This document shows, piece after piece, positions 1 to 64,000 of a stretch of DNA of 64,000 nt (position 1 is its first letter; each line of letters starts with the position of its first letter). Source of the stretch: Vasconcelosia minhoensis LEGE 07310 (GTDB lineage: Bacteria > Cyanobacteriota > Cyanobacteriia > Phormidesmidales > Phormidesmidaceae); contig NZ_JADEXG010000014.1 in the NCBI RefSeq assembly GCF_015207255.1, forward strand, positions 1-64,000, read 5' to 3'. The notes beneath the pieces are model-generated. The model made no database searches. It was given only the letters and a program-made list of their open reading frames with translations, and was not told where the DNA came from. The position numbers were made by a program, and so were the translations under genes.

Positions 1-60
1 CAGGAGCTTGGCAATTTCGCTGACATGAGCTTGCAGCTGCTGGTTTTGCTCGGGGGTCAT
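1..60 (-). CDS. Transposase, N-terminal 20 codons only (ISKra4-like)
   Basis: The ATG is at 58-60 and the frame stays open to the window edge, giving a start that reads MTPEQNQQLQAHV. From memory, this resembles the N-terminus of cyanobacterial ISKra4-family transposases, which begin MTPEQ(Q/N) and continue with a helical segment. An AGAGGAGT-like purine stretch lies about 20-30 bases upstream. No catalytic residue lies in the visible part, so the family call is an inference; a non-transposase cargo gene cannot be excluded. Confidence 0.5.
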   Translation of the reverse strand, partial: MTPEQNQQLQAHVSEIAKLL

Positions 61-125
61 GGCATCTATTCTCTGCGTCCTACTCCTCTATAGTGGTTTT
101 TCTCTCGCTAAATGATGACGCACTC
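1..125 (-). mobile_element. End of an insertion sequence that interrupts the RND permease gene
   Basis: The permease reading frame follows its family up to the conserved IGGW segment (TGG codon at 126-128), then runs into five unrelated codons and a stop at 108-110. A new reading frame on the same strand starts at 60 and leaves the window at base 1. The element end is therefore placed at about 125. Its remainder, the other terminal repeat and the target duplication are outside the window. Assignment to ISKra4 rests only on the first 20 residues of its transposase and is tentative. Confidence 0.6.
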
Positions 126-2999
126 CCAACCGCCAATCGTACCAATCAAGGCAAAGGGAATCGCCAGCAAAATGATGAACGGCTGACGAAAGGACCCCAA
201 CTGTAGCACCAGCACGGCAAACACCAGGAAGATAGCCAGTCCCAACGACTGACCGGCAGAACCAAACGTCTCAGCCTGGTCTTCTGTTTCACCGCCAAAG
301 CTGTAGCGATATCCCTGGGGCCAAGTCTGCTGCATTTCCTGAAGTTTTGGCTCCAAGTCTGCCAAGATTTCACCGACGGTCCGACTGGTATTCTTAGCAA
401 GGACGGTCGCCGTCCGCTGCCCTCCTCGGCGGGCGATAGAGAGGGGCGATTCTGCCTGCACCGCGTTAACCACTGCTCCGGCAGAGATCACCGCTTCGTC
501 GGGATTGTTGGTAAAGAAACGTGTCGCCAGCAGCTCATCCCGGCGAGTTGGCCCCCCCACTTGCCCCTGGCGAGAAGGCCAAGCCGTACTCAGCCGGATC
601 TCTAGATCTTCCTGATCGCCACCGATGGCGTAATCACCGACATCAATGGCGCGGGTGTAGTACTGAGCCTGGGCTGATAGTTCATCTTCGCTCAAATTGT
701 AGAAAGACAGCTCTTCCCGCTTAGGCACCAAGCGCAGGTCTTGCTGGAGTGCCCCCAAGCTGTCACGTACATCCGTAGCGCCGGGTATTTGTCGCAAGGC
801 GTTTTGCACCTCTTGAGCAATTTGCCGTAATTGACTCAGCTCACTACCGCTAATTTCAATCTGGATGGGGTCGCCGCTTTGACCTGACTGCTGAGCATTC
901 AGCACAAGCGTCGCGCCTGGATATTGATTCACGGCAGTTTCTAGCTCTGGACGTAACTCTTCCAGGTATTCAAAAGACAGCTGATCCCGTTCATTCTCAG
1001 GTAGGAAGGTCGCTGAAAAGCCTACCAGATAGCTCCCTGTCGTCGGCTGTAGCTCTCCTGAAGCGACCAAGTTGCTGCGCTGTCCGACATACTTGATGAC
1101 GCTGTCGAGGTAATCTTTCTCACGCAAAATTTCGCCCAAGTCATCGGCAACCCCTTGGGAAACCGCTAGGGTGGTCGTAGGTGGCAGTTCCACGTTGACG
1201 CTGAAGTTGCGCTGATCGCCTTGGGGAAAGAATTCAACGGGGATCTGACTGAAGGAAGCCATCACGCAGAAAAATAGCGCCAGGGTACCGAGTACCCAAG
1301 CCCAGGCAGTTTTGCGATTGCGAACGGTGTGGTTAAGGCTCCAACGCACCCAGCGGCGGGAGGCAGTCTCGCTCAAACGATCAATGCGGGACTTTTTCTC
1401 AGCTCCCTTCAGATCGGCCAGTAGGTAGCGTGAGAGGGGAACATCAATGAGTATGGCGATCGCAAAACTCAGCACCAGACAAATAATCGCCGTATAGGGC
1501 AGCAGCTGAATAAACTTGCCTAGCGTACCGCTGATGGCCAGCAGTGGAAACAGAGCCAGAATGGTCGTGAGCTGACCGGCAAAAGCAGGTGGAGCATAGG
1601 TTTTCACCGTTTTCAGAGCGGCTTGGTTAAAGCTCATCCCCTGAACAAAGATAAACTCATGCATTCCCTCCATCATCAGGATGAAGACATCCACCAAAAT
1701 GCCCAGCGCCAGCACCATGCCAATCAGCACCATGTTGTTCAGCGTCTGCCCGGTCAGCCAAAGCACCGCCATCGCTCCCAGAAAGGTCAGAGGAATCGAT
1801 AGCCCAGCAATCAGAGCTTCGCGCCAAGACAGGGCAATAAACAAAATCACAAATACGGCTACCATGGCCTGTAGAGCGTTGACAAACAGGTTGCCGAGCT
1901 GTTCCCAGATAATGTCTGCCTCGCTGGCAATGACGCTATATTCCATGCCGCTGGGCCAGTCATTGGGATTCTGCTGAATCTGCTTTATAGTAGTCAGGAC
2001 GCTATCAATGACCTCAATTGAGTCCTGCCCAGGCACCTTTTTAATCCCGACGCTGACCACAGGCTGATAGGGTTCACCCTGATTGCTAATAAAGGCGCGA
2101 GTTTCCTCTTGCGCTAACTCTCGCCGGACGGAGGCTAGTTCTTCTAAGCGCACGACTCGACCTTCTAGACGGGTAATGGGCAGCTCGCGCAGGTCTTCCA
2201 GATTCCGAAACCGAGCATAGAAGCGGACCTGCGAACCAATTACGTCACTCTCAATTTCCGCTAGCGGCACATCTCGGTTAGCCGTGCGGATCTGATTGGC
2301 CACAGCTGTCGGTGAGATCCCTAGAGTCGCCAGGCGAAAAGGATCCATCTGCACGCTGATGACCTCTTCGCGGGCACCACCGAGATTCACTTCGCTGACG
2401 CCTGCTACCTGCTCTAGACGGTCCTGAATGCTTTCGGCGGCTTGAGAAATCACGGTGGTGTCGATGTCGCCAAACAGAGCCAGGGTCAGAATGGGCGCAT
2501 CGTTGACTGAAACCTGCTCGACTACCGGCTGGTCAGCATCCTCCGGCAGCTCCGATTCTGCTTGGGAAACGGCCTGACGCAACTCCTGCACTGCCTGATC
2601 CGGATCGGCCTCTGAGGTGAATTCAACATTGATCACAGAGAACCCTGTGTAGGACGCACTCTGAATCTCGCTGACGTTTTCCACTGAGGTTATTTCAGTT
2701 TCAATTTCGCTCGTCACCTGCTGCTCAATAGTTTGAGGGTCAGCGCCTCCCCAAGTGGTTGTGATGGTCGCTACCGCAATATCAATATCGGGGTTGGACT
2801 GCTTGGTCATCGAAAAATAGCCCAAGATGCCGCCCACGACCATCAGCAGACTGAGCAGAATCGCAAAGATGGTATTTAGAAAAAAGAACCGAGCCAGTCG
2901 TGGCGTTTTACTGACGTTAGGGGCATTGACTGGGAGATCGGGAGACCGACCGTTATTCTGGGCATGGGTATTCTTTAAGTGGGGTTTCACTTCGCTCAT
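108..2999 (-). CDS. RND-family efflux permease (AcrB/HAE1-like), C-terminus lost to an IS insertion
   Basis: This is an inner-membrane proton-driven efflux pump subunit. The 963 residues begin with a cytoplasmic tail, a first membrane helix (about 35-60) and a long periplasmic porter domain. A helix cluster follows, with the conserved ALGILVDVFILMMEG segment; this is the site of the proton-relay acidic residues in TM4 of the family, where the second position is V-D rather than the usual D-D or D-A. A second porter domain and the start of the last helix bundle follow. Family members are usually 1030-1080 residues. Here the sequence ends ECVII after the conserved IGGW, so about the last two membrane helices are missing. 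The ATG overlaps the stop of the upstream adaptor gene by 4 bases, indicating translational coupling. The pump is probably non-functional. Confidence 0.85.
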   Translation of the reverse strand: MSEVKPHLKNTHAQNNGRSPDLPVNAPNVSKTPRLARFFFLNTIFAILLSLLMVVGGILGYFSMTKQSNPDIDIAVATITTTWGGADPQTIEQQVTSEIETEITSVENVSEIQSASYTGFSVINVEFTSEADPDQAVQELRQAVSQAESELPEDADQPVVEQVSVNDAPILTLALFGDIDTTVISQAAESIQDRLEQVAGVSEVNLGGAREEVISVQMDPFRLATLGISPTAVANQIRTANRDVPLAEIESDVIGSQVRFYARFRNLEDLRELPITRLEGRVVRLEELASVRRELAQEETRAFISNQGEPYQPVVSVGIKKVPGQDSIEVIDSVLTTIKQIQQNPNDWPSGMEYSVIASEADIIWEQLGNLFVNALQAMVAVFVILFIALSWREALIAGLSIPLTFLGAMAVLWLTGQTLNNMVLIGMVLALGILVDVFILMMEGMHEFIFVQGMSFNQAALKTVKTYAPPAFAGQLTTILALFPLLAISGTLGKFIQLLPYTAIICLVLSFAIAILIDVPLSRYLLADLKGAEKKSRIDRLSETASRRWVRWSLNHTVRNRKTAWAWVLGTLALFFCVMASFSQIPVEFFPQGDQRNFSVNVELPPTTTLAVSQGVADDLGEILREKDYLDSVIKYVGQRSNLVASGELQPTTGSYLVGFSATFLPENERDQLSFEYLEELRPELETAVNQYPGATLVLNAQQSGQSGDPIQIEISGSELSQLRQIAQEVQNALRQIPGATDVRDSLGALQQDLRLVPKREELSFYNLSEDELSAQAQYYTRAIDVGDYAIGGDQEDLEIRLSTAWPSRQGQVGGPTRRDELLATRFFTNNPDEAVISAGAVVNAVQAESPLSIARRGGQRTATVLAKNTSRTVGEILADLEPKLQEMQQTWPQGYRYSFGGETEDQAETFGSAGQSLGLAIFLVFAVLVLQLGSFRQPFIILLAIPFALIGTIGGWECVII

Positions 3000-4612
3000 G
3001 ATTCGCTCTCATTGTCGCGGCCATTATCGCGGTCAACTACCTGAACTGAGGCTCCGTCCACTAGGCGATTCTGGCCTTCCGTCACGACAAGTTCTCCAGC
3101 GGTCACGCCGCTCGCGATCGCTTGCTGAGTAATGCCTGTAATCCCCAGCTCAACCTGACGCTGCTCAACGATGCCCTGATCCGGATTGACCACAAATACA
3201 TAGGGCACCTGGTCTCGTCGCACCACAGCATTGAGGGGCACTACCACAGCGTCAGAATTTTCGGCCACCGCAATCCAGGACAAGACCTGCTCACCGTGCC
3301 GAATATCTTCAGTCGTCGTTGGATTCAGCCGAATTCTAGCTTCGATTGCCCGCCCCCCCGGACTAACAGCGGGATTCACTGCAAAGACTTCACCCCTGGC
3401 GCGAGCATTGGCGATGAGCGTTTCTCGGTAGGTCTCTGCTTGAGTCACCGAATTGTTAATATCCGTTTCCGAAGCCACAAAGGCATCCTGGCCTACTTCT
3501 ACTCGTTCCCCCGTTGGGCCTGCCAGCTCAACCAGCACCTCGTACTGGCTAGGGTCAATAATCACCATCGGAATGCGCTCCAGAATGCCCTGGTAGTCGC
3601 CACCCAGCTGAGAGGTCACAATCTGCGGGGTGAAATATTCCCCCTCTGTAATGTTGAGGTAGGCAATAATGCCGTTAAAGGGAGCGTAGATGCTAGCCCC
3701 TTCGAGAGCGATTTGGGCCTGAGAGAGTCGCGCCTGGGCCGTTGTAATAGAGGACTGTCGCGCCTCGACCTGCTGCTGAGCGGCGGTGACCTGGGCCTGG
3801 GCCGACGTCACCTGCTGCCGAGCCGATTCGACCGCTGCGCGAGCGGACTGTACCTGGGCTTGAGCATCGTCTAGGGTATTTTGCCGCTGGTCAAATTCCA
3901 GCGCGGAGACCGCCCCTTGATTAACTAAAGACCGATATCGTTGGACGTTGGTCGCTGCTAGGTTGCGAGATGACTGAGCGTTTTGCAGCTGGGCTTGGGC
4001 CTCCTGCAGCTGGGCTCGGGCCTGGGCGACCTGCGACCGGGCCCGAGCCACCTCAGCAGAGGCTGCGGCTCGCTGCTGCTGAGCTTCGGCGACGGCGGCT
4101 TCTGCTTGACGGACATCAGCCACTAGCTCACGATCATCGACGCGAGCTAGCAGTTCGCCTTCGGTAACGCGATCTCCCTCTCGCAGCCGTCGGCCATCGC
4201 GGTCAGCCAGATAGGTAACATCGCCTTCGGTATCAAAGGTTAGGTGCTGATACTCGACCGCCCGTGCCGTGCCTTCGCTAGAGACCCAGGCGCGAATCGG
4301 CTTTTGCTCAGCCGCCACTGCCCGGACGGATAAGGGAGCCGTTTCGGTCACCGCGGGCGGCTCATCCTCTCGCAGTCGAATGAAGGTAACGCTTCCGACC
4401 GCTACCACTAGCCCCAGCACCGGGATTAGCCACCAGTATTTTTTAATGCCTGACTTCTTTTCTTCTGAAGAGGGCTCAGCTGCCTCTTCATCGGCTGAAG
4501 GTGTGACCGTTTCGGGGGGTTGCTCGGCAGGTGCCTTTTCAACACGGCTGGCCGATTCAGGCTGAGATAAATCTAACGTAGGTTGGGATGAGAATCTGTC
4601 TTGGGAGGTCAT
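2996..4612 (-). CDS. RND efflux periplasmic adaptor (membrane fusion protein, HlyD/AcrA family)
   Basis: This adaptor links the RND permease to an outer-membrane channel. With the ATG at 4612 it is 538 residues; a TTG at 4633 would add seven. It has an acidic, Ser/Pro-rich cytoplasmic N-terminus, one membrane helix (about 78-97, WWLIPVLGLVVAVGSVTFI), the two halves of a lipoyl/barrel-sandwich domain, and a very long Ala/Gln-rich alpha-helical hairpin (about residues 165-300) characteristic of MFP coiled coils. Beta-barrel and membrane-proximal domains follow, and a charged tail. It is the first gene of a two-gene unit with the permease (4-base overlap), downstream of a tetR gene on the same strand. 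No clear Shine-Dalgarno sequence was seen. Confidence 0.88.
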   Translation of the reverse strand: MTSQDRFSSQPTLDLSQPESASRVEKAPAEQPPETVTPSADEEAAEPSSEEKKSGIKKYWWLIPVLGLVVAVGSVTFIRLREDEPPAVTETAPLSVRAVAAEQKPIRAWVSSEGTARAVEYQHLTFDTEGDVTYLADRDGRRLREGDRVTEGELLARVDDRELVADVRQAEAAVAEAQQQRAAASAEVARARSQVAQARAQLQEAQAQLQNAQSSRNLAATNVQRYRSLVNQGAVSALEFDQRQNTLDDAQAQVQSARAAVESARQQVTSAQAQVTAAQQQVEARQSSITTAQARLSQAQIALEGASIYAPFNGIIAYLNITEGEYFTPQIVTSQLGGDYQGILERIPMVIIDPSQYEVLVELAGPTGERVEVGQDAFVASETDINNSVTQAETYRETLIANARARGEVFAVNPAVSPGGRAIEARIRLNPTTTEDIRHGEQVLSWIAVAENSDAVVVPLNAVVRRDQVPYVFVVNPDQGIVEQRQVELGITGITQQAIASGVTAGELVVTEGQNRLVDGASVQVVDRDNGRDNESES

Positions 4613-4864
4613 GGGAGCAATAAGGGGTCGCAAATGGATGGATTTAAAGGGCTTATTTGGTTAACAATCCTGATTAAACAAATGCTGAACAAAGCCGAAG
4701 CTTCTCAGGCTTTATTCAGTTCTATAGATGCCTCTAAGACTTGTACGATATAAGCGCTAGCTACTTCTCAGCTTGCAGTGAAGAGAACAGAAGCACTACT
4801 TATTTTCGTTTTCAAAAGGCGGTCAAAGCATCTTTCACGGGAGGGATGCTCATATGGGCTGGCC

Positions 4865-5533
4865 TCAACCTTTTGTGATAGAAGAGCTGCCCATCCCATG
4901 TTCTAGAACATAGATCAGCTCGTCAAAAATTTGCTCAACTGCCTGCATATCGATCTCAGGTGCTCCTTCACTCGTAAGCTGTTCAGGATTCAGCCCTAGC
5001 CGCTGAGGAATAAAGTATCTCAGGCCATCTGCCAGCGTATTTATGACAAAGGTAGCGAGATCTGGGTCTATGCCAGAGTCAATATCTCCTTGGCTGACTC
5101 CCTGCTCTACCAGACGGTAGACATAGAGTAAGGATGCAGATTGAATCTGCTTTAAAACCTCATCACGGAAGGGGACATTGCCGTAAACTGCACGATTGAT
5201 AATTTGACTTAGGGCCGGGTGGGACAGGTCAAACTGAGCGCTTTCTCTGAACAGCCAGCGCAAATAGGCAAAGAACCCAATCTCAGGTTTTGGAGGACGA
5301 GCCTGTTGTAGAAAGTCAATCTTCTGCTGGTGGGCTAGATTAACTAAATATAAGTACAGGTCTTTCTTATCTTCAAAGTATTGATAGAAGCTGCCTTTAG
5401 CTATTTTTGCCTGCTTTACCACGTTGGAGATCGAGGCAGTATCGTAGTCGTAGCTAGCGAATTCCGCGATCGCAAGTTCAGTAATCAGCTGCCGCTTTTT
5501 GTCAGGCAGGTTGAAAAACGTCTGGTTAGGCAT
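4865..5533 (-). CDS. TetR/AcrR-family transcriptional regulator
   Basis: This is a likely local repressor of the efflux genes 250 bases downstream on the same strand. In its 222 residues the N-terminal three-helix DNA-binding domain (about 12-58) shows the typical TetR pattern, with TASISNVVKQAKIAKGSFYQYFEDKKDLY as the helix-turn-helix. The rest is a helical ligand/dimer domain. It starts with MPNQTFFNLPDKKRQLI at the ATG at 5533. A tandem palindromic site 20 bases upstream of the start suggests autoregulation. The ligand cannot be told from the sequence. Confidence 0.9.
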   Translation of the reverse strand: MPNQTFFNLPDKKRQLITELAIAEFASYDYDTASISNVVKQAKIAKGSFYQYFEDKKDLYLYLVNLAHQQKIDFLQQARPPKPEIGFFAYLRWLFRESAQFDLSHPALSQIINRAVYGNVPFRDEVLKQIQSASLLYVYRLVEQGVSQGDIDSGIDPDLATFVINTLADGLRYFIPQRLGLNPEQLTSEGAPEIDMQAVEQIFDELIYVLEHGMGSSSITKG

Positions 5534-5552
5534 ATCAGGTAATCTTCCATGA

Positions 5553-5582
5553 TGACCAATCAGTCACGTGACCGATAAGTCA
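5553..5582. promoter_or_regulatory. Tandem TGAC-N6-GTCA operator upstream of the tetR gene
   Basis: Two copies of the inverted repeat TGAC-N6-GTCA sit head to tail: 5553-5566 (spacer CAATCA) and 5569-5582 (spacer CGATAA), separated by CG. The junction makes a perfect 10-base palindrome GTCACGTGAC at 5563-5572. The 16-base period puts both sites at a similar helical offset. TetR/AcrR proteins commonly bind such dyads next to their own gene, so autoregulatory binding is inferred. No equivalent site was found in the 4634-4864 gap before the adaptor gene. Confidence 0.65.
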
Positions 5583-5700
5583 CATTATAGACGCAGTTGT
5601 GCCGAACTGCTACACCTTCTTTAAATTTCACCTTGAGGACAGGCGCGATCGCGTCTACATTCAAAGTCACCGTCGAAAATCTTGCGCCTGGATTATTAAC

Positions 5701-7662
5701 CTACTTCAGCAGCGGTGGCTCGGCGCTCAGGCGTTCTTTCCAGCGGGCCAGGCGGGGATCGTCGGGCAGGGCTTGCTGCCACATTTGCAGCCAGGATCGG
5801 GCCCCGTCGCGCTGCTTTTGGGCTAGCAGCAGCGTAATGTAGGCTTCGGAAAATGCGCTGAATTCCATAAAGTGAAAGCGATCGCGCTTCAAAAACGGTT
5901 TCAGCAGCGCCTCGGCAGCATCGAGCTCGCCCGCGTCGATCAGCGCCTCGGCCCGCGCCGCTCGGGCAAACAGGTAGTCGGGATAGCGCTCAATCACTTC
6001 GTCGATGAGGGCCTGAGAGTCTGCCTCGCGGCCCTGGATGAGATAGGCCATAGCCAGATTATTCTTCAGGTCGGGCGCGTCGGGCTCCAGCTTTAAAGCT
6101 TCCATAAAAAGCGCTTCGGCGGCTTCCGCCTGGCTTTTAGTCCTTTGGCGCAGCAGCGGCGTGCCCTGCGCTAGCAGCTTTTCGACTTGCTTAGAATGCT
6201 CATACATCAGTTCGCCGTGAAATTCGTAGGCGAGCAGCATCAGCTCACGCCATTCGCCGCCCATCCAGAGCCTGACCTTATCCTTGGCAAGCAGCCCGAC
6301 TTCGACAGCGAGCATAGCGGCCTGATAGCGCATCTGATCGGTACCGCTCTGGCTGAGGGCAAAGTCTTTGACCATTTCCAGCAGTTCGGGCGATCTGATT
6401 TGCGCGGCGTTGCCAAATACAAACTGCTGCCCGGCGGGACCCCCGCGCTCCAAAATTCGCGGGAATAGGGTTAATAGCTCTGGATGACGGCTGAGAAAAG
6501 CCCTGATCTTTGGAACAATCTGGTCAACGGTGGTCAACGGCTTGGCTGTTTTCAGAGACTCCATCAGGTCGGCTGAGGCTTTGGGCGGCAGCCAATATTC
6601 CCAGCTATAGGGCCAGGCACCGTGACGCTGGCTGGCGGGCTTACGAATATCGCGCAGGTTATCAGCGGCTAGATCTAGGCTGGGCTGGAGTTCCAGGGCT
6701 TTTCCCCACTGCGCGATCGCGGCCACCCGGTCGCCCGTCCGGGCCAGACCCACCGCAGCCAGGTGATAGAACATTGCCCCGGCTGGGGAGTCAGCCACTC
6801 CCGCTGCCACAGCCTGCTCGAAGACTTCCACCACACCTGCGTCGTCGGCCAGATAGCTGAGCCCCTCAAGCTTTTTGGTCCAGCCGTCCCAGGCGTCGGC
6901 CTGGCTGGCCTTGAGTCGTTCACCGTAGGGCTGGGCGGCCTCGGCCTGTCCCACCACGACCCGATAGTGAACCAGATTGGAGAGGGCATGGATGTTGTCT
7001 GGATCGCGCTCTAGGACATGCTGGGCGATTGCGATCGCGTCTTCCGCATCGCCCTCTAGCCAGCTAATCAGGCTGAGATTGTTATGAGCTGACAAAAAGT
7101 CAGGATGTAGGGCTAGTACCTGATTTTCGGCCTCGCGGGCAGCCGCATAGTCTCCCTGCTCCAGGTAAGCCTGCCCCCGCTCATGTAGAATAGCAATCTC
7201 TTTGCCGTTTGCCTGAGTTAGCCCCATCTCTTCTAAAACACCCGTGAGCTGAGGTGTGAGCTGCTCAAGCGTTTCTTTAGCTTTGGCCGCAAGCTCATGG
7301 TCAGGCGCGATCGCGACAGCCCGTTCAAAAGCTTCCAGTGCCAGCAGCGGATGCAGGTTATGGAGGTATGCGCTCCCCAGCTGAAAGGCACTACTAGCGT
7401 CATTGGGAGCCGCCCTGCACAGACCTTCACAGGCTTTTTGGTAAAGCTGCATATTGCCAATCTCAAAGCTAGCCTCTGCCATGTATCCCCAAATTTTTTT
7501 ATGCTGAGGCTGCTGCTCAACAAGAGTCTGTAGAACTTCAAGGGCATCGATCCAGTTTTCTTTCGCGAGATAGGCTTCGACCCGACGCAGCTCTGACTCC
7601 AGATTTTTGGTGCCAAAGCCCCAAGTCCTCAAATTTGCTGGCTTCTTTTTACGCTTAACCAT
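5701..7662 (-). CDS. Tetratricopeptide (TPR) repeat protein
   Basis: This is a soluble helical-repeat scaffold of 653 residues from the ATG at 7662, which gives a basic start MVKRKKKPANLRTWGFG. The open frame extends to 7815 but has no sensible extra sequence. Tandem TPR units are visible through most of the protein, for example AYLEQGDYAAAREAENQVLALHPDFLSAHNNL and a C-terminal group ending ALPDDPRLARWKERL. No signal peptide or membrane helix was seen. TPRs imply protein-protein contacts; the partner is unknown. It is transcribed away from the umuDC pair and has no obvious operon partner. A conserved cyanobacterial family is likely. Confidence 0.85.
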   Translation of the reverse strand: MVKRKKKPANLRTWGFGTKNLESELRRVEAYLAKENWIDALEVLQTLVEQQPQHKKIWGYMAEASFEIGNMQLYQKACEGLCRAAPNDASSAFQLGSAYLHNLHPLLALEAFERAVAIAPDHELAAKAKETLEQLTPQLTGVLEEMGLTQANGKEIAILHERGQAYLEQGDYAAAREAENQVLALHPDFLSAHNNLSLISWLEGDAEDAIAIAQHVLERDPDNIHALSNLVHYRVVVGQAEAAQPYGERLKASQADAWDGWTKKLEGLSYLADDAGVVEVFEQAVAAGVADSPAGAMFYHLAAVGLARTGDRVAAIAQWGKALELQPSLDLAADNLRDIRKPASQRHGAWPYSWEYWLPPKASADLMESLKTAKPLTTVDQIVPKIRAFLSRHPELLTLFPRILERGGPAGQQFVFGNAAQIRSPELLEMVKDFALSQSGTDQMRYQAAMLAVEVGLLAKDKVRLWMGGEWRELMLLAYEFHGELMYEHSKQVEKLLAQGTPLLRQRTKSQAEAAEALFMEALKLEPDAPDLKNNLAMAYLIQGREADSQALIDEVIERYPDYLFARAARAEALIDAGELDAAEALLKPFLKRDRFHFMEFSAFSEAYITLLLAQKQRDGARSWLQMWQQALPDDPRLARWKERLSAEPPLLK

Positions 7663-7808
7663 ATCAGCCCGTTTGCAAACTATTCGGAAAGTTAGCCATA
7701 GTCTATCGCGGCAGCGCTCTGCCGAGCCACTTTTAAGTAGCCTCCTGTCCAGCAGCTTAGGCCAATGTTTGGATGAGAGAACACTATTGCCATCGCGGTA
7801 AATTTTAT

Positions 7809-7822
7809 GGTACAAATGAACT
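7809..7822 (+). promoter_or_regulatory. Candidate LexA (SOS) box upstream of umuD
   Basis: GGTACAAATGAACT matches the cyanobacterial LexA box RGTACNNNDGTWCB, a consensus recalled from Anabaena work, at 13 of 14 positions on either strand. It lies 20 bases before the umuD ATG, where a repressor would block initiation. It also lies inside the extra upstream part of the reading frame, which supports the downstream start. LexA is not always an SOS regulator in cyanobacteria, so DNA-damage control is an inference. Confidence 0.45.
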
Positions 7823-7841
7823 ATTCCCTCAATTCAAATCT

Positions 7842-8207
7842 ATGGCTTTCCCTATTCCCGGTGACGCCATTGAGCCGCACCTGAATCTGAACCAGTACCT
7901 AATTGACAGCCCAGCCTCGACTTTCTTCTTTCGGGTTGGTGGAAATCACAAAAGATGTCAGACGGGAACTCAGGAAGTTCAGCCCGGCGATTTGCTCATC
8001 GTGAACCGAGCGCTAGATGTGGGTCATCAGTCGCTCATTGTCGGCATCATCAATGGAGAGTTTATCGTTTCAAGGGTGCAGAAACGAGCAGGGAAATGGG
8101 TTCCCTTGACGCGTGAAGACGATAATGCCGAACTGTCCTTGACAATTTGGGGAGTGGTCATTGTGATTGTTCGCAACGTTAGCGCGGCGCCGCTATGTTT
8201 GGCTTAA
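7842..8207 (+). CDS. umuD: UmuD'-like subunit of a translesion polymerase, catalytic dyad absent
   Basis: This is a peptidase S24 (UmuD/LexA C-terminal) fold of 121 residues, coupled to umuC by a 13-base overlap. Family landmarks are clear: [34 protein letters not shown] and [11 protein letters not shown]. The nucleophile segment SGDSM of active UmuD reads GGNHK, and the Lys of the TVKRL strand is Ser (IVSRV), so the Ser-Lys self-cleavage dyad is missing. The protein also begins (MAFPIPGD) almost exactly where active UmuD is cut after the Ala/Cys-Gly site, so the arm normally removed is absent. It should act as a ready-made UmuD'. An upstream ATG at 7773 adds 23 unrelated residues and is less likely. 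Confidence 0.75.
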
Positions 8208-9490
8208 TCGACTGCAACAACTTTTTCGTGTCCTGCGAACGGGTCTTCCAGCCTGAGCTAGAGGGCAAGCCGGTGGTGGTTCTTTCCAATAATGATGGCT
8301 GCGTTGTCTCTCGTTCCAATGAGGCAAAGCAGATTATCCCGATGCAGACAACGCTGTTTGCCATTCGCCATCTGGTCAATCAGGGCAAAATCCACGCCTT
8401 TTCATCCAATCCGGTGCTCTATCGAGATATGTCCCGCCGGGTAATTGCCACGCTGGAGCAGTTCAGCCCTGAGGTCGAGCAGTACTCAATTGATGAAGCG
8501 TTTTTGGGGCTGCATAGGTTCCCAGCAGATTCGCTGACAGACCGCGCCCAGCAGATTCGCAGGCGGGTCCACCAGTGGACGGGTATCCCGGTATCGGTAG
8601 GAATTGCCAGCACAAAAACGCTGAGCAAAATTGCGGCCCATCTGGCAAAGCGCGATCCTAGCCTAGAGGGGGTCTTAAACTTAGAGACCGTTGCCAGCCT
8701 AGAGGGGCTGCTGACGCAGGTTGAGGTGGGCAAAGTTTGGGGAATTGGGCGCAATTCAAAAGCAAAGCTCAACGCAGCGGGAATTGTTACGGCCTGGCAG
8801 CTGCGGCAGGCGGAGGACCGCTGGGTGCAAAAGCACTTGGGCATTTTGGGGCTACGCACGATGCTGGAGCTGCGCGGTACGGCCTGCTTTGCGATTCAAA
8901 CGGTGGAGCCCCAGAAAAAGATGCGCATCGTCTCGCGCTCCTTTGGCCATCTTGTGACTGAGCTGGCCGATATTAAAGAGGCCGTGGCGACCTACACGAC
9001 ACGATGTGCCGAAAAGCTGAGGCTGGATGGACTGGCGGCGGGCTGCCTCAGCGTCTCTATGCGCACCAGTCGGTATCGCGACAGTCATCCCTATCAGGCT
9101 GCCCGTTCGGCGGTGCTAGAGCCACCAACCAACGATACGGCTGTCCTGATTCGCACCGCTATGCGGCTAGCGGAGGCGGCCTTCGAGCTGGGCTATGAAT
9201 ACCAGAAGGCAAAAGTGATCGCGACTGAGCTGGTTGCGGTGAATGAAATTCAGGGCAATCTGCTGGCAGAACCGGTGGATTCGGAACAGCAGGTGCGGCT
9301 GATGCAGGTGATGGACCGGCTCAACCGCAGATTTAGCTCAGATACGATTAAATTCGGGGCACTGGGCCTGAGCCCAGACTGGAAAATGAAGTCAGCCTAT
9401 TTTTCTCAGCAATACACAACAGACTGGGAGGCGCTGCCCCAGGTCGAAGTTTGGTCCGCACCGGGTCATTCATTTCCGATAGACAGGTAG
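8195..9490 (+). CDS. umuC: Y-family DNA polymerase V catalytic subunit UmuC
   Basis: UmuC carries out error-prone synthesis across DNA lesions together with UmuD'. In 431 residues the palm/fingers start with the Y-family signature [18 protein letters not shown] (metal-binding Asp6) and [11 protein letters not shown]. The second carboxylate motif is YSIDEAFL (about 97-104). The thumb has helix-hairpin-helix [23 protein letters not shown] and [12 protein letters not shown] segments, followed by the little-finger domain and a typical UmuC C-terminal region ([28 protein letters not shown]). All expected catalytic residues are present and the length is normal (about 420-430). The start overlaps the end of umuD, indicating coupled translation. 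Confidence 0.93.
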
Positions 9491-9542
9491 AATTAGCACT
9501 AGGGTGAGCACTAGCAAGCCCTGAGCCGATTTCTGGGGGTCT

Positions 9543-10235
9543 ATGCAGGCAATCTGGTCAGAGAATAAAAAAATTATTGGCCTGATCGGAGCTGTCGTTG
9601 GAGCGGTATTGCTGCTTGGCTTTCTTTTGCCCACGGATGAATGGGCAGTTAAAATTAACCAGTGGCTAGAGTCGCTCGGCCCATGGGCGCTACCGGCTTT
9701 CGTTTTAATCTATGTCATCGTCTCGGTCTGCGGCCTGCCTAATGTTGTTTTTTTGCTGGTGGCCGGAACCGTTTTTGGTTTTTCCAATGGAATATTTTCG
9801 GCGTCAATCGCAGATACGACCGCAGCGGTTGCCTGCTTTTTATTGGGTCGTACGCTGATTCGCAAGCAGGTAAAATCGCGGGTTGAACAAAGCTCCCAGT
9901 TTTCAAAACTAGATCGCGCAGTGGCTCAAAAAGGCTGGAAAATTCTGTTGCTCAGCCGTCTAGCACCAATGATTCCCTCCAATATTCTAAACTACGGGTT
10001 TAGCCTAACCCAGGTTAAGTTCTGGCAGTACCTGCTATGTACCTGGGTGGGAATGCTGCCTGTGATCGTCTTTTATGTCTATCTCGGCTATTTCGGCATG
10101 AGTCTGTTGGGTCAAAACTCGACCCCCCAGGTGCTGATGCTACAGGTTGGAGGGGTCGCGATCGCGGTTATCGCCGCGATCTACGCCACAAACCTTGCCC
10201 AGCAGGCCCTGTCCTCTGAAGAGAGTGACCGTTAA
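9543..10235 (+). CDS. TVP38/TMEM64 (VTT/DedA-like) family membrane protein
   Basis: This is an integral membrane protein of 230 residues with about five or six hydrophobic segments: an N-terminal helix (IIGLIGAVVGAVLLLGFLLP), the VTT core with VFLLVAGTVFGFSNGIFSASIADTTAA, and a later SRLAPMIPSNILNYGFSLT motif typical of the family (re-entrant loop with Arg and Pro). Family members are linked to lipid scrambling or membrane homeostasis; the substrate is unknown. It starts 52 bases after umuC on the same strand, so co-transcription is possible, but no functional link to it is evident. Confidence 0.85.
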   Translation: MQAIWSENKKIIGLIGAVVGAVLLLGFLLPTDEWAVKINQWLESLGPWALPAFVLIYVIVSVCGLPNVVFLLVAGTVFGFSNGIFSASIADTTAAVACFLLGRTLIRKQVKSRVEQSSQFSKLDRAVAQKGWKILLLSRLAPMIPSNILNYGFSLTQVKFWQYLLCTWVGMLPVIVFYVYLGYFGMSLLGQNSTPQVLMLQVGGVAIAVIAAIYATNLAQQALSSEESDR

Positions 10236-10533
10236 GGCCGGTAAGCCCCTCAGATTGACATCGGTGAGCTCAGAATTGCCCCATCGCTGTTTACAGTAAG
10301 CGGGCTGCGAGAGGGGGGTTAGCGCGCCAGAAGATTTTCCAGACTACCGGGCAGTTCCTGACCCTGTTCGGGCGGCGGCAGCTGAGATTGGTCGTCATGC
10401 CGTCTTCGGTGAGGTTGACGTGCTAGACTAAGAGCAGTCAAGAGCTGGGTAGCGTGCTGTTAGCTTGAGCGCAGGGCGCATGCTATCTAGGGGCTGCCTA
10501 TGCTTCACCCCAAGGCACCCCCCAAAATATCCT
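10236..10533. other. Intergenic region, no supported gene
   Basis: No convincing open frame or hairpin terminator was found in these 298 bases. On the minus strand, a stretch ending at a TAA near 10320 reads like a Pro/Gln-rich protein tail (QSQLPPPEQGQELPGSLENL). It is closed upstream by a stop and lacks an ATG, so it may be a gene remnant. Confidence 0.4.
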
Positions 10534-10725
10534 ATGGCAGATAGTCCTTCTAACTATGACCTAGCCGTCGCGGCTTACCGGGAGAGCTGCGATCGCAACA
10601 ATCTCACCTTTAGGCAGCCGGTCGAAGCCTTTTCCAAGCGCATCGATAACGTCATCTATATGCGCACCAGTTCCGTTGGCTATGTGGCCAGATACGACAT
10701 CCGACGGCGGCAAATTCTGGTCTAG
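10534..10725 (+). CDS. Small hypothetical protein (63 aa)
   Basis: The ATG at 10534 gives MADSPSNYDLAVAAYRESC and ends YVARYDIRRRQILV. It is soluble and basic at the C-terminus, with no recognised domain. A longer in-frame start at 10465 would add low-complexity sequence and is less likely. It looks like one of the short conserved cyanobacterial proteins of unknown function. It lies ahead of a strong 13-bp inverted repeat at 10756-10792 and the pentapeptide-repeat gene. Confidence 0.55.
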   Translation: MADSPSNYDLAVAAYRESCDRNNLTFRQPVEAFSKRIDNVIYMRTSSVGYVARYDIRRRQILV

Positions 10726-10755
10726 CTGGCTTGCCGCCATTGCTCACCCGTTTAA

Positions 10756-10792
10756 CCCGATCAGAGCCCGCTCGTTGAAGGCTCTGATCGGG
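10756..10792. terminator. Perfect 13-bp stem hairpin between the 63-aa gene and the pentapeptide gene
   Basis: CCCGATCAGAGCC (10756-10768) is exactly complementary to GGCTCTGATCGGG (10780-10792), with an 11-base loop. It follows the 63-aa gene by 30 bases, where a transcript 3' end is expected. It lacks a T-run on either side, so it may be an RNA-stabilising stem or a factor-dependent end rather than a classic intrinsic terminator. Confidence 0.5.
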
Positions 10793-10848
10793 TCCCGCTG
10801 GCTTAAATTCGCGCCCTTGACCCGTTCCTGATACCCAGTCTTGAAATC

Positions 10849-11169
10849 ATGCTTGCAAAACCGACCTACGTGAAAGAACTGCTGAGCCGATATACGGCTG
10901 GACAGCGAGATTTTCGGAATCTAAACCTGATTGCCGCTAATTTGAGAAACCTAAACCTAAGCGGGGCCAACTTCAGCGGCTCCAATCTAGCCAAAGCCAA
11001 TTTGACCGGGGCCAACCTGAGCCAGGCCAACTTAACCGATGTCGTGCTAACCGGGGCCAATCTGACAAATACCAACCTGACTCGGGCAAACTTGACCAAC
11101 GTCAGCCTGAATGACGTTGATTTAAACCGGGCGATTTTGCGCAGTGCTATTATTCCTCAGTCATCCTAG
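10849..11169 (+). CDS. Pentapeptide-repeat protein
   Basis: A short non-repeat start (MLAKPTYVKELLSRYTAGQRDF) is followed by about fifteen consecutive pentapeptides of the A(N/D)LXX type (residues about 24-100: NLIAA, NLRNL, NLSGA, NFSGS, NLAKA, NLTGA and so on). Such repeats fold as a right-handed quadrilateral beta-helix. At 106 residues it is a single helix with no extra domain. The biochemical role of most cyanobacterial members is unknown. The gene stands 25 bases before the next hypothetical gene on the same strand, so the two may be co-transcribed. Confidence 0.85.
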   Translation: MLAKPTYVKELLSRYTAGQRDFRNLNLIAANLRNLNLSGANFSGSNLAKANLTGANLSQANLTDVVLTGANLTNTNLTRANLTNVSLNDVDLNRAILRSAIIPQSS

Positions 11170-11194
11170 ACACTGAAAATACCGTTATTTTTAA

Positions 11195-11752
11195 ATGACC
11201 CCAGAAGCGATTCGGCAGCTTTCCCAAATTAGAGACGAATTTAACACCCTATTCTCAGCGGCGATTGGATTGCCGGTCAGCATTACGAAGGGAAGCTCTC
11301 ATTCTAGCAATGCGGCTAAGATTGCCTGGGAAGATCGTCACCACAGGCAAAACTATATTTGCCTCTATGCCTGCATCGCACCCGATGAGCTGCTGCCAGA
11401 CCGTCCCCTCATCCTCCGTCTCGGCGTCAACAAAGGATTGGGAGTCGAAGCGGCCCGGCGGGGTAAGAAATCTCAGCAGACCAGCCAGAAGCCGCTACGA
11501 TTTGAGCTCACCCTTTTACCCGATGAAGTCCTCAAGGTTGTCCCCTGGGTGATCAGCCTGCTACAGTCCTACGATCAGGGTTCAAGTTTGGATATCGCCC
11601 CACCCTGTCGGCTCAATTTTGATACCCTCGACCAGCTGGTACGGCAGGGAGCCTGGACCCAGCGGGCAGCCTGCCGTACCCAAGCGCATGCTTCCCAGGC
11701 CCTTGAGAATGTTGATTTTGAGTTAACTGACGAACGGCTGACTAACGGTTGA
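11195..11752 (+). CDS. Hypothetical protein (185 aa)
   Basis: This is a soluble protein starting MTPEAIRQLSQIRDEFNTLFSAAIGLP. I do not recognise a family. The sequence is predicted mixed alpha/beta, with a central basic stretch (LGVEAARRGKKSQQTSQKP) and a hydrophobic C-terminal half. Codon use and base composition match the neighbours, so a true gene is likely. It follows the pentapeptide gene by 25 bases and precedes the UPF0182 gene by about 55. No signal peptide, Cys cluster or nucleotide motif was seen. Confidence 0.65.
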   Translation: MTPEAIRQLSQIRDEFNTLFSAAIGLPVSITKGSSHSSNAAKIAWEDRHHRQNYICLYACIAPDELLPDRPLILRLGVNKGLGVEAARRGKKSQQTSQKPLRFELTLLPDEVLKVVPWVISLLQSYDQGSSLDIAPPCRLNFDTLDQLVRQGAWTQRAACRTQAHASQALENVDFELTDERLTNG

Positions 11753-11807
11753 CCAACATACGTTAGATTTATGGGCATTCAGCCCTTTTCGATTTTTCTG
11801 CGGTGTG

Positions 11808-14486
11808 ATGACGGCTGCTCGATTTAGAAAACGCACGGCTCCGATTTTAGCGATACTGCTGGGGCTGCTTCTATGTGGCGGAATGCTTCAGGTTGGCGTG
11901 GGTTTGTGGATCGATCATAGCTGGTTTTCTGCCCTGGGCTATGGCCGGGCCTGGCGGCTCAACCGGGCTGCTCCCTGGGGCTTAGGAATAACCGTTTTTG
12001 TCAGCACTGCCCTGTGGTTAGCAATCAATTTGCGGGTCGCCTGGCCTAGGCCAAAGCAGCACTGGCGGGGGCTGATCGTCGTCGTCGCCAGCGCGATCGC
12101 GGCCGCTGTGACAATGTCTCGCTGGTTTCTCGTCCTGGTGGCGCTGTTTCAACAACGAGTGGGCATTGCCGATCCGATTTTGCAGCGCGACATTAGCTTT
12201 TATCTGTTTAGCCTGCCGCTGCTGCGGCAGCTTCAGCTGTGGGGTTGGCGAGTCGGCGCTTTTACCCTTTGCCTGATCGTGCTGTGCTACAGCGTTCGGC
12301 TACAGCGGCTGTCGGCCCGGGCTCAGGAGCGGCTCGGCCGTCAGGCCCAGCGGCATCTGCTGAGCCTGGGCGGTCTGATTTTGCTATTGCAGGCGGCCGG
12401 GCACTGGCTGGCTCGCTATGTGCTGATGTATTCCAATCGCGGCGCTTTTGCCGGGGCCAACTATACCGATGTCCATGCCCAGATGCCGGTCGATGGGCTG
12501 CTGGCCGGGGTCGCAGTCGCTGCCGCGATCGCGCTATTTTACCTTGCCCTGTTTGCCCCGGAGCTAGTCTATCTCAAATTTTCTGCGGGCCAGCCAGAGT
12601 GGTACTGGCAGCCTCAGCAGATGACGGCACTGCTGCTCGTGTTGGGTATCTATGGGCTGATGGCGCTGGGCGGGGGCGTCATTTACCCCGACCTGGTGCA
12701 GCGAATTGTCGTTGTCCCTAACGAACTAGAGCGCGATCGCCCCTACATTGAGCACAATATTGCCTTTACCCACCGGGCCTACGGCCTCGGCGAGGTCGAA
12801 GTGCGGTCCTTTCAGGTGAAAGACAATCTCACCTCTGAAAGCCTCAGCCGTAACCAGGCCACCCTGAAAAACATCCGGCTGTGGGACAATGAGCCGCTGC
12901 TCGCCGCCTACCGACAGCTCCAGGAAATTCGGCCCTACTATCAGTTTCCCAGCGTCGATGTGGACCGCTATCCGATTGGCGGCAGCCTGCGCCAGGTCAT
13001 GCATTCTGCTCGCGAGTTGGACGATGACCTGATCCCCGAACGGGCCCGCACCTGGGTTAATGACCATTTTTTCTATACCCACGGCTACGGCCTAGCGCTT
13101 AGCCCGGTCAATGTTGTGACCGAAGTAGGGCTGCCGGACTTTTTTATACAGGACATCCCACCGCGCGCGACTAGCCCGGCGGCGGCGGCGGCATTTCCCC
13201 TGGACAATCCGGCGATTTACTTTGGCGAACTCACCGACCACGATGTATTCGTTAAGACCAAGGCCCAAGAGCTAGACTATCCCAAAGCAGAAGCTAATAT
13301 CTACGCCACCTACCAGGGCACGGGTGGGCTACCGATTAGCCAGTTCTGGCAGCGACTGGTCTATGCCTGGCATTTTGGCGACTGGCAGATATTGCTCAGT
13401 CAGGAACTTACCCCCGAAAGCCGCTTTCTATTCCGGCGGCAGCTCAGCCAGCGGGTAAAAACCTTGGCTCCCTTTTTGCAGTATGACCAAGACCCCTATC
13501 TGGTAATAGCCGACAGCGGCCTTTACTGGCTGATCGACGCCTACACGACCAGCCGCTACTATCCCTACAGCGAACCCACGCCAGATAACGAGCTGAACTA
13601 CATTCGCAATTCGGTAAAGGTCGTGGTAGATGCCTACAACGGCAGCGTGGACTTCTATCTGGCCGACCTGCAGGATCCGATTATCGGGCTCTATCAGCGG
13701 ATCTATCCCAGCTTGTTTAAGCCATTAGCCGCTATGTCGGCAGAGCTGCGATCGCACATTCGCTACCCCAACGACCTGTTTGAGGTACAGACCCAACAGT
13801 ACGCCACCTATCACATGAGCGACGCCCAGGTGTTCTACAACAAAGAAGACCCTTGGCAAATTCCCGATCAGCTTCGCCAGGGAAACCGACCGGGCGGTGA
13901 AGGGGGCAGTTCCAACTGGCTGCTGCGGCCAGATACGCCCAGCCCACCGCCCACGTCTAAGCCGATGCCGCCCCACTATCTGATTTTGGAACTCTCCGCG
14001 ATTGAGGCCGCTGGCAACCCTGATCGCGCCGCTCGGCCTAGTTCCGACCCCAGCGCAGAGTTTGTCCTGCTGTCGGCCTTTACTCCAGCGAATAAGCAAA
14101 ACCTGATCGCCTGGATGGTGGCCCGCTGCGATGGCGAAGCCTATGGCAAACTTTTGGTCTATCAGTTTACGCGAGAAAGCCTGGTATTTGGTCCCCAGCA
14201 GGTAGAAGCCCGGATTAGCCAGAACCCGGCCGTGGCTGAGCAAATCTCGCTGTGGAACCAGCAGGGCTCTCGGGTAAATCGGGGCAATCTGCTGATTATC
14301 CCGGTGCAGCAGTCCTTAATCTATGTCCAGCCGCTGTACCTAGAAGCCGAAGACAGCAAGCTGCCCGAGCTCACCCGGGTAATTGCGGTTTATCGCGATC
14401 TCGTGGCGATGGAGTCCAGCCTGGAACAGGCCCTGAAAGCGCTGTTTGAGCCTTCAACTGAAGATGTGGCCGTCTCAAGGCGGTAA
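11808..14486 (+). CDS. UPF0182 family membrane protein
   Basis: This large protein (892 residues from the ATG at 11808; a GTG sits at 11805) has a hydrophobic N-terminal third with about seven membrane helices. A long soluble domain follows, with the UPF0182 hallmarks ERDRPYIEHNIAFTHRAYGL, NIRLWDNEPLLAAYRQLQEIRPYY, YTHGYGLALSPVN and SKLPELTRVIAVY. The family is widespread in cyanobacteria and actinobacteria and has no established biochemical function. The length is normal. A proline/serine linker (about 715-735) separates the last domain. Confidence 0.92.
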   Translation: MTAARFRKRTAPILAILLGLLLCGGMLQVGVGLWIDHSWFSALGYGRAWRLNRAAPWGLGITVFVSTALWLAINLRVAWPRPKQHWRGLIVVVASAIAAAVTMSRWFLVLVALFQQRVGIADPILQRDISFYLFSLPLLRQLQLWGWRVGAFTLCLIVLCYSVRLQRLSARAQERLGRQAQRHLLSLGGLILLLQAAGHWLARYVLMYSNRGAFAGANYTDVHAQMPVDGLLAGVAVAAAIALFYLALFAPELVYLKFSAGQPEWYWQPQQMTALLLVLGIYGLMALGGGVIYPDLVQRIVVVPNELERDRPYIEHNIAFTHRAYGLGEVEVRSFQVKDNLTSESLSRNQATLKNIRLWDNEPLLAAYRQLQEIRPYYQFPSVDVDRYPIGGSLRQVMHSARELDDDLIPERARTWVNDHFFYTHGYGLALSPVNVVTEVGLPDFFIQDIPPRATSPAAAAAFPLDNPAIYFGELTDHDVFVKTKAQELDYPKAEANIYATYQGTGGLPISQFWQRLVYAWHFGDWQILLSQELTPESRFLFRRQLSQRVKTLAPFLQYDQDPYLVIADSGLYWLIDAYTTSRYYPYSEPTPDNELNYIRNSVKVVVDAYNGSVDFYLADLQDPIIGLYQRIYPSLFKPLAAMSAELRSHIRYPNDLFEVQTQQYATYHMSDAQVFYNKEDPWQIPDQLRQGNRPGGEGGSSNWLLRPDTPSPPPTSKPMPPHYLILELSAIEAAGNPDRAARPSSDPSAEFVLLSAFTPANKQNLIAWMVARCDGEAYGKLLVYQFTRESLVFGPQQVEARISQNPAVAEQISLWNQQGSRVNRGNLLIIPVQQSLIYVQPLYLEAEDSKLPELTRVIAVYRDLVAMESSLEQALKALFEPSTEDVAVSRR

Positions 14487-14623
14487 CTCGCCCCGCTGTT
14501 TCAGAGCAGCAAAACAATCCTATCGCCATGTTTACAGGCAATAAGTGCAAACTCAGCTGGGAAACGGCATGGCGCTGGCTGGCCCCGCCGCAGTCTAGCC
14601 GAGATAGCTGCGAACAATATGCC

Positions 14624-14649
14624 AAAAAAAGGGTCAGGCCTTCCGACCC
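14624..14649 (-). terminator. Intrinsic terminator of the RRM gene
   Basis: Read on the minus strand, GGGTC pairs with GACCC around a 9-base loop (arms 14645-14649 and 14631-14635), followed directly by seven T residues (the A-run at 14624-14630). It lies about 75 bases past the stop of the RNA-binding protein gene. A weaker T-run after the stem on the plus strand (14656-14660) could also end the UPF0182 transcript. Confidence 0.75.
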
Positions 14650-14672
14650 AACCCCTTTTTCATGTCTGAATC

Positions 14673-14725
14673 CTGAGGCCCTTGAGCCTCAGACTAGTTC
14701 CGAAAGCGTTTCAAACGCTAGAACT
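14673..14725 (-). other. Two stable hairpins in the 3' untranslated region of the RRM gene
   Basis: CTGAGGC/GCCTCAG (14673-14679 with 14686-14692) and a nested dyad AGTTC..AGCGTTT-C-AAACGCT..GAACT (14696-14725) lie between the stop codon and the terminator. The second one abuts the stop. Stacked stems like these could protect the mRNA 3' end or be protein-binding sites; this role is inferred. Confidence 0.5.
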
Positions 14726-15015
14726 TAGTAGCCACCGCGAGAGAAGTTATTTCTGCCGCCGCCGCCGCGATTTTCACGGGGCTTCGCTTTATTAACTTTC
14801 AAATCGCGGCCCATCCATTCAGCACCGTCAAGGGCTTCAATGGCCGCCGCTTCCTCAGCCTCACTATCCATTTCGACAAAACCAAATCCGCGCATGCGGC
14901 CTGTTTCACGATCGGTCGGTAGCTGAACTCGCTTGACCGTTCCGTACTCTGCAAAGGCAGTTGACAGATCGGCTTCTGTAACCTCGTAGGAAAGGTTACC
15001 CACGTAAATTGACAT
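14725..15015 (-). CDS. rbp: RRM-domain RNA-binding protein (cyanobacterial Rbp type)
   Basis: This is a single RNA-recognition motif (residues 2-78) with RNP2 IYVGNL and RNP1 RGFGFVEM, followed by a short Gly/Arg tail (NRGGGGRNNFSRGGY). The 96-residue length matches the cyanobacterial Rbp family, several members of which are cold-induced. A strong Shine-Dalgarno GGAGA lies about 8 bases before the ATG at 15015. A candidate extended -10 at 15144-15152 implies a 5' leader of about 120 bases. A terminator follows at 14624-14649. Confidence 0.93.
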   Translation of the reverse strand: MSIYVGNLSYEVTEADLSTAFAEYGTVKRVQLPTDRETGRMRGFGFVEMDSEAEEAAAIEALDGAEWMGRDLKVNKAKPRENRGGGGRNNFSRGGY

Positions 15016-15137
15016 AAATTTTCTCCAAAATTAAAGGGAAGTCGAGATCGAAGTTTCGGAGAGAAGCCTGTCAATGGGAAAAACGTGATTACCCGTTAGT
15101 TCTAGTAACAAATGCTGCAGCCGATATCTATTCTCTA

Positions 15138-15425
15138 GAGAGCATTGTATCACTTTATCTAAAGGATGGTCGGGTACAGCGAATAGCACCCAGCTAAGCC
15201 CAGCTGGCTAGAGCTAGAATCAGTTCTGTCAGGGGACTAGTCGCCTTGCAGGCGAATTTGATTAAGGTTAAGTTTTCTTAACTTTGGCCAGCGTTCGCAG
15301 CTGAGAGCTAAGCGATTCGGCTTGGCTGTAGCGCACAGACTGAGCTATTGCTACGGACGTTTCGCGGTATTACGCAGCAGCAGGCTCACCATTGCCCCTG
15401 CAGCCAGCGAGTTGAGAAAACCTAC
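15138..15425. promoter_or_regulatory. Upstream region of the RRM gene with a candidate promoter
   Basis: On the minus strand TGATACAAT (15144-15152) is an extended -10 (TGN + TACAAT); no good -35 was found. The rest of this stretch, up to the glutaminase stop at 15426, holds two small dyads: TCGCCT-TGC-AGGCGA near 15240-15254 and GTTAAG-TTTT-CTTAAC near 15266-15281. The latter may mark the glutaminase transcript end. No gene was seen. Confidence 0.4.
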
Positions 15426-16385
15426 CTACTTCAAGGCTTCGGCAAAAACGCAGCGGCCCATGGAAAGGTCAAACAGGTGGAGGCCGTATTTAAGCGAGAG
15501 TTCTTCGAATACTTGCAGTCCTCTGACGCTGTTACCGTTAGCATCAATCGGTGGCGAGAACGTCGCTATTCCGGCTTTGCCCGGAACGACGGCGATGATG
15601 CCGCCTGACACACCGCTCTTGGCGGGAATGCCGACCCGATAGGCCCATTCACCGGCGCGGTTGTACATGCCGCAGGTGTACATGACGCTAAGAATATCGC
15701 GCACATAGTCAGGATTTACCGCCTGCTTTTGGGTGATGGGCTGTATGCCCTGATTGGCCAGTGTTGCCGCCATCATCGCCAGGTCGTGACAGCTGACCAT
15801 GACCGAACATTGCTGAAAGTACAGATCTAGGGCGACCTCGATGTTCTGGTCGATCATGCCAAAGTTGAGCATTAGGTGGGCCATGGCCCGATTGCGATGC
15901 CCGGTAGAGCGCTCCGACATGAAGGTCGGCATGTCAATAAAAACCGGATTGCCCAGGTAGCGCTCAAACATAGCCAGCAGATGGTTGAGCTTATCTGTAG
16001 GATGTTTGCCCTTAATCAGGCTGGTAGTTGCGATCGCGCCCGCATTAATCATCGGATTATAGGGCCGCTTGGAATCCTCATCCAGCCGAATCAGTGAATT
16101 AAACGGATCTCCGGTCGGCTCTACGCCCACTTTTTCAAACAGCGCTTCCCGGCCATGGTCTTCTAAGGCCAAGCCATAGGCAAACACCTTAGAAATAGAC
16201 TGGATGGTGAACTGCTGCTGCACGTCTCCCACTTCAAACACCTGGCCGTCGGCCGTGACCACGCAGATGCCAAACCAGCTGGGGTCGGCCTTGGCCAGTT
16301 CGGGAATGTAGCTGGCAGGGTTGCCCTGTTCTAGGCTGCGATAGCGACTGTGAAGTTCTTCAAGAAAGGTCTGGAGTAGCGACAT
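15426..16385 (-). CDS. glsA: Glutaminase A
   Basis: This enzyme hydrolyses L-glutamine to glutamate and ammonia in the cytoplasm. The 319 residues from the ATG at 16385 cover one serine-dependent beta-lactamase-like domain: [21 protein letters not shown] contains the catalytic S-x-x-[17 protein letters not shown] carries the substrate-binding Asn, and [23 protein letters not shown] is the family's C-terminal signature. The length is typical (about 305-330). A TTG three codons upstream is an alternative start. It lies downstream of the GST gene on the same strand (32-base gap), so co-transcription is possible. Confidence 0.93.
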
Positions 16386-16417
16386 GGCAAGCAAAAGACG
16401 CTCCTATGCAACAGGGG

Positions 16418-17626
16418 TTAGGACGCCTTGGCAAAATTTGCCGGGTCCTGGTCGCGGCGGTGGCGGGTGGGCAGAGGTAGACTCTGGCGGTCACCAACCC
16501 GAGCGGCTGTTGCTTCTAGGGCTTCCCTCAGACGCTTAGCGGCGTAGATCGACATATCTCGGGGAACGTTAATGCGATCGCGCAGATAGCGTAGGGCTAA
16601 ATCAGACTCCGCAGGCGGGGTACAGGGCTCTCCAGTGATTAGGTAGGTCAGCGCTGCTCGCAGGGCTTCGTCGATTATCTCGTCATCGGCAGGATTGACT
16701 CGAATAATGTTGGCGCGATGCTTAATCACTCGCTGTAGCGCCTCCGCTCGGGAATGTTCCGGCTCTGGGTAGGTGGCGTCGGGCAGGCCCATCCAGGGAC
16801 CGGTATCGACTCGGGCCTGATTCATTTGCGTCTGAGGATCGCGATTCTCATAGCAGCCGCCCATCTGCGGCGGCAGGTCGTGGGCGTGGGTGTGAAAGTC
16901 GCTCTGGGTGCCGCGATAGGTGGGGCGGCTTTCCATCGCGTCAAACCAGCTGGCAAAGCCGGGGTTCTCTTCCCGCAGAGAGTAGCCTTTATAGTAGAAC
17001 AGGCTGGCGTTCATCCGCTCGACGTAGGGCGTAAAGAGCACGTCGGCAGTACCAAACGTTTCCAAAAAGTAAGGCCCCGGCGTCTGAGCCAGCGCCTCTT
17101 CAACCTTCGCTACAACGCTGACAAACTGTTCTCGGCTGCGCTGCTCGGCCCGGTCTGATCGGGCCGGAGAACAGAGCCAGCCGCACCAGGCTCGGAACAG
17201 CAGCCGCTCTAGCCGCCTGAGGGGCAGCACGTCAGGATCGGTCATGCCCTGTCCCAGGGGACCAAACTCGCGTTCCAGAGCCAGCAAAATATCATCGCTT
17301 TCAGTAATCAGGCGACCGTCTAGCTCCAGCGCTGGCAGCATTCCCGAGGGCACTTTACGCTTGTACCAGCGCTCTTTTTCGCCGTAGCAAAACATCGTTA
17401 CCTTCTGAATCCGATAGGGAATCTGCTTTTCCTCAAGCCACAGCCAGACCTTCTGGCAGTAGGGACACCAGGCATGGTTGTCGCGGTACAGCGTGATCCG
17501 CACATCTGACTCGGGTTGGCTAAACAGCCGCAGCTGAGCCTGAGCGTTGGTCGGCCCGTTGACGGTGTCGATGTGGAAATCGGTTAGGGCTGCTAGCTCT
17601 GGCCAGCTTAGGGGAGCAGTCGTCAT
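16418..17626 (-). CDS. Glutathione S-transferase family protein with CPYC motif
   Basis: The 402 residues include a thioredoxin-fold GST N-domain (about 43-125) with the motif [17 protein letters not shown], a cis-Pro loop [13 protein letters not shown] and [14 protein letters not shown] helical GST C-domain (about 140-250) follows, and then about 150 extra residues not found in canonical GSTs. The CPYC pair suggests glutaredoxin-like or omega/lambda-class thiol chemistry rather than classical conjugation. It is soluble and cytosolic. Similar long GST-like proteins occur in cyanobacteria and plastids; the substrate is unknown. It is likely in a unit with glsA. Confidence 0.82.
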
Positions 17627-17644
17627 GGGGGAGGTGTCCTTTCC

Positions 17645-17914
17645 TTACTGGTTGCGCAGCGCTGATGATGTGTAACCGAATCCTACCGCGCGAAGCACTG
17701 ATTCGTTTGGGGGTGACTGACTCTGCTGCTTCCAATCGTCAGTCAGCAGGCCCGAGAATCCCCAGTCTTCTTCATTGATCTCTTGAATGACCACATGGAT
17801 GTGTTCAGGCTTCTTCCCAAGTACACGAACGAGAGAATTCGTCATGTCTTTAACCAGCTCTGCTTTTTGCTCTCTGGTAGCGCCCTTTGTAATCTGAAGA
17901 TTGACATATGGCAT
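17645..17914 (-). CDS. 4-oxalocrotonate tautomerase family protein
   Basis: A tautomerase monomer of 89 residues results if translation starts at the ATG at 17914, which places the catalytic proline second (MPYVNLQITKGATREQKAELVKDMT). The family requires an N-terminal Pro, so the ATG at 17932 (MPLKTIMPY) is unlikely. The core EHIHVVIQEINEEDWGFSG ends the typical 62-residue unit. A C-terminal tail of about 25 residues (DDWKQQSQSPPNESVL..) is extra. The substrate is unknown. It precedes the GST gene by about 18 bases on the same strand. Confidence 0.82.
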   Translation of the reverse strand: MPYVNLQITKGATREQKAELVKDMTNSLVRVLGKKPEHIHVVIQEINEEDWGFSGLLTDDWKQQSQSPPNESVLRAVGFGYTSSALRNQ

Positions 17915-17921
17915 GATCGTT

Positions 17922-18813
17922 TTAAGCGGCATCTCTAGTAGAATAGCGCCGCGATGGTTTCCTGAGCGATGTAGGAGAGCTAGACAATCTGGAAATAAGC
18001 AGTAGAATCACTGGAATAGCTGACCATTCTGGCTGGCGACTGAGACATTCAGTCAGCTGCTGTACGGCTTGTTCAGTGAAAAGGACTTCTTCTGTCATCA
18101 CTATTAGGGCTGCACCGGTCTGAATGGCGTCGGCAACCGCTTGTACGGTTGGCGCACTGATGCACACTAGCCCCTGCGACTCTAAAACCTGACGCAACAC
18201 CGTGGCGTTTCGCCCGACGCGAGCAGACAGTACGATATGGCATCGATGCTTTGGCGGGTTGAAAGGACAGTGTCGCTGTGCATTCGCTTCAATCAGGTTC
18301 TCGTCTTCACCGACATAGCTCGGTACGCCAGATAAAATGCCGGTAAACTGGCTCAGGGGTGCACCAATTTGAATGCCGCCGGGCTGGAGTCGAACTTCTC
18401 GGATGCGCCTTTCGAGAAAACCATAGCGCTTTTTGTAGACATTTAAGGCCTGACGAAGCGCTCCTCCGGCCTCAAAATGCCGCAGTAGGAGTACGGTGTC
18501 GGCTTGATAGCTTACATCTACGGGGACAGCGAGAGCGGAGCCGACTATCCCGTGCTGGGCGACGGATAAAAGCGTGAGTACCCCACGGCGACTGAGCATG
18601 AGCAGCAGCTGATGCATCTGAGCAACTAACCGCTCTTCGCTTGGCATCGAGTTGAGATAGCCCGTTAGCGTATCGAGCTAGGATAGTCTTACCGGTACCG
18701 GGAGCGCCGTTAACAACGTATATTTCTCCCTTTGGCAATCCTCCCCATATTATTTCATCGAGTGCTGAGATCCCAGTAGAGACCCGTGCAGGCTGAGTAT
18801 TCTGACTTGCCAT
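17922..18813 (-). pseudogene. Decayed KaiC-like ATPase gene fused to a fragment of a receiver domain
   Basis: From 18813, the frame reads a KaiC-like N-terminus (VSTGISALDEIIWGGLPKG, then P-loop GAPGTGKT). At about 18676 it jumps, out of frame, to the Walker-B part (LDTLTGYLN SMPSEERLVAQMHQLL, then GVLTLLSVAQHG). About 90 codons between Walker A and Walker B are absent and the frame is shifted, so no functional ATPase can be made. The second frame continues through the usual KaiC-like C-terminus (GIQIGAPLSQFTGILSGVPSYVG). It then enters a degenerate receiver-like domain normally found at the start of hybrid kinases (RNATVLRQVLESQG..ALIVMTEEVLF..WSAIPVILL), which is itself cut off. This is a remnant of a KaiC-like/histidine kinase locus. 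Confidence 0.78.
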
Positions 18814-18954
18814 GTACCTTGCTGGACTACTTTAAAAAATAATACGTTTTGCTAATTCCTAGTTTATCATTCGCCTACGTCCCTCGAGAGAGATTCAGCT
18901 TGGGCTTTAGTCGTCCTTGATACAATGGCAGGATGTCGCTCTTGTGTGTCGTCT

Positions 18955-19203
18955 ATGCCCACCCCTAAGCAGCTCGCCCATTCCCTCGCCGCCCTTGCCA
19001 GTATGGGGGACGAAGCCAAGCTGGCACAGCTACTGGAGCAGCTCAATCAGCTGCCGGTTGAGACGCAGCAGGCTATCCGCCGGGTGGCGATGACGACGGT
19101 GGAGCGAGCCTCGACGGGCAAAGAAGTTATGCAGCGGCAGTTTCAGCAGCATCCGCTGGCTGCTAGGCAAAAGCCTGAGCCTGGAGCTGGCTCAGAATCT
19201 TAG
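18955..19203 (+). CDS. Small hypothetical protein (82 aa)
   Basis: The ATG at 18955 gives MPTPKQLAHSLAALASMGDEAKLAQLLEQL; an upstream ATG at 18925 adds ten Cys-containing residues and is less likely. The protein is predicted nearly all helical, amphipathic and soluble, with a polar tail. No domain was recognised. It ends 6 bases before the convergent UbiH-type gene. Its composition matches the neighbours. Confidence 0.5.
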   Translation: MPTPKQLAHSLAALASMGDEAKLAQLLEQLNQLPVETQQAIRRVAMTTVERASTGKEVMQRQFQQHPLAARQKPEPGAGSES

Positions 19204-19209
19204 GCGGAA

Positions 19210-20499
19210 TCAGCCTATATCTGAAGTGCCTGACCCCAGCTTTGCCACTCCCGGCTTTGTCGGGTTGGGTAGTCTGCCAAAGAAGCCGGTCATCAGCCGC
19301 AGGGCGAGCCGCTTCAGCGGGGCGACTAGGTCCAATAGCCAAATGCTCAAGCGGCGAGCTATCACCAGCGGCAGCCACTGGTTGGAAAAAGTCCGGTTCA
19401 GCAGGTCCGTCAGCCCTAGCGTCACCCAGTTTTCGGTACGCCGCCAGCGCTCATAGCGTCTGAGGACGGTGAGGCTACCCACGTCTTCGCCCTGCTCTGC
19501 GGCGCGCTGTAGGACTTCCGCTAGGGCCGCCGCGTCGCGAATGCCCATATTCAGCCCCTGGCCGCCGACCGGATGGCAGCAGTGGGCCGCATCGCCGATT
19601 AGCGCCAGCCGAGGCTGGATATATTGCCGACACTGCATCAGCCGCACTGGGAACAGAAAGGGCTCATGCATTAGGGCAACCTCGCCTAGCGAGTCGCCCA
19701 GACGCTGCTGGAGTTCGGCCATGAACTGCGATCGCGGCATCGCCAGCAGCGCTTCTGCTTCCGCATGGGGTGCCGTCCAGACGATCTGGCAGCGGTTTTG
19801 GGAGATCGGCAAGATGGCAAAGGGGCCGCTGGGCCAGAATTTTTCGTAGGCGATCGCGGCCTGGGGCAATTTCGGTTGAACCACGGCGGTAATGCAGGAC
19901 TGCGAATAGGGCCAACCCTGGGTGTGAATACCGGCGGTCTGGCGAATCTGCGACTGCGAACCATCGGCTCCGATCAGTAGCTGAGCCTTGAAGACATAGG
20001 GCTGCGTATCTTGCTCCAGCAGCAGCTTCACGTCTTCACCGCTGTCTAGACTAGTGAGGCGAGTCGAGCACCAATAGTCCACCCTGTCTGACTCACTCAC
20101 GGCTCGCTGTAGCGCCGCCATCAGCACCGAATGCTCTGCCGAATAGTAGACCGCATCGCGGCGGGCGTCTTCAGGCCGAAAGGTAATTACTTTGGGATAG
20201 TTTGCGTCTGATAGCTGCACCTGCTGAAAAGGGGTCAGCTGCGGCCCCACCTCAGCCCATAGCCCAAGCCCGCGTAAAATTTCGGCTGACAGCGGTGAAA
20301 AGGCGTAGGCCCGCTGTCGCCCGGCGGCCTGCTCTGCCGTCTGCGCTTCGATTACCGCAACGCTCAGGCCCGACTGACGCAGCCCACAGGCCAGGGTGAG
20401 GCCAACAATACCGCCGCCCACGATTACCAGATCATAGGTCTGATGCTGGGGCCGGACGCGATCTCGGTCGTCAGCCAGGTCAGGAACTTGGACGATCAT
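19210..20499 (-). CDS. UbiH/COQ6-type FAD-dependent hydroxylase
   Basis: This is a group A flavoprotein monooxygenase of 429 residues. The dinucleotide-binding motif YDLVIVGGGIVGLTLACGL is at about 23-41, the DG motif LLIGADGSQSQIR at about 175-187, and the second FAD motif LALIGDAAHCCHPVGGQGLNMGIRDA at about 300-325. This subfamily includes aromatic-ring hydroxylases of quinone synthesis (UbiH/UbiF/VisC), so a role in plastoquinone or a related prenylated aromatic is plausible but inferred. There is no signal peptide; a short amphipathic C-terminal helix could touch the membrane. The gene is monocistronic. Confidence 0.87.
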   Translation of the reverse strand: MIVQVPDLADDRDRVRPQHQTYDLVIVGGGIVGLTLACGLRQSGLSVAVIEAQTAEQAAGRQRAYAFSPLSAEILRGLGLWAEVGPQLTPFQQVQLSDANYPKVITFRPEDARRDAVYYSAEHSVLMAALQRAVSESDRVDYWCSTRLTSLDSGEDVKLLLEQDTQPYVFKAQLLIGADGSQSQIRQTAGIHTQGWPYSQSCITAVVQPKLPQAAIAYEKFWPSGPFAILPISQNRCQIVWTAPHAEAEALLAMPRSQFMAELQQRLGDSLGEVALMHEPFLFPVRLMQCRQYIQPRLALIGDAAHCCHPVGGQGLNMGIRDAAALAEVLQRAAEQGEDVGSLTVLRRYERWRRTENWVTLGLTDLLNRTFSNQWLPLVIARRLSIWLLDLVAPLKRLALRLMTGFFGRLPNPTKPGVAKLGSGTSDIG

Positions 20500-20629
20500 A
20501 AAGTGCTAAAATTTGTAAACGAGGGTAGACAGAAAGAGCTTTTTATATTATTGCTCATATTGCTTGATTTATCAACGATATTTGTCAATGAATGCCTTTT
20601 CTAGCGGCTGGGCCTGACGGGCTGTGCTC

Positions 20630-21400
20630 CTAGGCATAGGCGACGGCGATGGCAGCCTCGGACAGTTCAAAATTGGCAGTGACCGACTGCACATCGTCCA
20701 GATCTTCGAGGGCATCCATCAGCTTGATTAGCGCCTGGGCCTGGTCGCCGTCGGTGACTTCCACCGTGTTGTTGGGAATCCAGCGCACTTCGACCTCCTG
20801 CACTGGGTAGTCTTGGGCCTTGAGCAAATTGCTAAGGGCTTCGAGCTGGTGGGGCGGGCAGAAAATCTCAGCGCCGGGCATGTCTTCATCTACCTCGGTG
20901 AGCTCATAGGTTTCGGCCCCGCCTGCCAGCGCCACCTCTAGCAGTGCTTCCTCATCCAGATCGCCGGTGACGACGGCAACCCCCTTCTGGTCAAACATCC
21001 AGCCGACGCAGCCGGTTTCACCCAGGTTGCCGCCGCGCTTGCTAAAGGCCGAGCGCAGGTCTGCCGCCGTGCGATTGCGGTTGTCGGTCAGCGCTTCGAT
21101 TAGCACGGCGACGCCGCCGGGGCCATAGCCCTCATAGCGGATTGCCTCCAGGGCGTTATCATCGCCGCCCAGCTGGCCCGAGCCTTTCGCGATCGCGCGG
21201 TCAATATTGTCGTTGGGCACGCCTGCCGCCTTGGCCTTGTCAATCGCCGTCCGCAGCTGAAAATTGTCGTCGGGGTCGGCCCCACCCTGCCGCGCTGAGA
21301 CGATAATTTCCCGCGATAGCTTGGCAAAAACTTTGCCCTTAACCGCATCTACTCGGGCCTTCTGCCGCTTGATGTTGGCCCACTTACTATGACCTGCCAT
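20630..21400 (-). CDS. YebC/PmpR family regulator (TACO1-like)
   Basis: The 256 residues show the family start MAGHSKWANIKRQKARVDAVKGKVFAKLSREI and the conserved NIDRAIAKGSG and YEGYGPGGVAVLIEALTDNRNRTAADLR segments. The C-terminal part is DLDDVQSVTANFEL. Members bind DNA as regulators, and more recent work also ties YebC proteins to translation of proline stretches. The length is normal. The gene sits between glk and the UbiH-type gene on the same strand with gaps over 100 bases, so independent transcription is likely. Confidence 0.93.
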   Translation of the reverse strand: MAGHSKWANIKRQKARVDAVKGKVFAKLSREIIVSARQGGADPDDNFQLRTAIDKAKAAGVPNDNIDRAIAKGSGQLGGDDNALEAIRYEGYGPGGVAVLIEALTDNRNRTAADLRSAFSKRGGNLGETGCVGWMFDQKGVAVVTGDLDEEALLEVALAGGAETYELTEVDEDMPGAEIFCPPHQLEALSNLLKAQDYPVQEVEVRWIPNNTVEVTDGDQAQALIKLMDALEDLDDVQSVTANFELSEAAIAVAYA

Positions 21401-21528
21401 GCCGCTACTGAACTGATAAGACGAGTAACCAGTTTATCGAAATCAGCAGGGGACCTCAATCAGCGAGCAAATTTCCACGCGAGAGTAGGCAAAAGACCGG
21501 ACTCCCCTAAAGTTGGGACCGCTCCGGC

Positions 21529-22593
21529 TTAAAGCCGAGTCGCCCTGAGCGCCGCCCCAATCAGGCCGATATGCTGATTCAGCACGACGTGAACCGGCAC
21601 CTGAGAGAGCAAATGGCTAACCCGGCCCTTGTGGTTAAAGGCGCGAATAAAGCCCCCGGCCTTGATAAGCTCAATATTCTTCGCCGCGACACCCCCGGCG
21701 ATGTACAGGCCACCCCGAGGCAGCAGCTTCAGCGCCAGGTTGCCCGCCTCCGCGCCGTAGGTTTCGATAAACATCTCCATCGTTCGCTGGCTGAGGCGGT
21801 CGGTCTCGGCCAGGGCCGCCTGAGAAATTACCGCCGCCGGGTCAGTCAGCTCTGAGCGCCTGCCCGCCTGCCGTTCCCAGGTCGTTACCACCTCGGCGAT
21901 GTCCGGCGTTTCGGGAATGAACATGCGATCGCGCAGAAATTGATAGATCGAAATAATCCCCTGCCCAGAAACCACCCGCTCTACCGAAACCCGCGCGATT
22001 GAATGCTTATCTAGCAGATATTTCAGCAGCTGAAACTCGAGCTCAGAGCGGGGAGCAAAGTCGGCATGGCCGCCCTCAGAGGGAAAAATATAGTATTTGC
22101 CTTCCTGGTGAATCAGAAAGCCCTGCCCTAGACCGGTGCCAGCCCCGATGATGGCAATCGGCGCGGTGTCGGTATATTCGCCCTGCTGGAGGGTGAATAT
22201 ATCGTCGGGCTGTAGCCCCAGCACCCCATAGCCGACCGCTTCAAAGTCATTGATTAGCTGCACCCGGTCGAACTGGAGCTCTTCAGCGAGGCGGTCACCG
22301 CTCAGCGACCAGGGCAGGTTGGTCAGCTGCGAGGTGTTATTGACAATGGGACCCGCGATCGCGAAACAGGCTGCCCGAGGTTCCACCGACCTGACCTGCT
22401 GGCCTGCCGCTTCTAAAAACTGCTTGACCATCGGCGCTAGTCCTTCAAAAGCGCCGCTGGCGTAGCGATTTTCATAGACGGTTTCGAGCCCCAGGTGGCG
22501 CGTGGCTAAATCCTTGATCGCACTGTCTTCGGCCTGCACCAGCCGTAAGATGGTCTTGGTGCCGCCGATATCTCCCGCTAGCAGTTGAGTCAT
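21529..22593 (-). CDS. glk: Glucokinase
   Basis: Glucokinase phosphorylates glucose to glucose-6-phosphate. This is a 354-residue member of the bacterial (Glk, non-ROK) family. The ATP phosphate loop is LLAGDIGGTKTILRLV, the substrate region LINDFEAVGYGVLGL includes the catalytic Asp, and further motifs are PIAIIGAGTGLGQGFLI, PSEGGHADFAPRS and GGLYIAGGVAAKN. The length is slightly above the 320-345 norm. It is likely needed for sugar catabolism in darkness or mixotrophy. It starts at the ATG at 22593 and is divergent from the LysE-type gene across a 106-base gap. Confidence 0.93.
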   Translation of the reverse strand: MTQLLAGDIGGTKTILRLVQAEDSAIKDLATRHLGLETVYENRYASGAFEGLAPMVKQFLEAAGQQVRSVEPRAACFAIAGPIVNNTSQLTNLPWSLSGDRLAEELQFDRVQLINDFEAVGYGVLGLQPDDIFTLQQGEYTDTAPIAIIGAGTGLGQGFLIHQEGKYYIFPSEGGHADFAPRSELEFQLLKYLLDKHSIARVSVERVVSGQGIISIYQFLRDRMFIPETPDIAEVVTTWERQAGRRSELTDPAAVISQAALAETDRLSQRTMEMFIETYGAEAGNLALKLLPRGGLYIAGGVAAKNIELIKAGGFIRAFNHKGRVSHLLSQVPVHVVLNQHIGLIGAALRATRL

Positions 22594-22699
22594 GGTTGGC
22601 TATAGGCTGTCAGCTTTACAGTTCTAAGCATACGCAATCCCCCAGCTATCGGGCGTCTACTGTTAGGACGGTTTACATTTTAGAAAAATTAATCCCAAG

Positions 22700-23314
22700 A
22701 TGACCGCAGCCCGTATCACAGCCTTGTTTGGCACGATGCTGATCCTCGCTATTGTCCCTGGCCCCAGCGATGTTGCCGTAGTCGCCAGGTCAATAGCCGC
22801 TGGGTTCAGACATGCCCTGCTGATGGTGGGCGGCATCCTGCTGGCCGACTTCCTATTCATTTTCCTGGCCATTTACGGCCTAGCTACCGCTGCCGAAAGT
22901 ATGGGCAGCCTATTTACGATTGTGAAATCCCTCTGCGGAGCCTATCTCATTGGACTGGGAATTGGCTCAATCCGGTCAAGGTCCAAGGCTATGGGCACCT
23001 CTAAATTTAAGGGATTCCCTCAGTTTTCCAGCTTTTTGAGCGGTCTGCTGATTACTCTGGGCGATCCCAAAGCAATCCTGTTCTACATGGGTCTGTTCCC
23101 AGCTTTTGTAGACCTGGCGAACATATCGACTGCCGAAATCATTACCATCATGCTGATTGCGACAATCACTGTCGGCGGCGTTAAGACCGCCTATGCCTAT
23201 CTAGCCGAAAGCGCCAAGCTATTTTTTGAGCACCCCCGAGCTCGAAGAACGCTAGACATTGCAGCCGGAGGAGTGCTCATGGGCACGGGCCTATGGCTGC
23301 TTTTGAGGAACTAA
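22700..23314 (+). CDS. LysE/RhtB family amino-acid exporter
   Basis: This inner-membrane exporter has 204 residues and about six hydrophobic helices. The family signature PGPSDVAVVARSIAAGFRHALLMVGGI is at about 20-46, and a central GLLITLGDPKAILFYMGLFPAF matches the LysE N-P-K/D-P-K segment. The exported substrate (an amino acid or analogue) cannot be assigned. The gene is followed within 10 bases by the MITE-like element, which may affect its mRNA 3' end. Confidence 0.87.
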   Translation: MTAARITALFGTMLILAIVPGPSDVAVVARSIAAGFRHALLMVGGILLADFLFIFLAIYGLATAAESMGSLFTIVKSLCGAYLIGLGIGSIRSRSKAMGTSKFKGFPQFSSFLSGLLITLGDPKAILFYMGLFPAFVDLANISTAEIITIMLIATITVGGVKTAYAYLAESAKLFFEHPRARRTLDIAAGGVLMGTGLWLLLRN

Positions 23315-23322
23315 CCTGGCTA

Positions 23323-23517
23323 GTCGTGCGCACAGGGTAAGCGCAAGAATCAATAAAGACTACCTTATTGAGAAAAATGACTACTCCTATGTCAACAGGG
23401 CAAAGCTATTGAGAACGGCAAGTACGAAAAAATGGGGCTTCTAGTCACTTCCGCATCGCCCGAAAGCCAATGCACACTTTGGATACGATTTTCTTGCGCT
23501 TACCCTGGTCGTGCGCA
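23323..23517. mobile_element. MITE-like element: 17-bp perfect inverted ends inside a 10-bp target duplication
   Basis: CAGGGTAAGCGCAAGAA (23333-23349) and its exact reverse complement (23491-23507) bound a 175-bp element. The flanks GTCGTGCGCA (23323-23332 and 23508-23517) are identical direct repeats, as expected from target duplication. The interior has no transposase-sized frame, so it would need a transposase in trans. A CAGGG terminus and a duplication of about 10 bp are compatible with ISAs1-type enzymes, but that is tentative. It lies between the LysE-type and MazE-like genes and could carry a promoter or terminator. Confidence 0.8.
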
Positions 23518-23594
23518 TAAGCTTTAGATTCACGATCGTATGCCGTCATCGCTTCAGGTATCTTCGTTGTATACGCACTCTGAGCCACGCGCTT

Positions 23595-23837
23595 ATGAAA
23601 ATACAGATCCAGAAATGGGGGAATTGTTTGGCCGTTCGTATTCCCGAAGCAATCGCCCAAGAAATGGGTATCACTTGCGGTTCAATGGTTGAACTAGCGC
23701 TCGAAAGAGGTAAACTCACTATTCGACCAGCGGTAGATTCACCGTTTTCCCTCGATGAACTGCTGTCTGAAATCACAAAGTCAAACATTCATAGCGAAAT
23801 AGAGACAGGAGCAGCCGAAGGAAATGAGGTCTGGTAG
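23595..23837 (+). CDS. MazE/AbrB-type antitoxin without a partner toxin
   Basis: The ATG at 23595 gives 80 residues; the frame upstream belongs to the adjoining repeat region. The protein is a swapped-hairpin AbrB/MazE DNA-binding domain (MKIQIQKWGNCLAVRIPEAIAQEMGI, about 1-45) with the acidic, flexible C-terminal tail that in MazE blocks MazF (SLDELLSEITKSN..NEVW). In chromosomal pairs mazF overlaps the antitoxin stop. Here the overlapping frame closes after 20 codons and no MazF-like sequence is present in 23838-24119. It appears to be an orphan antitoxin or the remainder of a broken module. Confidence 0.8.
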   Translation: MKIQIQKWGNCLAVRIPEAIAQEMGITCGSMVELALERGKLTIRPAVDSPFSLDELLSEITKSNIHSEIETGAAEGNEVW

Positions 23838-24119
23838 ATTCAGGGCCGCTGTAGCCGAATCGTTACGGGCTAATCGATACAGATGAACTAGTTTATCCGA
23901 ATGGGTCGGCGGGTACTGGTGCATGAATGGTGGAATTTTTGGTTTCGCGATCGCAGAATCACCAACGGCCCCACCCTAGCCGAATTCTGGGGCGCACCGC
24001 AGGATCATCAGGAGATTCCCCTACGCATTCTGCGATCGCAGAAGTCCCCAGAGGCTGAGAGCTACGTCTCGAAAACAAATTCGCCTAGATCGATGCTATA
24101 GTTCGCCTACCGCACAGTG

Positions 24120-24854
24120 TTAGCCCTCGCCATTCCGATTTATTTCGCGCTCAATAATATCTTTAACAAACTCTGGTAGTTCCTTTTCTAAACTTGTAGA
24201 TTTTTGCTTTAGCCTTTCGTGAATTTCAATATCGTCGCCTTCCCAAAGAAGGTCTATTCTTCTAACCTGCCGCATTGCAATATGTTCATAATTTTCTGGG
24301 TATGCCCAGTAGCAAGTTAAGCAAATTGACTTATCTTTGATATTGTTCCAGTTTTCACAATGTTCACATGACCAGGATTTAGCACGATTCGCGGAACCAC
24401 AAAGCAGCATAAAATTTTCTGGATCTAAATCTGGCTCACCGGCTACTTCAAAAGGAACACGATGATCAATTTGCAATTCACGCTCATCTACTTCTTCAAG
24501 ATAGATAAAACATCTGCATCCATATTTACTGATTAGTGCCTCCCTAATCTGTTTAGATAATCCCGTTCTTCCAGAAAGGCGAGTAAATCTTGCCTTTCTG
24601 ACATCTCCGAACCTATATGCAGCTATTTTTCTGCCATCGCTTCCAGTGACTCGAAAAGTTTCCAGCGGAATACCATTTTCTCTAACGTCTCTAGCCGCCC
24701 TTGGAGGATAACTATAGCCGTAGGTTTCCTTTAGCTCCTCAGTTGTAATAAATCCGTGTTTCAAAATATGATCAATAACTACTTTCGGCCTCTTTGCTGT
24801 TATTGAACGGCAGAGTTCTAAAAAGCTATCTGGCAGCTGCTGCAAATTCTCCAT
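24120..24854 (-). CDS. HNH-type restriction endonuclease (probable type II)
   Basis: The 244 residues have an N-terminal helical part that looks like a DNA-recognition winged helix (FITTEELKETYGYSYPPRAARDVRENGI). The HNH core is C-R-C-F..ELQIDHRVPFEVAG..NFMLLCGSANRAKSW. An embedded zinc ribbon follows (CEHC..CLTC, about residues 163-182) with the WAYPENYEHIA tail seen in HNH restriction enzymes. It overlaps the end of the methyltransferase gene by 29 bases on the same strand, the usual layout of a restriction-modification operon with the methylase first. It is markedly richer in A+T than its neighbours, which points to horizontal gain. The recognition site is unknown. Confidence 0.82.
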   Translation of the reverse strand: MENLQQLPDSFLELCRSITAKRPKVVIDHILKHGFITTEELKETYGYSYPPRAARDVRENGIPLETFRVTGSDGRKIAAYRFGDVRKARFTRLSGRTGLSKQIREALISKYGCRCFIYLEEVDERELQIDHRVPFEVAGEPDLDPENFMLLCGSANRAKSWSCEHCENWNNIKDKSICLTCYWAYPENYEHIAMRQVRRIDLLWEGDDIEIHERLKQKSTSLEKELPEFVKDIIEREINRNGEG

Positions 24855-25773
24855 GCTTTTCTAAGAGAGTTAACTGCTCGGATTTATTGCTAATATAGTT
24901 GAAATCCTTGATTCGAATGCTTGTTGAGTTTCCGGATAAACCCGATGACAAATACAGCGATTCAGTTGTAATTTCTTCCTTGCCGAGCAGAGTTGACTGT
25001 GATGATCTTCCAGTTTCGATTTCAATTCTTTTTAGATTTAAGTCTGAAGGAAGAACCTTTCCGAAAGCTTTATCACCCAATCTGCCATCATAACTGATAG
25101 CAAATGCGGCCCCTTTTTGATTTAGCCGCTCAAGTTCTAATACAAAATCGTCAAAATTTATTCCAGACAAATATCTTGAATCTCTATTCCCGCATACCCC
25201 CTGATATGGAGGATCCATATAGATAAAGTCACCGTCCTGAATTTGGGATAAGACTTCTCGGTAATCCAAACTTGTAAACTTACACTTACTCTTGAGCAGG
25301 CTAGATACACCTAATATGTTCTTCTTCATTCTTTCAGGTCGCGTTCCTTTGCGTCTTTTGTCAGGGCTTTGGTTGAACAGACCTTCGGAATTGTAACGTA
25401 CCGAACCTTTAACACATCTTGTTAGCAAATAGAGAAACGTTTTTGGATTGTTAGTTTTATTGAATTTTGATCTAACTTCGAAGTAATGAGCTATAGAATC
25501 GTCATGTTGCTCGTTCCACAACTTCAGGTAAAAATCTGCTATATCATCTGGGCTTTCTATCGCCAATTCCAACAATTCAATCAGAGGCTTGTTTAGGTCA
25601 TTCAGCCAGAAATCTTGGGCAATCTGATGTGCTGCAGCGGCAACACTAATCGCAGCGGTTCCAGCAAAAGGTTCTACTAACCTATTTATTCTTTGTGGCA
25701 AAAACTGAAGAATGTAGTTCGCTAAATTCCTCTTGCTGCCTTGATATTGAATGAAATGAGGAAGGTTGGACAT
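24826..25773 (-). CDS. DNA adenine-N6 methyltransferase, D12 (Dam-like) class
   Basis: This is the modification half of the restriction-modification pair. From the ATG at 25773 (MSNLPHFIQYQG) it is 315 residues; an earlier ATG at 25812 adds 13 hydrophobic/Cys residues and is less likely. Motif X is IQYQGSKRNLANYIL, the AdoMet motif I is RLVEPFAGTAAISVAAAA, and catalytic motif IV is DFIYMDPPYQG. This is the order of the alpha/D12 class that includes Dam and DpnIIA. Many D12 enzymes read GATC-related sites, but the specificity here cannot be deduced. It is A+T-rich, unlike the flanking folP and glk. The catalytic residues are intact. Confidence 0.88.
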   Translation of the reverse strand: MSNLPHFIQYQGSKRNLANYILQFLPQRINRLVEPFAGTAAISVAAAAHQIAQDFWLNDLNKPLIELLELAIESPDDIADFYLKLWNEQHDDSIAHYFEVRSKFNKTNNPKTFLYLLTRCVKGSVRYNSEGLFNQSPDKRRKGTRPERMKKNILGVSSLLKSKCKFTSLDYREVLSQIQDGDFIYMDPPYQGVCGNRDSRYLSGINFDDFVLELERLNQKGAAFAISYDGRLGDKAFGKVLPSDLNLKRIEIETGRSSQSTLLGKEEITTESLYLSSGLSGNSTSIRIKDFNYISNKSEQLTLLEKHGEFAAAAR

Positions 25774-25946
25774 CACGACACAAGAACAAATGATCTTGTA
25801 GAAGTCTATCACATACGCAGGGCCTGTGGCTCAAATCAAGTTTATGTCACGAATAAGGATTGGTCATGAGATAGCTAACAAAGTTTTGTAGAATTTGTCA
25901 ATGAGTTTGATCGATCTGACAATCCCGTTCAGTTAAATAGTTGGCC

Positions 25947-27059
25947 ATGAAATTTAAGGTGAAAGCGCCTGGCTTTGAGCAGACCTATGAGCGCTGGACG
26001 GATGCGCTAGCAGCTGCGAATGGGCTCAAGCCGGAGCTGAAAAGCTGGTTTAAGGACATTCGGATTTTTGCGGGGGAAGACCTGATCTGGGTGTATAGCA
26101 AGCTGCGATCGCACCCCGAATACATCGGCCCTGGCACCTACAATCGGCTGGCCCGGCTGTTTATTGCTGAAGCCCAAGATGAGGCCGTGCAGTCGGCTCA
26201 GGCGGCGGCAAGCTGGCAGATTCGGCAGCATCGCCTGGCCTGGGGAGAGCGCACCTATCTGATGGGCGTACTTAACGTGACGCCGGACAGCTTCAGCGAC
26301 GGCGGCCAGTTCAACGTCCCGGATGCGGCGCTGCAGCAGGCGCGGACGTTGGCCCAGTCGGTGGATATTCTAGACATTGGCGGCCAGTCCACCCGCCCGG
26401 GAGCTGAGCAAATTAGCCCAGAAGCCGAGCTGGAGCGGGTGCTGCCGGTGATTCAGGCAATTCGGGCAGAGGCGGATGAACCGCTGCGTTCCGTGCCGAT
26501 TTCGGTCGATACAACGCGGGCCGCCGTGGCCCGGGCCGCGATCGCAGCCGGGGCCGACATCATCAACGACATTTCTGGCGGCACCTATGAGCCCGAGATC
26601 CTCAAGGTGGCGGCGGAGTGCGACTGCCCGATTATCCTCATGCACATTCGCGGCACCCCCGAGACGATGCAGCAGCTGACCGACTACAGCGACCTGATGG
26701 ACGAGATCGCTGAGTTTTTTGTCACCCAGACTGAGAGAGCCCAGGCGGCGGGGATTCCCCGGCATCAGATTGCCCTCGACCCGGGCATCGGCTTTGCCAA
26801 GACGGCAGAGCAAAATCTAGTCATTCTGCGATCGCTCTCCCAGCTCCGGCCTCTGGGCTGCCCGCTGCTGGTTGGCCCGTCGCGCAAGCGCTTCATCGGC
26901 AAAATTCTTGATCAGCCCGACCCGCAGCAGCGCGGCTGGGGAACGGCGGCGGCCTGCTGTGCCGCGATCGCTCAAGGAGCCGATATTCTCCGCATTCATG
27001 ACGGGGCTGAAATTCGCGATGTGGCCCTAGTGGCAGATGCGGTGTGGCGGGGCATCTGA
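25947..27059 (+). CDS. folP: Dihydropteroate synthase with an N-terminal extension
   Basis: FolP condenses p-aminobenzoate with the pterin pyrophosphate in folate synthesis. The 370 residues are about 90 longer than usual. The enzyme proper starts near residue 95 with ERTYLMGVLNVTPDSFSDGGQF and holds DIGGQSTRPGA, SVDTTRAAVARAAIAAGADIINDISGG, ILMHIRGTPETMQ and LLVGPSRKRFIGKIL, all intact. The extension MKFKVKAPGFEQTYERWTDA..RLARLFIAEAQDEAV is predicted alpha/beta and of unknown role. The ATG at 25947 is used; a TTG sits two codons upstream. The next gene, psbQ, follows after 45 bases. Confidence 0.9.
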   Translation: MKFKVKAPGFEQTYERWTDALAAANGLKPELKSWFKDIRIFAGEDLIWVYSKLRSHPEYIGPGTYNRLARLFIAEAQDEAVQSAQAAASWQIRQHRLAWGERTYLMGVLNVTPDSFSDGGQFNVPDAALQQARTLAQSVDILDIGGQSTRPGAEQISPEAELERVLPVIQAIRAEADEPLRSVPISVDTTRAAVARAAIAAGADIINDISGGTYEPEILKVAAECDCPIILMHIRGTPETMQQLTDYSDLMDEIAEFFVTQTERAQAAGIPRHQIALDPGIGFAKTAEQNLVILRSLSQLRPLGCPLLVGPSRKRFIGKILDQPDPQQRGWGTAAACCAAIAQGADILRIHDGAEIRDVALVADAVWRGI

Positions 27060-27104
27060 TTTAATATCACTTGCACGAACGAAAAACAGGAGGAATCCTC
27101 ACCC

Positions 27105-27722
27105 ATGAGACGATACCGGTCGGTAGTGGCGCTGATTTTAGCCGCGATCGCAACTTTCATCGTAAGCTGCGGTCCCAATACCGCAGCAGAGCCCCCGACT
27201 TATACCCCCGAGAAGGTTACTCAGCTGCGCAACTACACCCGCCGCCTGCTGACGGCTCAAGACCGGCTGCCAGAGCTAGCGGGCTATATCAATAAAGAAG
27301 ACTGGGTCAACGTCAATAACTTTACCCACGGGCCGCTGGGCGATCTGCGCGAGCAGATGGCTCGCCTGACTAACCAGCTCCTACCCCAAGATCAGGATAA
27401 GGCCAAGGTCTTGAGCAAAGAAGTTTTGGGACATCTGCAAAAGATTGACGATGCTTCTGATGCTCGCAGCTATGAGCGGGCCGCTGAGCAATACAGTGAA
27501 TTCCGGTCTGACCTGCAGGTACTGCTCGACCTGCTGCCGGTGGGCGCAGTTCCCCAGATCTCTGAGCCTGAGGCCAGCGTCTATGAGATGAGTACTCCGG
27601 TAATCGAGCCAAACAATCCCCGGCCTGAAGCGGAGGATATGGTGACAACGCCCATCCTGCTAGACGATGGCCCTAAGAACAAGGCTTCCCAGCCGGTGAA
27701 GCTGCCGTCTGATGCCGATTAG
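27105..27722 (+). CDS. psbQ: Photosystem II lipoprotein PsbQ, C-terminally extended
   Basis: This is an extrinsic subunit on the lumenal face of photosystem II that supports the oxygen-evolving complex. The signal peptide ends in a lipobox IVSC (Cys21), so the mature protein is lipid-anchored as known for cyanobacterial PsbQ. The four-helix bundle follows (YTPEKVTQLRNYTRRLLTAQDRLPELAGYI, then VLGHLQKIDDASDA..). At 205 residues it carries a polar C-terminal tail of about 50 residues beyond the usual length of about 150. A strong AGGAGG (27088-27093) precedes the ATG. Confidence 0.88.
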   Translation: MRRYRSVVALILAAIATFIVSCGPNTAAEPPTYTPEKVTQLRNYTRRLLTAQDRLPELAGYINKEDWVNVNNFTHGPLGDLREQMARLTNQLLPQDQDKAKVLSKEVLGHLQKIDDASDARSYERAAEQYSEFRSDLQVLLDLLPVGAVPQISEPEASVYEMSTPVIEPNNPRPEAEDMVTTPILLDDGPKNKASQPVKLPSDAD

Positions 27723-27736
27723 TAGGCTCGGCAAGC

Positions 27737-28843
27737 ATGACTGAACGTCAGCGTCGAGTGGTGGTGATTGGCTGCGGGATTGTTGGGGCAATGATCGCCT
27801 ACGAACTTAGCCAGGATGCCACCCTCGACGTTTTGGTTTTAGACCGACAGCCGCCCGCTCAGGGCGCAACCGGAGCGGCACTGGGCGTGCTGATGGGAAT
27901 TATCAACCACAAGGTCAAAGGCCGCAGCTGGCGACTGCGGCAAGCCAGCATAGAACGCTATCCCAGCCTCATTGCCGAACTCGAAACCCAGCTCCAGCGC
28001 TCCGTTCCATTCAATCGCCAGGGCATTGTTAGCCTTTGCTTTTCCGCCGAAAAGCTGACCCGCTGGCAGTCGCTCCAGGCCATCCGCGCAGAGCAGGGCT
28101 GGCCGCTGGAAATCTGGTCGCCCGCACAGCTGAAGGAACGCTGCCCGCAGATTGAGACGGCGGGCCTGGCCGCGGCAATTTATTCCCCCCAGGATGGACA
28201 GGTACATCCGGCGCAGCTGACCCAGGCGCTGGTGACGGCGGCTCAGCAGCGGGGCGTTCGATTTAACTGGCGGGCTGAGGTGACTGAGCTGATGGCTGAG
28301 AGTTCGCACTGCCAGCGGGTCTGTACGACTCAGGCCGAACATGACGCAGATTGGGTGGTGGTTTCTGCGGGACTAGGAGCGGTTGGGCTGAGCCAGGTCG
28401 CCCAAACTTCCCTACGGATGATTCCAGTTCTGGGACAGGCGATGGCGATCCGGTTGGCGGCGACGCTGGGCGATCGCGATTTCCAACCCGTGATTAACGG
28501 CAATGACATTCATCTGGTGCCCAACGGCGACGGCCATTACTGGCTCGGTGCGACGGTGGAGTTTCCCCCCGATGGTGCCAATTCGCTCGCAGCTGTGCCG
28601 CAGGCCGAACTGCTAGAGGAAGTTCGTCAGGGCGCGATCGCCTATTGCCCCACGATCGCTCAGGCCCAAATTACCAAAACCTGGACAGGTTTCCGTCCCC
28701 GCCCCAAAGACCAGGCCGCTCCCGTCATCGCTCCGCTCAGCGGCTACGACAATGTCATCCTCGCCACCGGTCACTACCGCAACGGCGTTCTGCTCGCCCC
28801 CGCCACGGCTAAGCGGGTGAAAGAAATGATTTTGAATGCGTGA
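27737..28843 (+). CDS. FAD-dependent amine/glycine oxidase (DAO family, ThiO-like)
   Basis: This flavin oxidoreductase has 368 residues. The N-terminal Rossmann motif is RRVVVIGCGIVGAMIAYELSQ, followed by ATGAALGVLMGIINHK and a central substrate cap. The C-terminal FAD closure GFRPRPKDQAAPVIAPLSGYDNVILATGHYRNGVLLAP is the common end of glycine oxidase/ThiO-type enzymes. Substrate assignment (glycine for thiamine synthesis versus another amine) is uncertain. It starts 14 bases after psbQ on the same strand, so the two may share a transcript without an evident functional tie. Confidence 0.82.
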   Translation: MTERQRRVVVIGCGIVGAMIAYELSQDATLDVLVLDRQPPAQGATGAALGVLMGIINHKVKGRSWRLRQASIERYPSLIAELETQLQRSVPFNRQGIVSLCFSAEKLTRWQSLQAIRAEQGWPLEIWSPAQLKERCPQIETAGLAAAIYSPQDGQVHPAQLTQALVTAAQQRGVRFNWRAEVTELMAESSHCQRVCTTQAEHDADWVVVSAGLGAVGLSQVAQTSLRMIPVLGQAMAIRLAATLGDRDFQPVINGNDIHLVPNGDGHYWLGATVEFPPDGANSLAAVPQAELLEEVRQGAIAYCPTIAQAQITKTWTGFRPRPKDQAAPVIAPLSGYDNVILATGHYRNGVLLAPATAKRVKEMILNA

Positions 28844-28863
28844 GTTTAATTTTAAGTTCAAGC

Positions 28864-29310
28864 CTATAGCTGCGGATCCCCAATCGGTGGATGCCAACCC
28901 CCGCGAATCCAAAGGCGACGAGCACGCCGAATGGAGCCTTCATCATGGCTTTCATCGTTCATGTCTAACCGTTGAACCGTAGCACGCCCAATGGGAGTGA
29001 TGCCTACAATTCTTTGCCCATTAGTGGACCAGGTAAAATGGTCTGACCACTGATTTTGTCTAGGATTAAAAAGTGCAACAATCGTTTGAGTTTCAGGATC
29101 AATGCCCTCTGTAAAGTTATAGCGGCGACCATTGCAACGGTGGCAGGCAAGGGCAAGGTTTTCCTCTGTGTCGAGCCCGCCCAAGGATTGGGGAATAAGA
29201 TGGTCAAATGTGAAGAGAGAAGCACTAGCTTCTTCAGAAGAATGGCAATATTCGCACAAAGAGTTAGCCCGCTGGCGAATACGCTGACGTCTGGCAATGC
29301 TGATGGTCAC
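28864..29310 (-). CDS. HNH endonuclease domain protein
   Basis: The 148 residues carry a compact HNH nuclease: SLCEYCHSSEE, FTFDHLIPQSLGG, NLALACHRCNGRRYNF, with two Cys pairs for zinc and the catalytic His-Asp-His/Asn set. The C-terminal part has FNPRQNQWSDHF..GITPIGRATVQRLDMN, seen in many cyanobacterial HNH proteins. Translation probably starts at the GTG at 29310, which overlaps the stop of the small upstream gene (GTGA overlap), so the two are coupled. The natural substrate is unknown; a defence or mobile-DNA origin is possible. Confidence 0.82.
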   Translation of the reverse strand: MTISIARRQRIRQRANSLCEYCHSSEEASASLFTFDHLIPQSLGGLDTEENLALACHRCNGRRYNFTEGIDPETQTIVALFNPRQNQWSDHFTWSTNGQRIVGITPIGRATVQRLDMNDESHDEGSIRRARRLWIRGGWHPPIGDPQL

Positions 29311-29546
29311 GAATCAGCGATGACGCGGGCGTTGATGAGAGTGAAGATACGGTCGAGTTCCATCATGCCTGCCAATTCGGCGGCTTCGTCTGAGGTGAGG
29401 ATATCAGCTTTTTGGCGGTCAATGAGCGCTTCAAACCGGGCTTGAAGGCCATCGGTAAACTTGAAAAGGCTAAGTCCCCGCACTTTCTGTATCTGAATAT
29501 CACCTTCAACCCAAGAGGAGGGCTGTACCATCGTCTGAGTGATCAT
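29307..29546 (-). CDS. Small hypothetical protein coupled to the HNH gene
   Basis: The ATG at 29546 gives 79 residues (MITQTMVQPSSWVEGDIQIQ); an ATG at 29579 adds eleven. The protein ends LTSDEAAELAGMMELDRIFTLINARVIADS, a helical segment I recall from small cyanobacterial proteins found just before HNH genes. It overlaps that gene by 4 bases. No toxin or antitoxin motif is evident, but the tight coupling suggests the two products act together. Confidence 0.68.
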   Translation of the reverse strand: MITQTMVQPSSWVEGDIQIQKVRGLSLFKFTDGLQARFEALIDRQKADILTSDEAAELAGMMELDRIFTLINARVIADS

Positions 29547-30005
29547 GGCTAGCGATCCTGCTGCATACATTCCCCCCATTTTACTTGAAGGAACTCACCT
29601 ATTTTGCATAAGCTCACGCATGGACTCAGGTGAGATCGCGGCTTCGAGTTGCGGGGCCATAGTACCCCTTCTCGGTCCGTATGAAGCGTGATAGGCGCGA
29701 TCGCAATATCACAATGCGGTCTAGCTACTGCTCCATGATCGGGTTAAGCCCATCATCGGCTGAATCAGGTCGCTTCAGCAATCGACATTTCGACAATGAT
29801 ATTGTTAGTACAGTTCTTCAGTACAGCAAGAGAACAAAAATAACTTGGCTGGTCAGTATATTTGACAAACTTTGTGCGCGCTGACGGGCTGGGCTGCTGA
29901 TTTGGGAAAGTTAGGGCAGAGTCAGCGTAGAAGTGTCCTATCAAGTAGTCAGAGTGATTAAGTTGAGTTAAACGCAGTGAACTTTATCTTAGGAAAAAGG
30001 GTCTC
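29547..30005. other. Intergenic region, mostly featureless
   Basis: No supported gene in about 460 bases. A direct repeat AGTACAG occurs at 29807-29813 and 29820-29826 (13-base spacing) and resembles half-sites of a regulator such as LexA, though the match is poor. A purine-rich ribosome-binding stretch (AGGAAAAAGGG) ends the region, just before the next gene. Confidence 0.35.
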
Positions 30006-30598
30006 ATGATGTCTTCTGTTCTTTTTCTATTGCTCTTTTTGGCCAGCTTAGGATTGATATTGGTGGGCGGCATCATCAGCCTGATTATGCCTTTCCAAGA
30101 GAGTGTCGTTTGGGGGCTGCTTTATCTGTTCGTTCCTTTCGCGTCGCTGGTCTTCTTAGTCAAGTTCTGGCATCGTAAGTGGGTTCGGAAATCTTTCTTT
30201 ATGGTTCTCTTAGGCTCCTTTCTGATGGGCTTCCTATCTGCGTTAGCGCCGAGCTTTACCCCGCAGGATGAATTTGCCACATCAGAGCCTTACTCTTCTG
30301 AATATGCTACGGCGGAAAGCACTGACAGTTTGCCTCAAGCAGCGGTGTCGCCAGCTGCGGCTGCTCCAGTTGATCAATCGACGGCGTTCGCGATGCGATC
30401 AACGCTGCTACTGAGGCCTCACAGCGGACTCAGACAGCTACTTCTAAAGAAGACTGGGCTGTAGTAGTAGGCGTTTGGCAGAAGTCAATCGATCTGCTGG
30501 CTGCGGTTCCACCGGAAGACCCCAACTATGCGACCGCTCAGACAAAGATTGGCGAATATAAAAACAACCTTGCCTACGCCCAAAATGATGCGCAGTAA
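30006..30598 (+). pseudogene. Membrane protein gene with a one-base frameshift
   Basis: Frame 1 (30006-30464) encodes three hydrophobic helices (LLFLASLGLILVGGIISLI, VVWGLLYLFVPFASLVFLV, FFMVLLGSFLMGFLSALA) and a Ser/Ala/Pro linker. At about 30390 it breaks. From there another frame continues to a stop at 30596-30598 with AINAATEASQRTQTATSKEDW..GVWQKSIDLLAAVPP..KIGEYKNNLAYAQ. This helical domain recurs at the C-terminus of cyanobacterial membrane proteins. Restoring one G (GCG-GAT-GCG-ATC) joins the two halves. It is either a true inactivating deletion or a sequencing error. Confidence 0.75.
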
Positions 30599-30704
30599 CA
30601 GCGCGCTTTGCTGAAAGAGCTGGCCCTTTCCCAGAACGGTGCCAGAATATGGTCTCAAGCTTCAGGGCTAAGTACCTGAGCATTAAAATTTACATAGAAG
30701 GAAT

Positions 30705-30782
30705 TGTCATTCCGAGCATAGCGAGGAATCTCTCAATCACTGACGCTGCTGGGATAGATGCCTCGACAGGCTCGGCATGACA
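30705..30782. repeat. Dispersed palindromic repeat (TGTCATTCCGAGC ... GCTCGGCATGACA type)
   Basis: The outer ends TGTCATTCCGAGC and GCTCGGCATGACA are an imperfect inverted pair bracketing about 50 bases, with the internal GCGAGGAATCTC and AGATGCCTCG also complementary in part. Elements with these ends (TGTCATTC.GAGC..GAATCTC) are known as dispersed short repeats in several bacterial phyla including cyanobacteria. It lies between the frameshifted gene and a convergent methyltransferase gene and could form a large mRNA stem. Confidence 0.7.
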
Positions 30783-30825
30783 TCAGGCTCTCCTTTGCAA
30801 AAAATGTGTAATTAACTTTGTTCGA

Positions 30826-31671
30826 CTACTTATATGCTGGCAGCGAATAATCGGCAGGCTTCACGCCATGGGTAACTTGGTGAATCATCCAAAAGTCTTC
30901 GGTTCGCACCGACTCGAAACCGGCGGCGCCCATCCAGGCGTCTAAGCTGCCGCTGGCATATTCTCGGATGTAGGGTTCTTCAAAGATATCGTTTAGCCAG
31001 CCGGCCCAGCGTAGGGTGCGCTGATTGCCGTCGAGGATGGCGATTTCTCCCGCTGGCTTGAGCAGTCGATGGCTCTCCGCTAGCACCGCCCGGGCGACGG
31101 ATGGCGGCGTTTCGTGAAACAAAAGAGAGGCTGACACCAGGTCAAAGGAAGCATCTGCAAAGGGAACCTGGGCCGCATCTCCCTGTATCCATGTCACCGA
31201 TAGTCCTTCAGCGGTAGCCTTTTGCTCGGCGACAGCCAGCATATAAGGCGACAGATCCAGCCCGATCACCTCAGCTTTTGGAAACGCCTGCTTGAGTAAC
31301 AGCGTCGTGGAACCGGTGCCGCAGCCCAGGTCTAGAATTCGTCGGGGCTGGCCTTGAATAGTATCAACTAGGTTCTGACGCACCCAGGTTTCATTCGGCG
31401 GCAGCACATATTGGGTAATGGGGTCGTAGGTGACGGCTGCGTCCGGTGACAGATAGCCGCCCTCGATGCCGTGAAAGTTGCCGGTCTGATAGTAGTCTGG
31501 ATAGCCCACCGCGCCAAACTGGTCAGCTGCGGCTGCCCAATCGACGCTGCGCCGCAGCTGAAGCATGGCCTCACGATCTAAGAGCTGCCCCAATACGGGT
31601 GCTAAAAACCGTTCAAAAAGCGTATCTTGACCCGTTGCCATAGCTGTTTCGAGATTGCCTGCCGTCATCAA
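30826..31671 (-). CDS. Class I SAM-dependent methyltransferase
   Basis: The 281 residues have a helical N-terminal lid (about 1-105), then a Methyltransf_11/25-type Rossmann core: motif I RRILDLGCGTGSTTLLLKQAFP, motif II VIGLDLSPYMLAVAEQKA, WIQGDAAQVPFADASFDLVSASLLFHE (motif III/IV) and LKPAGEIAILDGN. This architecture is common in small-molecule methylases such as those acting on quinones, lipids or tocopherol. The acceptor cannot be named. It starts with two adjacent ATGs (31671 and 31668). Confidence 0.85.
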   Translation of the reverse strand: MMTAGNLETAMATGQDTLFERFLAPVLGQLLDREAMLQLRRSVDWAAAADQFGAVGYPDYYQTGNFHGIEGGYLSPDAAVTYDPITQYVLPPNETWVRQNLVDTIQGQPRRILDLGCGTGSTTLLLKQAFPKAEVIGLDLSPYMLAVAEQKATAEGLSVTWIQGDAAQVPFADASFDLVSASLLFHETPPSVARAVLAESHRLLKPAGEIAILDGNQRTLRWAGWLNDIFEEPYIREYASGSLDAWMGAAGFESVRTEDFWMIHQVTHGVKPADYSLPAYK

Positions 31672-31706
31672 TCTAGCGCATCCCTTCTAAACTATGAACA
31701 GGAGGG

Positions 31707-32117
31707 CTAGGCTGCAACTAGGATCATCGCGATCGCGGCCAGCCCGACCCCAAGCCCCTGGCGCAGCGTCAGCGTTTCATGCAGAAACGCGATCGCCAGC
31801 AGCACCGTCAGCACCGGATAGAGCGCCGATAGGCAAGAAACCAGCGTCACCGGCCCTTTGGTCACCGCCGTTAGAAAGAAAAACGCGCCGAGAAATCCCA
31901 GCACGCCGGTACTCAGCGCCAGAGCTGAACCGATGGGGTGAAAATCGAGTTGAAAGCGAACTCGGGTCAGCGCTAGGACCGCGACTAGCAAACCGCCCGC
32001 AACCTCATAGACAATCGCATCCTGCGGCAGCAGATAGCGGGTGGTGATTTTCGGAATAAAGCCCCAAAGCCCCCAAAAGACAAAGGTGCACAGCGTGGGT
32101 AAAATCCAATCTCTCAT
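31707..32117 (-). CDS. EamA/DMT-type membrane transporter, single-domain
   Basis: From the ATG at 32117 (MRDWILPTLCTFVFWGLWGFIPKITTRYL) it is 136 residues, essentially one EamA domain with about five helices, ending AIAFLHETLTLRQGLGVGLAAIAMILVAA. Full DMT carriers have two such domains, so it probably functions as a dimer. The conserved SALYPVLTVLLA and LHE motifs are present. The substrate is unknown. It lies upstream of the methyltransferase gene on the same strand (35-base gap). Confidence 0.78.
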   Translation of the reverse strand: MRDWILPTLCTFVFWGLWGFIPKITTRYLLPQDAIVYEVAGGLLVAVLALTRVRFQLDFHPIGSALALSTGVLGFLGAFFFLTAVTKGPVTLVSCLSALYPVLTVLLAIAFLHETLTLRQGLGVGLAAIAMILVAA

Positions 32118-32282
32118 TGTTACAGCTGTGCTCCGGCACTTAAGCTTACGGCTATCAGCATAAATCCTATCGCTAGCTGACATCCTGCGGACAGCGGTAT
32201 GAAAATCGCGATCGCGACCGCTATGATAGGGTCACTGCCTCTCAACATCTATCGCCCTAGGGGTTTAGCCAGCACAATCGCT

Positions 32283-32393
32283 ATGAATGAGCCAAAAAGA
32301 AAGGTTGTTGAGGTCGATGCCGCCACGCTGATGCTGGTGATTGTGGCCGCGCTGCTGATTCCGCTGCTGCTGACCGGATTTTGGTTTCAATAG
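32283..32393 (+). CDS. Small single-helix membrane protein (36 aa)
   Basis: The ATG at 32283 gives MNEPKRKVVEVDAATLMLVI and one strongly hydrophobic helix (about 14-33, ending LLLTGFWFQ). The frame opens earlier, at 32199, but the extra part is irregular. The size and topology recall the tiny subunits of thylakoid complexes, yet it matches none that I know. It lies 130 bases before glmS on the same strand. Confidence 0.5.
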   Translation: MNEPKRKVVEVDAATLMLVIVAALLIPLLLTGFWFQ

Positions 32394-32523
32394 CCGCAGC
32401 TACGAACTTGACCCGGCTTGGCTCAAATCAGATATACTCAGCTATTCTTGTGCAAAGGTATTGACCGAGGTTGGAACGCTTGCCTCAAGTGAGTACCTTC
32501 CAGAACAGCGTGAGGCATGATGT

Positions 32524-34425
32524 ATGTGTGGCATTGTTGGATACATTGGGACCCAGCCTGCAAGCGGCATTCTGATCGAGGGGCTGCGGAAGCTAGAGTA
32601 TCGCGGCTATGACTCGGCGGGTGTTGCTACTATCTCTGAAGGGCAGCTGCAGCGGACCCGAGCCAAGGGTAAGCTACAAAACCTCCAGGTCAAGCTAGAA
32701 GGGCTAGAAGACCCGGCGCGGGTAGGGATCGGCCATACCCGCTGGGCTACCCATGGCAAGCCTGAAGAGCACAATGCCCACCCCCACACCGACAGCAAAG
32801 AGCGGATTGCCGTCGTCCAAAACGGCATTATCGAAAACTATCGCGAGCTGCGCGCAGAGCTGAAAGCGAAAGGCCACCAGTTTCGCTCTGACACCGATAC
32901 TGAGGTTATCCCCCATCTGGTCGCGGAATATCTGGCCCATCCGCCCGCCGACAATCAGCTGGGCCGCCAGTCGCCGCTGCTAGAAGCCATGCGCCAGGCC
33001 GTCAACCGCCTCCAAGGAGCCTTTGCTCTGGCCATGGTGTCGGCCGATTTCCCCGATGAGCTAATCGTAGTGCGGCAGCAGGCTCCCCTGGCGATTGGCT
33101 TTGGCCAGGGCGAATTTTTCTGCGCGTCGGATACGCCTGCGATCGTGCCCTATACCCGGGCCGTACTGCCGATGGACAATGGCGAAATTGCTCGGCTGAC
33201 GCCCCTGGGCGCTGAGGTCTACGCCTTTACCGGCCACCGCCTCAAGAAGCATCCCCTGACGCTGAACTGGAACCCGATCATGGTGGAGAAGCAGGGGTTC
33301 AAGCATTTCATGCTGAAGGAGATCTACGAGCAGCCCGGCGTCGTACGCGCCTGCCTGGAAGCTTACCTAGATGAAGGCTGGAGCGCCGATCAGCAAAAAT
33401 CGCCGGTGACGATGGCGATCGCGCCTGCCCTCCTAGCCGACCTCCAGCACATCCAAATCGTTGCCTGTGGCACCAGCTGGCACGCCAGCCTGGTGGGCAA
33501 ACATCTGCTGGAGCAGCTAGCGGGCATTCCTACTTCGGTGCACTACGCCTCAGAATTTCGCTATGCGCCCCCGCCGCTGATGCCGAATACGCTGACCATT
33601 GGCGTCACCCAGTCCGGCGAAACGGCCGATACCTTGGCAGCATTGGAAATGGAGCAAAAGCGCCGATCCGAAAGTCCCGAAGCGGCCGATCAGCCTCGCC
33701 TGTTGGGGATTACCAACCGTCCAGAAAGCTCCCTAGGCCGACTCTTGCCCCACATCATTGATACCCACGCCGGAATTGAGATTGGTGTCGCAGCGACGAA
33801 GACCTTTTCGGCCCAGCTGATGGCCTTTTACGTTCTGGCTCTAGAGCTTGCCTATCAGCGTCAGACGCTCACCCCCGCTCGGCTGGAGGAGATTGTCACA
33901 GCGATGCGTCAGCTTCCGGCCCAGATGGAGCTGGTGCTGGAAAGCCAAGAACGCTATATCGAAGAGCTGGCCCACGAGTTTTCGGAAACTCAGGACTTCA
34001 TCTTTATTGGTCGCGGCATCAACTATCCGATTGCCCTAGAGGGCGCCCTGAAGCTGAAGGAGATCAGCTACATTCACGCCGAGGGCTACCCAGCAGGCGA
34101 GATGAAGCACGGGCCGATTGCGCTGCTGGATGAGAAGGTGCCGGTGGTCGCGATCGCGGCCCCCGGCAGCGTCTACGAGAAGGTCCTCTCTAACGCCCAG
34201 GAAGCCAAAGCCCGCGATGCTCAGCTGATTGGCGTTGCCCCGATGAACGATGCCGATGCCGAAGAGACCTTCGATTCGCTGCTGCCGGTGCCGGTGGTAG
34301 ACGAGCTGCTGTCGCCGGTGCTGACGGTGATTCCGCTCCAGCTTTTGGCCTATCATATTGCCGCCCGGCGCGGCCTGGATGTGGATCAGCCTCGAAATCT
34401 CGCTAAGTCGGTCACGGTGGAGTAG
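32524..34425 (+). CDS. glmS: Glutamine-fructose-6-phosphate aminotransferase (isomerizing)
   Basis: GlmS makes glucosamine-6-phosphate, the first step to UDP-GlcNAc for peptidoglycan and outer-membrane sugars. In 633 residues the N-terminal glutaminase starts with catalytic Cys2 (MCGIVGYIG) and has KLEYRGYDSAGVA and GIGHTRWATHGKP. Two SIS domains follow, with VACGTSWHASLVGKHLLEQ, SEFRY, GVTQSGETADT and, at the end, EGYPAGEMKHGPIALLDE and the terminal NLAKSVTVE. All catalytic motifs are intact and the length is standard. No glmS ribozyme-like structure was evident in the leader, and none is expected in cyanobacteria. Confidence 0.96.
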   Translation: MCGIVGYIGTQPASGILIEGLRKLEYRGYDSAGVATISEGQLQRTRAKGKLQNLQVKLEGLEDPARVGIGHTRWATHGKPEEHNAHPHTDSKERIAVVQNGIIENYRELRAELKAKGHQFRSDTDTEVIPHLVAEYLAHPPADNQLGRQSPLLEAMRQAVNRLQGAFALAMVSADFPDELIVVRQQAPLAIGFGQGEFFCASDTPAIVPYTRAVLPMDNGEIARLTPLGAEVYAFTGHRLKKHPLTLNWNPIMVEKQGFKHFMLKEIYEQPGVVRACLEAYLDEGWSADQQKSPVTMAIAPALLADLQHIQIVACGTSWHASLVGKHLLEQLAGIPTSVHYASEFRYAPPPLMPNTLTIGVTQSGETADTLAALEMEQKRRSESPEAADQPRLLGITNRPESSLGRLLPHIIDTHAGIEIGVAATKTFSAQLMAFYVLALELAYQRQTLTPARLEEIVTAMRQLPAQMELVLESQERYIEELAHEFSETQDFIFIGRGINYPIALEGALKLKEISYIHAEGYPAGEMKHGPIALLDEKVPVVAIAAPGSVYEKVLSNAQEAKARDAQLIGVAPMNDADAEETFDSLLPVPVVDELLSPVLTVIPLQLLAYHIAARRGLDVDQPRNLAKSVTVE

Positions 34426-34501
34426 CGGTCGTGATTTGGTAGCTTATTCCGTAGCGATAGAGTGGCTCGCAGTAACAGCAGCCGTTGCTGTGAGCGCTCG
34501 A

Positions 34502-34792
34502 TTAGCGATGCTCTAGGCCATCCAGGTATTTCATCACCATTTCGTAGTTGGCGGTCAGGCCCTGGTCTAAAAAGAGGGTAGCGGCCCGGCGCAGATCCGC
34601 GATCGCGCCCTGACGATCGCCCATATTGGCTTTGACCAAGCCGCGATCGCCGTAGGCCCGAGCGTGATCTGGCACCTGCTCTAGCACCAGGCTATACTTT
34701 TCAACTGCCGTAATATAGTCCGTATTCTCGGCTGCAACTGCCGCTGTGCGAATTAAGGCATCGACTGTTAAGACAGATGTGTTGTGCTGCAT
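34502..34792 (-). CDS. Small TPR-repeat protein
   Basis: The ATG at 34792 gives 96 residues (MQHNTSVLTVDALIRTAAVAAENTDYITA). About two TPR motifs (YITAVEKYSLVLEQVPDHARAYGDRGLVKANMGDRQGAIADL) are followed by a helical end YEMVMKYLDGLEHR. The end resembles the last repeat of the J-domain/TPR protein at 58704-60041 (AAFQYRDQGDMASYQRLQDHI). It probably mediates protein contacts. It is convergent with glmS. Confidence 0.72.
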   Translation of the reverse strand: MQHNTSVLTVDALIRTAAVAAENTDYITAVEKYSLVLEQVPDHARAYGDRGLVKANMGDRQGAIADLRRAATLFLDQGLTANYEMVMKYLDGLEHR

Positions 34793-34911
34793 AGCTAGCT
34801 CTACATACCGTGGGGCAATCCAACAGTACAAGCTTTCTAGAGCTCAAATTGAGTAGTAGGTTACAAAATTCGCCGAATGTGACAACAATACGACCCACTT
34901 CTCAGCTACAG

Positions 34912-35910
34912 CTACAGCTTAATCCCGCTCAGCTGCTGCCGAGGGTCTTTTGTCCGGCTGTCGCGAATTTTTTCGTAAAGCTCACGCTCGGTATCACTTA
35001 ATGACTTAGACGGGGTAATCATTACCCTCACCAGCTGGTCAGTGCGTTCCCCTTTAGGCTTAGGCCAGCCTTTCCCTTTCAGCCGCAGGGACTGCCCGGA
35101 GCGAATTCCAGCGGGCACATTCATGGTAACGCTGCCATCGGGCGTCGGTACCTCAATTTTGGCCCCTAGAACGGCTTCGTCAGGTGTAATCGGGACTTCG
35201 CAGACCAGGTTATCGCCTTCAAACTGGAAAAAATTGTGGGGAATCAGTTCCACGATTAAATAAATATCGCCCCGCTGCTGATTATAAGGATTGAGCGTTC
35301 CTTTACCCCGCAGGCGAATCTTGGTTCCGGGCTTAGCCCCGGGTGGAATCCGCACATTCACCACCTCGCTGCCAATTTGCAAGCGCTTCTCAGAGCCGTT
35401 AAAGGCTTCGCTAAGGCTGAGCCGAATGCTGGCTTCCTGGTCAAAGTTGGCCTGGCTAGCGGTGCGGGGGTCAAAGCCAAAGCCGCTGTTACCAAAGCCG
35501 CTTGGACCCGTCCGAGTGCGATAGCCATAGGTCGAGCCACCGCCTGGCGTCGCACCGCCGAAGCCAGTCCCAAAGCGACCCAGCAGCTCGTTGATAAATT
35601 CGTCAAAGCTGCCATAGGCACTGAAGTCAAAGCCGCCATAGTCGGCCCCACCTGGAGCCGGGCCACCCCGGGCCGCCTGTTTCCAATATTGACCGAACTG
35701 GTCGTATTTCTTACGGTTCTCTGGATCTGACAGCACTTCATAGGCTTCGCTGACTTCTTTAAAGCGAGCTTCGGCCGACTTGTCGCCAGGGTTTACGTCA
35801 GGATGGTATTTGCGCGCTAGCTTGCGGAAAGCCTTTTTGATGTCGTCTGCGCTCGCCGTTTTACTGACCCCGAGAATGGCGTAATAATCTTTGAAGTCAG
35901 TTGCAGCCAT
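34912..35910 (-). CDS. dnaJ: DnaJ-type co-chaperone (CbpA-like, no zinc finger)
   Basis: This Hsp40 stimulates DnaK. It is 332 residues from the ATG at 35910. The J-domain (about 4-70) has [13 protein letters not shown] with the HPD triad. A Gly-rich region (about 80-150: [29 protein letters not shown]) follows, then two beta-barrel substrate domains ([19 protein letters not shown].. and [21 protein letters not shown]). The cysteine-rich zinc finger of type I DnaJ is absent, so it belongs to the type II/CbpA class. A short tandem repeat lies just upstream of the gene. Confidence 0.9.
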
Positions 35911-35953
35911 CAATCATGCCCTCCTAGTTCGGCTTTACAAATACCAATTGCCA

Positions 35954-35998
35954 CCAGTTGCCCCAGTTGCCCCAGTTGCCCCAGTTGCCCCAGTTGCC
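35954..35998. repeat. Five perfect tandem copies of the 9-mer CCAGTTGCC
   Basis: The unit CCAGTTGCC repeats five times without error over 45 bases, preceded by one degenerate copy (CCAATTGCCA at about 35944). It lies 44 bases upstream of the dnaJ start, in its presumed promoter or leader. Such short tandem repeats are common in cyanobacterial intergenic DNA and change copy number readily. Confidence 0.85.
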
Positions 35999-36092
35999 GT
36001 AGAGTAAACCAAAATTCCCTAAACATAGGGTAGCAAAGCCCCCTGTGCTTCGAGGTTCGGTTTTGAGGTTCGGTTACGGTTTAGCTCTGGGT

Positions 36093-37622
36093 TTAATCCT
36101 GGGGCTCGTCCCACTGGCCGGGGGCACGCCCGTAGAGGTCGGTGAGATAGCTGAGCTGCTCGCGAATTTTGTGGGTCAGCACCGATTCTTCAAACCGCCA
36201 TTCCCAGTTACCTTCGGCTTTTCCTGGCGTATTCATGCGAGACTCGCTGTCGCGGCCTAAGAGATCCTGGAGCGGTATTACGGCTTGTTTGGCAACGGAA
36301 CCCAGGGCTAGGCGGATCATCGACCAGTGGACGGTCTCCGGGTTGAAGGCACCGATGTAGGAGGAAAGACGCTCTTTTTCATAGTCTGTCCCATTTTGAA
36401 ACCAGCCCACGGTCGTGTCGTTGTCGTGGGTGCCGGTGTAAATGAGGAAATTTTCACCGACGTTGTAGGGCAGGTAGGGATTGCGGTGGTCCGAACCAAA
36501 GGCAAACTGGAGGATTTTCATGCCGGGAAATTCAAACCGGTCCCGCAGCGCCCCAACTTCGGGCGTAATCGTTCCCAAGTCCTCAGCCAGAAAGGGTAGC
36601 TTTCCCAGCTTCGCCTCGACGGTTTCAAAAAAGGCGTAGCCTGGCGCTTCCACCCATTCGCCGTGGATGGCTGTATCCTGGTCGCCGGGAACCGCCCAGT
36701 AGGACTCAAAGCCGCGAAAGTGGTCAATCCGGATCAGGTCGTTGTAGTCTAGCTGCGCCTGAATGCGCTGGAGCCACCAGCTGAATTCGGTTTTTTGGAG
36801 TTCTTCCCAGTTATAGGTGGGGTTGCCCCAGAGCTGCCCGGTTTCGCTGAAGTAGTCCGGCGGCACCCCGGCCATCGTAGACGGTTTCAAGGTGTCCAGA
36901 TCGAGCATGAAATTTTCTGGGAAGGCCCACACGTCTACGCTGTCGTGCGCTACGTAGATCGGCATGTCGCCCACAATCTTAATGCCGTTTTGGTTGGCAT
37001 AGCGCTTCAGGTCAAACCACTGGCGGCAGAACTCAAACTGCATGTACTTGTGATAGAAAATCTCGGGGGCGAGCTCTACCCGCTTGCGGTCTAGGGCGTC
37101 TGGTTCACGCCGCGCGATCGCGCTTTCCCACTGGCTCCAGCTAGCACCGTTCTGCTCGCCCTTGATCGCCATAAACAGGGCATAGTCCTCCAGCCAGACG
37201 CTCCGCGCTTCGCAAAATTGGCTAAACGCGGTCTGGGTTTCGCTGTCGGCCCGATCCTTAACCCGCTCTGCGGCCTTCCGCAATCGGCCCAGCTTAAACG
37301 GGATCACCCGGTCAAAGTCTACGCGCTCGTTGGGGAAGGGCGACTCGATCAGCAAGTCTTCCGGATCTAGCAGCCCATGGGCCTGAATCGTCTCCAGGCT
37401 AATCAGCAGCGGGTTGCCCGCCATCGAAGAGTAGGACATGTAGGGCGAATTGCCATGGCCGGTCGGCCCCAGGGGCAAAATCTGCCACAGCTGCTGCTTC
37501 GCCTCAGCTAAAAAGTCAATGAATCGATAGGACTGTAGGCCAATATCGCCAATTCCAAAGCGCCCAGGGAGAGAGGTCGGATGCAAAAGAACGCCGCTGG
37601 TCCTGGCTTGAGTTGAAGACAT
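36093..37622 (-). CDS. malQ: 4-alpha-glucanotransferase (GH77)
   Basis: This disproportionating enzyme rearranges alpha-1,4-glucans in glycogen and maltodextrin metabolism. The 509 residues include [22 protein letters not shown] (start), [40 protein letters not shown] with the nucleophile Asp, [32 protein letters not shown] with the acid Glu, and [14 protein letters not shown]. Length and motifs are standard for the short bacterial/plastid D-enzyme. The ATG at 37622 is used. It is divergent from the NUDIX gene. Confidence 0.95.
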
Positions 37623-37706
37623 AAATTAAGAAGGGTTTGCCGCCGAATCCTATCGACTTTAACACGGTTGTTTGGAGGGATAATCTGCTTTTGGAAAGAA
37701 TGCGTC

Positions 37707-38144
37707 ATGAATTACCGTAATCCTGCCCCGACGGTGGACCTGATTATTGAAATGCGCGATCGCCCCCACCGACCCATCGTGCTGATCGAGCGGCACAACC
37801 AGCCCTACGGCTGGGCCTTACCGGGTGGCTTTGTGGACTATGGCGAAGCGGTCGAAACGGCAGCAGTCCGAGAGGCTGAGGAAGAAACGGGCCTGACCGT
37901 CACCCTGATCGAACAGTTCCAGGTCTATTCAGACCCGGCCCGGGATCCGCGCAAGCATACCCTCAGCATTGTCTTTATCGCAACTGCGGTGGGAACACCT
38001 GCAGCTGGAGACGACGCTAAAGCCCTCAGCCTGTTCAACCCTTGGGAAATTCCGACGAAACTTTGCTTTGACCACGATCAGATTCTTCAGGACTACTGGC
38101 GCTATCGTCATTATGGCATCCGTCCCCAGTTGAGCATGAATTGA
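37707..38144 (+). CDS. NUDIX hydrolase
   Basis: The 145 residues from the ATG at 37707 ([29 protein letters not shown]) include an intact Nudix box, [24 protein letters not shown] (about 50-73, GX5EX7REUXEEXGU). The sequence [15 protein letters not shown] resembles ADP-ribose or dNTP pyrophosphatases of the NudF/MutT group. It probably hydrolyses a nucleoside diphosphate derivative; the substrate is uncertain. It is followed after 61 bases by ridA on the same strand. Confidence 0.87.
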
Positions 38145-38205
38145 GCAGTTGACCGCTGAGGCAGCTGAAGGGCGATAATGTGGCTGACCTTCTTGATACC
38201 CCACT

Positions 38206-38592
38206 ATGACCCGTCACATTATCCAAACTGACCAGGCTCCCGCCCCTGTCGGCCCTTACAATCAGGCCATCGTCGCCTCGGGTGAAATGATCTTTGTTGC
38301 CGGGCAAATTCCACTGGATGTGGCAACCGGCCAGATCGAAGGCAGCGACGCCGCCGCCCAAACGGAAAAAGCAATCCAGAACCTGGAAGCGATCCTGGCC
38401 GCCGCTGGCGTTAGCCTGGCTAGCGTGGTCAAGACCTCCGTTTTCCTCAGCAATATGGACGATTTTGGCGCGATGAACGGCGTCTATGCCAAGTATTTTG
38501 GCGATCTAGATGCCCCGGCTAGAGCCTGCGTGGAGGTGTCACGGTTGCCCAAAGATGTGCTGGTCGAAATTGAGTGCATTGCGGTGAAGTAG
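38206..38592 (+). CDS. ridA: RidA family reactive-enamine deaminase
   Basis: RidA hydrolyses reactive enamine/imine intermediates produced by PLP enzymes. The 128 residues have the family start APVGPYNQAIVASGEMIFVAGQIPLD, a central TEKAIQNLEAILAAAG, and the signature end PARACVEVSRLPKDVLVEIECIAVK, which includes the catalytic Arg (PARACVEV). The length is typical. Its stop is followed within one base by the putative promoter of the downstream DAHP synthase leader. Confidence 0.93.
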   Translation: MTRHIIQTDQAPAPVGPYNQAIVASGEMIFVAGQIPLDVATGQIEGSDAAAQTEKAIQNLEAILAAAGVSLASVVKTSVFLSNMDDFGAMNGVYAKYFGDLDAPARACVEVSRLPKDVLVEIECIAVK

Positions 38593-38621
38593 TTGACGTT
38601 TTTGGTGGCCCCTGTTACATT
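38593..38621 (+). promoter_or_regulatory. Candidate promoter of the DAHP synthase leader
   Basis: TTGACG (38593-38598, five of six to the -35 consensus), a 17-base spacer and TACATT (38616-38621, four of six to the -10 consensus) would start transcription near 38628. That is 30 bases before the first leader peptide. It directly follows the ridA stop codon. Confidence 0.5.
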
Positions 38622-38657
38622 GCTGAAAGCAAAGCATTTTTCGGGCATTTTTGGGTC

Positions 38658-38714
38658 ATGCAGAAATCAACCCGCCGATTTTACTTTTGGTTTAGCCCGG
38701 TTCACTGGAGGTGA
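38658..38714 (+). CDS. Aromatic leader peptide 1 (18 codons)
   Basis: ATG to TGA encodes MQKSTRRFYFWFSPVHWR: five consecutive aromatic codons (Phe-Tyr-Phe-Trp-Phe, 38679-38693) and a later His-Trp. Six of 18 residues are Phe, Tyr or Trp, the hallmark of ribosome-sensed amino-acid attenuators such as trpL and pheL. It is followed immediately by alternative hairpins and an intrinsic terminator and lies upstream of the first enzyme of aromatic synthesis. No obvious Shine-Dalgarno sequence precedes it, which is common in cyanobacteria but lowers certainty. Confidence 0.7.
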   Translation: MQKSTRRFYFWFSPVHWR

Positions 38715-38777
38715 GCCCCATTTTGCATGGGCTTCCAGTGAACCGCAGAGATAGCCCTCTGCGGTTTTTGCTTTTTT
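38698..38777 (+). terminator. Attenuator 1: antiterminator stem and intrinsic terminator
   Basis: Terminator: CCGCAGAG (38743-38750) pairs perfectly with CTCTGCGG (38757-38764) around ATAGCC, followed by TTTTTGCTTTTTT (38765-38777). Competing stem: CGGTTCACTGGA (38698-38709) pairs perfectly over 12 bases with 38734-38745 and so captures the first three bases of the terminator arm. The left antiterminator strand overlaps the end of leader peptide 1. A ribosome reaching the stop codon would mask it and allow termination; one held at the early Phe/Tyr codons would leave it free. Confidence 0.7.
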
Positions 38778-38824
38778 AGCCCGCTTTTCCCCTTTACGCT
38801 TTACTGAATTCAAGCCGACGGCAA

Positions 38825-38881
38825 ATGACGACTCTAAACTGGCAATTTGGATTTTTTTACGCCCCGCCAAGCTCTGGGTAA
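38825..38881 (+). CDS. Aromatic leader peptide 2 (18 codons)
   Basis: ATG to TAA encodes MTTLNWQFGFFYAPPSSG, with Trp6, Phe8, Phe10, Phe11 and Tyr12. It has the same length as leader peptide 1 and lies 48 bases after the first terminator's T-run. Its last three codons (Ser-Ser-Gly, AGC TCT GGG) contain the antiterminator strand of the second attenuator. It is in no frame with ridA or the DAHP synthase. No clear Shine-Dalgarno sequence was seen. Confidence 0.7.
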   Translation: MTTLNWQFGFFYAPPSSG

Positions 38882-38933
38882 ACGGTCGCTATGCCAAAAC
38901 GACTTGCCCGGAGCCCCAAGCTTCGGGCTTTTT
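38871..38933 (+). terminator. Attenuator 2: antiterminator strand and intrinsic terminator
   Basis: Terminator: GCCCGGAGC (38906-38914) pairs with GCTTCGGGC (38920-38928; one G-U pair) around CCCAA, followed by TTTTT (38929-38933). Antiterminator: GCTCTGGG (38871-38878), inside the last codons of leader peptide 2, pairs with CCCGGAGC (38907-38914; one G-U pair), which is nearly the whole left arm of the terminator. A ribosome stalled at Trp6-Tyr12 (38840-38860) leaves this strand free. A ribosome at the stop codon covers it, so the terminator forms. Confidence 0.75.
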
Positions 38934-38995
38934 CATGAGCTTTCAATTATTCCAATTCTTCTCAAATACCCTAAAACACCCCTCCGGAGACTCCC

Positions 38996-39859
38996 ATGCA
39001 AGACGCCCAGCTCGCAGCCAAATCCCATCCCCAGCACCGTACCGAGATTGCCCTGACCGACAGCATCAGCGTCGGTGGCGAAGCCCTGTTCATCATTGGT
39101 GGTCCCTGCACAGTCGAAGACATGGCCCAGATGGAAACGGTCGCCACACACCTGCTGAATGCGCCGGTGCAGGGCCTACGCGGCGGCGCATTCAAGCCGC
39201 GCACCTCGCCCTACAAATTCCAGGGGCTGGGTGAAGCTGGGTTAGAAATTCTGGCAACGGTGCGCCAGCGCTATGAGCTGCCGGTGGTGACTGAGGTGAT
39301 GGCCATTGACCAGATTGACGCCGTTGCGGCCCATGCCGACCTGCTCCAGGTAGGCAGTCGCAATATGCAGAACTATGACCTGTTGAAAGCGCTCGGCCAG
39401 GCAGGCAAACCCATCCTACTCAAGCGCGGCCTCGCGGCAACCCTAGAAGAATTCATCATGGCGGCTGAATATATCCTCAGCCACGGCAATCCCAACGTGG
39501 TTCTCTGCGAGCGCGGCATTCGCAGCTTCGACACCTATACCCGCAACGTGCTCGACCTGGGGGCCGTTGTCGCCCTAAAGCAGATTACGCATCTGCCGGT
39601 GATTGTTGACCCCAGCCATGCTGCCGGCAAGCGCGAACTGGTGCCCGCCCTGGCCCGCGCCGCCGTTGCCGCCGGGGCCGACGGCCTGATTGTGGAATGC
39701 CATCCCGAGCCCGAAGCCTCAGTTTCTGACGCCCGTCAGGCGCTGTCGCTGCCGGCGATGGTTGAGCTAGTCAACAGCCTGCGACCGATTGCGGCGGCGG
39801 TGGGACGCCGCGTTCCTGAGGCGACTCGACTGCCTGAGCGCCAGTTGATTACGGTTTAG
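38996..39859 (+). CDS. aroF: 3-deoxy-7-phosphoheptulonate (DAHP) synthase, type I beta
   Basis: This is the first enzyme of the shikimate pathway, joining phosphoenolpyruvate and erythrose-4-phosphate. The 287 residues form a catalytic barrel: GGPCTVEDMAQ, GGAFKPRTSPYKFQGLG, LLQVGSRNMQNYDLL, KPILLKRGLAATLEEF, PVIVDPSHAAGKRELV and GLIVECHPEPEASVSDA hold the PEP and metal ligands. It has no chorismate-mutase or ACT regulatory domain, which is consistent with control at the transcript level. A GGAG (38986-38989) precedes the ATG. The 403-base leader carries two aromatic leader peptides with paired attenuators. Confidence 0.93.
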   Translation: MQDAQLAAKSHPQHRTEIALTDSISVGGEALFIIGGPCTVEDMAQMETVATHLLNAPVQGLRGGAFKPRTSPYKFQGLGEAGLEILATVRQRYELPVVTEVMAIDQIDAVAAHADLLQVGSRNMQNYDLLKALGQAGKPILLKRGLAATLEEFIMAAEYILSHGNPNVVLCERGIRSFDTYTRNVLDLGAVVALKQITHLPVIVDPSHAAGKRELVPALARAAVAAGADGLIVECHPEPEASVSDARQALSLPAMVELVNSLRPIAAAVGRRVPEATRLPERQLITV

Positions 39860-39986
39860 ACAATCCGATCATTGTGAAATCTGCACAGGTTATGGAGCGA
39901 AAGACTGGAGCGCCTTACCTTGAATTTTCCCACCGGGATTCTTAGGATGCGGTCAGGCTAATCGTTCTCTTCAGCCTAGGGATTCT

Positions 39987-41162
39987 ATGCAGACGCACTA
40001 TAAGTACATCGTTCTGGGCTGTGGCGGCATTGGTAGCGCGGCCCTCTACTGGCTTTCGCGGCGGGCCGGCGCAGAGGTGCTGGGAATTGAGCAGTTCCCC
40101 CTGTTCCATTTTAACGGCGGCTCTCAGGACTATTCTCGGATTATTCGCCTAGCCTACCATCAGGAAAAATACGCCCGGCTCACGCCCTATACCTACAAGG
40201 CGTGGGAGACTATCGCTGAAGAGTCCGGCATTTCCCCGGTCATTCGTACCGGCGGCGTGCAGATTGCCTTTAAGGACAGCCCCCACCGGCAAATTGTCGA
40301 AGACTATGCTGAAGCGATGGATCGGGCCGATATTCCCTACGAGCGGCTGGATGGAGATGGATTGCGCGATCGCTTCCCCCAATTCCAACCGCAAGCAGAC
40401 GTCGTTGCGCTATACCAGGCCCAGACTGGCATCGCCGATCCCTCCCGGGGCAACGCGATTCACGTTTCCCTGGCTCGGGGCTACGGTGCTAATATTCTGG
40501 ACCATTGCCCGGTGATTAGCATTCAGCCTGACCCCAGCGGTGGCGCTCTGGTCAAAACCGAACAGGGCGCGTTCACTGCCGAAAAGCTGGTGGTCACGGC
40601 GGGAGCCTGGACGAACGAGCTGCTGGCCTCCGTCGGTATGAGCCTGCCTCTCACAATTACTCAGGAGCAGGTAAAATACTACGCTACGCCCCACCTCAAG
40701 GAATTTACCATAGGCCAGTTTCCCATCTTTCAGTGGAAGGACGAGGCCAGCTACTACGGCTTCCCGATCTATGGCGAAGTCGCCACTAAAGCCGCCATTG
40801 ACGCTTCAGGTGACGTGGTGACGGCTCGCACCCGCAGCTTTGAGGCCAACTCCATCCGCGAAAGCCAGCTGGATGATTTCCTGGCGGCCAACATTCCCAA
40901 CTTCGTCGGGCCGAAGCGCTATACCAAAACCTGCCTCTACACGATGCCCCCGGATCGCGATTTTGTCATAGACCAGCTGCCGCAGCATCCCCAGATTTGG
41001 CTCTGCGTTGGCGCGGGTCATGCCTATAAGTTCGCCAGCCTGCTGGGTCAGATTCTCAGCGACCTGGCGATTGAGGGCGCCACGCCCCACGACATCTCAC
41101 CCTTCCGGATCACCCGCCCGGCTCTGACGGAGCCCGATTTTGTCCCGGCCCTGAGAATCTAG
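39987..41162 (+). CDS. solA: N-methyl-amino-acid oxidase (SolA/monomeric sarcosine oxidase family)
   Basis: This flavoprotein of 391 residues oxidises N-methylated amino acids. The FAD motif YIVLGCGGIGSAALYWLSRRAG is followed by GGSQDYSRIIRLAYH, the typical SRI(I/F)R(L/Y)AY active-site strand. CLYTMPPDRDFVIDQLP carries the Cys that holds FAD covalently in the family, and VGAGHAYKFASLLGQILSDLA closes the fold. Sarcosine, N-methyltryptophan and related amines are known substrates; which one applies here is unknown. The next gene, a PucR regulator, begins 94 bases later on the same strand and may control it. Confidence 0.87.
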   Translation: MQTHYKYIVLGCGGIGSAALYWLSRRAGAEVLGIEQFPLFHFNGGSQDYSRIIRLAYHQEKYARLTPYTYKAWETIAEESGISPVIRTGGVQIAFKDSPHRQIVEDYAEAMDRADIPYERLDGDGLRDRFPQFQPQADVVALYQAQTGIADPSRGNAIHVSLARGYGANILDHCPVISIQPDPSGGALVKTEQGAFTAEKLVVTAGAWTNELLASVGMSLPLTITQEQVKYYATPHLKEFTIGQFPIFQWKDEASYYGFPIYGEVATKAAIDASGDVVTARTRSFEANSIRESQLDDFLAANIPNFVGPKRYTKTCLYTMPPDRDFVIDQLPQHPQIWLCVGAGHAYKFASLLGQILSDLAIEGATPHDISPFRITRPALTEPDFVPALRI

Positions 41163-41255
41163 CCCAGAATTTCGTTCAGAACGGCAGCAGAACAGAAATA
41201 GCTGCTGACGGCATAATAATCAGTAATCTCAAGCCGTTTGCCAGCCGCTCTGCCC

Positions 41256-42890
41256 ATGCTGACCGTTCGTGAAGCCCTAGAATTCCCGGTATTCGCCGAG
41301 GCTCGGCTAGTGGCGGGGGCGGCGGGGTTAGACCGAGAAATTCAGTGGGTGCATGTGGTAGACCTGGTTCATGCCCACTATCAGTGGCAGCGCCAGGGGG
41401 TTCTGCTGCTGACGACCGGTCTGGGCCTGCACCAGCAGCCCGAACTTCAAGAAACCTTCATTCCAAAGCTCAATCAGCTGGGATTTTGCGGCCTGGTGCT
41501 GAGCGTCAGTCACTATTTCGACCAGGTGCCCGAGCTGATGCGGCAGCAGGCGGATGCGCTGGGTCTGCCGATTATTGAAACCTCGCCCGAGCTGCTCTTT
41601 ATTCAGGTTACCGAGGTCATCCTCAATCGCCTGGTCAATCAGCAGCACGACCTGCTCCAGCAGTCGGCCCAGCTGAGCCAGCGGCTTACTCAGCTAGTCT
41701 TGCAGGGGGCTGGCCTGAGCGAGCTGACCCAAACCTTGGCCGCTTTGCTGCACCGATCCATCACAATCGAATCGTCGCGGTTTCAGGTACTGGCGGCAGC
41801 TCAACAGGGTGAGGTCGATCCGGCCCGCAGCCGCAGCGTCGAACAGGGCCAGACGACCCGCCAGCTAGTAGAGCAGCTCACCCAGGCCGGAATTTATACC
41901 CAGCTGCTAAAAACGATGAAGCCGGTACAGGTGCCGCCGATGCCCGAGCTGGGAATGACGATGGCCCGGATCGTTGCGCCGATTATCGTGAAGCGGGAAA
42001 TCCATGGCTATATCTGGATGATTGCCGGTCATGCCCCGCTGACGCCGCTGGATGAGCTGGCCCTGAGCCACGGGGCGACGGTAGCCGCGCTGATTTTATT
42101 TAAAGAGCAGTCGGTGCGGCAGGCCGCGATCGCGCTTCAGGGCGACTTCTTTACAAGATTACTCAATGAAGAGGCCGGTTCGGTCGCGCTGCAAGAGCAG
42201 GCCCAGCAGCTTCACTATCGGCTCGACCGTCCCCATCAGGTTTGGATCATTCACAGCACCCAGGCCCAGGTTGCCGACTCCTTAGAGAAGCCGATCCGTC
42301 ACTGGCTAGAGCAGCAGCGGCAGCCGTTTTTGCTTTTTCCCCGCGATCGCGGCTGGGTCGCTGTCGTGGAATGCGAAACCTCCCAGCAGGGACTAGCACA
42401 GGCGACTGCAATGGCAGAGTCCCTGGCCAGGGCAACGCCGCTCTTAGTCGGCATCGGCGACGTCAGCCCGCCCGCTGCGGTTGGAAATATCACCCTCCAG
42501 TCCAGCTATGAGCAGGCCCAGGAAGCGCTGCATATCGCGATCGCCACCGGGCAGCAGCAGGGCGCGATCGCCTTTCACAACCTCGGCATTCTCCATTGGC
42601 TCTACCGCCTTTCGCCCCAGGAGCGGGCCGTTAATTCCTACCTAGCCCAGCTCGAAACCATTTTGGCCTACGACCGCAAACGTAACGGCAATCTGCGAGA
42701 AACCCTGGAAAGCTATCTCGACCACGGTGGCTCGCTAGCGGAAACGGCGGCGGCTCTGCATATTCATCGCAATACTCTGCTGCACCGCCTGGAGCGGATT
42801 GAGTCGCTCTGTCAGGTCAGTTTGAAAGAGCCCATGCAGCGGCTGAATTTCTACGCTGCGATCAAGTGCGATCGCCTCCACCGGCCCTGA
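41256..42890 (+). CDS. PucR-family transcriptional regulator
   Basis: The 544 residues from the ATG at 41256 (a TTG at 41238 adds six) comprise an N-terminal PucR sensor domain (MLTVREALEFPVFAEARLVAGAAGLDREIQWVHVVD.., about 1-125), a central GGDEF-like/CdaR region and a C-terminal PucR helix-turn-helix (NLRETLESYLDHGGSLAETAAALHIHRNTLLHRLERIESL, about 470-510). PucR/CdaR regulators often activate purine or amino-acid catabolic genes. Its placement right after a sarcosine-oxidase-like gene suggests local control of amine oxidation, an inference. Confidence 0.87.
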   Translation: MLTVREALEFPVFAEARLVAGAAGLDREIQWVHVVDLVHAHYQWQRQGVLLLTTGLGLHQQPELQETFIPKLNQLGFCGLVLSVSHYFDQVPELMRQQADALGLPIIETSPELLFIQVTEVILNRLVNQQHDLLQQSAQLSQRLTQLVLQGAGLSELTQTLAALLHRSITIESSRFQVLAAAQQGEVDPARSRSVEQGQTTRQLVEQLTQAGIYTQLLKTMKPVQVPPMPELGMTMARIVAPIIVKREIHGYIWMIAGHAPLTPLDELALSHGATVAALILFKEQSVRQAAIALQGDFFTRLLNEEAGSVALQEQAQQLHYRLDRPHQVWIIHSTQAQVADSLEKPIRHWLEQQRQPFLLFPRDRGWVAVVECETSQQGLAQATAMAESLARATPLLVGIGDVSPPAAVGNITLQSSYEQAQEALHIAIATGQQQGAIAFHNLGILHWLYRLSPQERAVNSYLAQLETILAYDRKRNGNLRETLESYLDHGGSLAETAAALHIHRNTLLHRLERIESLCQVSLKEPMQRLNFYAAIKCDRLHRP

Positions 42891-43030
42891 CAAGCGGAGG
42901 GATTTGTTTAGCAGGCAGATGAAACTGATACAAATCGTCTATCAAGTTTATTTTGATCTGTGATTTTCCTCAGGAGATTCCTGCTAAGCCATGCCAGGAT
43001 AGAAAAAGAGACTTTAGGAATCTATCGCAT

Positions 43031-43624
43031 ATGGCCTCGTCAGCGTCGGATACGGCTCGGTTTCGTTCGGCAACTGAGTTTCCCAAAAGTATTCAGGGGT
43101 TAGGGCATGAGCAGGCGAATACACTTTACGCGGAAATGCGGGACTGCCTGGTCTTTACCAATCGCAGTCGCGCCCAGCTGATTCGCAGAAATACAGAGCA
43201 TAAGGACACAACCCTCCAGCTGCGAGAGCGGATCCGGCATTTTCAGGGCCTGATCGACCAGCTGCAAAATCAGAAGCTGGCTCAGCTTCAGGAAAAAGAA
43301 TTGCTGATTGCCCAGCTGGCCTCTGAGATGGCGGAGATGGGTGCCCAGCTAGATGTCCTGTCCGATGCTTTTGATGCCGTCGGTGACCCAGAGGCAATGG
43401 TTCAGACTCACTGGGGCTATGTCGCCTTTCCGGGCCGCTTCCTCCAGCTTGTGAAGGCGGTTAAAGCCGTTATTCTATGGTGGAAGCGTAAAGATGAAGA
43501 CGGCGAGCTTTTGAGGGGTGACCCCCAGCCTGCTTTACCCAGCGACAATGAAGAGGACAGGCGCGATCGCCCCCAGCTCTATACGGATCAGGCTTCGATC
43601 AATCGGTCGCTGTTAGATCCCTAG
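43031..43624 (+). CDS. Hypothetical coiled-coil protein (197 aa)
   Basis: The ATG at 43031 gives MASSASDTARFRSATEFPKS; the upstream part of the frame is unlikely to be coding. A long heptad-rich helix runs through residues about 55-115 (LQLRERIRHFQGLIDQLQNQKLAQLQEKELLIAQLASEMAEMGAQL). A hydrophobic patch (GRFLQLVKAVKAVILWW) and an acidic polar tail follow. No family was recognised. The short hydrophobic stretch may be amphipathic and membrane-associated. It is followed after 21 bases by another unknown gene on the same strand. Confidence 0.6.
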   Translation: MASSASDTARFRSATEFPKSIQGLGHEQANTLYAEMRDCLVFTNRSRAQLIRRNTEHKDTTLQLRERIRHFQGLIDQLQNQKLAQLQEKELLIAQLASEMAEMGAQLDVLSDAFDAVGDPEAMVQTHWGYVAFPGRFLQLVKAVKAVILWWKRKDEDGELLRGDPQPALPSDNEEDRRDRPQLYTDQASINRSLLDP

Positions 43625-43645
43625 GGGTCAAACGAGATAACCATC

Positions 43646-44038
43646 ATGGGTAAGCAAAAAATAGAACGATTGCTGGCACAGCTGCAAGGTAACCACAGCC
43701 AGGATATTCAGAATGCAGCGGCCATTTTCACCGTGGCTCAGGGTGCTGTCAAGCAGCTAGATCAGATAGACAGGGCAGCTCCAGCGCAAACTGTTCTTCC
43801 AGCCGCGCCAATATCACTGACGAAGGCAGACCTGGAAAGCCGCTATGGCAAATTTAACGCCTGCCGAAAAGCTGCGAAGCAAGCAGGAATCACCTTCAGT
43901 AAAACCCCCAGCTGGTCACAGCTAGTCGCTGCCTTTAGCTACCTGGAGGCTTGTCAGTCCTGCGTAGATGCCTATCTACAAGACCATCCTTGCCCAGATC
44001 TTAAGGGTGTCAGGCTTAGCCTTAGGTTAGGGAATTAG
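43646..44038 (+). CDS. Hypothetical protein (130 aa)
   Basis: The ATG at 43646 gives MGKQKIERLLAQLQGNHSQDIQNAAAIF. The protein is soluble, helical and basic overall, with a C-terminal segment SYLEACQSCVDAYLQDHPCPDLKGVRLSL that has three Cys. No domain was recognised. It is tightly linked to the preceding coiled-coil gene and ends at a strong bidirectional terminator (44086-44122), so the two likely form one unit. Confidence 0.6.
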   Translation: MGKQKIERLLAQLQGNHSQDIQNAAAIFTVAQGAVKQLDQIDRAAPAQTVLPAAPISLTKADLESRYGKFNACRKAAKQAGITFSKTPSWSQLVAAFSYLEACQSCVDAYLQDHPCPDLKGVRLSLRLGN

Positions 44039-44085
44039 CCGGAGCAGCCGCTGTCGGGCCAGTCGCTTTATCTGCTTAAGACCAT

Positions 44086-44122
44086 AAAGAAGCAGCCTTC
44101 AATCATCGAAGGCTGCTTCTTT
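44086..44122. terminator. Bidirectional terminator between the hypothetical pair and gap2
   Basis: A perfect 15-bp stem, AAAGAAGCAGCCTTC (44086-44100) with GAAGGCTGCTTCTTT (44108-44122), has a 7-base loop AATCATC. The A/T ends supply a T-run in both directions. It separates convergent genes: the 130-aa hypothetical ends at 44038 and gap2 ends at 44170. Confidence 0.85.
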
Positions 44123-44169
44123 GCGTTTCTAACGCAGCAAGCGACTGGTTTGAACGCTGAGACTGGTAC

Positions 44170-45183
44170 CTAAGCCCACTTTTTGGCCATTAGCTCGGCC
44201 AGGTCTACCACCCGCTGGCTGTAGCCCCACTCGTTGTCATACCAGGCGATGACCTTGACCATGTCGCCGTCTAAGACCAGGGTAAGGCTAGAGTCAACCG
44301 TCGAAGATTCGTCGCTCTTGCGATAGTCAACCGAGACCAGCTCTTCTTCTGAATAGCCCAGAATTCCCTTCATAGGGCCGTTAGCAGCCGACTTCAGCGC
44401 TGCATTGACCTCTTCGGCGATCGTCTTTTTCTCAACTTGGGCAACCAGGTCCACAACCGAGACGTTCGGCGTCGGGACGCGCAGGGCAATCCCGTCGAGG
44501 CGACCTTTCAACTCAGGAATCACAATGGCCACGGCTTTGGCAGCACCGGTCGTAGTTGGCACAATATTGAGCGCAGCGGCTCGAGCCCGGCGCAGATCGC
44601 GGTGGCTCGCGTCTAGCAGGCGTTGGTCACCTGTATAGCTGTGTGTCGTCGTCATCGTGCCTTTGATAATGCCAAAGCTGTCGTTGATGACTTTGGCAAC
44701 CGGCGCCAGACAGTTGGTTGTACAGCTGGCATTGCTGACGACGTCGTTCTTGTCATGTTCGTAATCCTGTTCGTTTACACCGATGACGTAGGTGCCGATG
44801 TTGGGTCCTTTGCCCGGAGCCGTAATCAGGACCTTTTTCGCTCCCGCCTCGATATGACGAGCGGCGCCTTCAGCGCTCCGAAACACGCCGGTAGACTCGA
44901 TCACTAGGTCAATATCCCAGCTTTTCCAGGGAAGGTTGTTAGGGTTGCGATCGGAGCAGCACTTCAGTGGCTTGCCGTTGACGGTGAGCGTATCGGTGCC
45001 GGCGCTAATATCCGCGTCTAAACGACCGAGCATCGAGTCATATCTGAGCAGATGGGCATTGGTTTTGGGGTCAGAGGTGTCGTTGATTGCGACAACTTCT
45101 AACTGACTATTTTCTCGGGTCAGCCAACACCGCAAAAAGTTCCGGCCAATGCGACCAAAACCGTTAATGGCTACTCTAATCAC
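44170..45183 (-). CDS. gap2: Glyceraldehyde-3-phosphate dehydrogenase, Gap2 (photosynthetic) type
   Basis: In cyanobacteria the Gap2 enzyme works in the Calvin cycle and can use NADPH and NADH. In 337 residues from a GTG start ([20 protein letters not shown]), the coenzyme loop [21 protein letters not shown] is the Gap2/GapA pattern rather than the NAD-specific Gap1 one. Catalytic Cys lies in [18 protein letters not shown], the His in [14 protein letters not shown], and the end reads [33 protein letters not shown]. It terminates at the hairpin 44086-44122. The upstream gap to murC is 399 bases. Confidence 0.95.
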
Positions 45184-45582
45184 TACGCTTTACCCCTGTC
45201 TTATTGATGTCCAGATTCGTTAGTAATAAGCTAAATTATCATACCGCATTGTCTGTCTAAATTCGAACTATTCCTGGTCAAAGCTGAGCTATAGCCAGGG
45301 CAGAATTTATTTCATCTCACAAGAGAATTTTAGTGCTTTGGCGCTAGGGAAATGAGCTATTATTTCAGACTTCCGAGTTGAAATTTGGGTAATCTTCAAG
45401 GCAGGCTTTGGAATTGGGCTGTCCGTCCAGTGTAGTCACCCTGTACAGATATAGGCTCTTGGGCAACTATGCGGGCATTGATTATCTGCGGCGCGAAAAT
45501 CCAGGAGATGCCGTAGCCATTTTGAATTTTCCTGGTATGATACGCCTGATATTGCTGTGGTGTGGTGTGTGAGGTAGTAATT
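45184..45582. promoter_or_regulatory. Divergent promoter region of gap2 and murC
   Basis: No gene was seen in 399 bases. On the plus strand TGGTATGAT (45533-45541) is an extended -10 with no clear -35, which would start murC transcription near 45548; GAGG at 45571-45574 is a good ribosome-binding site for the murC ATG at 45583. A GTA-N9-TAC at about 45434 is one base too long for an NtcA site. The gap2 promoter must lie here too but could not be pinpointed. Confidence 0.45.
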
Positions 45583-47016
45583 ATGCTGAATTCAGTCGAT
45601 TTCAGCGGTAGACCGTTTCATTTCATCGGTATCGGTGGAATTGGCATGTCGGCCCTCGCCTATGTGCTAGCCCAGCAAAATTTGCCGGTCTCCGGATCGG
45701 ACCTACGGCTAAGCCATATCACCCAGCGATTGGAAGCCCAAGGCGTGCATATCTTCTGGTCTCAGGTGGCTGAAAATCTCTCATTCTGGACCCAGGGGCT
45801 GCCCCAGGTGGTCTGCTCAACGGCGATTGGCCAGAGTAATGCTGAATACCAAGCTGCCGTAGAGCTAGGCTGCCCCATCTTTCACCGGTCTGACATTCTA
45901 GCGGCGCTTATGGAGCAGCACCAGGGCATCGCCGTTGCCGGTACCCATGGCAAAACCACGACCAGCAGCATGATTGGCTACCTGCTATTGAAGGCGGGAC
46001 TAGACCCAACCATCGTGATTGGCGGAGAGGTCTCTGCTTGGGAAGGCAATGCCCATGTGGGTGAAAGCCGCTATATGGTAGCCGAGGCCGATGAGTCAGA
46101 CGGTTCCCTAGCCAAGCTAACGGCTCAGATTGGAGTCGTGACAAATATTGAGCTCGACCACCCCGATCACTACAGCAGCCTAGATGAAGTTGTCGGCATC
46201 TTCACCGCATTTTCTGGCCAATGCCAGGTTGTCGTAGGTAATCTTGACTGCCCGACGGTGCGTGACCGGCTGCGTCCCACGGTCAGCTACGGTCTGGGGA
46301 CGGGGTCGGATGCGGACTATGTTGCAGATAACATTCGAAAAAGCGCTCAGGGCATGACAGCTGATGTCTGGGAGCGCGGTAAGCGGCTGGGCAGGTTGGA
46401 CCTGCCGCTGTTAGGGCAGCATAATTTGAGCAATGCGATGGCCGCGATCGCGGTCGGTCGTCTGCTTGGTATCGATTTTAGCCAAATTGCGACTATTCTG
46501 CGACAGTTCCAGGGGGCGCGGCGGCGGTTTGAGCGGCGCGGCTATCATAGCGACATCCTATTTATAGATGACTACGCGCACCACCCCAGCGAAATTCGGG
46601 CCACCCTGGCTGCCGCCCAACAGCAGAGCAGCGAGCCACTGCGCTCAGGTCAGTCACGGCGGGTGGTAGCGGTCTTCCAGCCCCATCGCTACAGCCGTTC
46701 GGCGGCGCTGCTGGATGAGTTCGCCACCGCTTTTGACGACGCTGACCAGGTGATTGTTACCGACATCTACGCGGCGGGAGAAGTCAACTGCCATCAGATT
46801 AGCGGTGAGCAGGTACGGGATGCGATCGCGCTGCACCATTCCCAGACCGAATATCAGGCCAGTCTCGAAGCCGTTAAGCAGCGGCTCAGCAGCGGTCTAC
46901 GGGCCGGCGACATTGCGATTTTTCTGACCGCAGGTAATCTCAATCAGGTCATTCCCGAGGTGATGAGCGGCTTTCAGCAATCTGCCTCGTCGCCCCAGGA
47001 AGCGCTAATTAACTAG
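45583..47016 (+). CDS. murC: UDP-N-acetylmuramate-L-alanine ligase
   Basis: MurC adds L-alanine to UDP-MurNAc in peptidoglycan synthesis (cytoplasm). The 477 residues from the ATG at 45583 are favoured by the GAGG 8 bases upstream; a GTG at 45562 would add seven. It has the UDP-binding start FHFIGIGGIGMSALAYVL, the ATP loop AVAGTHGKTTTSSMIGYLL, VAEADESDGSLAKL, NIELDHPDHY and DDYAHHPSEIRATL, all Mur-ligase signatures. murB follows after a single base, so the two are co-transcribed. Confidence 0.95.
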   Translation: MLNSVDFSGRPFHFIGIGGIGMSALAYVLAQQNLPVSGSDLRLSHITQRLEAQGVHIFWSQVAENLSFWTQGLPQVVCSTAIGQSNAEYQAAVELGCPIFHRSDILAALMEQHQGIAVAGTHGKTTTSSMIGYLLLKAGLDPTIVIGGEVSAWEGNAHVGESRYMVAEADESDGSLAKLTAQIGVVTNIELDHPDHYSSLDEVVGIFTAFSGQCQVVVGNLDCPTVRDRLRPTVSYGLGTGSDADYVADNIRKSAQGMTADVWERGKRLGRLDLPLLGQHNLSNAMAAIAVGRLLGIDFSQIATILRQFQGARRRFERRGYHSDILFIDDYAHHPSEIRATLAAAQQQSSEPLRSGQSRRVVAVFQPHRYSRSAALLDEFATAFDDADQVIVTDIYAAGEVNCHQISGEQVRDAIALHHSQTEYQASLEAVKQRLSSGLRAGDIAIFLTAGNLNQVIPEVMSGFQQSASSPQEALIN

Positions 47017-47017
47017 C

Positions 47018-47923
47018 ATGAACCCATCGCTGATTGATTCTCAGCTCAAATGTGAGCTCAAAGCCAACGCCTCACTCGCCGAGCTGACCACGCTGCGAGT
47101 CGGCGGGGCGGCTGAATGGCTAGCCCTACCGCGTAATCTGGCGGAGCTAGGGGAGAGCTGGCGCTGGGCAAAGGCCGAGGGGATGCCAATTGCGTTGTTG
47201 GGAGCTGGGTCTAACCTATTGATTAGCGATCGCGGCCTGCCAGGACTCGTCATCTGCACGCGCTACCTGCGGCAGACTCGATTTGAAGCGGAATCGGGTC
47301 AGGTTACGGCCTTCACGGGTGAGCCCTTAGCGACGCTGGCCTGGAAAGCGGCCAAGCACGGCTGGCGCGGGCTGGAGTGGACGGCGGGAATACCGGGCAC
47401 CGTCGGCGGTGCCGTCGTGATGAATGCCGGGGCACAGGGTAGGGATACAGCGGCTGTCCTGGTGAATACATCAGTGCTGGAGTTGGACGGTAGCTTTACG
47501 ACTCTGGAGCCAGATCAGCTGCAATATGGCTATCGCAGCTCGATTTTGCAAACGGACTGTCGGCCGGTGGTACAGGCAACCTTTCAGCTCCGACCCGGCA
47601 GTGACCCGGCGGCCGTCAAGGCCGATACGGCAAAAGATCTGGCTCAGCGTCACAGCACTCAGCCTTACCATCTGCCCAGCTGCGGTAGCGTTTTTCGCAA
47701 CCCTCTGCCGCACAGCGCCGGACAGCTAATCGAGCAGGCGGGCCTCAAAGGGTTTCAAATCGGCCGAGCCCAGGTGGCCCAGCGCCATGCCAACTTTATT
47801 GTCAATCTAGGCGGCGCTAAGGCCAGCGATGTCCTAGGGCTGATTCGGCATATCCAAGCTGCAATTGAGCAGCGGTTTTCCGTTCAGCTCCAAACCGAAG
47901 TGAAGATCATCGGCGAATTCTAG
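47018..47923 (+). CDS. murB: UDP-N-acetylenolpyruvoylglucosamine reductase
   Basis: MurB is the FAD-dependent reductase that makes UDP-MurNAc, the substrate of MurC. It has 301 residues: the FAD-binding LTTLRVGGAAEWLALP, LLGAGSNLLISDRGLPGLVI, GLEWTAGIPGTVGGAVVMNAGAQG and YGYRSSILQ. The proton-donor Ser is in SCGSVFRNP, and AGQLIEQAGLKGFQIGRAQVAQRHANFIVNLGGA is the type-I end with the catalytic Glu region. It begins one base after the murC stop. A weak terminator may follow (47922-47941). Confidence 0.95.
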   Translation: MNPSLIDSQLKCELKANASLAELTTLRVGGAAEWLALPRNLAELGESWRWAKAEGMPIALLGAGSNLLISDRGLPGLVICTRYLRQTRFEAESGQVTAFTGEPLATLAWKAAKHGWRGLEWTAGIPGTVGGAVVMNAGAQGRDTAAVLVNTSVLELDGSFTTLEPDQLQYGYRSSILQTDCRPVVQATFQLRPGSDPAAVKADTAKDLAQRHSTQPYHLPSCGSVFRNPLPHSAGQLIEQAGLKGFQIGRAQVAQRHANFIVNLGGAKASDVLGLIRHIQAAIEQRFSVQLQTEVKIIGEF

Positions 47924-47941
47924 CCGCGCTGAGGCTTTTTT
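47922..47941 (+). terminator. Weak terminator after murB
   Basis: AGCC (47922-47925) and GGCT (47933-47936) form a short 4-bp stem with a 7-base loop, followed by a run of T at 47936-47941. The stem overlaps the stop codon. It is short for an intrinsic terminator. Confidence 0.35.
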
Positions 47942-48052
47942 ACTGGACTTTGGCGCTGCGATTGCAATCAGTAGAATTGCAATAAGTAGAGATGAGTCGT
48001 ACCATGCCATATAGTTTGACGTCAACTTAATGTTTCAATTCAAGCGGGCAAT

Positions 48053-48397
48053 ATGAATAAAGGGCAGGGATTTGGCTTTGGCCTTGGCAAGATGAAAGAG
48101 CTGACTGAAGCTTTCAAAAAGGCTCAGCAGGTGCAGGAAGGGGCCAAGCGTCTGCAAGAAGAGCTGGAAAATATGGAGATCGAAGGCCAGGCCGGTGGCG
48201 GCCTGGTCAAGGTTTACATGAGTGGCAACCAGGAACCGCTGAGCGTCCAGATTACCGATGAGGCTCTGAATGAAGGGGCCGAAGTCCTCTCAGACCTGGT
48301 CAAGGCGGCGATGCAGGATGCCTATAATAAGTCCACGGCGACGATGCGCGAACGCATGGAAGAGCTGACCGGTGGGCTCAATCTGCCGGGTCTATAG
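48053..48397 (+). CDS. YbaB/EbfC family nucleoid-associated protein
   Basis: This is a small DNA-binding dimer. In 114 residues there is a Gly/Phe-rich start ([38 protein letters not shown]), a helix and a central beta sheet ([27 protein letters not shown]). The C-terminal helix [34 protein letters not shown] is diagnostic for YbaB. The protein is expected to bind DNA non-specifically with mild preferences. A phosphatase gene follows after 26 bases, which suggests co-transcription. Confidence 0.93.
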
Positions 48398-48423
48398 CCC
48401 TTTTCCTCCATTGCTAATGCTCC

Positions 48424-48930
48424 ATGCCCATTCGCCTGCTGTTTGTCTGTCTCGGAAATATCTGTCGTTCTCCCTCGGCAGAGAACATCATGAATCATCT
48501 GCTCCAGCAGCGTCAGCTGGAGGGTAAAGTCGTCTGTGAGTCGGCGGGGACGTCAAGCTACCACTTGGGCAGCCCACCCGACCGGCGGATGAACGTAGCT
48601 GCCCAGAAACGAGGGCTGACCTTAGTGGGCAGCGCGCGTCAGTTTCAGCCTGAAGACTTTTCGCAGTTCGATTGGATTCTAGCGATGGATCGCAGCAACT
48701 ATCGGGATATCCTCTCGCTTGATTCGACGGGCGCCTATCGTGAGCGGGTCAGGTTGCTCTGCAATTTTTGCCGCGATCGCGATCAGCAAGAAGTTCCTGA
48801 CCCCTACTACGGCGGCGAAGCTGGCTTTGACAATGTGATTGAGCTGCTGCTCGATGCCTGCAACGGGCTGCTTGATTTTCTCGAAAGTCAGCAGCTGGCT
48901 GGGGGAAAATCTGAGATATCTGATATTTAA
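48424..48930 (+). CDS. Low-molecular-weight protein-tyrosine phosphatase
   Basis: The 168 residues have the LMW-PTP signature at the N-terminus, VCLGNICRSPSAE (CX5R, Cys about 9-15), and the general-acid loop VPDPYYGGEAGFDNVIELLLDAC (DPYY). Length and motifs are typical of cytosolic bacterial members, which can act on protein tyrosine or arginine phosphates. A role against tyrosine kinases of polysaccharide export is common but unproven here. A prominent inverted repeat (48945-48986) follows. Confidence 0.92.
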   Translation: MPIRLLFVCLGNICRSPSAENIMNHLLQQRQLEGKVVCESAGTSSYHLGSPPDRRMNVAAQKRGLTLVGSARQFQPEDFSQFDWILAMDRSNYRDILSLDSTGAYRERVRLLCNFCRDRDQQEVPDPYYGGEAGFDNVIELLLDACNGLLDFLESQQLAGGKSEISDI

Positions 48931-48944
48931 TCTGGTCGGCAGAC

Positions 48945-48986
48945 AGACCGCTGGCGGTCTAGATCCAGTCAGACCGCCAGCGGTCT
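48945..48986. repeat. Inverted pair of self-complementary 16-mers after the phosphatase gene
   Basis: AGACCGCTGGCGGTCT (48945-48960) is followed after 10 bases by its exact reverse complement AGACCGCCAGCGGTCT (48971-48986), and each copy is itself nearly palindromic. The RNA could fold as one 16-bp hairpin or two smaller ones. No T-run follows, so it is not a classic terminator; it sits at the expected 3' end of the phosphatase mRNA. Confidence 0.6.
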
Positions 48987-49202
48987 AGGCCCGCCAATCT
49001 GCGACTCGAGTTCAGAAATGCTGCCAAGGCTGAGTCACAGATTGGCTTAAATGAAAAAGCTTTATAAAATTTAAGGAAACCTGTGTAAGCATTTCCGGAT
49101 TGAGCTGCCGAGCGTAAAGTTTAGGCTTTGAGCAGCCTCTATTCTAGAAAGTTACGCAGAGTTACATTACGATTTGGCTAAACGGCCACGTTGAAGACGG
49201 TC

Positions 49203-51029
49203 ATGTCACCCAACCCACCCGAGTCTGAAAAAGGGAATATTCTGGTTGTCGATGACAATCCGACAAATCTCAAACTGCTTGCCAAGCTTTTAAGTCAGCA
49301 AGGCTATACGGTCAGCCAGGCAGCCGACGGAGAAGCCGCGTTAGCAATAGCCACCGCCCAGCTGCCCGACCTGATTTTGCTCGACGTCATGATGCCTAGT
49401 ATGGACGGCTTTGAGGTGTGCCAGCGGCTAAAAGATAGCTCTCATACGGTCAATATTCCAATTATTTTTCTCAGCGCCCTCGATACTCCGATTAATAAGG
49501 TCAAAGCGTTTCGTAACGGCGGAGCCGACTATATTACCAAGCCGTTTCAATTTGAGGAAGTGCTTGCCCGGGTCCAGTATCAAATGGAACTGCGGCTTGC
49601 CCAAAAGCAGCTCCGGCAATTCAATATAGAGTTGGAAACTCGGGTACGGGAGCGGACCCAGCAGCTGGAGCAGGCCCACAATCAGCTGATTGAGCTGGCG
49701 CTGCGTGACCGGTTGACCGGGCTGCCCAATCGGGTCTGGTTCGTAGAGCGCCTGGAGCAGGCCATTGAGCGGTCCAAGACTTGTCAAGACTGTGACTTTG
49801 CCGTACTTTTCTTAGACTGCGATCGCTTCAAAATGATCAACGATTCGCTGGGTCATAGCGTTGGCGATCAGATGCTGCGGGGCGTAGCCGAACGACTATT
49901 GCAGCTGCAGACCCGCTATCCCAGCACCAGCGAAATCGCTCGCTTTGGCGGTGACGAATTTGCCCTTTTGCTTGTCGGCAGCTGGGATACGGAAAAGGTG
50001 ACCGAGGTGGCCGATCGGCTCTTAGACAGCTTTTCGCAACCTTTTGAGCTCGCCGAGCGAGAAATTTTTATCAACGTCAGCATTGGTATTGTCTGGGGAC
50101 AACAAGAATATGACGCGGCCGAGTATTTGCTACGCGATGCAGACGCCGCTATGTACCGCGCCAAAGCCTCTGGAAAAGGCCAATATCGCTGGTTCGAGCC
50201 CGCTATGCATAAACGAGCGGTGCAGCTGTTGCAGCTGGAGACCGGGCTACGCCAGGCACTCGATCGGCGCGAATTTGTGGTTTACTACCAGCCCATTGTC
50301 GATTTGCAAACCCGCAATATCATCGGACTAGAAGCGCTGGTACGGTGGCAGCAGCCTGGACAAAGTCTGATTTATCCCGATGACTTTATCCCCTTTGCTG
50401 AAGAAACCGGGCTGATTGTCGAGATCGGCGACCAGGTGCTCCAGCAGGCCTGCGCCGATCTGGCGCAGTGGCAGCAGCAGGGGCTGGTCGATCAGCACTT
50501 TACGATTAGCGTCAATCTTTCTAGCCGTCAGCTGCTGCAGCCCAATCTTTTAGGGCGGATTGGGAGCATCCTGCAAGAAAACGGCCTTTCTTATAAACAG
50601 CTACGCCTGGAGCTCACCGAAAGCTCTATCATTGACAATCGGGCCTTTGTGGATGGCGTACTACGGACCCTTAGAGAGCGCCATATCCAGCTCAGCATCG
50701 ATGACTTTGGCACCGGATATTCGTCTTTGAGCTATCTCCATACGCTGCCGGTCAGCTGCCTAAAGATTGATCGATCGTTTGTTAGTTCGATTACAGCCAA
50801 TCCTGACAGCCTGGGTATCGTTCCTCTAATTTTAAATATCGCTCAAACGATGAATATGCAGGTGATTGCCGAAGGGATTGAGTCGGAAATGCATCTCCAG
50901 CAGCTCCGTCAGCTGAACTGTAGGTATGGTCAGGGCTACCTCTTTCACTATCCCGTCCCCGCCGAAGCCGTACCGGTTCTCCTGGTGCAAGCGGGCAATC
51001 GCTCGAGCCGCACGGCTGAGCCGGTTTAG
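49203..51029 (+). CDS. Response regulator with GGDEF and EAL domains (c-di-GMP turnover)
   Basis: The 608 residues from the ATG at 49203 (a TTG at 49191 adds four) carry three domains. A receiver domain (about 12-130) has the phospho-acceptor in LILLDVMMPSMDGFEV and the Lys in DYITKPFQ. A short coiled coil (LAQKQLRQFNIELETRVRERTQQLEQAHNQL) follows. The GGDEF domain (about 165-325) has an intact RFGGDEFALL, so cyclase activity is possible. The EAL domain (about 345-595) has GLEALVRWQ and DDFGTGYSSLSYL, with phosphodiesterase residues largely present. The net activity cannot be read from the sequence. It is preceded by an unexplained 260-base gap. Confidence 0.92.
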   Translation: MSPNPPESEKGNILVVDDNPTNLKLLAKLLSQQGYTVSQAADGEAALAIATAQLPDLILLDVMMPSMDGFEVCQRLKDSSHTVNIPIIFLSALDTPINKVKAFRNGGADYITKPFQFEEVLARVQYQMELRLAQKQLRQFNIELETRVRERTQQLEQAHNQLIELALRDRLTGLPNRVWFVERLEQAIERSKTCQDCDFAVLFLDCDRFKMINDSLGHSVGDQMLRGVAERLLQLQTRYPSTSEIARFGGDEFALLLVGSWDTEKVTEVADRLLDSFSQPFELAEREIFINVSIGIVWGQQEYDAAEYLLRDADAAMYRAKASGKGQYRWFEPAMHKRAVQLLQLETGLRQALDRREFVVYYQPIVDLQTRNIIGLEALVRWQQPGQSLIYPDDFIPFAEETGLIVEIGDQVLQQACADLAQWQQQGLVDQHFTISVNLSSRQLLQPNLLGRIGSILQENGLSYKQLRLELTESSIIDNRAFVDGVLRTLRERHIQLSIDDFGTGYSSLSYLHTLPVSCLKIDRSFVSSITANPDSLGIVPLILNIAQTMNMQVIAEGIESEMHLQQLRQLNCRYGQGYLFHYPVPAEAVPVLLVQAGNRSSRTAEPV

Positions 51030-51077
51030 CCGCTGCTTAGCCTTGCTATCGGCAGCTCGGCAGCTCTCTGGGGGCGC

Positions 51078-51647
51078 TTACTGGCGAAAGTTAAAGTCGT
51101 ACCCGGCATACTCGTCTCCCTCATACAGCACAACAAACCAGGTACTGGGGTCGAACGCCAGTGGATAGGCTTCCCTCTCAGACTCAGCCCCTTCCCGAAC
51201 TGAAATTGGCTGCAATAGGCAGTAGGGTTCCAGCACAATTCGGCGCACGGCCTGCTTGGAAGACCGCTCGGGGATGGCCAGCAAACGAGAGAGCTGATCG
51301 CGCGAAAGCTCTGCCCCCGACTGGATCACCTCTTGACAAAGGCCAGTATCGCCAGCGCCGGTATAGCCAGCGTTAAAGCGGCTGGCCTGGGGCTTGAGCT
51401 GAGCCGGGACAAACGCTAGCAGAGCTAAGACCGCCATAGCGCTACCCGCTAGCAGAGCCTTGTGATGGCCGCGATCGCGCCTTCTCCCAGTTGGCTGAGG
51501 ACTTTGCTGAACGGCCCGTACCCTAGACTGCGGCGGCTGTGACCGGGCAGCCTGCTGCGAGGATAACCGCGATCTGGGATGGGGCATACCCGGATGCGGA
51601 TTGCCACCATAGAAGGGCGGCTGGTAATGATCGCGCGGATGGAGCAT
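51078..51647 (-). CDS. Hypothetical single-helix membrane protein (189 aa)
   Basis: It has a Pro/Gln/Arg-rich disordered N-terminus (about 1-60), a single membrane helix (KALLAGSAMAVLALLAFVPAQL, about 63-84) and a C-terminal soluble domain (LCQEVIQSGAELSRDQLSRLLAIPERSSKQAVRRIV..DPSTWFVVLYEGDEYAGYDFNFRQ). This layout resembles cyanobacterial proteins of unknown function in which the last domain faces the periplasm. No enzyme motif was seen. A 14-base tandem repeat lies immediately upstream of its start. Confidence 0.7.
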   Translation of the reverse strand: MLHPRDHYQPPFYGGNPHPGMPHPRSRLSSQQAARSQPPQSRVRAVQQSPQPTGRRRDRGHHKALLAGSAMAVLALLAFVPAQLKPQASRFNAGYTGAGDTGLCQEVIQSGAELSRDQLSRLLAIPERSSKQAVRRIVLEPYCLLQPISVREGAESEREAYPLAFDPSTWFVVLYEGDEYAGYDFNFRQ

Positions 51648-51669
51648 GACTCACCTCTAACATTCATAG

Positions 51670-51725
51670 GACTCAATTTGTGGGGCTCAATCTGCCTGAC
51701 TCAATCCCTGGGACTCAACCTTTTG
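51670..51725. repeat. Four tandem 14-bp units with a conserved CTCAA core
   Basis: CTCAA recurs at 51672, 51686, 51700 and 51714, exactly 14 bases apart, within units GACTCAATTTGTGG, GGCTCAATCTGCCT, GACTCAATCCCTGG and GACTCAACCTTTTG. It lies 23-78 bases upstream of the minus-strand membrane protein gene, in its promoter or leader. It could be an array of regulator half-sites (TTGAGTC on the coding strand) or a slipped repeat. Confidence 0.6.
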
Positions 51726-51840
51726 GATTAACTTAATAGTAGTGCATTAATAGTACAATTGAACTATTTATAACCTTTTCTCCAAGATTCTTTAAACTAG
51801 TTGTGTATCTAGCCGACCTCACCGCGATTTCACGTCTGTC

Positions 51841-53502
51841 ATGAACCGCACCCTGGTCTGGTTTCGCCGCGATCTACGGATCGCCGATCACGCGCCGCTC
51901 TACCGGGCGGCGCGGCGCGGCGCGGTGATTCCAGTATTTGTATTTGACCGAGCCCTGCTACATCATCCGGAAACCGGCGCCGCCCGCGTGCGTTTTATGC
52001 TGGACTGCCTCAGCGCTCTGGATGACGATCTGAGCGAGCGCGGCGGGCGGCTGATTCTGCGCTATGGCGACCCGGTCAAAGTTTTGCCCGAGCTTGTTCG
52101 CCAGACCGGCGCCGACGGCATCTACAGCTATACCGACTGCGAGCGGATCTATGGGCGCATGCGCGACGCCCGGCTAAACCGGGTACTGGCCGAGGCTAAC
52201 TTAAAAATTCGCTGGTTTGAACCCGTCGCTAGCGCGGCAGAGCTGATGCCCTATCCCCACTACCGTGACTGGTGGTATCAGGAGATGCGATCGCCCATGG
52301 TGCCCATTCCGCCATCGGTAACGGTGCCAGAAGACATCTTCAGCGAACCGCTGCCTAACTTAGCCCGTTTGGACCATCTGGACGATGGGAAAGCGGTGCC
52401 CAAGTGCGGTACGGCCGAAGCCCGCCGCCTGCTCCAGGAATTTATCGCCGAAAAGGCCGACCGCTACTACTGGCGGCTGTCCTACCCCAGCGCCGAGGCG
52501 ACGACCGGGCTGAGCGCCCATATTAAGTTCGGCGCGATCACGATCCGAGAATGCGTGCAGACGATCTGGCAGGCCCAGGATGGGGGCGATTACCGGGTCA
52601 GCAATAGCTATCAGCAGCTTGTATCGCGGCTGCGCTGGGGAAACGGCTTTACCCAACGGTTTCGATATCTCCCCCAGCTTGAGCTGCGATCGCTCTATAC
52701 GCCCTTCGACGACGACGGCTGGGAATTCGACGAAGCCCTTTACACCGCCTGGCAGCAGGGACAAACCGGGTTCCCAATCATCGATGCTGCCGCCCGCTGC
52801 CTGCAAGCAACGGGGGGGTGGCTAGCGCTCAACTTTCGCAGCCGGGCGATGTACGCCAGCTTTTTGAGCAATCTGCTTGGGATTGACTGGCGCTACGGCG
52901 CGCTGCATTTCATGCGCCACCTGATTGACGGCGACTGCCCGATCGATCACTACCAGTGGGCAATGCAGTCGGGCGTGACCCACTGTATCGACAAGTCCTG
53001 GACGCGCATTTACAACCCTGGTCAGACGGCGGTAGACCGCTGCGACCCCGAAGGCAGCTTCATCCGTCGCTGGGTGCCCGAAGTCGCCCATCTGCCCGCT
53101 GGTCAGCTGGGTAGCTCACCGCCGGTTTCAGGCTATCCGGCCCCAATCGTCAGCTATGCCCAGGCCCGGCAGCGGCGCATCAGTCAGCTAGAGCGACAGC
53201 GCGATCGCATCCTCACCGCACCCAATGTCGTCCCCTTCGTCACCCGCCTGCCGCAGGACCTGACCCCCTTTGGCGCCGACCGCTATCCCAGCGAAGTCGC
53301 CTGGAGCCGATTACCCAATACAGCGCTATTCCCTGCCGGGCTCGATCTCGATCAGCTCAATTTAGAACAGGCCAAAACCCTGCGCACCTGGTTCGTAGTC
53401 CATGTCGATTCTGGCGCTTGGGCAAAGCGGCAGCGATCGCGCCCCCGGTCCAAAAGCCCTAGCGATTCCCAACAGCTCAGCCTGCTCACCAACCTACTCT
53501 AG
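51841..53502 (+). CDS. Photolyase/cryptochrome family flavoprotein (class I-like, divergent)
   Basis: The 553 residues form an N-terminal antenna domain (MNRTLVWFRRDLRIADHAPLYRAARRG, about 1-130) and a helical FAD domain (GLSAHIKFGAITIREC.., RLRWGNGFTQRF.., GQTGFPIIDAAARCLQATGGW.., IDWRYGALHFMRHLIDGD..), with a C-terminal tail rich in Lys/Ser/Arg. In class I CPD photolyases the LIDGD motif is followed by an NNGGWQW stretch that holds the flavin-facing Asn and a Trp of the electron chain. Here it is replaced by the shorter CPIDHYQW. It may be a repair enzyme with altered chemistry or a photoreceptor. DNA binding and FAD use are expected; the substrate is uncertain. Confidence 0.82.
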   Translation: MNRTLVWFRRDLRIADHAPLYRAARRGAVIPVFVFDRALLHHPETGAARVRFMLDCLSALDDDLSERGGRLILRYGDPVKVLPELVRQTGADGIYSYTDCERIYGRMRDARLNRVLAEANLKIRWFEPVASAAELMPYPHYRDWWYQEMRSPMVPIPPSVTVPEDIFSEPLPNLARLDHLDDGKAVPKCGTAEARRLLQEFIAEKADRYYWRLSYPSAEATTGLSAHIKFGAITIRECVQTIWQAQDGGDYRVSNSYQQLVSRLRWGNGFTQRFRYLPQLELRSLYTPFDDDGWEFDEALYTAWQQGQTGFPIIDAAARCLQATGGWLALNFRSRAMYASFLSNLLGIDWRYGALHFMRHLIDGDCPIDHYQWAMQSGVTHCIDKSWTRIYNPGQTAVDRCDPEGSFIRRWVPEVAHLPAGQLGSSPPVSGYPAPIVSYAQARQRRISQLERQRDRILTAPNVVPFVTRLPQDLTPFGADRYPSEVAWSRLPNTALFPAGLDLDQLNLEQAKTLRTWFVVHVDSGAWAKRQRSRPRSKSPSDSQQLSLLTNLL

Positions 53503-53517
53503 GTAACTTCGCTGTGC

Positions 53518-53536
53518 GGGCTTGGGAACCAAGCCC
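53518..53536. terminator. Hairpin between the photolyase and lipA genes
   Basis: GGGCTTGG (53518-53525) pairs with CCAAGCCC (53529-53536) over 8 bp with a 3-base loop. It lies between convergent genes, about 15 bases after the photolyase stop, where a terminator is expected. There is no clear T-run on either side. Confidence 0.45.
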
Positions 53537-53562
53537 CTGCCTACCCACCCCCCATTTCCCCA

Positions 53563-54459
53563 TCACGCGATCACTCCATCACCCCGCCGCCTTGGATACC
53601 GCTGCATCAGTCGCTGTACTTCCCCAGCGTGATAAGAACTCCGGGTCAGCGGCGAAGCCACCACTTGGAGAAAGCCCAGCGCTTCCCCCGCTACCCGCCA
53701 CTGCTCAAACTGGTCTGGTGGAATAAAGGCTTCGACGCCAAGGTGCTTTTGGCTGGGCTGGAGGTATTGGCCAATCGTCAGAATATCGCAGTCTACCGCC
53801 CGCAGGTCGGCCATGACCTGACGCACTTCGGCATCGGTTTCGCCCAGTCCCACCATGATTCCCGACTTGGTATAAACCCAAGGCGCAAGCTCGCGACTGC
53901 GCTGGAGCAGTTCCAAACTGCGCTCATAGCTACCCTGGGGCCGAGTCCGGCGATAGAGCCGAGGGACAGTTTCAGTATTGTGATTGAGTACGTCTGGCTG
54001 GGCTTGAAGCAGGGTGGTCAGAGCCTGCCAGTTGCCGCACAGGTCTGGAATCAGGACTTCAACCGTCGTCTGAGGCGAGCTCTGACGCACCGCCTGGAGG
54101 CAGCGGACAAACTGTTCGGCGCCGCCATCGGGTAGGTCATCGCGGTTGACTGAAGTAATCACTACGTGGTTGAGCCGCAGCCGCCGGACGGCCTCGGCTA
54201 GTCGTTGAGGCTCAGTCGGGTCAAGCCCTCGCGGCGTTTTATCAAAGTCAATATCGCAGTAGGGACAGGCTCGGGTGCAGGCGGGACCCATGATCAAAAA
54301 GGTTGCCGTCCCGGCGTTGAAACATTCGCCAATGTTGGGACAGGAGGCTTCTTCACAAACGGTATTCAGGCTGAGGTCTTGCAGGATGCTTTTGACATTG
54401 CCGATGCGCTCCCACTGAGGAGCCTTGACCCTTAGCCAATCTGGTTTGACGACCACCAC
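53563..54459 (-). CDS. lipA: Lipoyl synthase (radical SAM)
   Basis: LipA inserts two sulfurs into octanoyl groups to make lipoate for 2-oxoacid dehydrogenases and the glycine cleavage system. The 298 residues have the auxiliary iron-sulfur Cys set at [13 protein letters not shown] and the radical-SAM CX3CX2C in [51 protein letters not shown] is the family signature. The end reads [20 protein letters not shown], with the conserved RSSYHA that ligates the auxiliary cluster. A GTG start is probable (54459). The length is standard. Confidence 0.95.
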
Positions 54460-54566
54460 GCTACCCTATCTGTTGAGTTCCTTCCAATCTTAGCAAGTTG
54501 CTCGTTCAGAGCCCCCGTTCTGGTTGGGACAGCGCTAAGGTAAAAGCAGCTAGGCCCTACGGCAAT

Positions 54567-55181
54567 ATGCTGCGCCATCCCCCCATTATTCGCTGTTTCG
54601 TCACCCTTTGTTTTGGCTCAGCTGTGCTGCTGGCCGGATTGGAATGGCATCAGCTATCGATAGAGCCTCGGGTGGCCAGCCCAACGGCGGCGCGATTGCG
54701 GCTTCAGTTCGCTAGCCTGAGCCAGTGGAAAAGCTATCGGCAAAGACAGCATATTGATGCCGCCGCCGATGTCGCCGACAGCGAGCCAGCCGCGACCGTT
54801 AGACTGGTGGTGCGTCTCGCTTCGCGGCAGCTGGAGGTCTACGAACAGGATCAGCGAGTCAAGCAGTACGACGTCGCCATTGGCAAAGACGACTGGCAAA
54901 CCCCGGTAGGTGAGTTTGAAGTCACCCAGATGCAGCAGCAGCCTGCCTGGCAGCATCCGATCACCAAAGCCGTAATTGAGCCAGGGCCAGACAATCCGTT
55001 AGGCCCCCGCTGGATTGGCTTTTGGCAGGAAGACGGGTCTCAGATTGGCTTCCACTGCACCAATCAGGAAGAGCTGGTCGGTCAGGCCGTCTCCCATGGC
55101 TGTGTGCGGATGCGCAACTCGGATATTCAGGATCTCTATAGCCGGATTCAGCTGGGCACGCCCGTAAGCGTCATCCCGTAG
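54567..55181 (+). CDS. L,D-transpeptidase (YkuD domain)
   Basis: The 204 residues from the ATG at 54567 include a hydrophobic N-terminal signal or anchor (RCFVTLCFGSAVLLAGLEW), then a linker and a YkuD domain (about 85-204): TVRLVVRLASRQLEVYEQDQRVKQYDVAIGK, WIGFWQEDGSQIGFHCTNQ and the catalytic SHGCVRMRNSDI, with His and Cys in place. It is exported and probably cross-links peptidoglycan or attaches proteins to it. The frame opens 69 bases earlier, but the extra residues are not signal-like. Confidence 0.9.
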   Translation: MLRHPPIIRCFVTLCFGSAVLLAGLEWHQLSIEPRVASPTAARLRLQFASLSQWKSYRQRQHIDAAADVADSEPAATVRLVVRLASRQLEVYEQDQRVKQYDVAIGKDDWQTPVGEFEVTQMQQQPAWQHPITKAVIEPGPDNPLGPRWIGFWQEDGSQIGFHCTNQEELVGQAVSHGCVRMRNSDIQDLYSRIQLGTPVSVIP

Positions 55182-55190
55182 CGATATCAG

Positions 55191-55742
55191 CTATACCAGC
55201 TCTTTTTCGGGCTCAAACTTATGGGCGTGATCGTTGAGCAGGTCGCTCACCTGGCTGAGGAAGCCATCGCCTTCAGAGCGCTTGAGACTGTGCCGGTTGG
55301 GGAAGAAATCAGGCTGATTGAGGTTCCGACCTACTGCTTTACTGACCTGCTCAGCAATCAGCCCGGCCAGTTCAATACGGGCCTTTTGCCGCTGATAGTC
55401 GGCGCCTTCCTCCGTGGTCGCATAGAGAGGCGGCAGCCGGTTAAGGGCATAGGCGGCGATATCGCCCAAATCCAAGGTACTGCCGCTAGTGGATTCAATT
55501 TCGGCAACCTGAGCGATCGCTTCGGTCAGCACGAGTTCTTCCATCACATTGATAAACTGCTTGCGGGGTACAGCCACCACTTCGCCCGTGAGCAAACAGC
55601 TCATTAGCCGGTCTAGCGCCACGTACTCATCGATTGAGAGCTCGGCAGCCGTGTCGCAAATTCGGCCTACTTCTGACTCCATCGCCGGACTAAGGTAGCC
55701 ATCGTGCAGGGCCTGTTCAACAATTTTTTCAATGCTACTCAT
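55191..55742 (-). CDS. ComFB-family protein (late competence; c-di-GMP receptor type in cyanobacteria)
   Basis: The 183 residues have an N-terminal helical part (MSSIEKIVEQALHDGYLSPAMESEVGRICDTAAELSIDEYVALDRLM), then a ComFB domain (about 58-135): RKQFINVMEELVLTEAIAQVAEIESTSGSTLDLGDIAAYALNRLPPLYAT, with the conserved NVMEE and DIAAYALNRLPPLY. Cyanobacterial ComFB-type proteins have been reported to bind cyclic dinucleotides and to influence cell size and motility. A GGDEF-EAL gene lies about 4 kb away. Its end is 9 bases from the convergent L,D-transpeptidase. Confidence 0.83.
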   Translation of the reverse strand: MSSIEKIVEQALHDGYLSPAMESEVGRICDTAAELSIDEYVALDRLMSCLLTGEVVAVPRKQFINVMEELVLTEAIAQVAEIESTSGSTLDLGDIAAYALNRLPPLYATTEEGADYQRQKARIELAGLIAEQVSKAVGRNLNQPDFFPNRHSLKRSEGDGFLSQVSDLLNDHAHKFEPEKELV

Positions 55743-55919
55743 GCGGCTTAAAACTCCGTTTAAAACGTCTGCTTGAGGGGGTGGTCTCAGCTGAACGCGT
55801 TATTCAGCTTCCCAACGTTTTATTAAGGTTCCCCGACTTTGCAGCGCTAGCACATGAATTAAACAGACTTCATCAAGTTCCGTAATTTTTGGGTCTTCTT
55901 CGGAGGCTATCTAACACCG

Positions 55920-56843
55920 CTACTCGACGCCATCGTAGCGCCAGGGCACCGGATCGACCGCGACGCCGTTGACATAGAGCCCCCAGTGCAGGTTGGGACC
56001 GGTGGCAAAGCCAGTTGCCCCCATCCGGCCAATCAGCTGCCCGGCCTCAACAAAGTCGCCCTCATTAACCTCAAAGCCAGAGAGGTGAATCATCACGCTG
56101 GTAACGCCCTGGCCATGGTCAATGCCAATCGTGTTGCCGTTGAGCTGAAAGCCGTCGGCGACCCGTCCGACCAGGGCAATGCGGCCAGCCGCTGGGGCGT
56201 AGATCGGCGCGCCGTTGCCTTCGGCATAGTCTACGCCTCGATGGTAGTAGTCTTCGGCAAAGACGCCGTTGTAGTAGCGACGCAGGCCGTAGAGCGAGCT
56301 GACCGCACCCCGACTGGGCCGTTCCATCGGGCCGTCCCAATATTTTTCGGGCGTCGTCAGGGCCTTGAGGGCATCCATCCGGTCAAATTCATAGTCCGTA
56401 CCTTCCAGACCGGCACGCCCCGGGGAAAGGGTGATGGACTGGGTTGGGAAGCTGCGGTTTCGCAAGCCGACGGCGATATTATTAGTGCCGCGATCGCCGT
56501 TCACCCGAATGTCTATCCGCCCCGGCTGGTCTAGGGGACTGGTGGGAATCAGGGCGCGAAAGCGGTTTTCTTCTAAGTCATAGGCGGGATAGTCCTGCCC
56601 GCGAGCGCTCACCGTCGGTGGCTGACCCGAGCCCTGCACGATGACCGCGATGGTGTCTCCTAGCGCTGGGCTGCTGGGCACAACCTGAACCGAGTATGCC
56701 GCCTGGGCGGGTCGCCCCAGAAAGCTTAAAATAGCCATACTAGCAGCCAGTCCGGCGAGCAAAAGCCGGCGAGCCGAAGCGCGTCGCCAGACCCAAAGGG
56801 AGAGGCGAACAGGCAGCACTGCAAAAAACGCGGGGTGGACCAT
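55920..56843 (-). CDS. M23-type (LytM-like) peptidase, exported, with an altered active-site motif
   Basis: The 307 residues have an N-terminal signal or anchor (ARRLLLAGLAASMAILSFLGRPAQA, about 25-50), a beta-rich middle domain (YSVQVVPSSPALGDTIAVIVQGSGQP) and a C-terminal M23 domain (about 195-300). The zinc motif HXXXD is in YYHRGVDYAEGNGAPIYAP, and the loop His is in DHGQGVTSVMIHLSGF. The usual HxH reads NLH (TGPNLHWGLYVNG), so the general base His is replaced by Asn. It may be a LytM regulator rather than an enzyme. It is located in the periplasm. Confidence 0.82.
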   Translation of the reverse strand: MVHPAFFAVLPVRLSLWVWRRASARRLLLAGLAASMAILSFLGRPAQAAYSVQVVPSSPALGDTIAVIVQGSGQPPTVSARGQDYPAYDLEENRFRALIPTSPLDQPGRIDIRVNGDRGTNNIAVGLRNRSFPTQSITLSPGRAGLEGTDYEFDRMDALKALTTPEKYWDGPMERPSRGAVSSLYGLRRYYNGVFAEDYYHRGVDYAEGNGAPIYAPAAGRIALVGRVADGFQLNGNTIGIDHGQGVTSVMIHLSGFEVNEGDFVEAGQLIGRMGATGFATGPNLHWGLYVNGVAVDPVPWRYDGVE

Positions 56844-56895
56844 AGCAGGAAATATCGCTGAATCACTAGCGATATTTTACAGAGCCACTGCGAAC

Positions 56896-57108
56896 TTAAC
56901 CAGCCGTTTTGATATACGCGATCGCGCCCCGCATCAGAATCGTATTCTGGCCGCTGCCGTTGAGGCAGACAGCGTTGTGGTCCTGCCACTGCACCTGCCC
57001 GGTCAGCGTATCGCCGGTCATCAGCTTAATTTCAACCGACTGGCGATCGCGGATCATCATCTGCACCTGACGGGCGCTGGGTAAGCCCGTATCGAACTCG
57101 GTAGACAT
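56896..57108 (-). CDS. hfq: Cyanobacterial Hfq-like RNA chaperone
   Basis: This Sm-like protein of 70 residues reads MSTEFDTGLPSARQVQMMIRDRQSVEIKLMTGDTLTGQVQWQDHNAVCLNG, then NTILMRGAIAYIKTAG. The Sm1 motif (residues about 25-50) and the Sm2 region (TILMRGAIAYIK, in place of the proteobacterial YKH) match the divergent cyanobacterial Hfq. In Synechocystis that protein is needed for type IV pilus motility rather than general sRNA pairing. The length is typical for the group. The gene lies 52 bases upstream of the M23-type gene on the same strand. Confidence 0.9.
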   Translation of the reverse strand: MSTEFDTGLPSARQVQMMIRDRQSVEIKLMTGDTLTGQVQWQDHNAVCLNGSGQNTILMRGAIAYIKTAG

Positions 57109-57138
57109 GATTTTTTAAGTGAGGTTTGCCCCTTTAAG

Positions 57139-58542
57139 TTACCCACCTGAGGCTGGGTCAATCATCTGTTCTAAGGCGGTTTGCAGGTCCTGGGTCAGGG
57201 TCTGAACGGCAGCACGCGCGCTGCGGCGATTTGTCCGGTAGGCAGGCCAGCGTTCGGTGACGGAGATGGGCTCGCCTACGGTGATCTGCGCCCGGCGGTT
57301 GCCCAGCCGGGGGCGGCGGGGCAGCTTGTCGCCCCGGATGCGAGCCAGCATATCTGAAATCAGCAGCGTGGTTTCGGCAAAGCGCTCAAAGGTCGGTTTA
57401 GCTGGAATATAGGTGCCATCGACGGCGACGAAGCATTCGACCAGGCGCATATGCAGCAGCCGCAGGCTGGCCTCCTGGGCAACCCAGTCGGCCAAACCGC
57501 GATCGAGGGGGGAAAGCTGCTCCAGGTTGGGCAAGTCTTCTCGGTAAATGTCCGTCCAGCCCGCCTCTTCTAGCCGCCGACAGCGGTCTACAATTGTGCC
57601 GGTGGGGGGCAGGTGAAAATAGCTCTCAGCAGTTTGCAAAGCGTTGTCTAACAGCAGCTGGAGCCGCTCGGTGAAATCCAATTCGGCGGTTGTAGCGGGT
57701 TTAGTCGCGCTGTAGCGGCCATAAAACTGCTCCATCCGACCGAGTAGATGCTCTCCTAAACGCATCAGCCTGGGGCTAAATACTTTTTCTGGAAGGACAT
57801 CTCCCGGCTGAATCGGCTGGGGTGATAGGCCGCTATCGGCTTCTAGCCGGGTCATGAGCTGGTCTAGCCGCCGCCAGTTGGGTTTCACGTAGCTATAGCG
57901 AATCCCGATAGGCAAAATCACAACGGCTTCTGGCCTTGCTGCCGCCGCCAGGTCTTCTACTGCCCAAAAGCCCATCTGGGCCACCCCTGGCTCAAACGGG
58001 CCGAGCCGTTCACTATGACCGTTTGTCGCCCCCTCAGGCGCGACGGTCATTGGTAGCTCGCCGTTAACCAGCAGCTGCCGAGCTTCCTTCAGCCCTTTCC
58101 AGTCAGGACGCCGTCCGCGCCGGACTGGAGTACCGCCAATGTGAGAGAGAAACCAGCCCATCCAGTCCCCTGCCCACAGCGGCATACCGCGCTCGTAGAG
58201 AAAATGCGTATGTAGCGGCCTCTGTAAACGGATGCCCTGCTGGCGGGCCGCTCGTGGGACTGCCCGCGACAGCAAATACAGCCCCAAAAGCGGATCTTCA
58301 ACCTCGACATGGCGAAAGGCCAGCAGCAGCCGCATTTGACCCGCCTGAAACTGTTGAAGTAGTGGCACCAGGGTTTTGGCCTGGTCTACCTGAATCTGGG
58401 TGATGCCTGCAGTCAGCCAGGGCCGAGTCCGAAATCGCAGCAGCAGCGGCAGCGCCGCGTGGGCTAGCCGGATCAGCAGCGGACTGTAGGCTGAGGGGAT
58501 GTACTCGAGCGGCGGCTGCACCTGCTGGACAAACTGCGGCAA
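57139..58542 (-). CDS. 1-acyl-glycerol-phosphate acyltransferase family protein (PlsC-like)
   Basis: The 467 residues begin at the TTG at 58542 (MPQFVQQVQPPLEYIPS). This start has an AGGAG 7 bases upstream and matches the N-terminus I recall for cyanobacterial homologues; a GTG at 58647 would add 35 unlikely residues. The acyltransferase core has HX4D in LLLAFRHVEVEDP (motif I), the GTPVRRGRR segment and PMTVAPEGATNGHSERL (motif III, P-E-G). A C-terminal domain of about 220 residues is extra compared with minimal PlsC. It is membrane-associated and probably acts in phospholipid or glycolipid synthesis. Confidence 0.78.
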   Translation of the reverse strand: MPQFVQQVQPPLEYIPSAYSPLLIRLAHAALPLLLRFRTRPWLTAGITQIQVDQAKTLVPLLQQFQAGQMRLLLAFRHVEVEDPLLGLYLLSRAVPRAARQQGIRLQRPLHTHFLYERGMPLWAGDWMGWFLSHIGGTPVRRGRRPDWKGLKEARQLLVNGELPMTVAPEGATNGHSERLGPFEPGVAQMGFWAVEDLAAAARPEAVVILPIGIRYSYVKPNWRRLDQLMTRLEADSGLSPQPIQPGDVLPEKVFSPRLMRLGEHLLGRMEQFYGRYSATKPATTAELDFTERLQLLLDNALQTAESYFHLPPTGTIVDRCRRLEEAGWTDIYREDLPNLEQLSPLDRGLADWVAQEASLRLLHMRLVECFVAVDGTYIPAKPTFERFAETTLLISDMLARIRGDKLPRRPRLGNRRAQITVGEPISVTERWPAYRTNRRSARAAVQTLTQDLQTALEQMIDPASGG

Positions 58543-58703
58543 GACGAAACTCCTGATCAATACGGTAGGGACACAGTCGCCAGACAAAGCAGACTGCTCG
58601 ATGGGTATTGTCCATTTTGCAGCATTCGCACTCCTTTTCGGGCTCACTCTAGCGGCAGGCTATCCCGGTTGGGTGAAGACAGCGGCAATCGATTGCTGAA
58701 CGC

Positions 58704-60041
58704 CTAGCTTGCTCCGAACATAAGCACAGCCAGCAGCTGCCAAACGCCCCAGCCTGCCGCCGCGCTGAGGATACATAGGCCAGGCATGAGCCAGGCCGCC
58801 GCTTTTTCAGAAAAGGCTTGAATCTGCGTCGAGCCGCTATATCCAATCAGTAGCGTGTGGGAACCGGCAAATAACGTCGCAATTAGCTCCGGCCCGGTAC
58901 CAAACTCTCGCAGATAGGGGCTAATCAGGGCTAAAATACCCATCGGCAGAACCATCGCTCCGGCCAGAAATACATCGCCTGACCAGCCACTGCGCCGCCG
59001 CTGCCAGCCCCGCGCGATCGCTAGGCCCGCTGCCAGGGCCAAAAACGCAGCCCCGCCGCTGATCCAAAGGGCCACTGCCGCTTGCCAAGTTGCACTCTGC
59101 GTGAGCTTGTAAAGGCCCACCGTAAAGCCAATATCTGCGACAACCGCCAGGCTGTTACCCGTCATCACCGCCTGCTGCCGATCGAGCCGAGCATAGGCCG
59201 ACAGTATCTCCCCAGTCGGGTTACTCAGCAAGGTGAATAGCAAACTCACAAACGGGCCAACTTGGACCCAGCCCAGCGCTTTGGTTGTGGCTATCCGCCG
59301 CCGGTAGGTCGGCATGGTTTGATAAATATGATCCTGGAGCCGCTGATAGCTAGCCATATCTCCTTGGTCTCGATACTGGAAGGCCGCAGTTTGAAAGTCA
59401 GCTATGGCCTGAGGAGTTTCCTGGATATCCTGATGGGCCAGGCCGCGCTGATAGTAGGCTTTGGTATTATCAGACTCACGGCGGATGGCTTCAGTAAAGG
59501 CCGCGATCGCGCTTTGGGTATAGCCCAGCCGATAGCGGGCCAGCCCTTGATAGTAGTAGGCTTGGGACTGGTCGGGGTCAAGCGCGATCGCGCTCTGACA
59601 GTCTTCCAATACGCCCGAATCGTCCCCTAGCACGTAGCGTACCTGGCCCCGCCGCATGTAGGCTTCGGTAAACCGCGGATCGAGCCGGATGGCTTGGGTA
59701 TAGTCGGCTAGTGCGGCCTGATAGCTGCGCGAAAGGGCATGGTAGACGCCACGGATGTAAAAATCGTGGGACGTTTCGGGCGTTGCCGTAGGGTTGCGAA
59801 TGTCGTCTGGGTTTTGGGTTTGGTCGTAGCGCTGGCGTCGCACCTTATCGGTCAGCACCTCATAGGCTTCGCGCAGTGCCCGAAATTTATCCTCTGCCTT
59901 GGGATTGTTGGGATTGAGGTCGGGATGGTAGCGCCGGGCTAACCGCCGGAACGCAGCCTTGATATCAGTGCGGCTGGCGCTTCTAGAAACCTGGAGCAGA
60001 CGATAGTAGTCGTCCCGAGAATCTGGCCGAGAGTCTGGCAT
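58704..60041 (-). CDS. J-domain, TPR and membrane-spanning protein
   Basis: The 445 residues carry an N-terminal J-domain (about 8-72: DYYRLLQVSRSASRTDIKAAFRRLARRYHPDLNPNN, HPD present), then about four TPR repeats (about 92-230: YQAALADYTQAIRLDPRFTEAYMRRGQVRYVLGD). A C-terminal region (about 255-445) has four to five hydrophobic helices. The combination suggests a membrane-tethered recruiter of DnaK; the client is unknown. It is distinct from the cytosolic DnaJ at 34912-35910. It starts at the ATG at 60041, with the acyltransferase gene about 160 bases downstream. Confidence 0.85.
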   Translation of the reverse strand: MPDSRPDSRDDYYRLLQVSRSASRTDIKAAFRRLARRYHPDLNPNNPKAEDKFRALREAYEVLTDKVRRQRYDQTQNPDDIRNPTATPETSHDFYIRGVYHALSRSYQAALADYTQAIRLDPRFTEAYMRRGQVRYVLGDDSGVLEDCQSAIALDPDQSQAYYYQGLARYRLGYTQSAIAAFTEAIRRESDNTKAYYQRGLAHQDIQETPQAIADFQTAAFQYRDQGDMASYQRLQDHIYQTMPTYRRRIATTKALGWVQVGPFVSLLFTLLSNPTGEILSAYARLDRQQAVMTGNSLAVVADIGFTVGLYKLTQSATWQAAVALWISGGAAFLALAAGLAIARGWQRRRSGWSGDVFLAGAMVLPMGILALISPYLREFGTGPELIATLFAGSHTLLIGYSGSTQIQAFSEKAAAWLMPGLCILSAAAGWGVWQLLAVLMFGAS

Positions 60042-60187
60042 TGGGAGCAGCTGCGAGGGTAAGTCGGAGACCTAGAAACTGGATTTAGACCCTCGCCCCT
60101 ATGCCTGGGTTCCGTTTGGGCCTCATCCACATTTGGCAGATTCCCACATTTTAACGGGTTTAACTTCTACTGCTTAGAGAGAATTGC

Positions 60188-62512
60188 TTAGATTTTGCTG
60201 AAGCTGAGCAAGCACAGGGCTAGCGGGTCTTTGCTAGGACCCCAAATCAGGTATTGCAAATCCTGTGTATGCGCTGCTAAATGAGATCGCAGCGTCTCCG
60301 CTTTCTCATGGGCCTGAAGCGCGTCTGCTCCCCATAACCCGCTCCGCCCGCCGGGTCGCAGCAGATTAAACGTCTGCTCCACCAGCAGCCAGTCCAGCCT
60401 GAGCTGATTGCGTACCCGGCGACCGTTGACCTCGGGGCTTTGGTGCGCGTATTGCTCAGCCCGATAAAAGTAGTCCGTAATAAACGAGAACTGACTCTGG
60501 TAAAACAGCCAGGCCTGACTCAGCTCTGGATCAGCCCGAAGCAAAGCCTGTTTGGACGTTTTAAAGGACTCTGGGCTCAGTCCCTTATCCTGGCCCAGAT
60601 CGCGAAAATGCTGAAAAAACTCCTCTGTGGTCGGCTTCACCCGATCGTTAGGCAGAGCTGAGAGGATAATGTCAAAGCCGCCATGCTGCTCTAGAATTTG
60701 GTGGAAATGGTAGCCCCAGTGGAGGGGATAGAAGATCTCCAGATCTTCCTGGGTTAGCAGGCGGCGCTGGGGCCGGTCGGTGAGCTGAGTCTCTCGATAT
60801 TGGATTCCCAACGTTTGGCTGAACTGGTTGAGCAATAGCTGATTGAGCTTATCCTGGGCGGTGCGGTCGAGGCGGCTGATATGGTCCCGCAAAAATTCCA
60901 GCTGGGCATATTGGGGAATCTCATGCAGCTCCACCAGCAGCCGGGTCTGACCCTGGTAATGCTCTAGGCTAATGTTTTTTTCGGCCAGGATAGCGCGATA
61001 GCTGTCAGCGGCTAGCGGCTGGAGCAGATTGCCCTGAAGCGCAGTCCCGGAACCGACAATCCGGTCAAACCCAGCCGGATCAACTCGGATCAGCCCCACC
61101 AAGCTATTCCCTATCAGAATATTGAAATCCAGACTCGGCAGCGGCTCCACCGACTGCGGCGACCGGGCCGTAGCGACTAGCCGGGCCAGCAGCTGGAGCT
61201 GCGCGGTTTCAACCGCTTCGGCCCGCAGATCGACGCCGTAGAGGTTCTGCCTGAGCACCCGCCGCTGGATTGCCTGAATCAGCTCAGGATGCTCGGCCTG
61301 TAGGCCCTTGAGCCAAATCAGCAGCTGGCTGTCCTGGGTTTCATGAATGCAGCCGATCAGGGCACAGTAAAGCTCGGTCAGTCGCTGATGCAGAGCCAGT
61401 AGAAACATTCCCGACCCGCAGGCCGGGTCGAGCGCCCGCAGCAGCGGCAGAATCTCCTGGATCAGGCGGCGGCAGAGCCCAGCGTCGCCGTCAAACAGCT
61501 GGCCGTTGAGGTCAGCCGTTGAGGGTAGCCCGAGCTGTTGCAGCAGCCAGGGGGTAAGGACGCGATCGCACCCCAGCTCAGCCTGCTCAGTCAACGTCGC
61601 AACGCCGTCAGTTTTTTCGGCCCAGTGCCAAGCCAGCACCTGTCCCAAAGCGGGAGACCCCCAGGGATTCAGCAGCGGCGCTGCCCCATCGCCGCTCAGC
61701 CAGACCAGTGCCGCTTCAAAGGGGCGATCGCAGACTGCGATTTCAGGATACTGGCGCTCCAGCCGATGCGGGCCAAACAGGTGGCCCAGGTAGGGCACCT
61801 CGCCCAGCGCTGCCCGGAAGACGGGCGGTCGCTCCGGCGGCGGCAGTGAGAAGCCCTGACGCAGCAGCTTCTGCCAGCCGTCGATAAAAAAGCGATCTGT
61901 CCCTCGCTGCTGAATCTGTCCCAGCTTGTTCTGTAAATACCAGCGATCGCGGTCGAGCAGGCCCTGCCGCTGTAAAATCTGCACAAAAATCAGCCGCTTC
62001 AGCAAAACGGCCGCATACCCCTGTCGGTCGGCCTCATTACTCATCCCGCTAGTGCCTTCACTGAACGCCTGCAAATGCAATTTGAATTCGGCATAGCGCG
62101 GTGCAGTCTCGACGGCTAGCGTCAGCGATTCGGCTGTTGTTAGCTGCTCCAGTCGGGGCTGCCAGAGGTCGGCGGGCTGACCCGGCACGTATAGCAGGCT
62201 GTGCGGTTGCTCAAAGATCTGCCAGTACCAGAGACTGCGGTAGTGTTCTGGGTGGGTAAAGATTAAGAGCGACTGGGCTGAGGCCAAGGTCTCGTAAACC
62301 TGACGCTGTACTGCCGCCGATAGCGAATCCTTAACCTCGACCTGCCATACCGTTGCTCCAGCACGACTGGCTAAACTCCGATAGCGAATCGAGGGGCTGT
62401 GCTTTCGCCACCGCTGAGAGGGCGGCTGAGCCCAGCCTAAAACCTGGCTAAACAGGACGTCTAGACGCCGCGATCGCAGATATTTCTGAGCCAGCGGCCA
62501 ATCGTAGCCCAT
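60188..62512 (-). CDS. Eco57I-like DNA methyltransferase homologue with degenerate catalytic motif
   Basis: The 774 residues have an N-terminal region typical of type IIG enzymes and an AdoMet-binding motif I, LRALDPACGSGMFLLALHQRL (about 360-380). NLYGVDLRAEAVETAQLQL and LDFNILIGNSLVGLI match Eco57I-family enzymes. The expected NPPY catalytic motif reads SALPND (FDIILSALPNDRVKPTTEEF), so methylation is unlikely. The C-terminal target-recognition part is missing or short, and no nuclease motif was seen. It could be a regulatory or structural derivative. The SRPBCC gene lies just upstream on the same strand (17-base gap). Confidence 0.8.
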   Translation of the reverse strand: MGYDWPLAQKYLRSRRLDVLFSQVLGWAQPPSQRWRKHSPSIRYRSLASRAGATVWQVEVKDSLSAAVQRQVYETLASAQSLLIFTHPEHYRSLWYWQIFEQPHSLLYVPGQPADLWQPRLEQLTTAESLTLAVETAPRYAEFKLHLQAFSEGTSGMSNEADRQGYAAVLLKRLIFVQILQRQGLLDRDRWYLQNKLGQIQQRGTDRFFIDGWQKLLRQGFSLPPPERPPVFRAALGEVPYLGHLFGPHRLERQYPEIAVCDRPFEAALVWLSGDGAAPLLNPWGSPALGQVLAWHWAEKTDGVATLTEQAELGCDRVLTPWLLQQLGLPSTADLNGQLFDGDAGLCRRLIQEILPLLRALDPACGSGMFLLALHQRLTELYCALIGCIHETQDSQLLIWLKGLQAEHPELIQAIQRRVLRQNLYGVDLRAEAVETAQLQLLARLVATARSPQSVEPLPSLDFNILIGNSLVGLIRVDPAGFDRIVGSGTALQGNLLQPLAADSYRAILAEKNISLEHYQGQTRLLVELHEIPQYAQLEFLRDHISRLDRTAQDKLNQLLLNQFSQTLGIQYRETQLTDRPQRRLLTQEDLEIFYPLHWGYHFHQILEQHGGFDIILSALPNDRVKPTTEEFFQHFRDLGQDKGLSPESFKTSKQALLRADPELSQAWLFYQSQFSFITDYFYRAEQYAHQSPEVNGRRVRNQLRLDWLLVEQTFNLLRPGGRSGLWGADALQAHEKAETLRSHLAAHTQDLQYLIWGPSKDPLALCLLSFSKI

Positions 62513-62529
62513 GGTCTCCGGCCCCGGAG

Positions 62530-63000
62530 CTATACAGTAGTCTCAGAATTGGCTAGCTCGCGCTTCTGGGCGGCTAACGCATATTCTCGAAATCGCTCCA
62601 GGTCAGCCTGCAAAGTCGAGGTCACCACCCGGTCAATAAACGAGCTGTTCATCAGCAGACTCAGAAAGCCCGGTACCGCGTAGGAAATGGTCATCTTGAC
62701 CGTACTGCTGGTTTTATGATCGTAAAAGCGAATGGCCCCGCGATTGGGCAGCCCATCCACTGACTCCCACTGGATAATCTGTCGCGGCACCACCTTCAGC
62801 GTCCGCGACAGCCAGGTAAATTCCCAACCGGTGGTATTCAGCGTCCAGCGCGAGAGCTCGGGCTGATCTTTCAGCACCTTTACCGAGTCAATCCACTTCA
62901 TCCACCTAGGCATCTGCTCTAGGTCAGACCACAGACTCCAGACCAGCTCCATCGGGACTTCGACATCGGTATGGACGGAATGTTCAAGCCAGGTAGCCAT
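62530..63000 (-). CDS. SRPBCC/polyketide-cyclase family protein next to zds
   Basis: This 156-residue helix-grip fold begins MATWLEHSVHTDVEVPMELVWSLWSDLEQMPRWMKWIDSV. The WxxWxDLExMPxWMxW pattern and the closing helix LQADLERFREYALAAQ are typical of the START-like ligand-binding superfamily. In cyanobacteria this family lies directly after zds, as here (49-base gap, same strand), so a role in carotenoid handling is often suspected but not proven. No catalytic residues can be assigned. Confidence 0.85.
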   Translation of the reverse strand: MATWLEHSVHTDVEVPMELVWSLWSDLEQMPRWMKWIDSVKVLKDQPELSRWTLNTTGWEFTWLSRTLKVVPRQIIQWESVDGLPNRGAIRFYDHKTSSTVKMTISYAVPGFLSLLMNSSFIDRVVTSTLQADLERFREYALAAQKRELANSETTV

Positions 63001-63048
63001 AGGGCGGGACGATTAGAGGAGCGGGGACTGATTCACATGCATTCTAAA

Positions 63049-64000
63049 CTAAGCAACTGCCAGCGGCTCTGCCGTGGGCTCCGATACCGCTGACAAAATC
63101 GCGGCTGCCGCCTGTCGCCCTGACATCGTAGCGCCTTCCATGCTGTCGATATAGTCTTGCCAGGTATAGCTACCGGCCAGGAAGAAATTCTCGACCGGCG
63201 TTTTTTGGTGGGGCCGATAGGGATCCATCCCCGGCGCTTCTCGATAGAGGGACTTGGCCAGCTTGACGACGTTATACCAGGTCATGTTCAGCTCTCGAGA
63301 AGCCGGAAAGAGGTCGTGGACCTGCCTCAGCACATGCTGGGCAATGTCGGCATTGCTTTGTTTAATAAACGGATCGCCCGGCGTCAGCACTACTTGCAAG
63401 AGCGAACCCTCACCGGGGCGGTAGTAGTCCTTGGGGCTGCTCAGGGCCAGGTCGGCAAAGCAGGAAAAGTCAGCGTCTGCCGTATATAGCAGGTTATCAA
63501 TCCCGGCTGCCTGCTCCAGCTGCTGGCGCTTTGTCGCGTCCTGAAGCTCAGTCACCCAGCCGTCAAACCGCAGCTGTACCGTCGCCACGGGAACGGCGTC
63601 AAGCCGGTAGATATTGTCAAACTCGGGCCAGCGCCGCCAGCTCTCCGGCAGCAGCCGCTGAATTCCGGGAACGTCGCAGGCGGCCAGGTAGGCATCGGCA
63701 GTCACCACTGACTCAGCGTCGCCGTCGGTAATCAGCAAGCCTGTGACCCGGACGCGATCGCCGTCATCAAATAAAATCTGCCGGGTGCGACGGCGGGTGT
63801 GAATCTTGACACCGCGCTCAGTCAAATAGTCCACGATGGGCTTAATTAAATATTCCGCCGGTGAGCCCGCCAGCAGATTGAGCTTGGAAGCTTCGGTTTT
63901 GGAGGCAAACATCTGAAAAATGGTCAGCATACAGCGGGCCGACATATCCTCCGTGCCGATAAAGCCCAGGGCGTAGGCAATCGGGTTCCACAACCGTTTC
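63049..64000 (-). CDS. zds: Zeta-carotene desaturase, C-terminal part (runs off the window)
   Basis: This phytoene-desaturase-family flavoprotein converts zeta-carotene to lycopene. Only about 317 C-terminal residues are visible; the FAD-binding N-terminus is beyond 64000. Family landmarks are [51 protein letters not shown] and [26 protein letters not shown]. The end reads [32 protein letters not shown], which closes the FAD site. The SRPBCC gene follows downstream, the usual cyanobacterial arrangement. Confidence 0.92.

Follow-up and report, generated by a model that had tools for sequence, protein, structure and literature searches.

The window analysed here is the whole 64,000-nt stretch of Vasconcelosia minhoensis LEGE 07310 (contig NZ_JADEXG010000014.1, positions 1 to 64,000 of the forward strand). 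It contains a DAHP synthase gene, aroF, whose leader of about 400 bp is, as read from its sequence, composed of two successive units, each formed by a small frame rich in Phe, Tyr and Trp and a transcription terminator (Table 1). A RidA-family gene lies 5' of this leader (window positions 38206-38592), and an N-methyl-tryptophan oxidase-like gene and a PucR/CdaR-type regulator are found 3' of aroF (39987-42890).

Table 1. Features of the aroF leader and its gene (window coordinates)
Feature	Position	Strand	Basis
Sigma-70-like promoter TTGACG-17-TACATT, candidate for the leader transcript	38593..38621	+	Pattern scan
Leader peptide 1, MQKSTRRFYFWFSPVHWR, 18 codons + stop (38712-38714)	38658..38714	+	ORF; aromatic coding kept in relatives
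Aromatic run FYFWF of peptide 1	38679-38693	+	Translation
Antiterminator 1, 5' strand, within the last codons of peptide 1 (Val-His-Trp)	38698..38711	+	Pairs with 38732-38745
Antiterminator 1, 3' strand; 38740-38745 common to the left arm of terminator 1	38732..38745	+	Folding, covariation
Intrinsic terminator 1: stem 38740-38767, then T-rich tract	38740..38777	+	Scan, folding, covariation
Leader peptide 2, MTTLNWQFGFFYAPPSSG, 18 codons + stop (38879-38881)	38825..38881	+	ORF; aromatic coding kept in relatives
Antiterminator 2, 5' strand, Ser-Ser-Gly codons into the stop codon	38871..38880	+	Pairs with 38905-38914
Antiterminator 2, 3' strand, doubling as the left arm of terminator 2	38905..38914	+	Folding, covariation
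Intrinsic terminator 2: stem 38906-38928, then T tract	38906..38933	+	Scan, folding, covariation
DAHP synthase gene aroF (AroF-type, class I-beta core without ferredoxin-like domain)	38996..39859	+	NF006421, TIGR01361, PF00793

Anatomy of the leader and the gene it precedes

A first-pass annotation of this DNA had described two separate 18-codon aromatic frames before aroF, each followed by an intrinsic terminator (38743-38777 and 38906-38933), and both frames and both hairpins with their T tracts are found where expected. A simple scan detects six terminator-like sites in the 1 kb around the leader, against 1.3 in shuffled sequences. When folded alone, the terminator hairpins reach -17.9 kcal/mol (terminator 1, z -7.1) and -17.2 kcal/mol (terminator 2, z -4.1), and the antiterminator hairpins -28.6 kcal/mol (antiterminator 1, 14 bp with an inner 5-bp stem, z -4.8) and -21.9 kcal/mol (antiterminator 2, 10 bp, z -3.7). 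Each antiterminator pairing overlaps the left arm of its own terminator. Both pairings proposed in the annotation are real and grow on inspection, from 12 bp (38698-38709/38734-38745) to 14 bp and from 8 bp (38871-38878/38907-38914) to 10 bp. A third Phe-rich start, MSFQLFQFF at 38935, had already been suspected of being fortuitous; it has no counterpart in the relatives inspected and is probably due to chance. Rfam covariance models of attenuators, T-boxes and riboswitches gave no match at E values up to 1 in the region 37000-41000.

Of 78 orthologs, 42% have a promoter-like site with a score of at least 9 ahead of peptide 1, compared with 12% of shuffled sequences; TTGAC followed by a 17-bp spacer is a common form. 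Such sites show no excess over shuffles between unit 1 and unit 2 or downstream of unit 2 in these orthologs. As the enrichment is found before unit 1 only, a single transcript most likely spans both gates. Shine-Dalgarno-like motifs precede aroF in 64 of 84 loci, peptide 2 in 18 of 83 and peptide 1 in only 4 of 81, and the stretch upstream of both peptides is poor in G. Initiation at peptide 1 must, therefore, be non-canonical.

The protein encoded by aroF scores above the cut-offs of NF006421 and TIGR01361 and, in Pfam, matches PF00793 together with a NeuB cross-match only, the ferredoxin-like domain PF18152 being absent. The first-pass annotation had read the gene as the first committed step of aromatic synthesis, lacking a regulatory domain. 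The second DAHP synthase of the genome (L166) possesses PF18152, and no aromatic leader was found upstream of it; the isozyme without the ferredoxin-like domain is thus the one placed under the tandem leader, and attenuation may stand in for allosteric control of the aroF product. The gene of this paralog (L166 1073-3157, G000:C54) encodes 694 residues; the ferredoxin-like domain is N-terminal, and the protein continues at its C-terminus into a long extension, apparently EboA-like, that has no family match. The gene overlaps a trpD-like gene on its 5' side and, on its 3' side, a gene for a TatD-like hydrolase.

Conservation of both units among orthologs

Eighty named relatives of the DAHP synthase, supplemented with further loci from whole genomes, were collected, and the 700 bases upstream of each gene were inspected. 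Once near-identical leaders had been removed, 86 loci remained (DAHP synthase identity 62-78%). Both units are present in 83 of them, and the other three (L004, L041 and L070) have unit 2 only. The automatic procedure picked both peptides in 79 loci, and inspection added L040, L054 (whose contig is cut inside unit 1), L064 and L073. The peptides follow two types, ...YFYFWF..VHRx in unit 1 and ...WFYGFYFWPRxSSG in unit 2, and in 75 of 79 loci each of the two frames encodes all three of Phe, Tyr and Trp. Counting frames of 12-26 codons that start with ATG and hold at least five aromatics in seven residues, at least one is found in 83 of the 86 leaders, against 1.0% of dinucleotide shuffles, and at least two in 59 leaders, against none of 4300 shuffles. 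The reverse strand has no such frame in any of the 86 leaders.

At the aromatic positions, codons that differ by one base from the most frequent one still encode an aromatic residue in 88 of 90 cases (unit 1) and 63 of 71 cases (unit 2), against an expected 2/9 (22%) for random changes; the counts, like those of base pairs below, are non-independent because the sequences are related by descent. Being far above expectation, these proportions point to selection on aromatic coding, and not to a by-product of U-rich RNA. The conservation of aromatic codons in aligned leaders, one of the checks suggested in the first-pass annotation, is therefore observed at both gates. The N-termini of the peptides vary freely, and the conserved C-terminal residues, Val-His-Arg in peptide 1 and Ser-Ser-Gly in peptide 2, coincide with the antiterminator strands.

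The distribution of the units was then examined by searching covariance models of unit 1 (R1) and unit 2 (R2) in 292 genomes of the cyanobacterial phylum. R1 matches occur in 29 genomes and R2 matches in 28, always one per genome. The same genomes hold 29 aroF orthologs, 27 of which have both units; the two others have unit 1 only (L161, genome G166) and unit 2 only (L168, genome G193). The loci L066 and L071 also have unit 1 only. In G223 (L158), both units are present, with a divergent unit 2. A single R1 match, in G085, stands without an intact aroF, and it was discarded as a separate occurrence, being part of a decayed copy (L167 805-1160, minus strand, G085:C48) in which a deletion has joined leader unit 1 to what remains of a truncated aroF; this copy still scores with R1. 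No other R1 or R2 match was seen in genomes lacking an aroF ortholog, among the 292 searched with strict filters that can lose weak matches. In the genome of the window itself, R1 and R2 are each significant only at the aroF leader. By these searches, the leader units are exclusive to aroF in the 292 genomes. Since a few relatives have a single unit, the second gate appears to be dispensable in some lineages.

In a tree of DAHP synthases, the Obscuribacterales copies form one group inside the photosynthetic cyanobacteria, with modest support, so leader and gene may possibly have been acquired together by transfer. Two loci of one Obscuribacterales lineage (L075 and L076) have both peptides tyrosine-only in their aromatic runs (YYYY or YYYYY). 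Both gates seem, from these sequences, to have changed specificity together, as expected if both must read the same signal.

Competing helices and ribosome position

Alignments of orthologous leaders, A1 for unit 1 and A2 for unit 2, were used to follow the four helices. Antiterminator 1, an 11-pair helix in 82 sequences, has 92.8% of its cells paired and changes on both sides at 9 of its 11 pairs; it scores 0.270 for covariation, compared with 0.120 for shuffled alignments. Terminator 1, a 10-pair helix, has 94.3% of its cells paired, 6 pairs changed on both sides and a score of 0.153 against 0.085. For terminator 2, 91.1% of the cells are paired and the score is 0.250 against 0.141. Antiterminator 2 has 91.3% of its cells paired and a score of 0.230 against 0.142, values that are understated because MAFFT misaligns unit 2 of the Nodosilinea group, whose pairing strand is shifted; the three double-changed pairs of antiterminator 2 are unexceptional (64 of 500 shuffles reach three). 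Slid registers score far lower for all four helices. The covariation of both stem pairs, which had been put forward as a further check, is thus observed in all four helices. At column 94 of A1, A to G changes remain paired in the antiterminator and in the terminator.

Pairing is also more stable with a locus's own antiterminator strands than with strands swapped between loci (-22.0 vs. -18.2 and -14.3 vs. -12.6 kcal/mol), and none of 1000 permutations reaches the own-strand value. In the Nodosilinea group and the Obscuribacterales, the strands of the unit 2 pairing differ in sequence and are still complementary to their own terminators. The Obscuribacterales loci L054, L076 and L040 provide examples of such units, each with a different strand matched to its terminator.

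The effect of the ribosome was estimated with a folding model using alignment-based helices and a masked ribosome footprint. With the footprint on the first aromatic codon, the base of the terminator forms at equilibrium with a median probability of 0.41 in unit 1 and 0.26 in unit 2; with the footprint on the stop codon, these medians become 0.93 and 0.97, and single sequences vary around them. As long as the right arm has yet to be transcribed, the antiterminator has a median probability of 0.99 (unit 1) and 0.96 (unit 2) under a stalled ribosome, and of 0 when the ribosome is at the stop codon. The window's own sequence gives a clear contrast between the stalled and stop positions in both units. 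In the model, a ribosome at an early codon would free the antiterminator strand and one at the stop codon would cover it, which supports the geometry read by the first-pass annotation, the same logic twice, and answers the masking calculation it had called for. In many relatives, both terminators are predicted to be only partly displaced at equilibrium; kinetics must, therefore, matter.

A probable two-gate attenuator and its relatives

The locus combines three of the elements by which leader-peptide attenuators are recognized, namely a frame rich in codons for pathway end products (Phe, Tyr and Trp before an aromatic-pathway gene), an intrinsic terminator between frame and gene, and a mutually exclusive antiterminator whose 5' strand can be covered by a ribosome at the stop codon. 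It is very probable that the aroF leader acts as a series of two transcription attenuators, each mediated by the ribosome and each responding to charged aromatic tRNAs. From the anatomy, the codon-level conservation, the covarying helices and the strict tie to aroF, we infer translation of the peptides, stalling, coupling, termination in vivo and the serial logic. One transcript would start near 38629, and RNA polymerase would meet unit 1 first. If Phe-, Tyr- or Trp-tRNA were scarce, the ribosome on peptide 1 would stall in the FYFWF run, leaving the strand of the last codons free to pair with the foot of terminator 1 and the bases immediately 5' of it, and the polymerase would continue. With plentiful charged tRNAs, the ribosome would reach the stop codon and cover this strand, so that terminator 1 would form and transcription would end. 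A polymerase past unit 1 would then face unit 2, which has a peptide, an antiterminator and a terminator of its own and would repeat the test. The two gates would each operate by direct competition of two overlapping hairpins, and aroF would be read only with both gates open.

A logical AND or a graded response had been envisaged for this arrangement. An AND of different amino acids does not fit, all three aromatic residues being encoded in both frames in nearly all loci; as both peptides carry all three, the signal would be a general aromatic starvation read twice. Because both gates would read the same class of residues, two partial shut-offs would multiply, and repression is likely to be deeper and steeper than with one gate.

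Other readings of the leader have to be considered. It is unlikely that only one unit is an active attenuator, the other being constitutive or a decaying remnant; such an arrangement would be in line with the one-unit relatives listed above, three lacking unit 1 among the sampled loci along with those represented by G166, G193 and L066/L071, but both units are kept in nearly all loci and in 27 of the 29 genome-sampled orthologs, and each unit has its own covarying helices and its own constraint on aromatic codons. A sensor of a signal other than tRNA, in which a metabolite-binding RNA or a regulatory protein would pick the fold and the frames would be incidental, is very improbable. Strong conservation of the helices and the missing Shine-Dalgarno motif of peptide 1 would suit it, but the constraint falls on aromatic coding, the conserved folds are plain two-strand switches matching no riboswitch, T-box or other Rfam family, and the only gene to which the leader is tied belongs to the aromatic pathway.

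The conserved C-terminal residues could also suggest small proteins with a function of their own, with hairpins that are ordinary terminators separating genes. This idea is extremely improbable, since these residues are those encoded by the antiterminator strands and change jointly with the pairing partner in the Nodosilinea-type and Obscuribacterales loci, the N-termini are free to vary, and no sign of a promoter is seen between the terminators and aroF. Serial attenuation by charged aromatic tRNAs remains the preferred reading.

The enterobacterial trp and pheA attenuators rely on end-product codons in a leader, a terminator and a competing antiterminator. They have one gate each, and the textbook model adds a protector pairing. 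The aroF leader shares these three components and differs from them by its two gates, each with two overlapping hairpins in direct competition, and by the absence of an Rfam match. An aromatic leader peptide before a DAHP synthase gene is also known in Corynebacterium glutamicum, where, in the part of a review that covers the work of Neshat et al. (2014), the aroR peptide upstream of aroF contains Phe-Tyr-Phe and ribosome stalling raises transcription (PMC11802643). As described there, the actinobacterial system has one peptide and responds to Phe and not to Tyr, whereas two peptides and two terminators are found here, with Phe, Tyr and Trp in each peptide. In Acholeplasma, the uORFC-13-1 motif similarly places a candidate Phe-coding upstream frame and a terminator before the DAHP synthase gene aroF, although as one unit, with 24 representatives from Acholeplasma and environmental sequences only (PMC8632094). 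The Salmonella mgtCBR leader, with mgtM and mgtP, resembles the present one in carrying a pair of short frames and a pair of attenuators; its gates, nevertheless, respond additively to different signals (ATP and proline) and are unlike intrinsic terminators (PMC3641672). At aroF, the two leader frames are present, both gates are aromatic, each has an intrinsic terminator, and they would act in series.

Leader-peptide systems were known only in Proteobacteria and Actinobacteria before Naville and Gautheret reported them in Firmicutes (PMC2965389), and cyanobacteria were said in 2016 to lack reliable attenuation data (PMC4833913). Among openly licensed papers, no report of a tandem aroF leader was found, in agreement with the first-pass annotation, which knew of no description of the arrangement in cyanobacteria. 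The leader is likely to represent a conserved attenuator with two stages, both of which sense charged tRNAs of the same class, for a multiplicative and steep shut-off of a DAHP synthase without ferredoxin-like domain, and to be the first well-supported case of leader-peptide attenuation in cyanobacteria.

The phylum-wide comparative evidence fills a gap on attenuation in these organisms. If the mechanism holds, transcription and translation would be closely coupled at the aroF locus, making this leader a direct test case for such coupling in cyanobacteria. It also raises the question of why two gates serve one signal, on which the natural one-gate relatives bear, and it is likely to be a control point when cyanobacteria are engineered for aromatic production.
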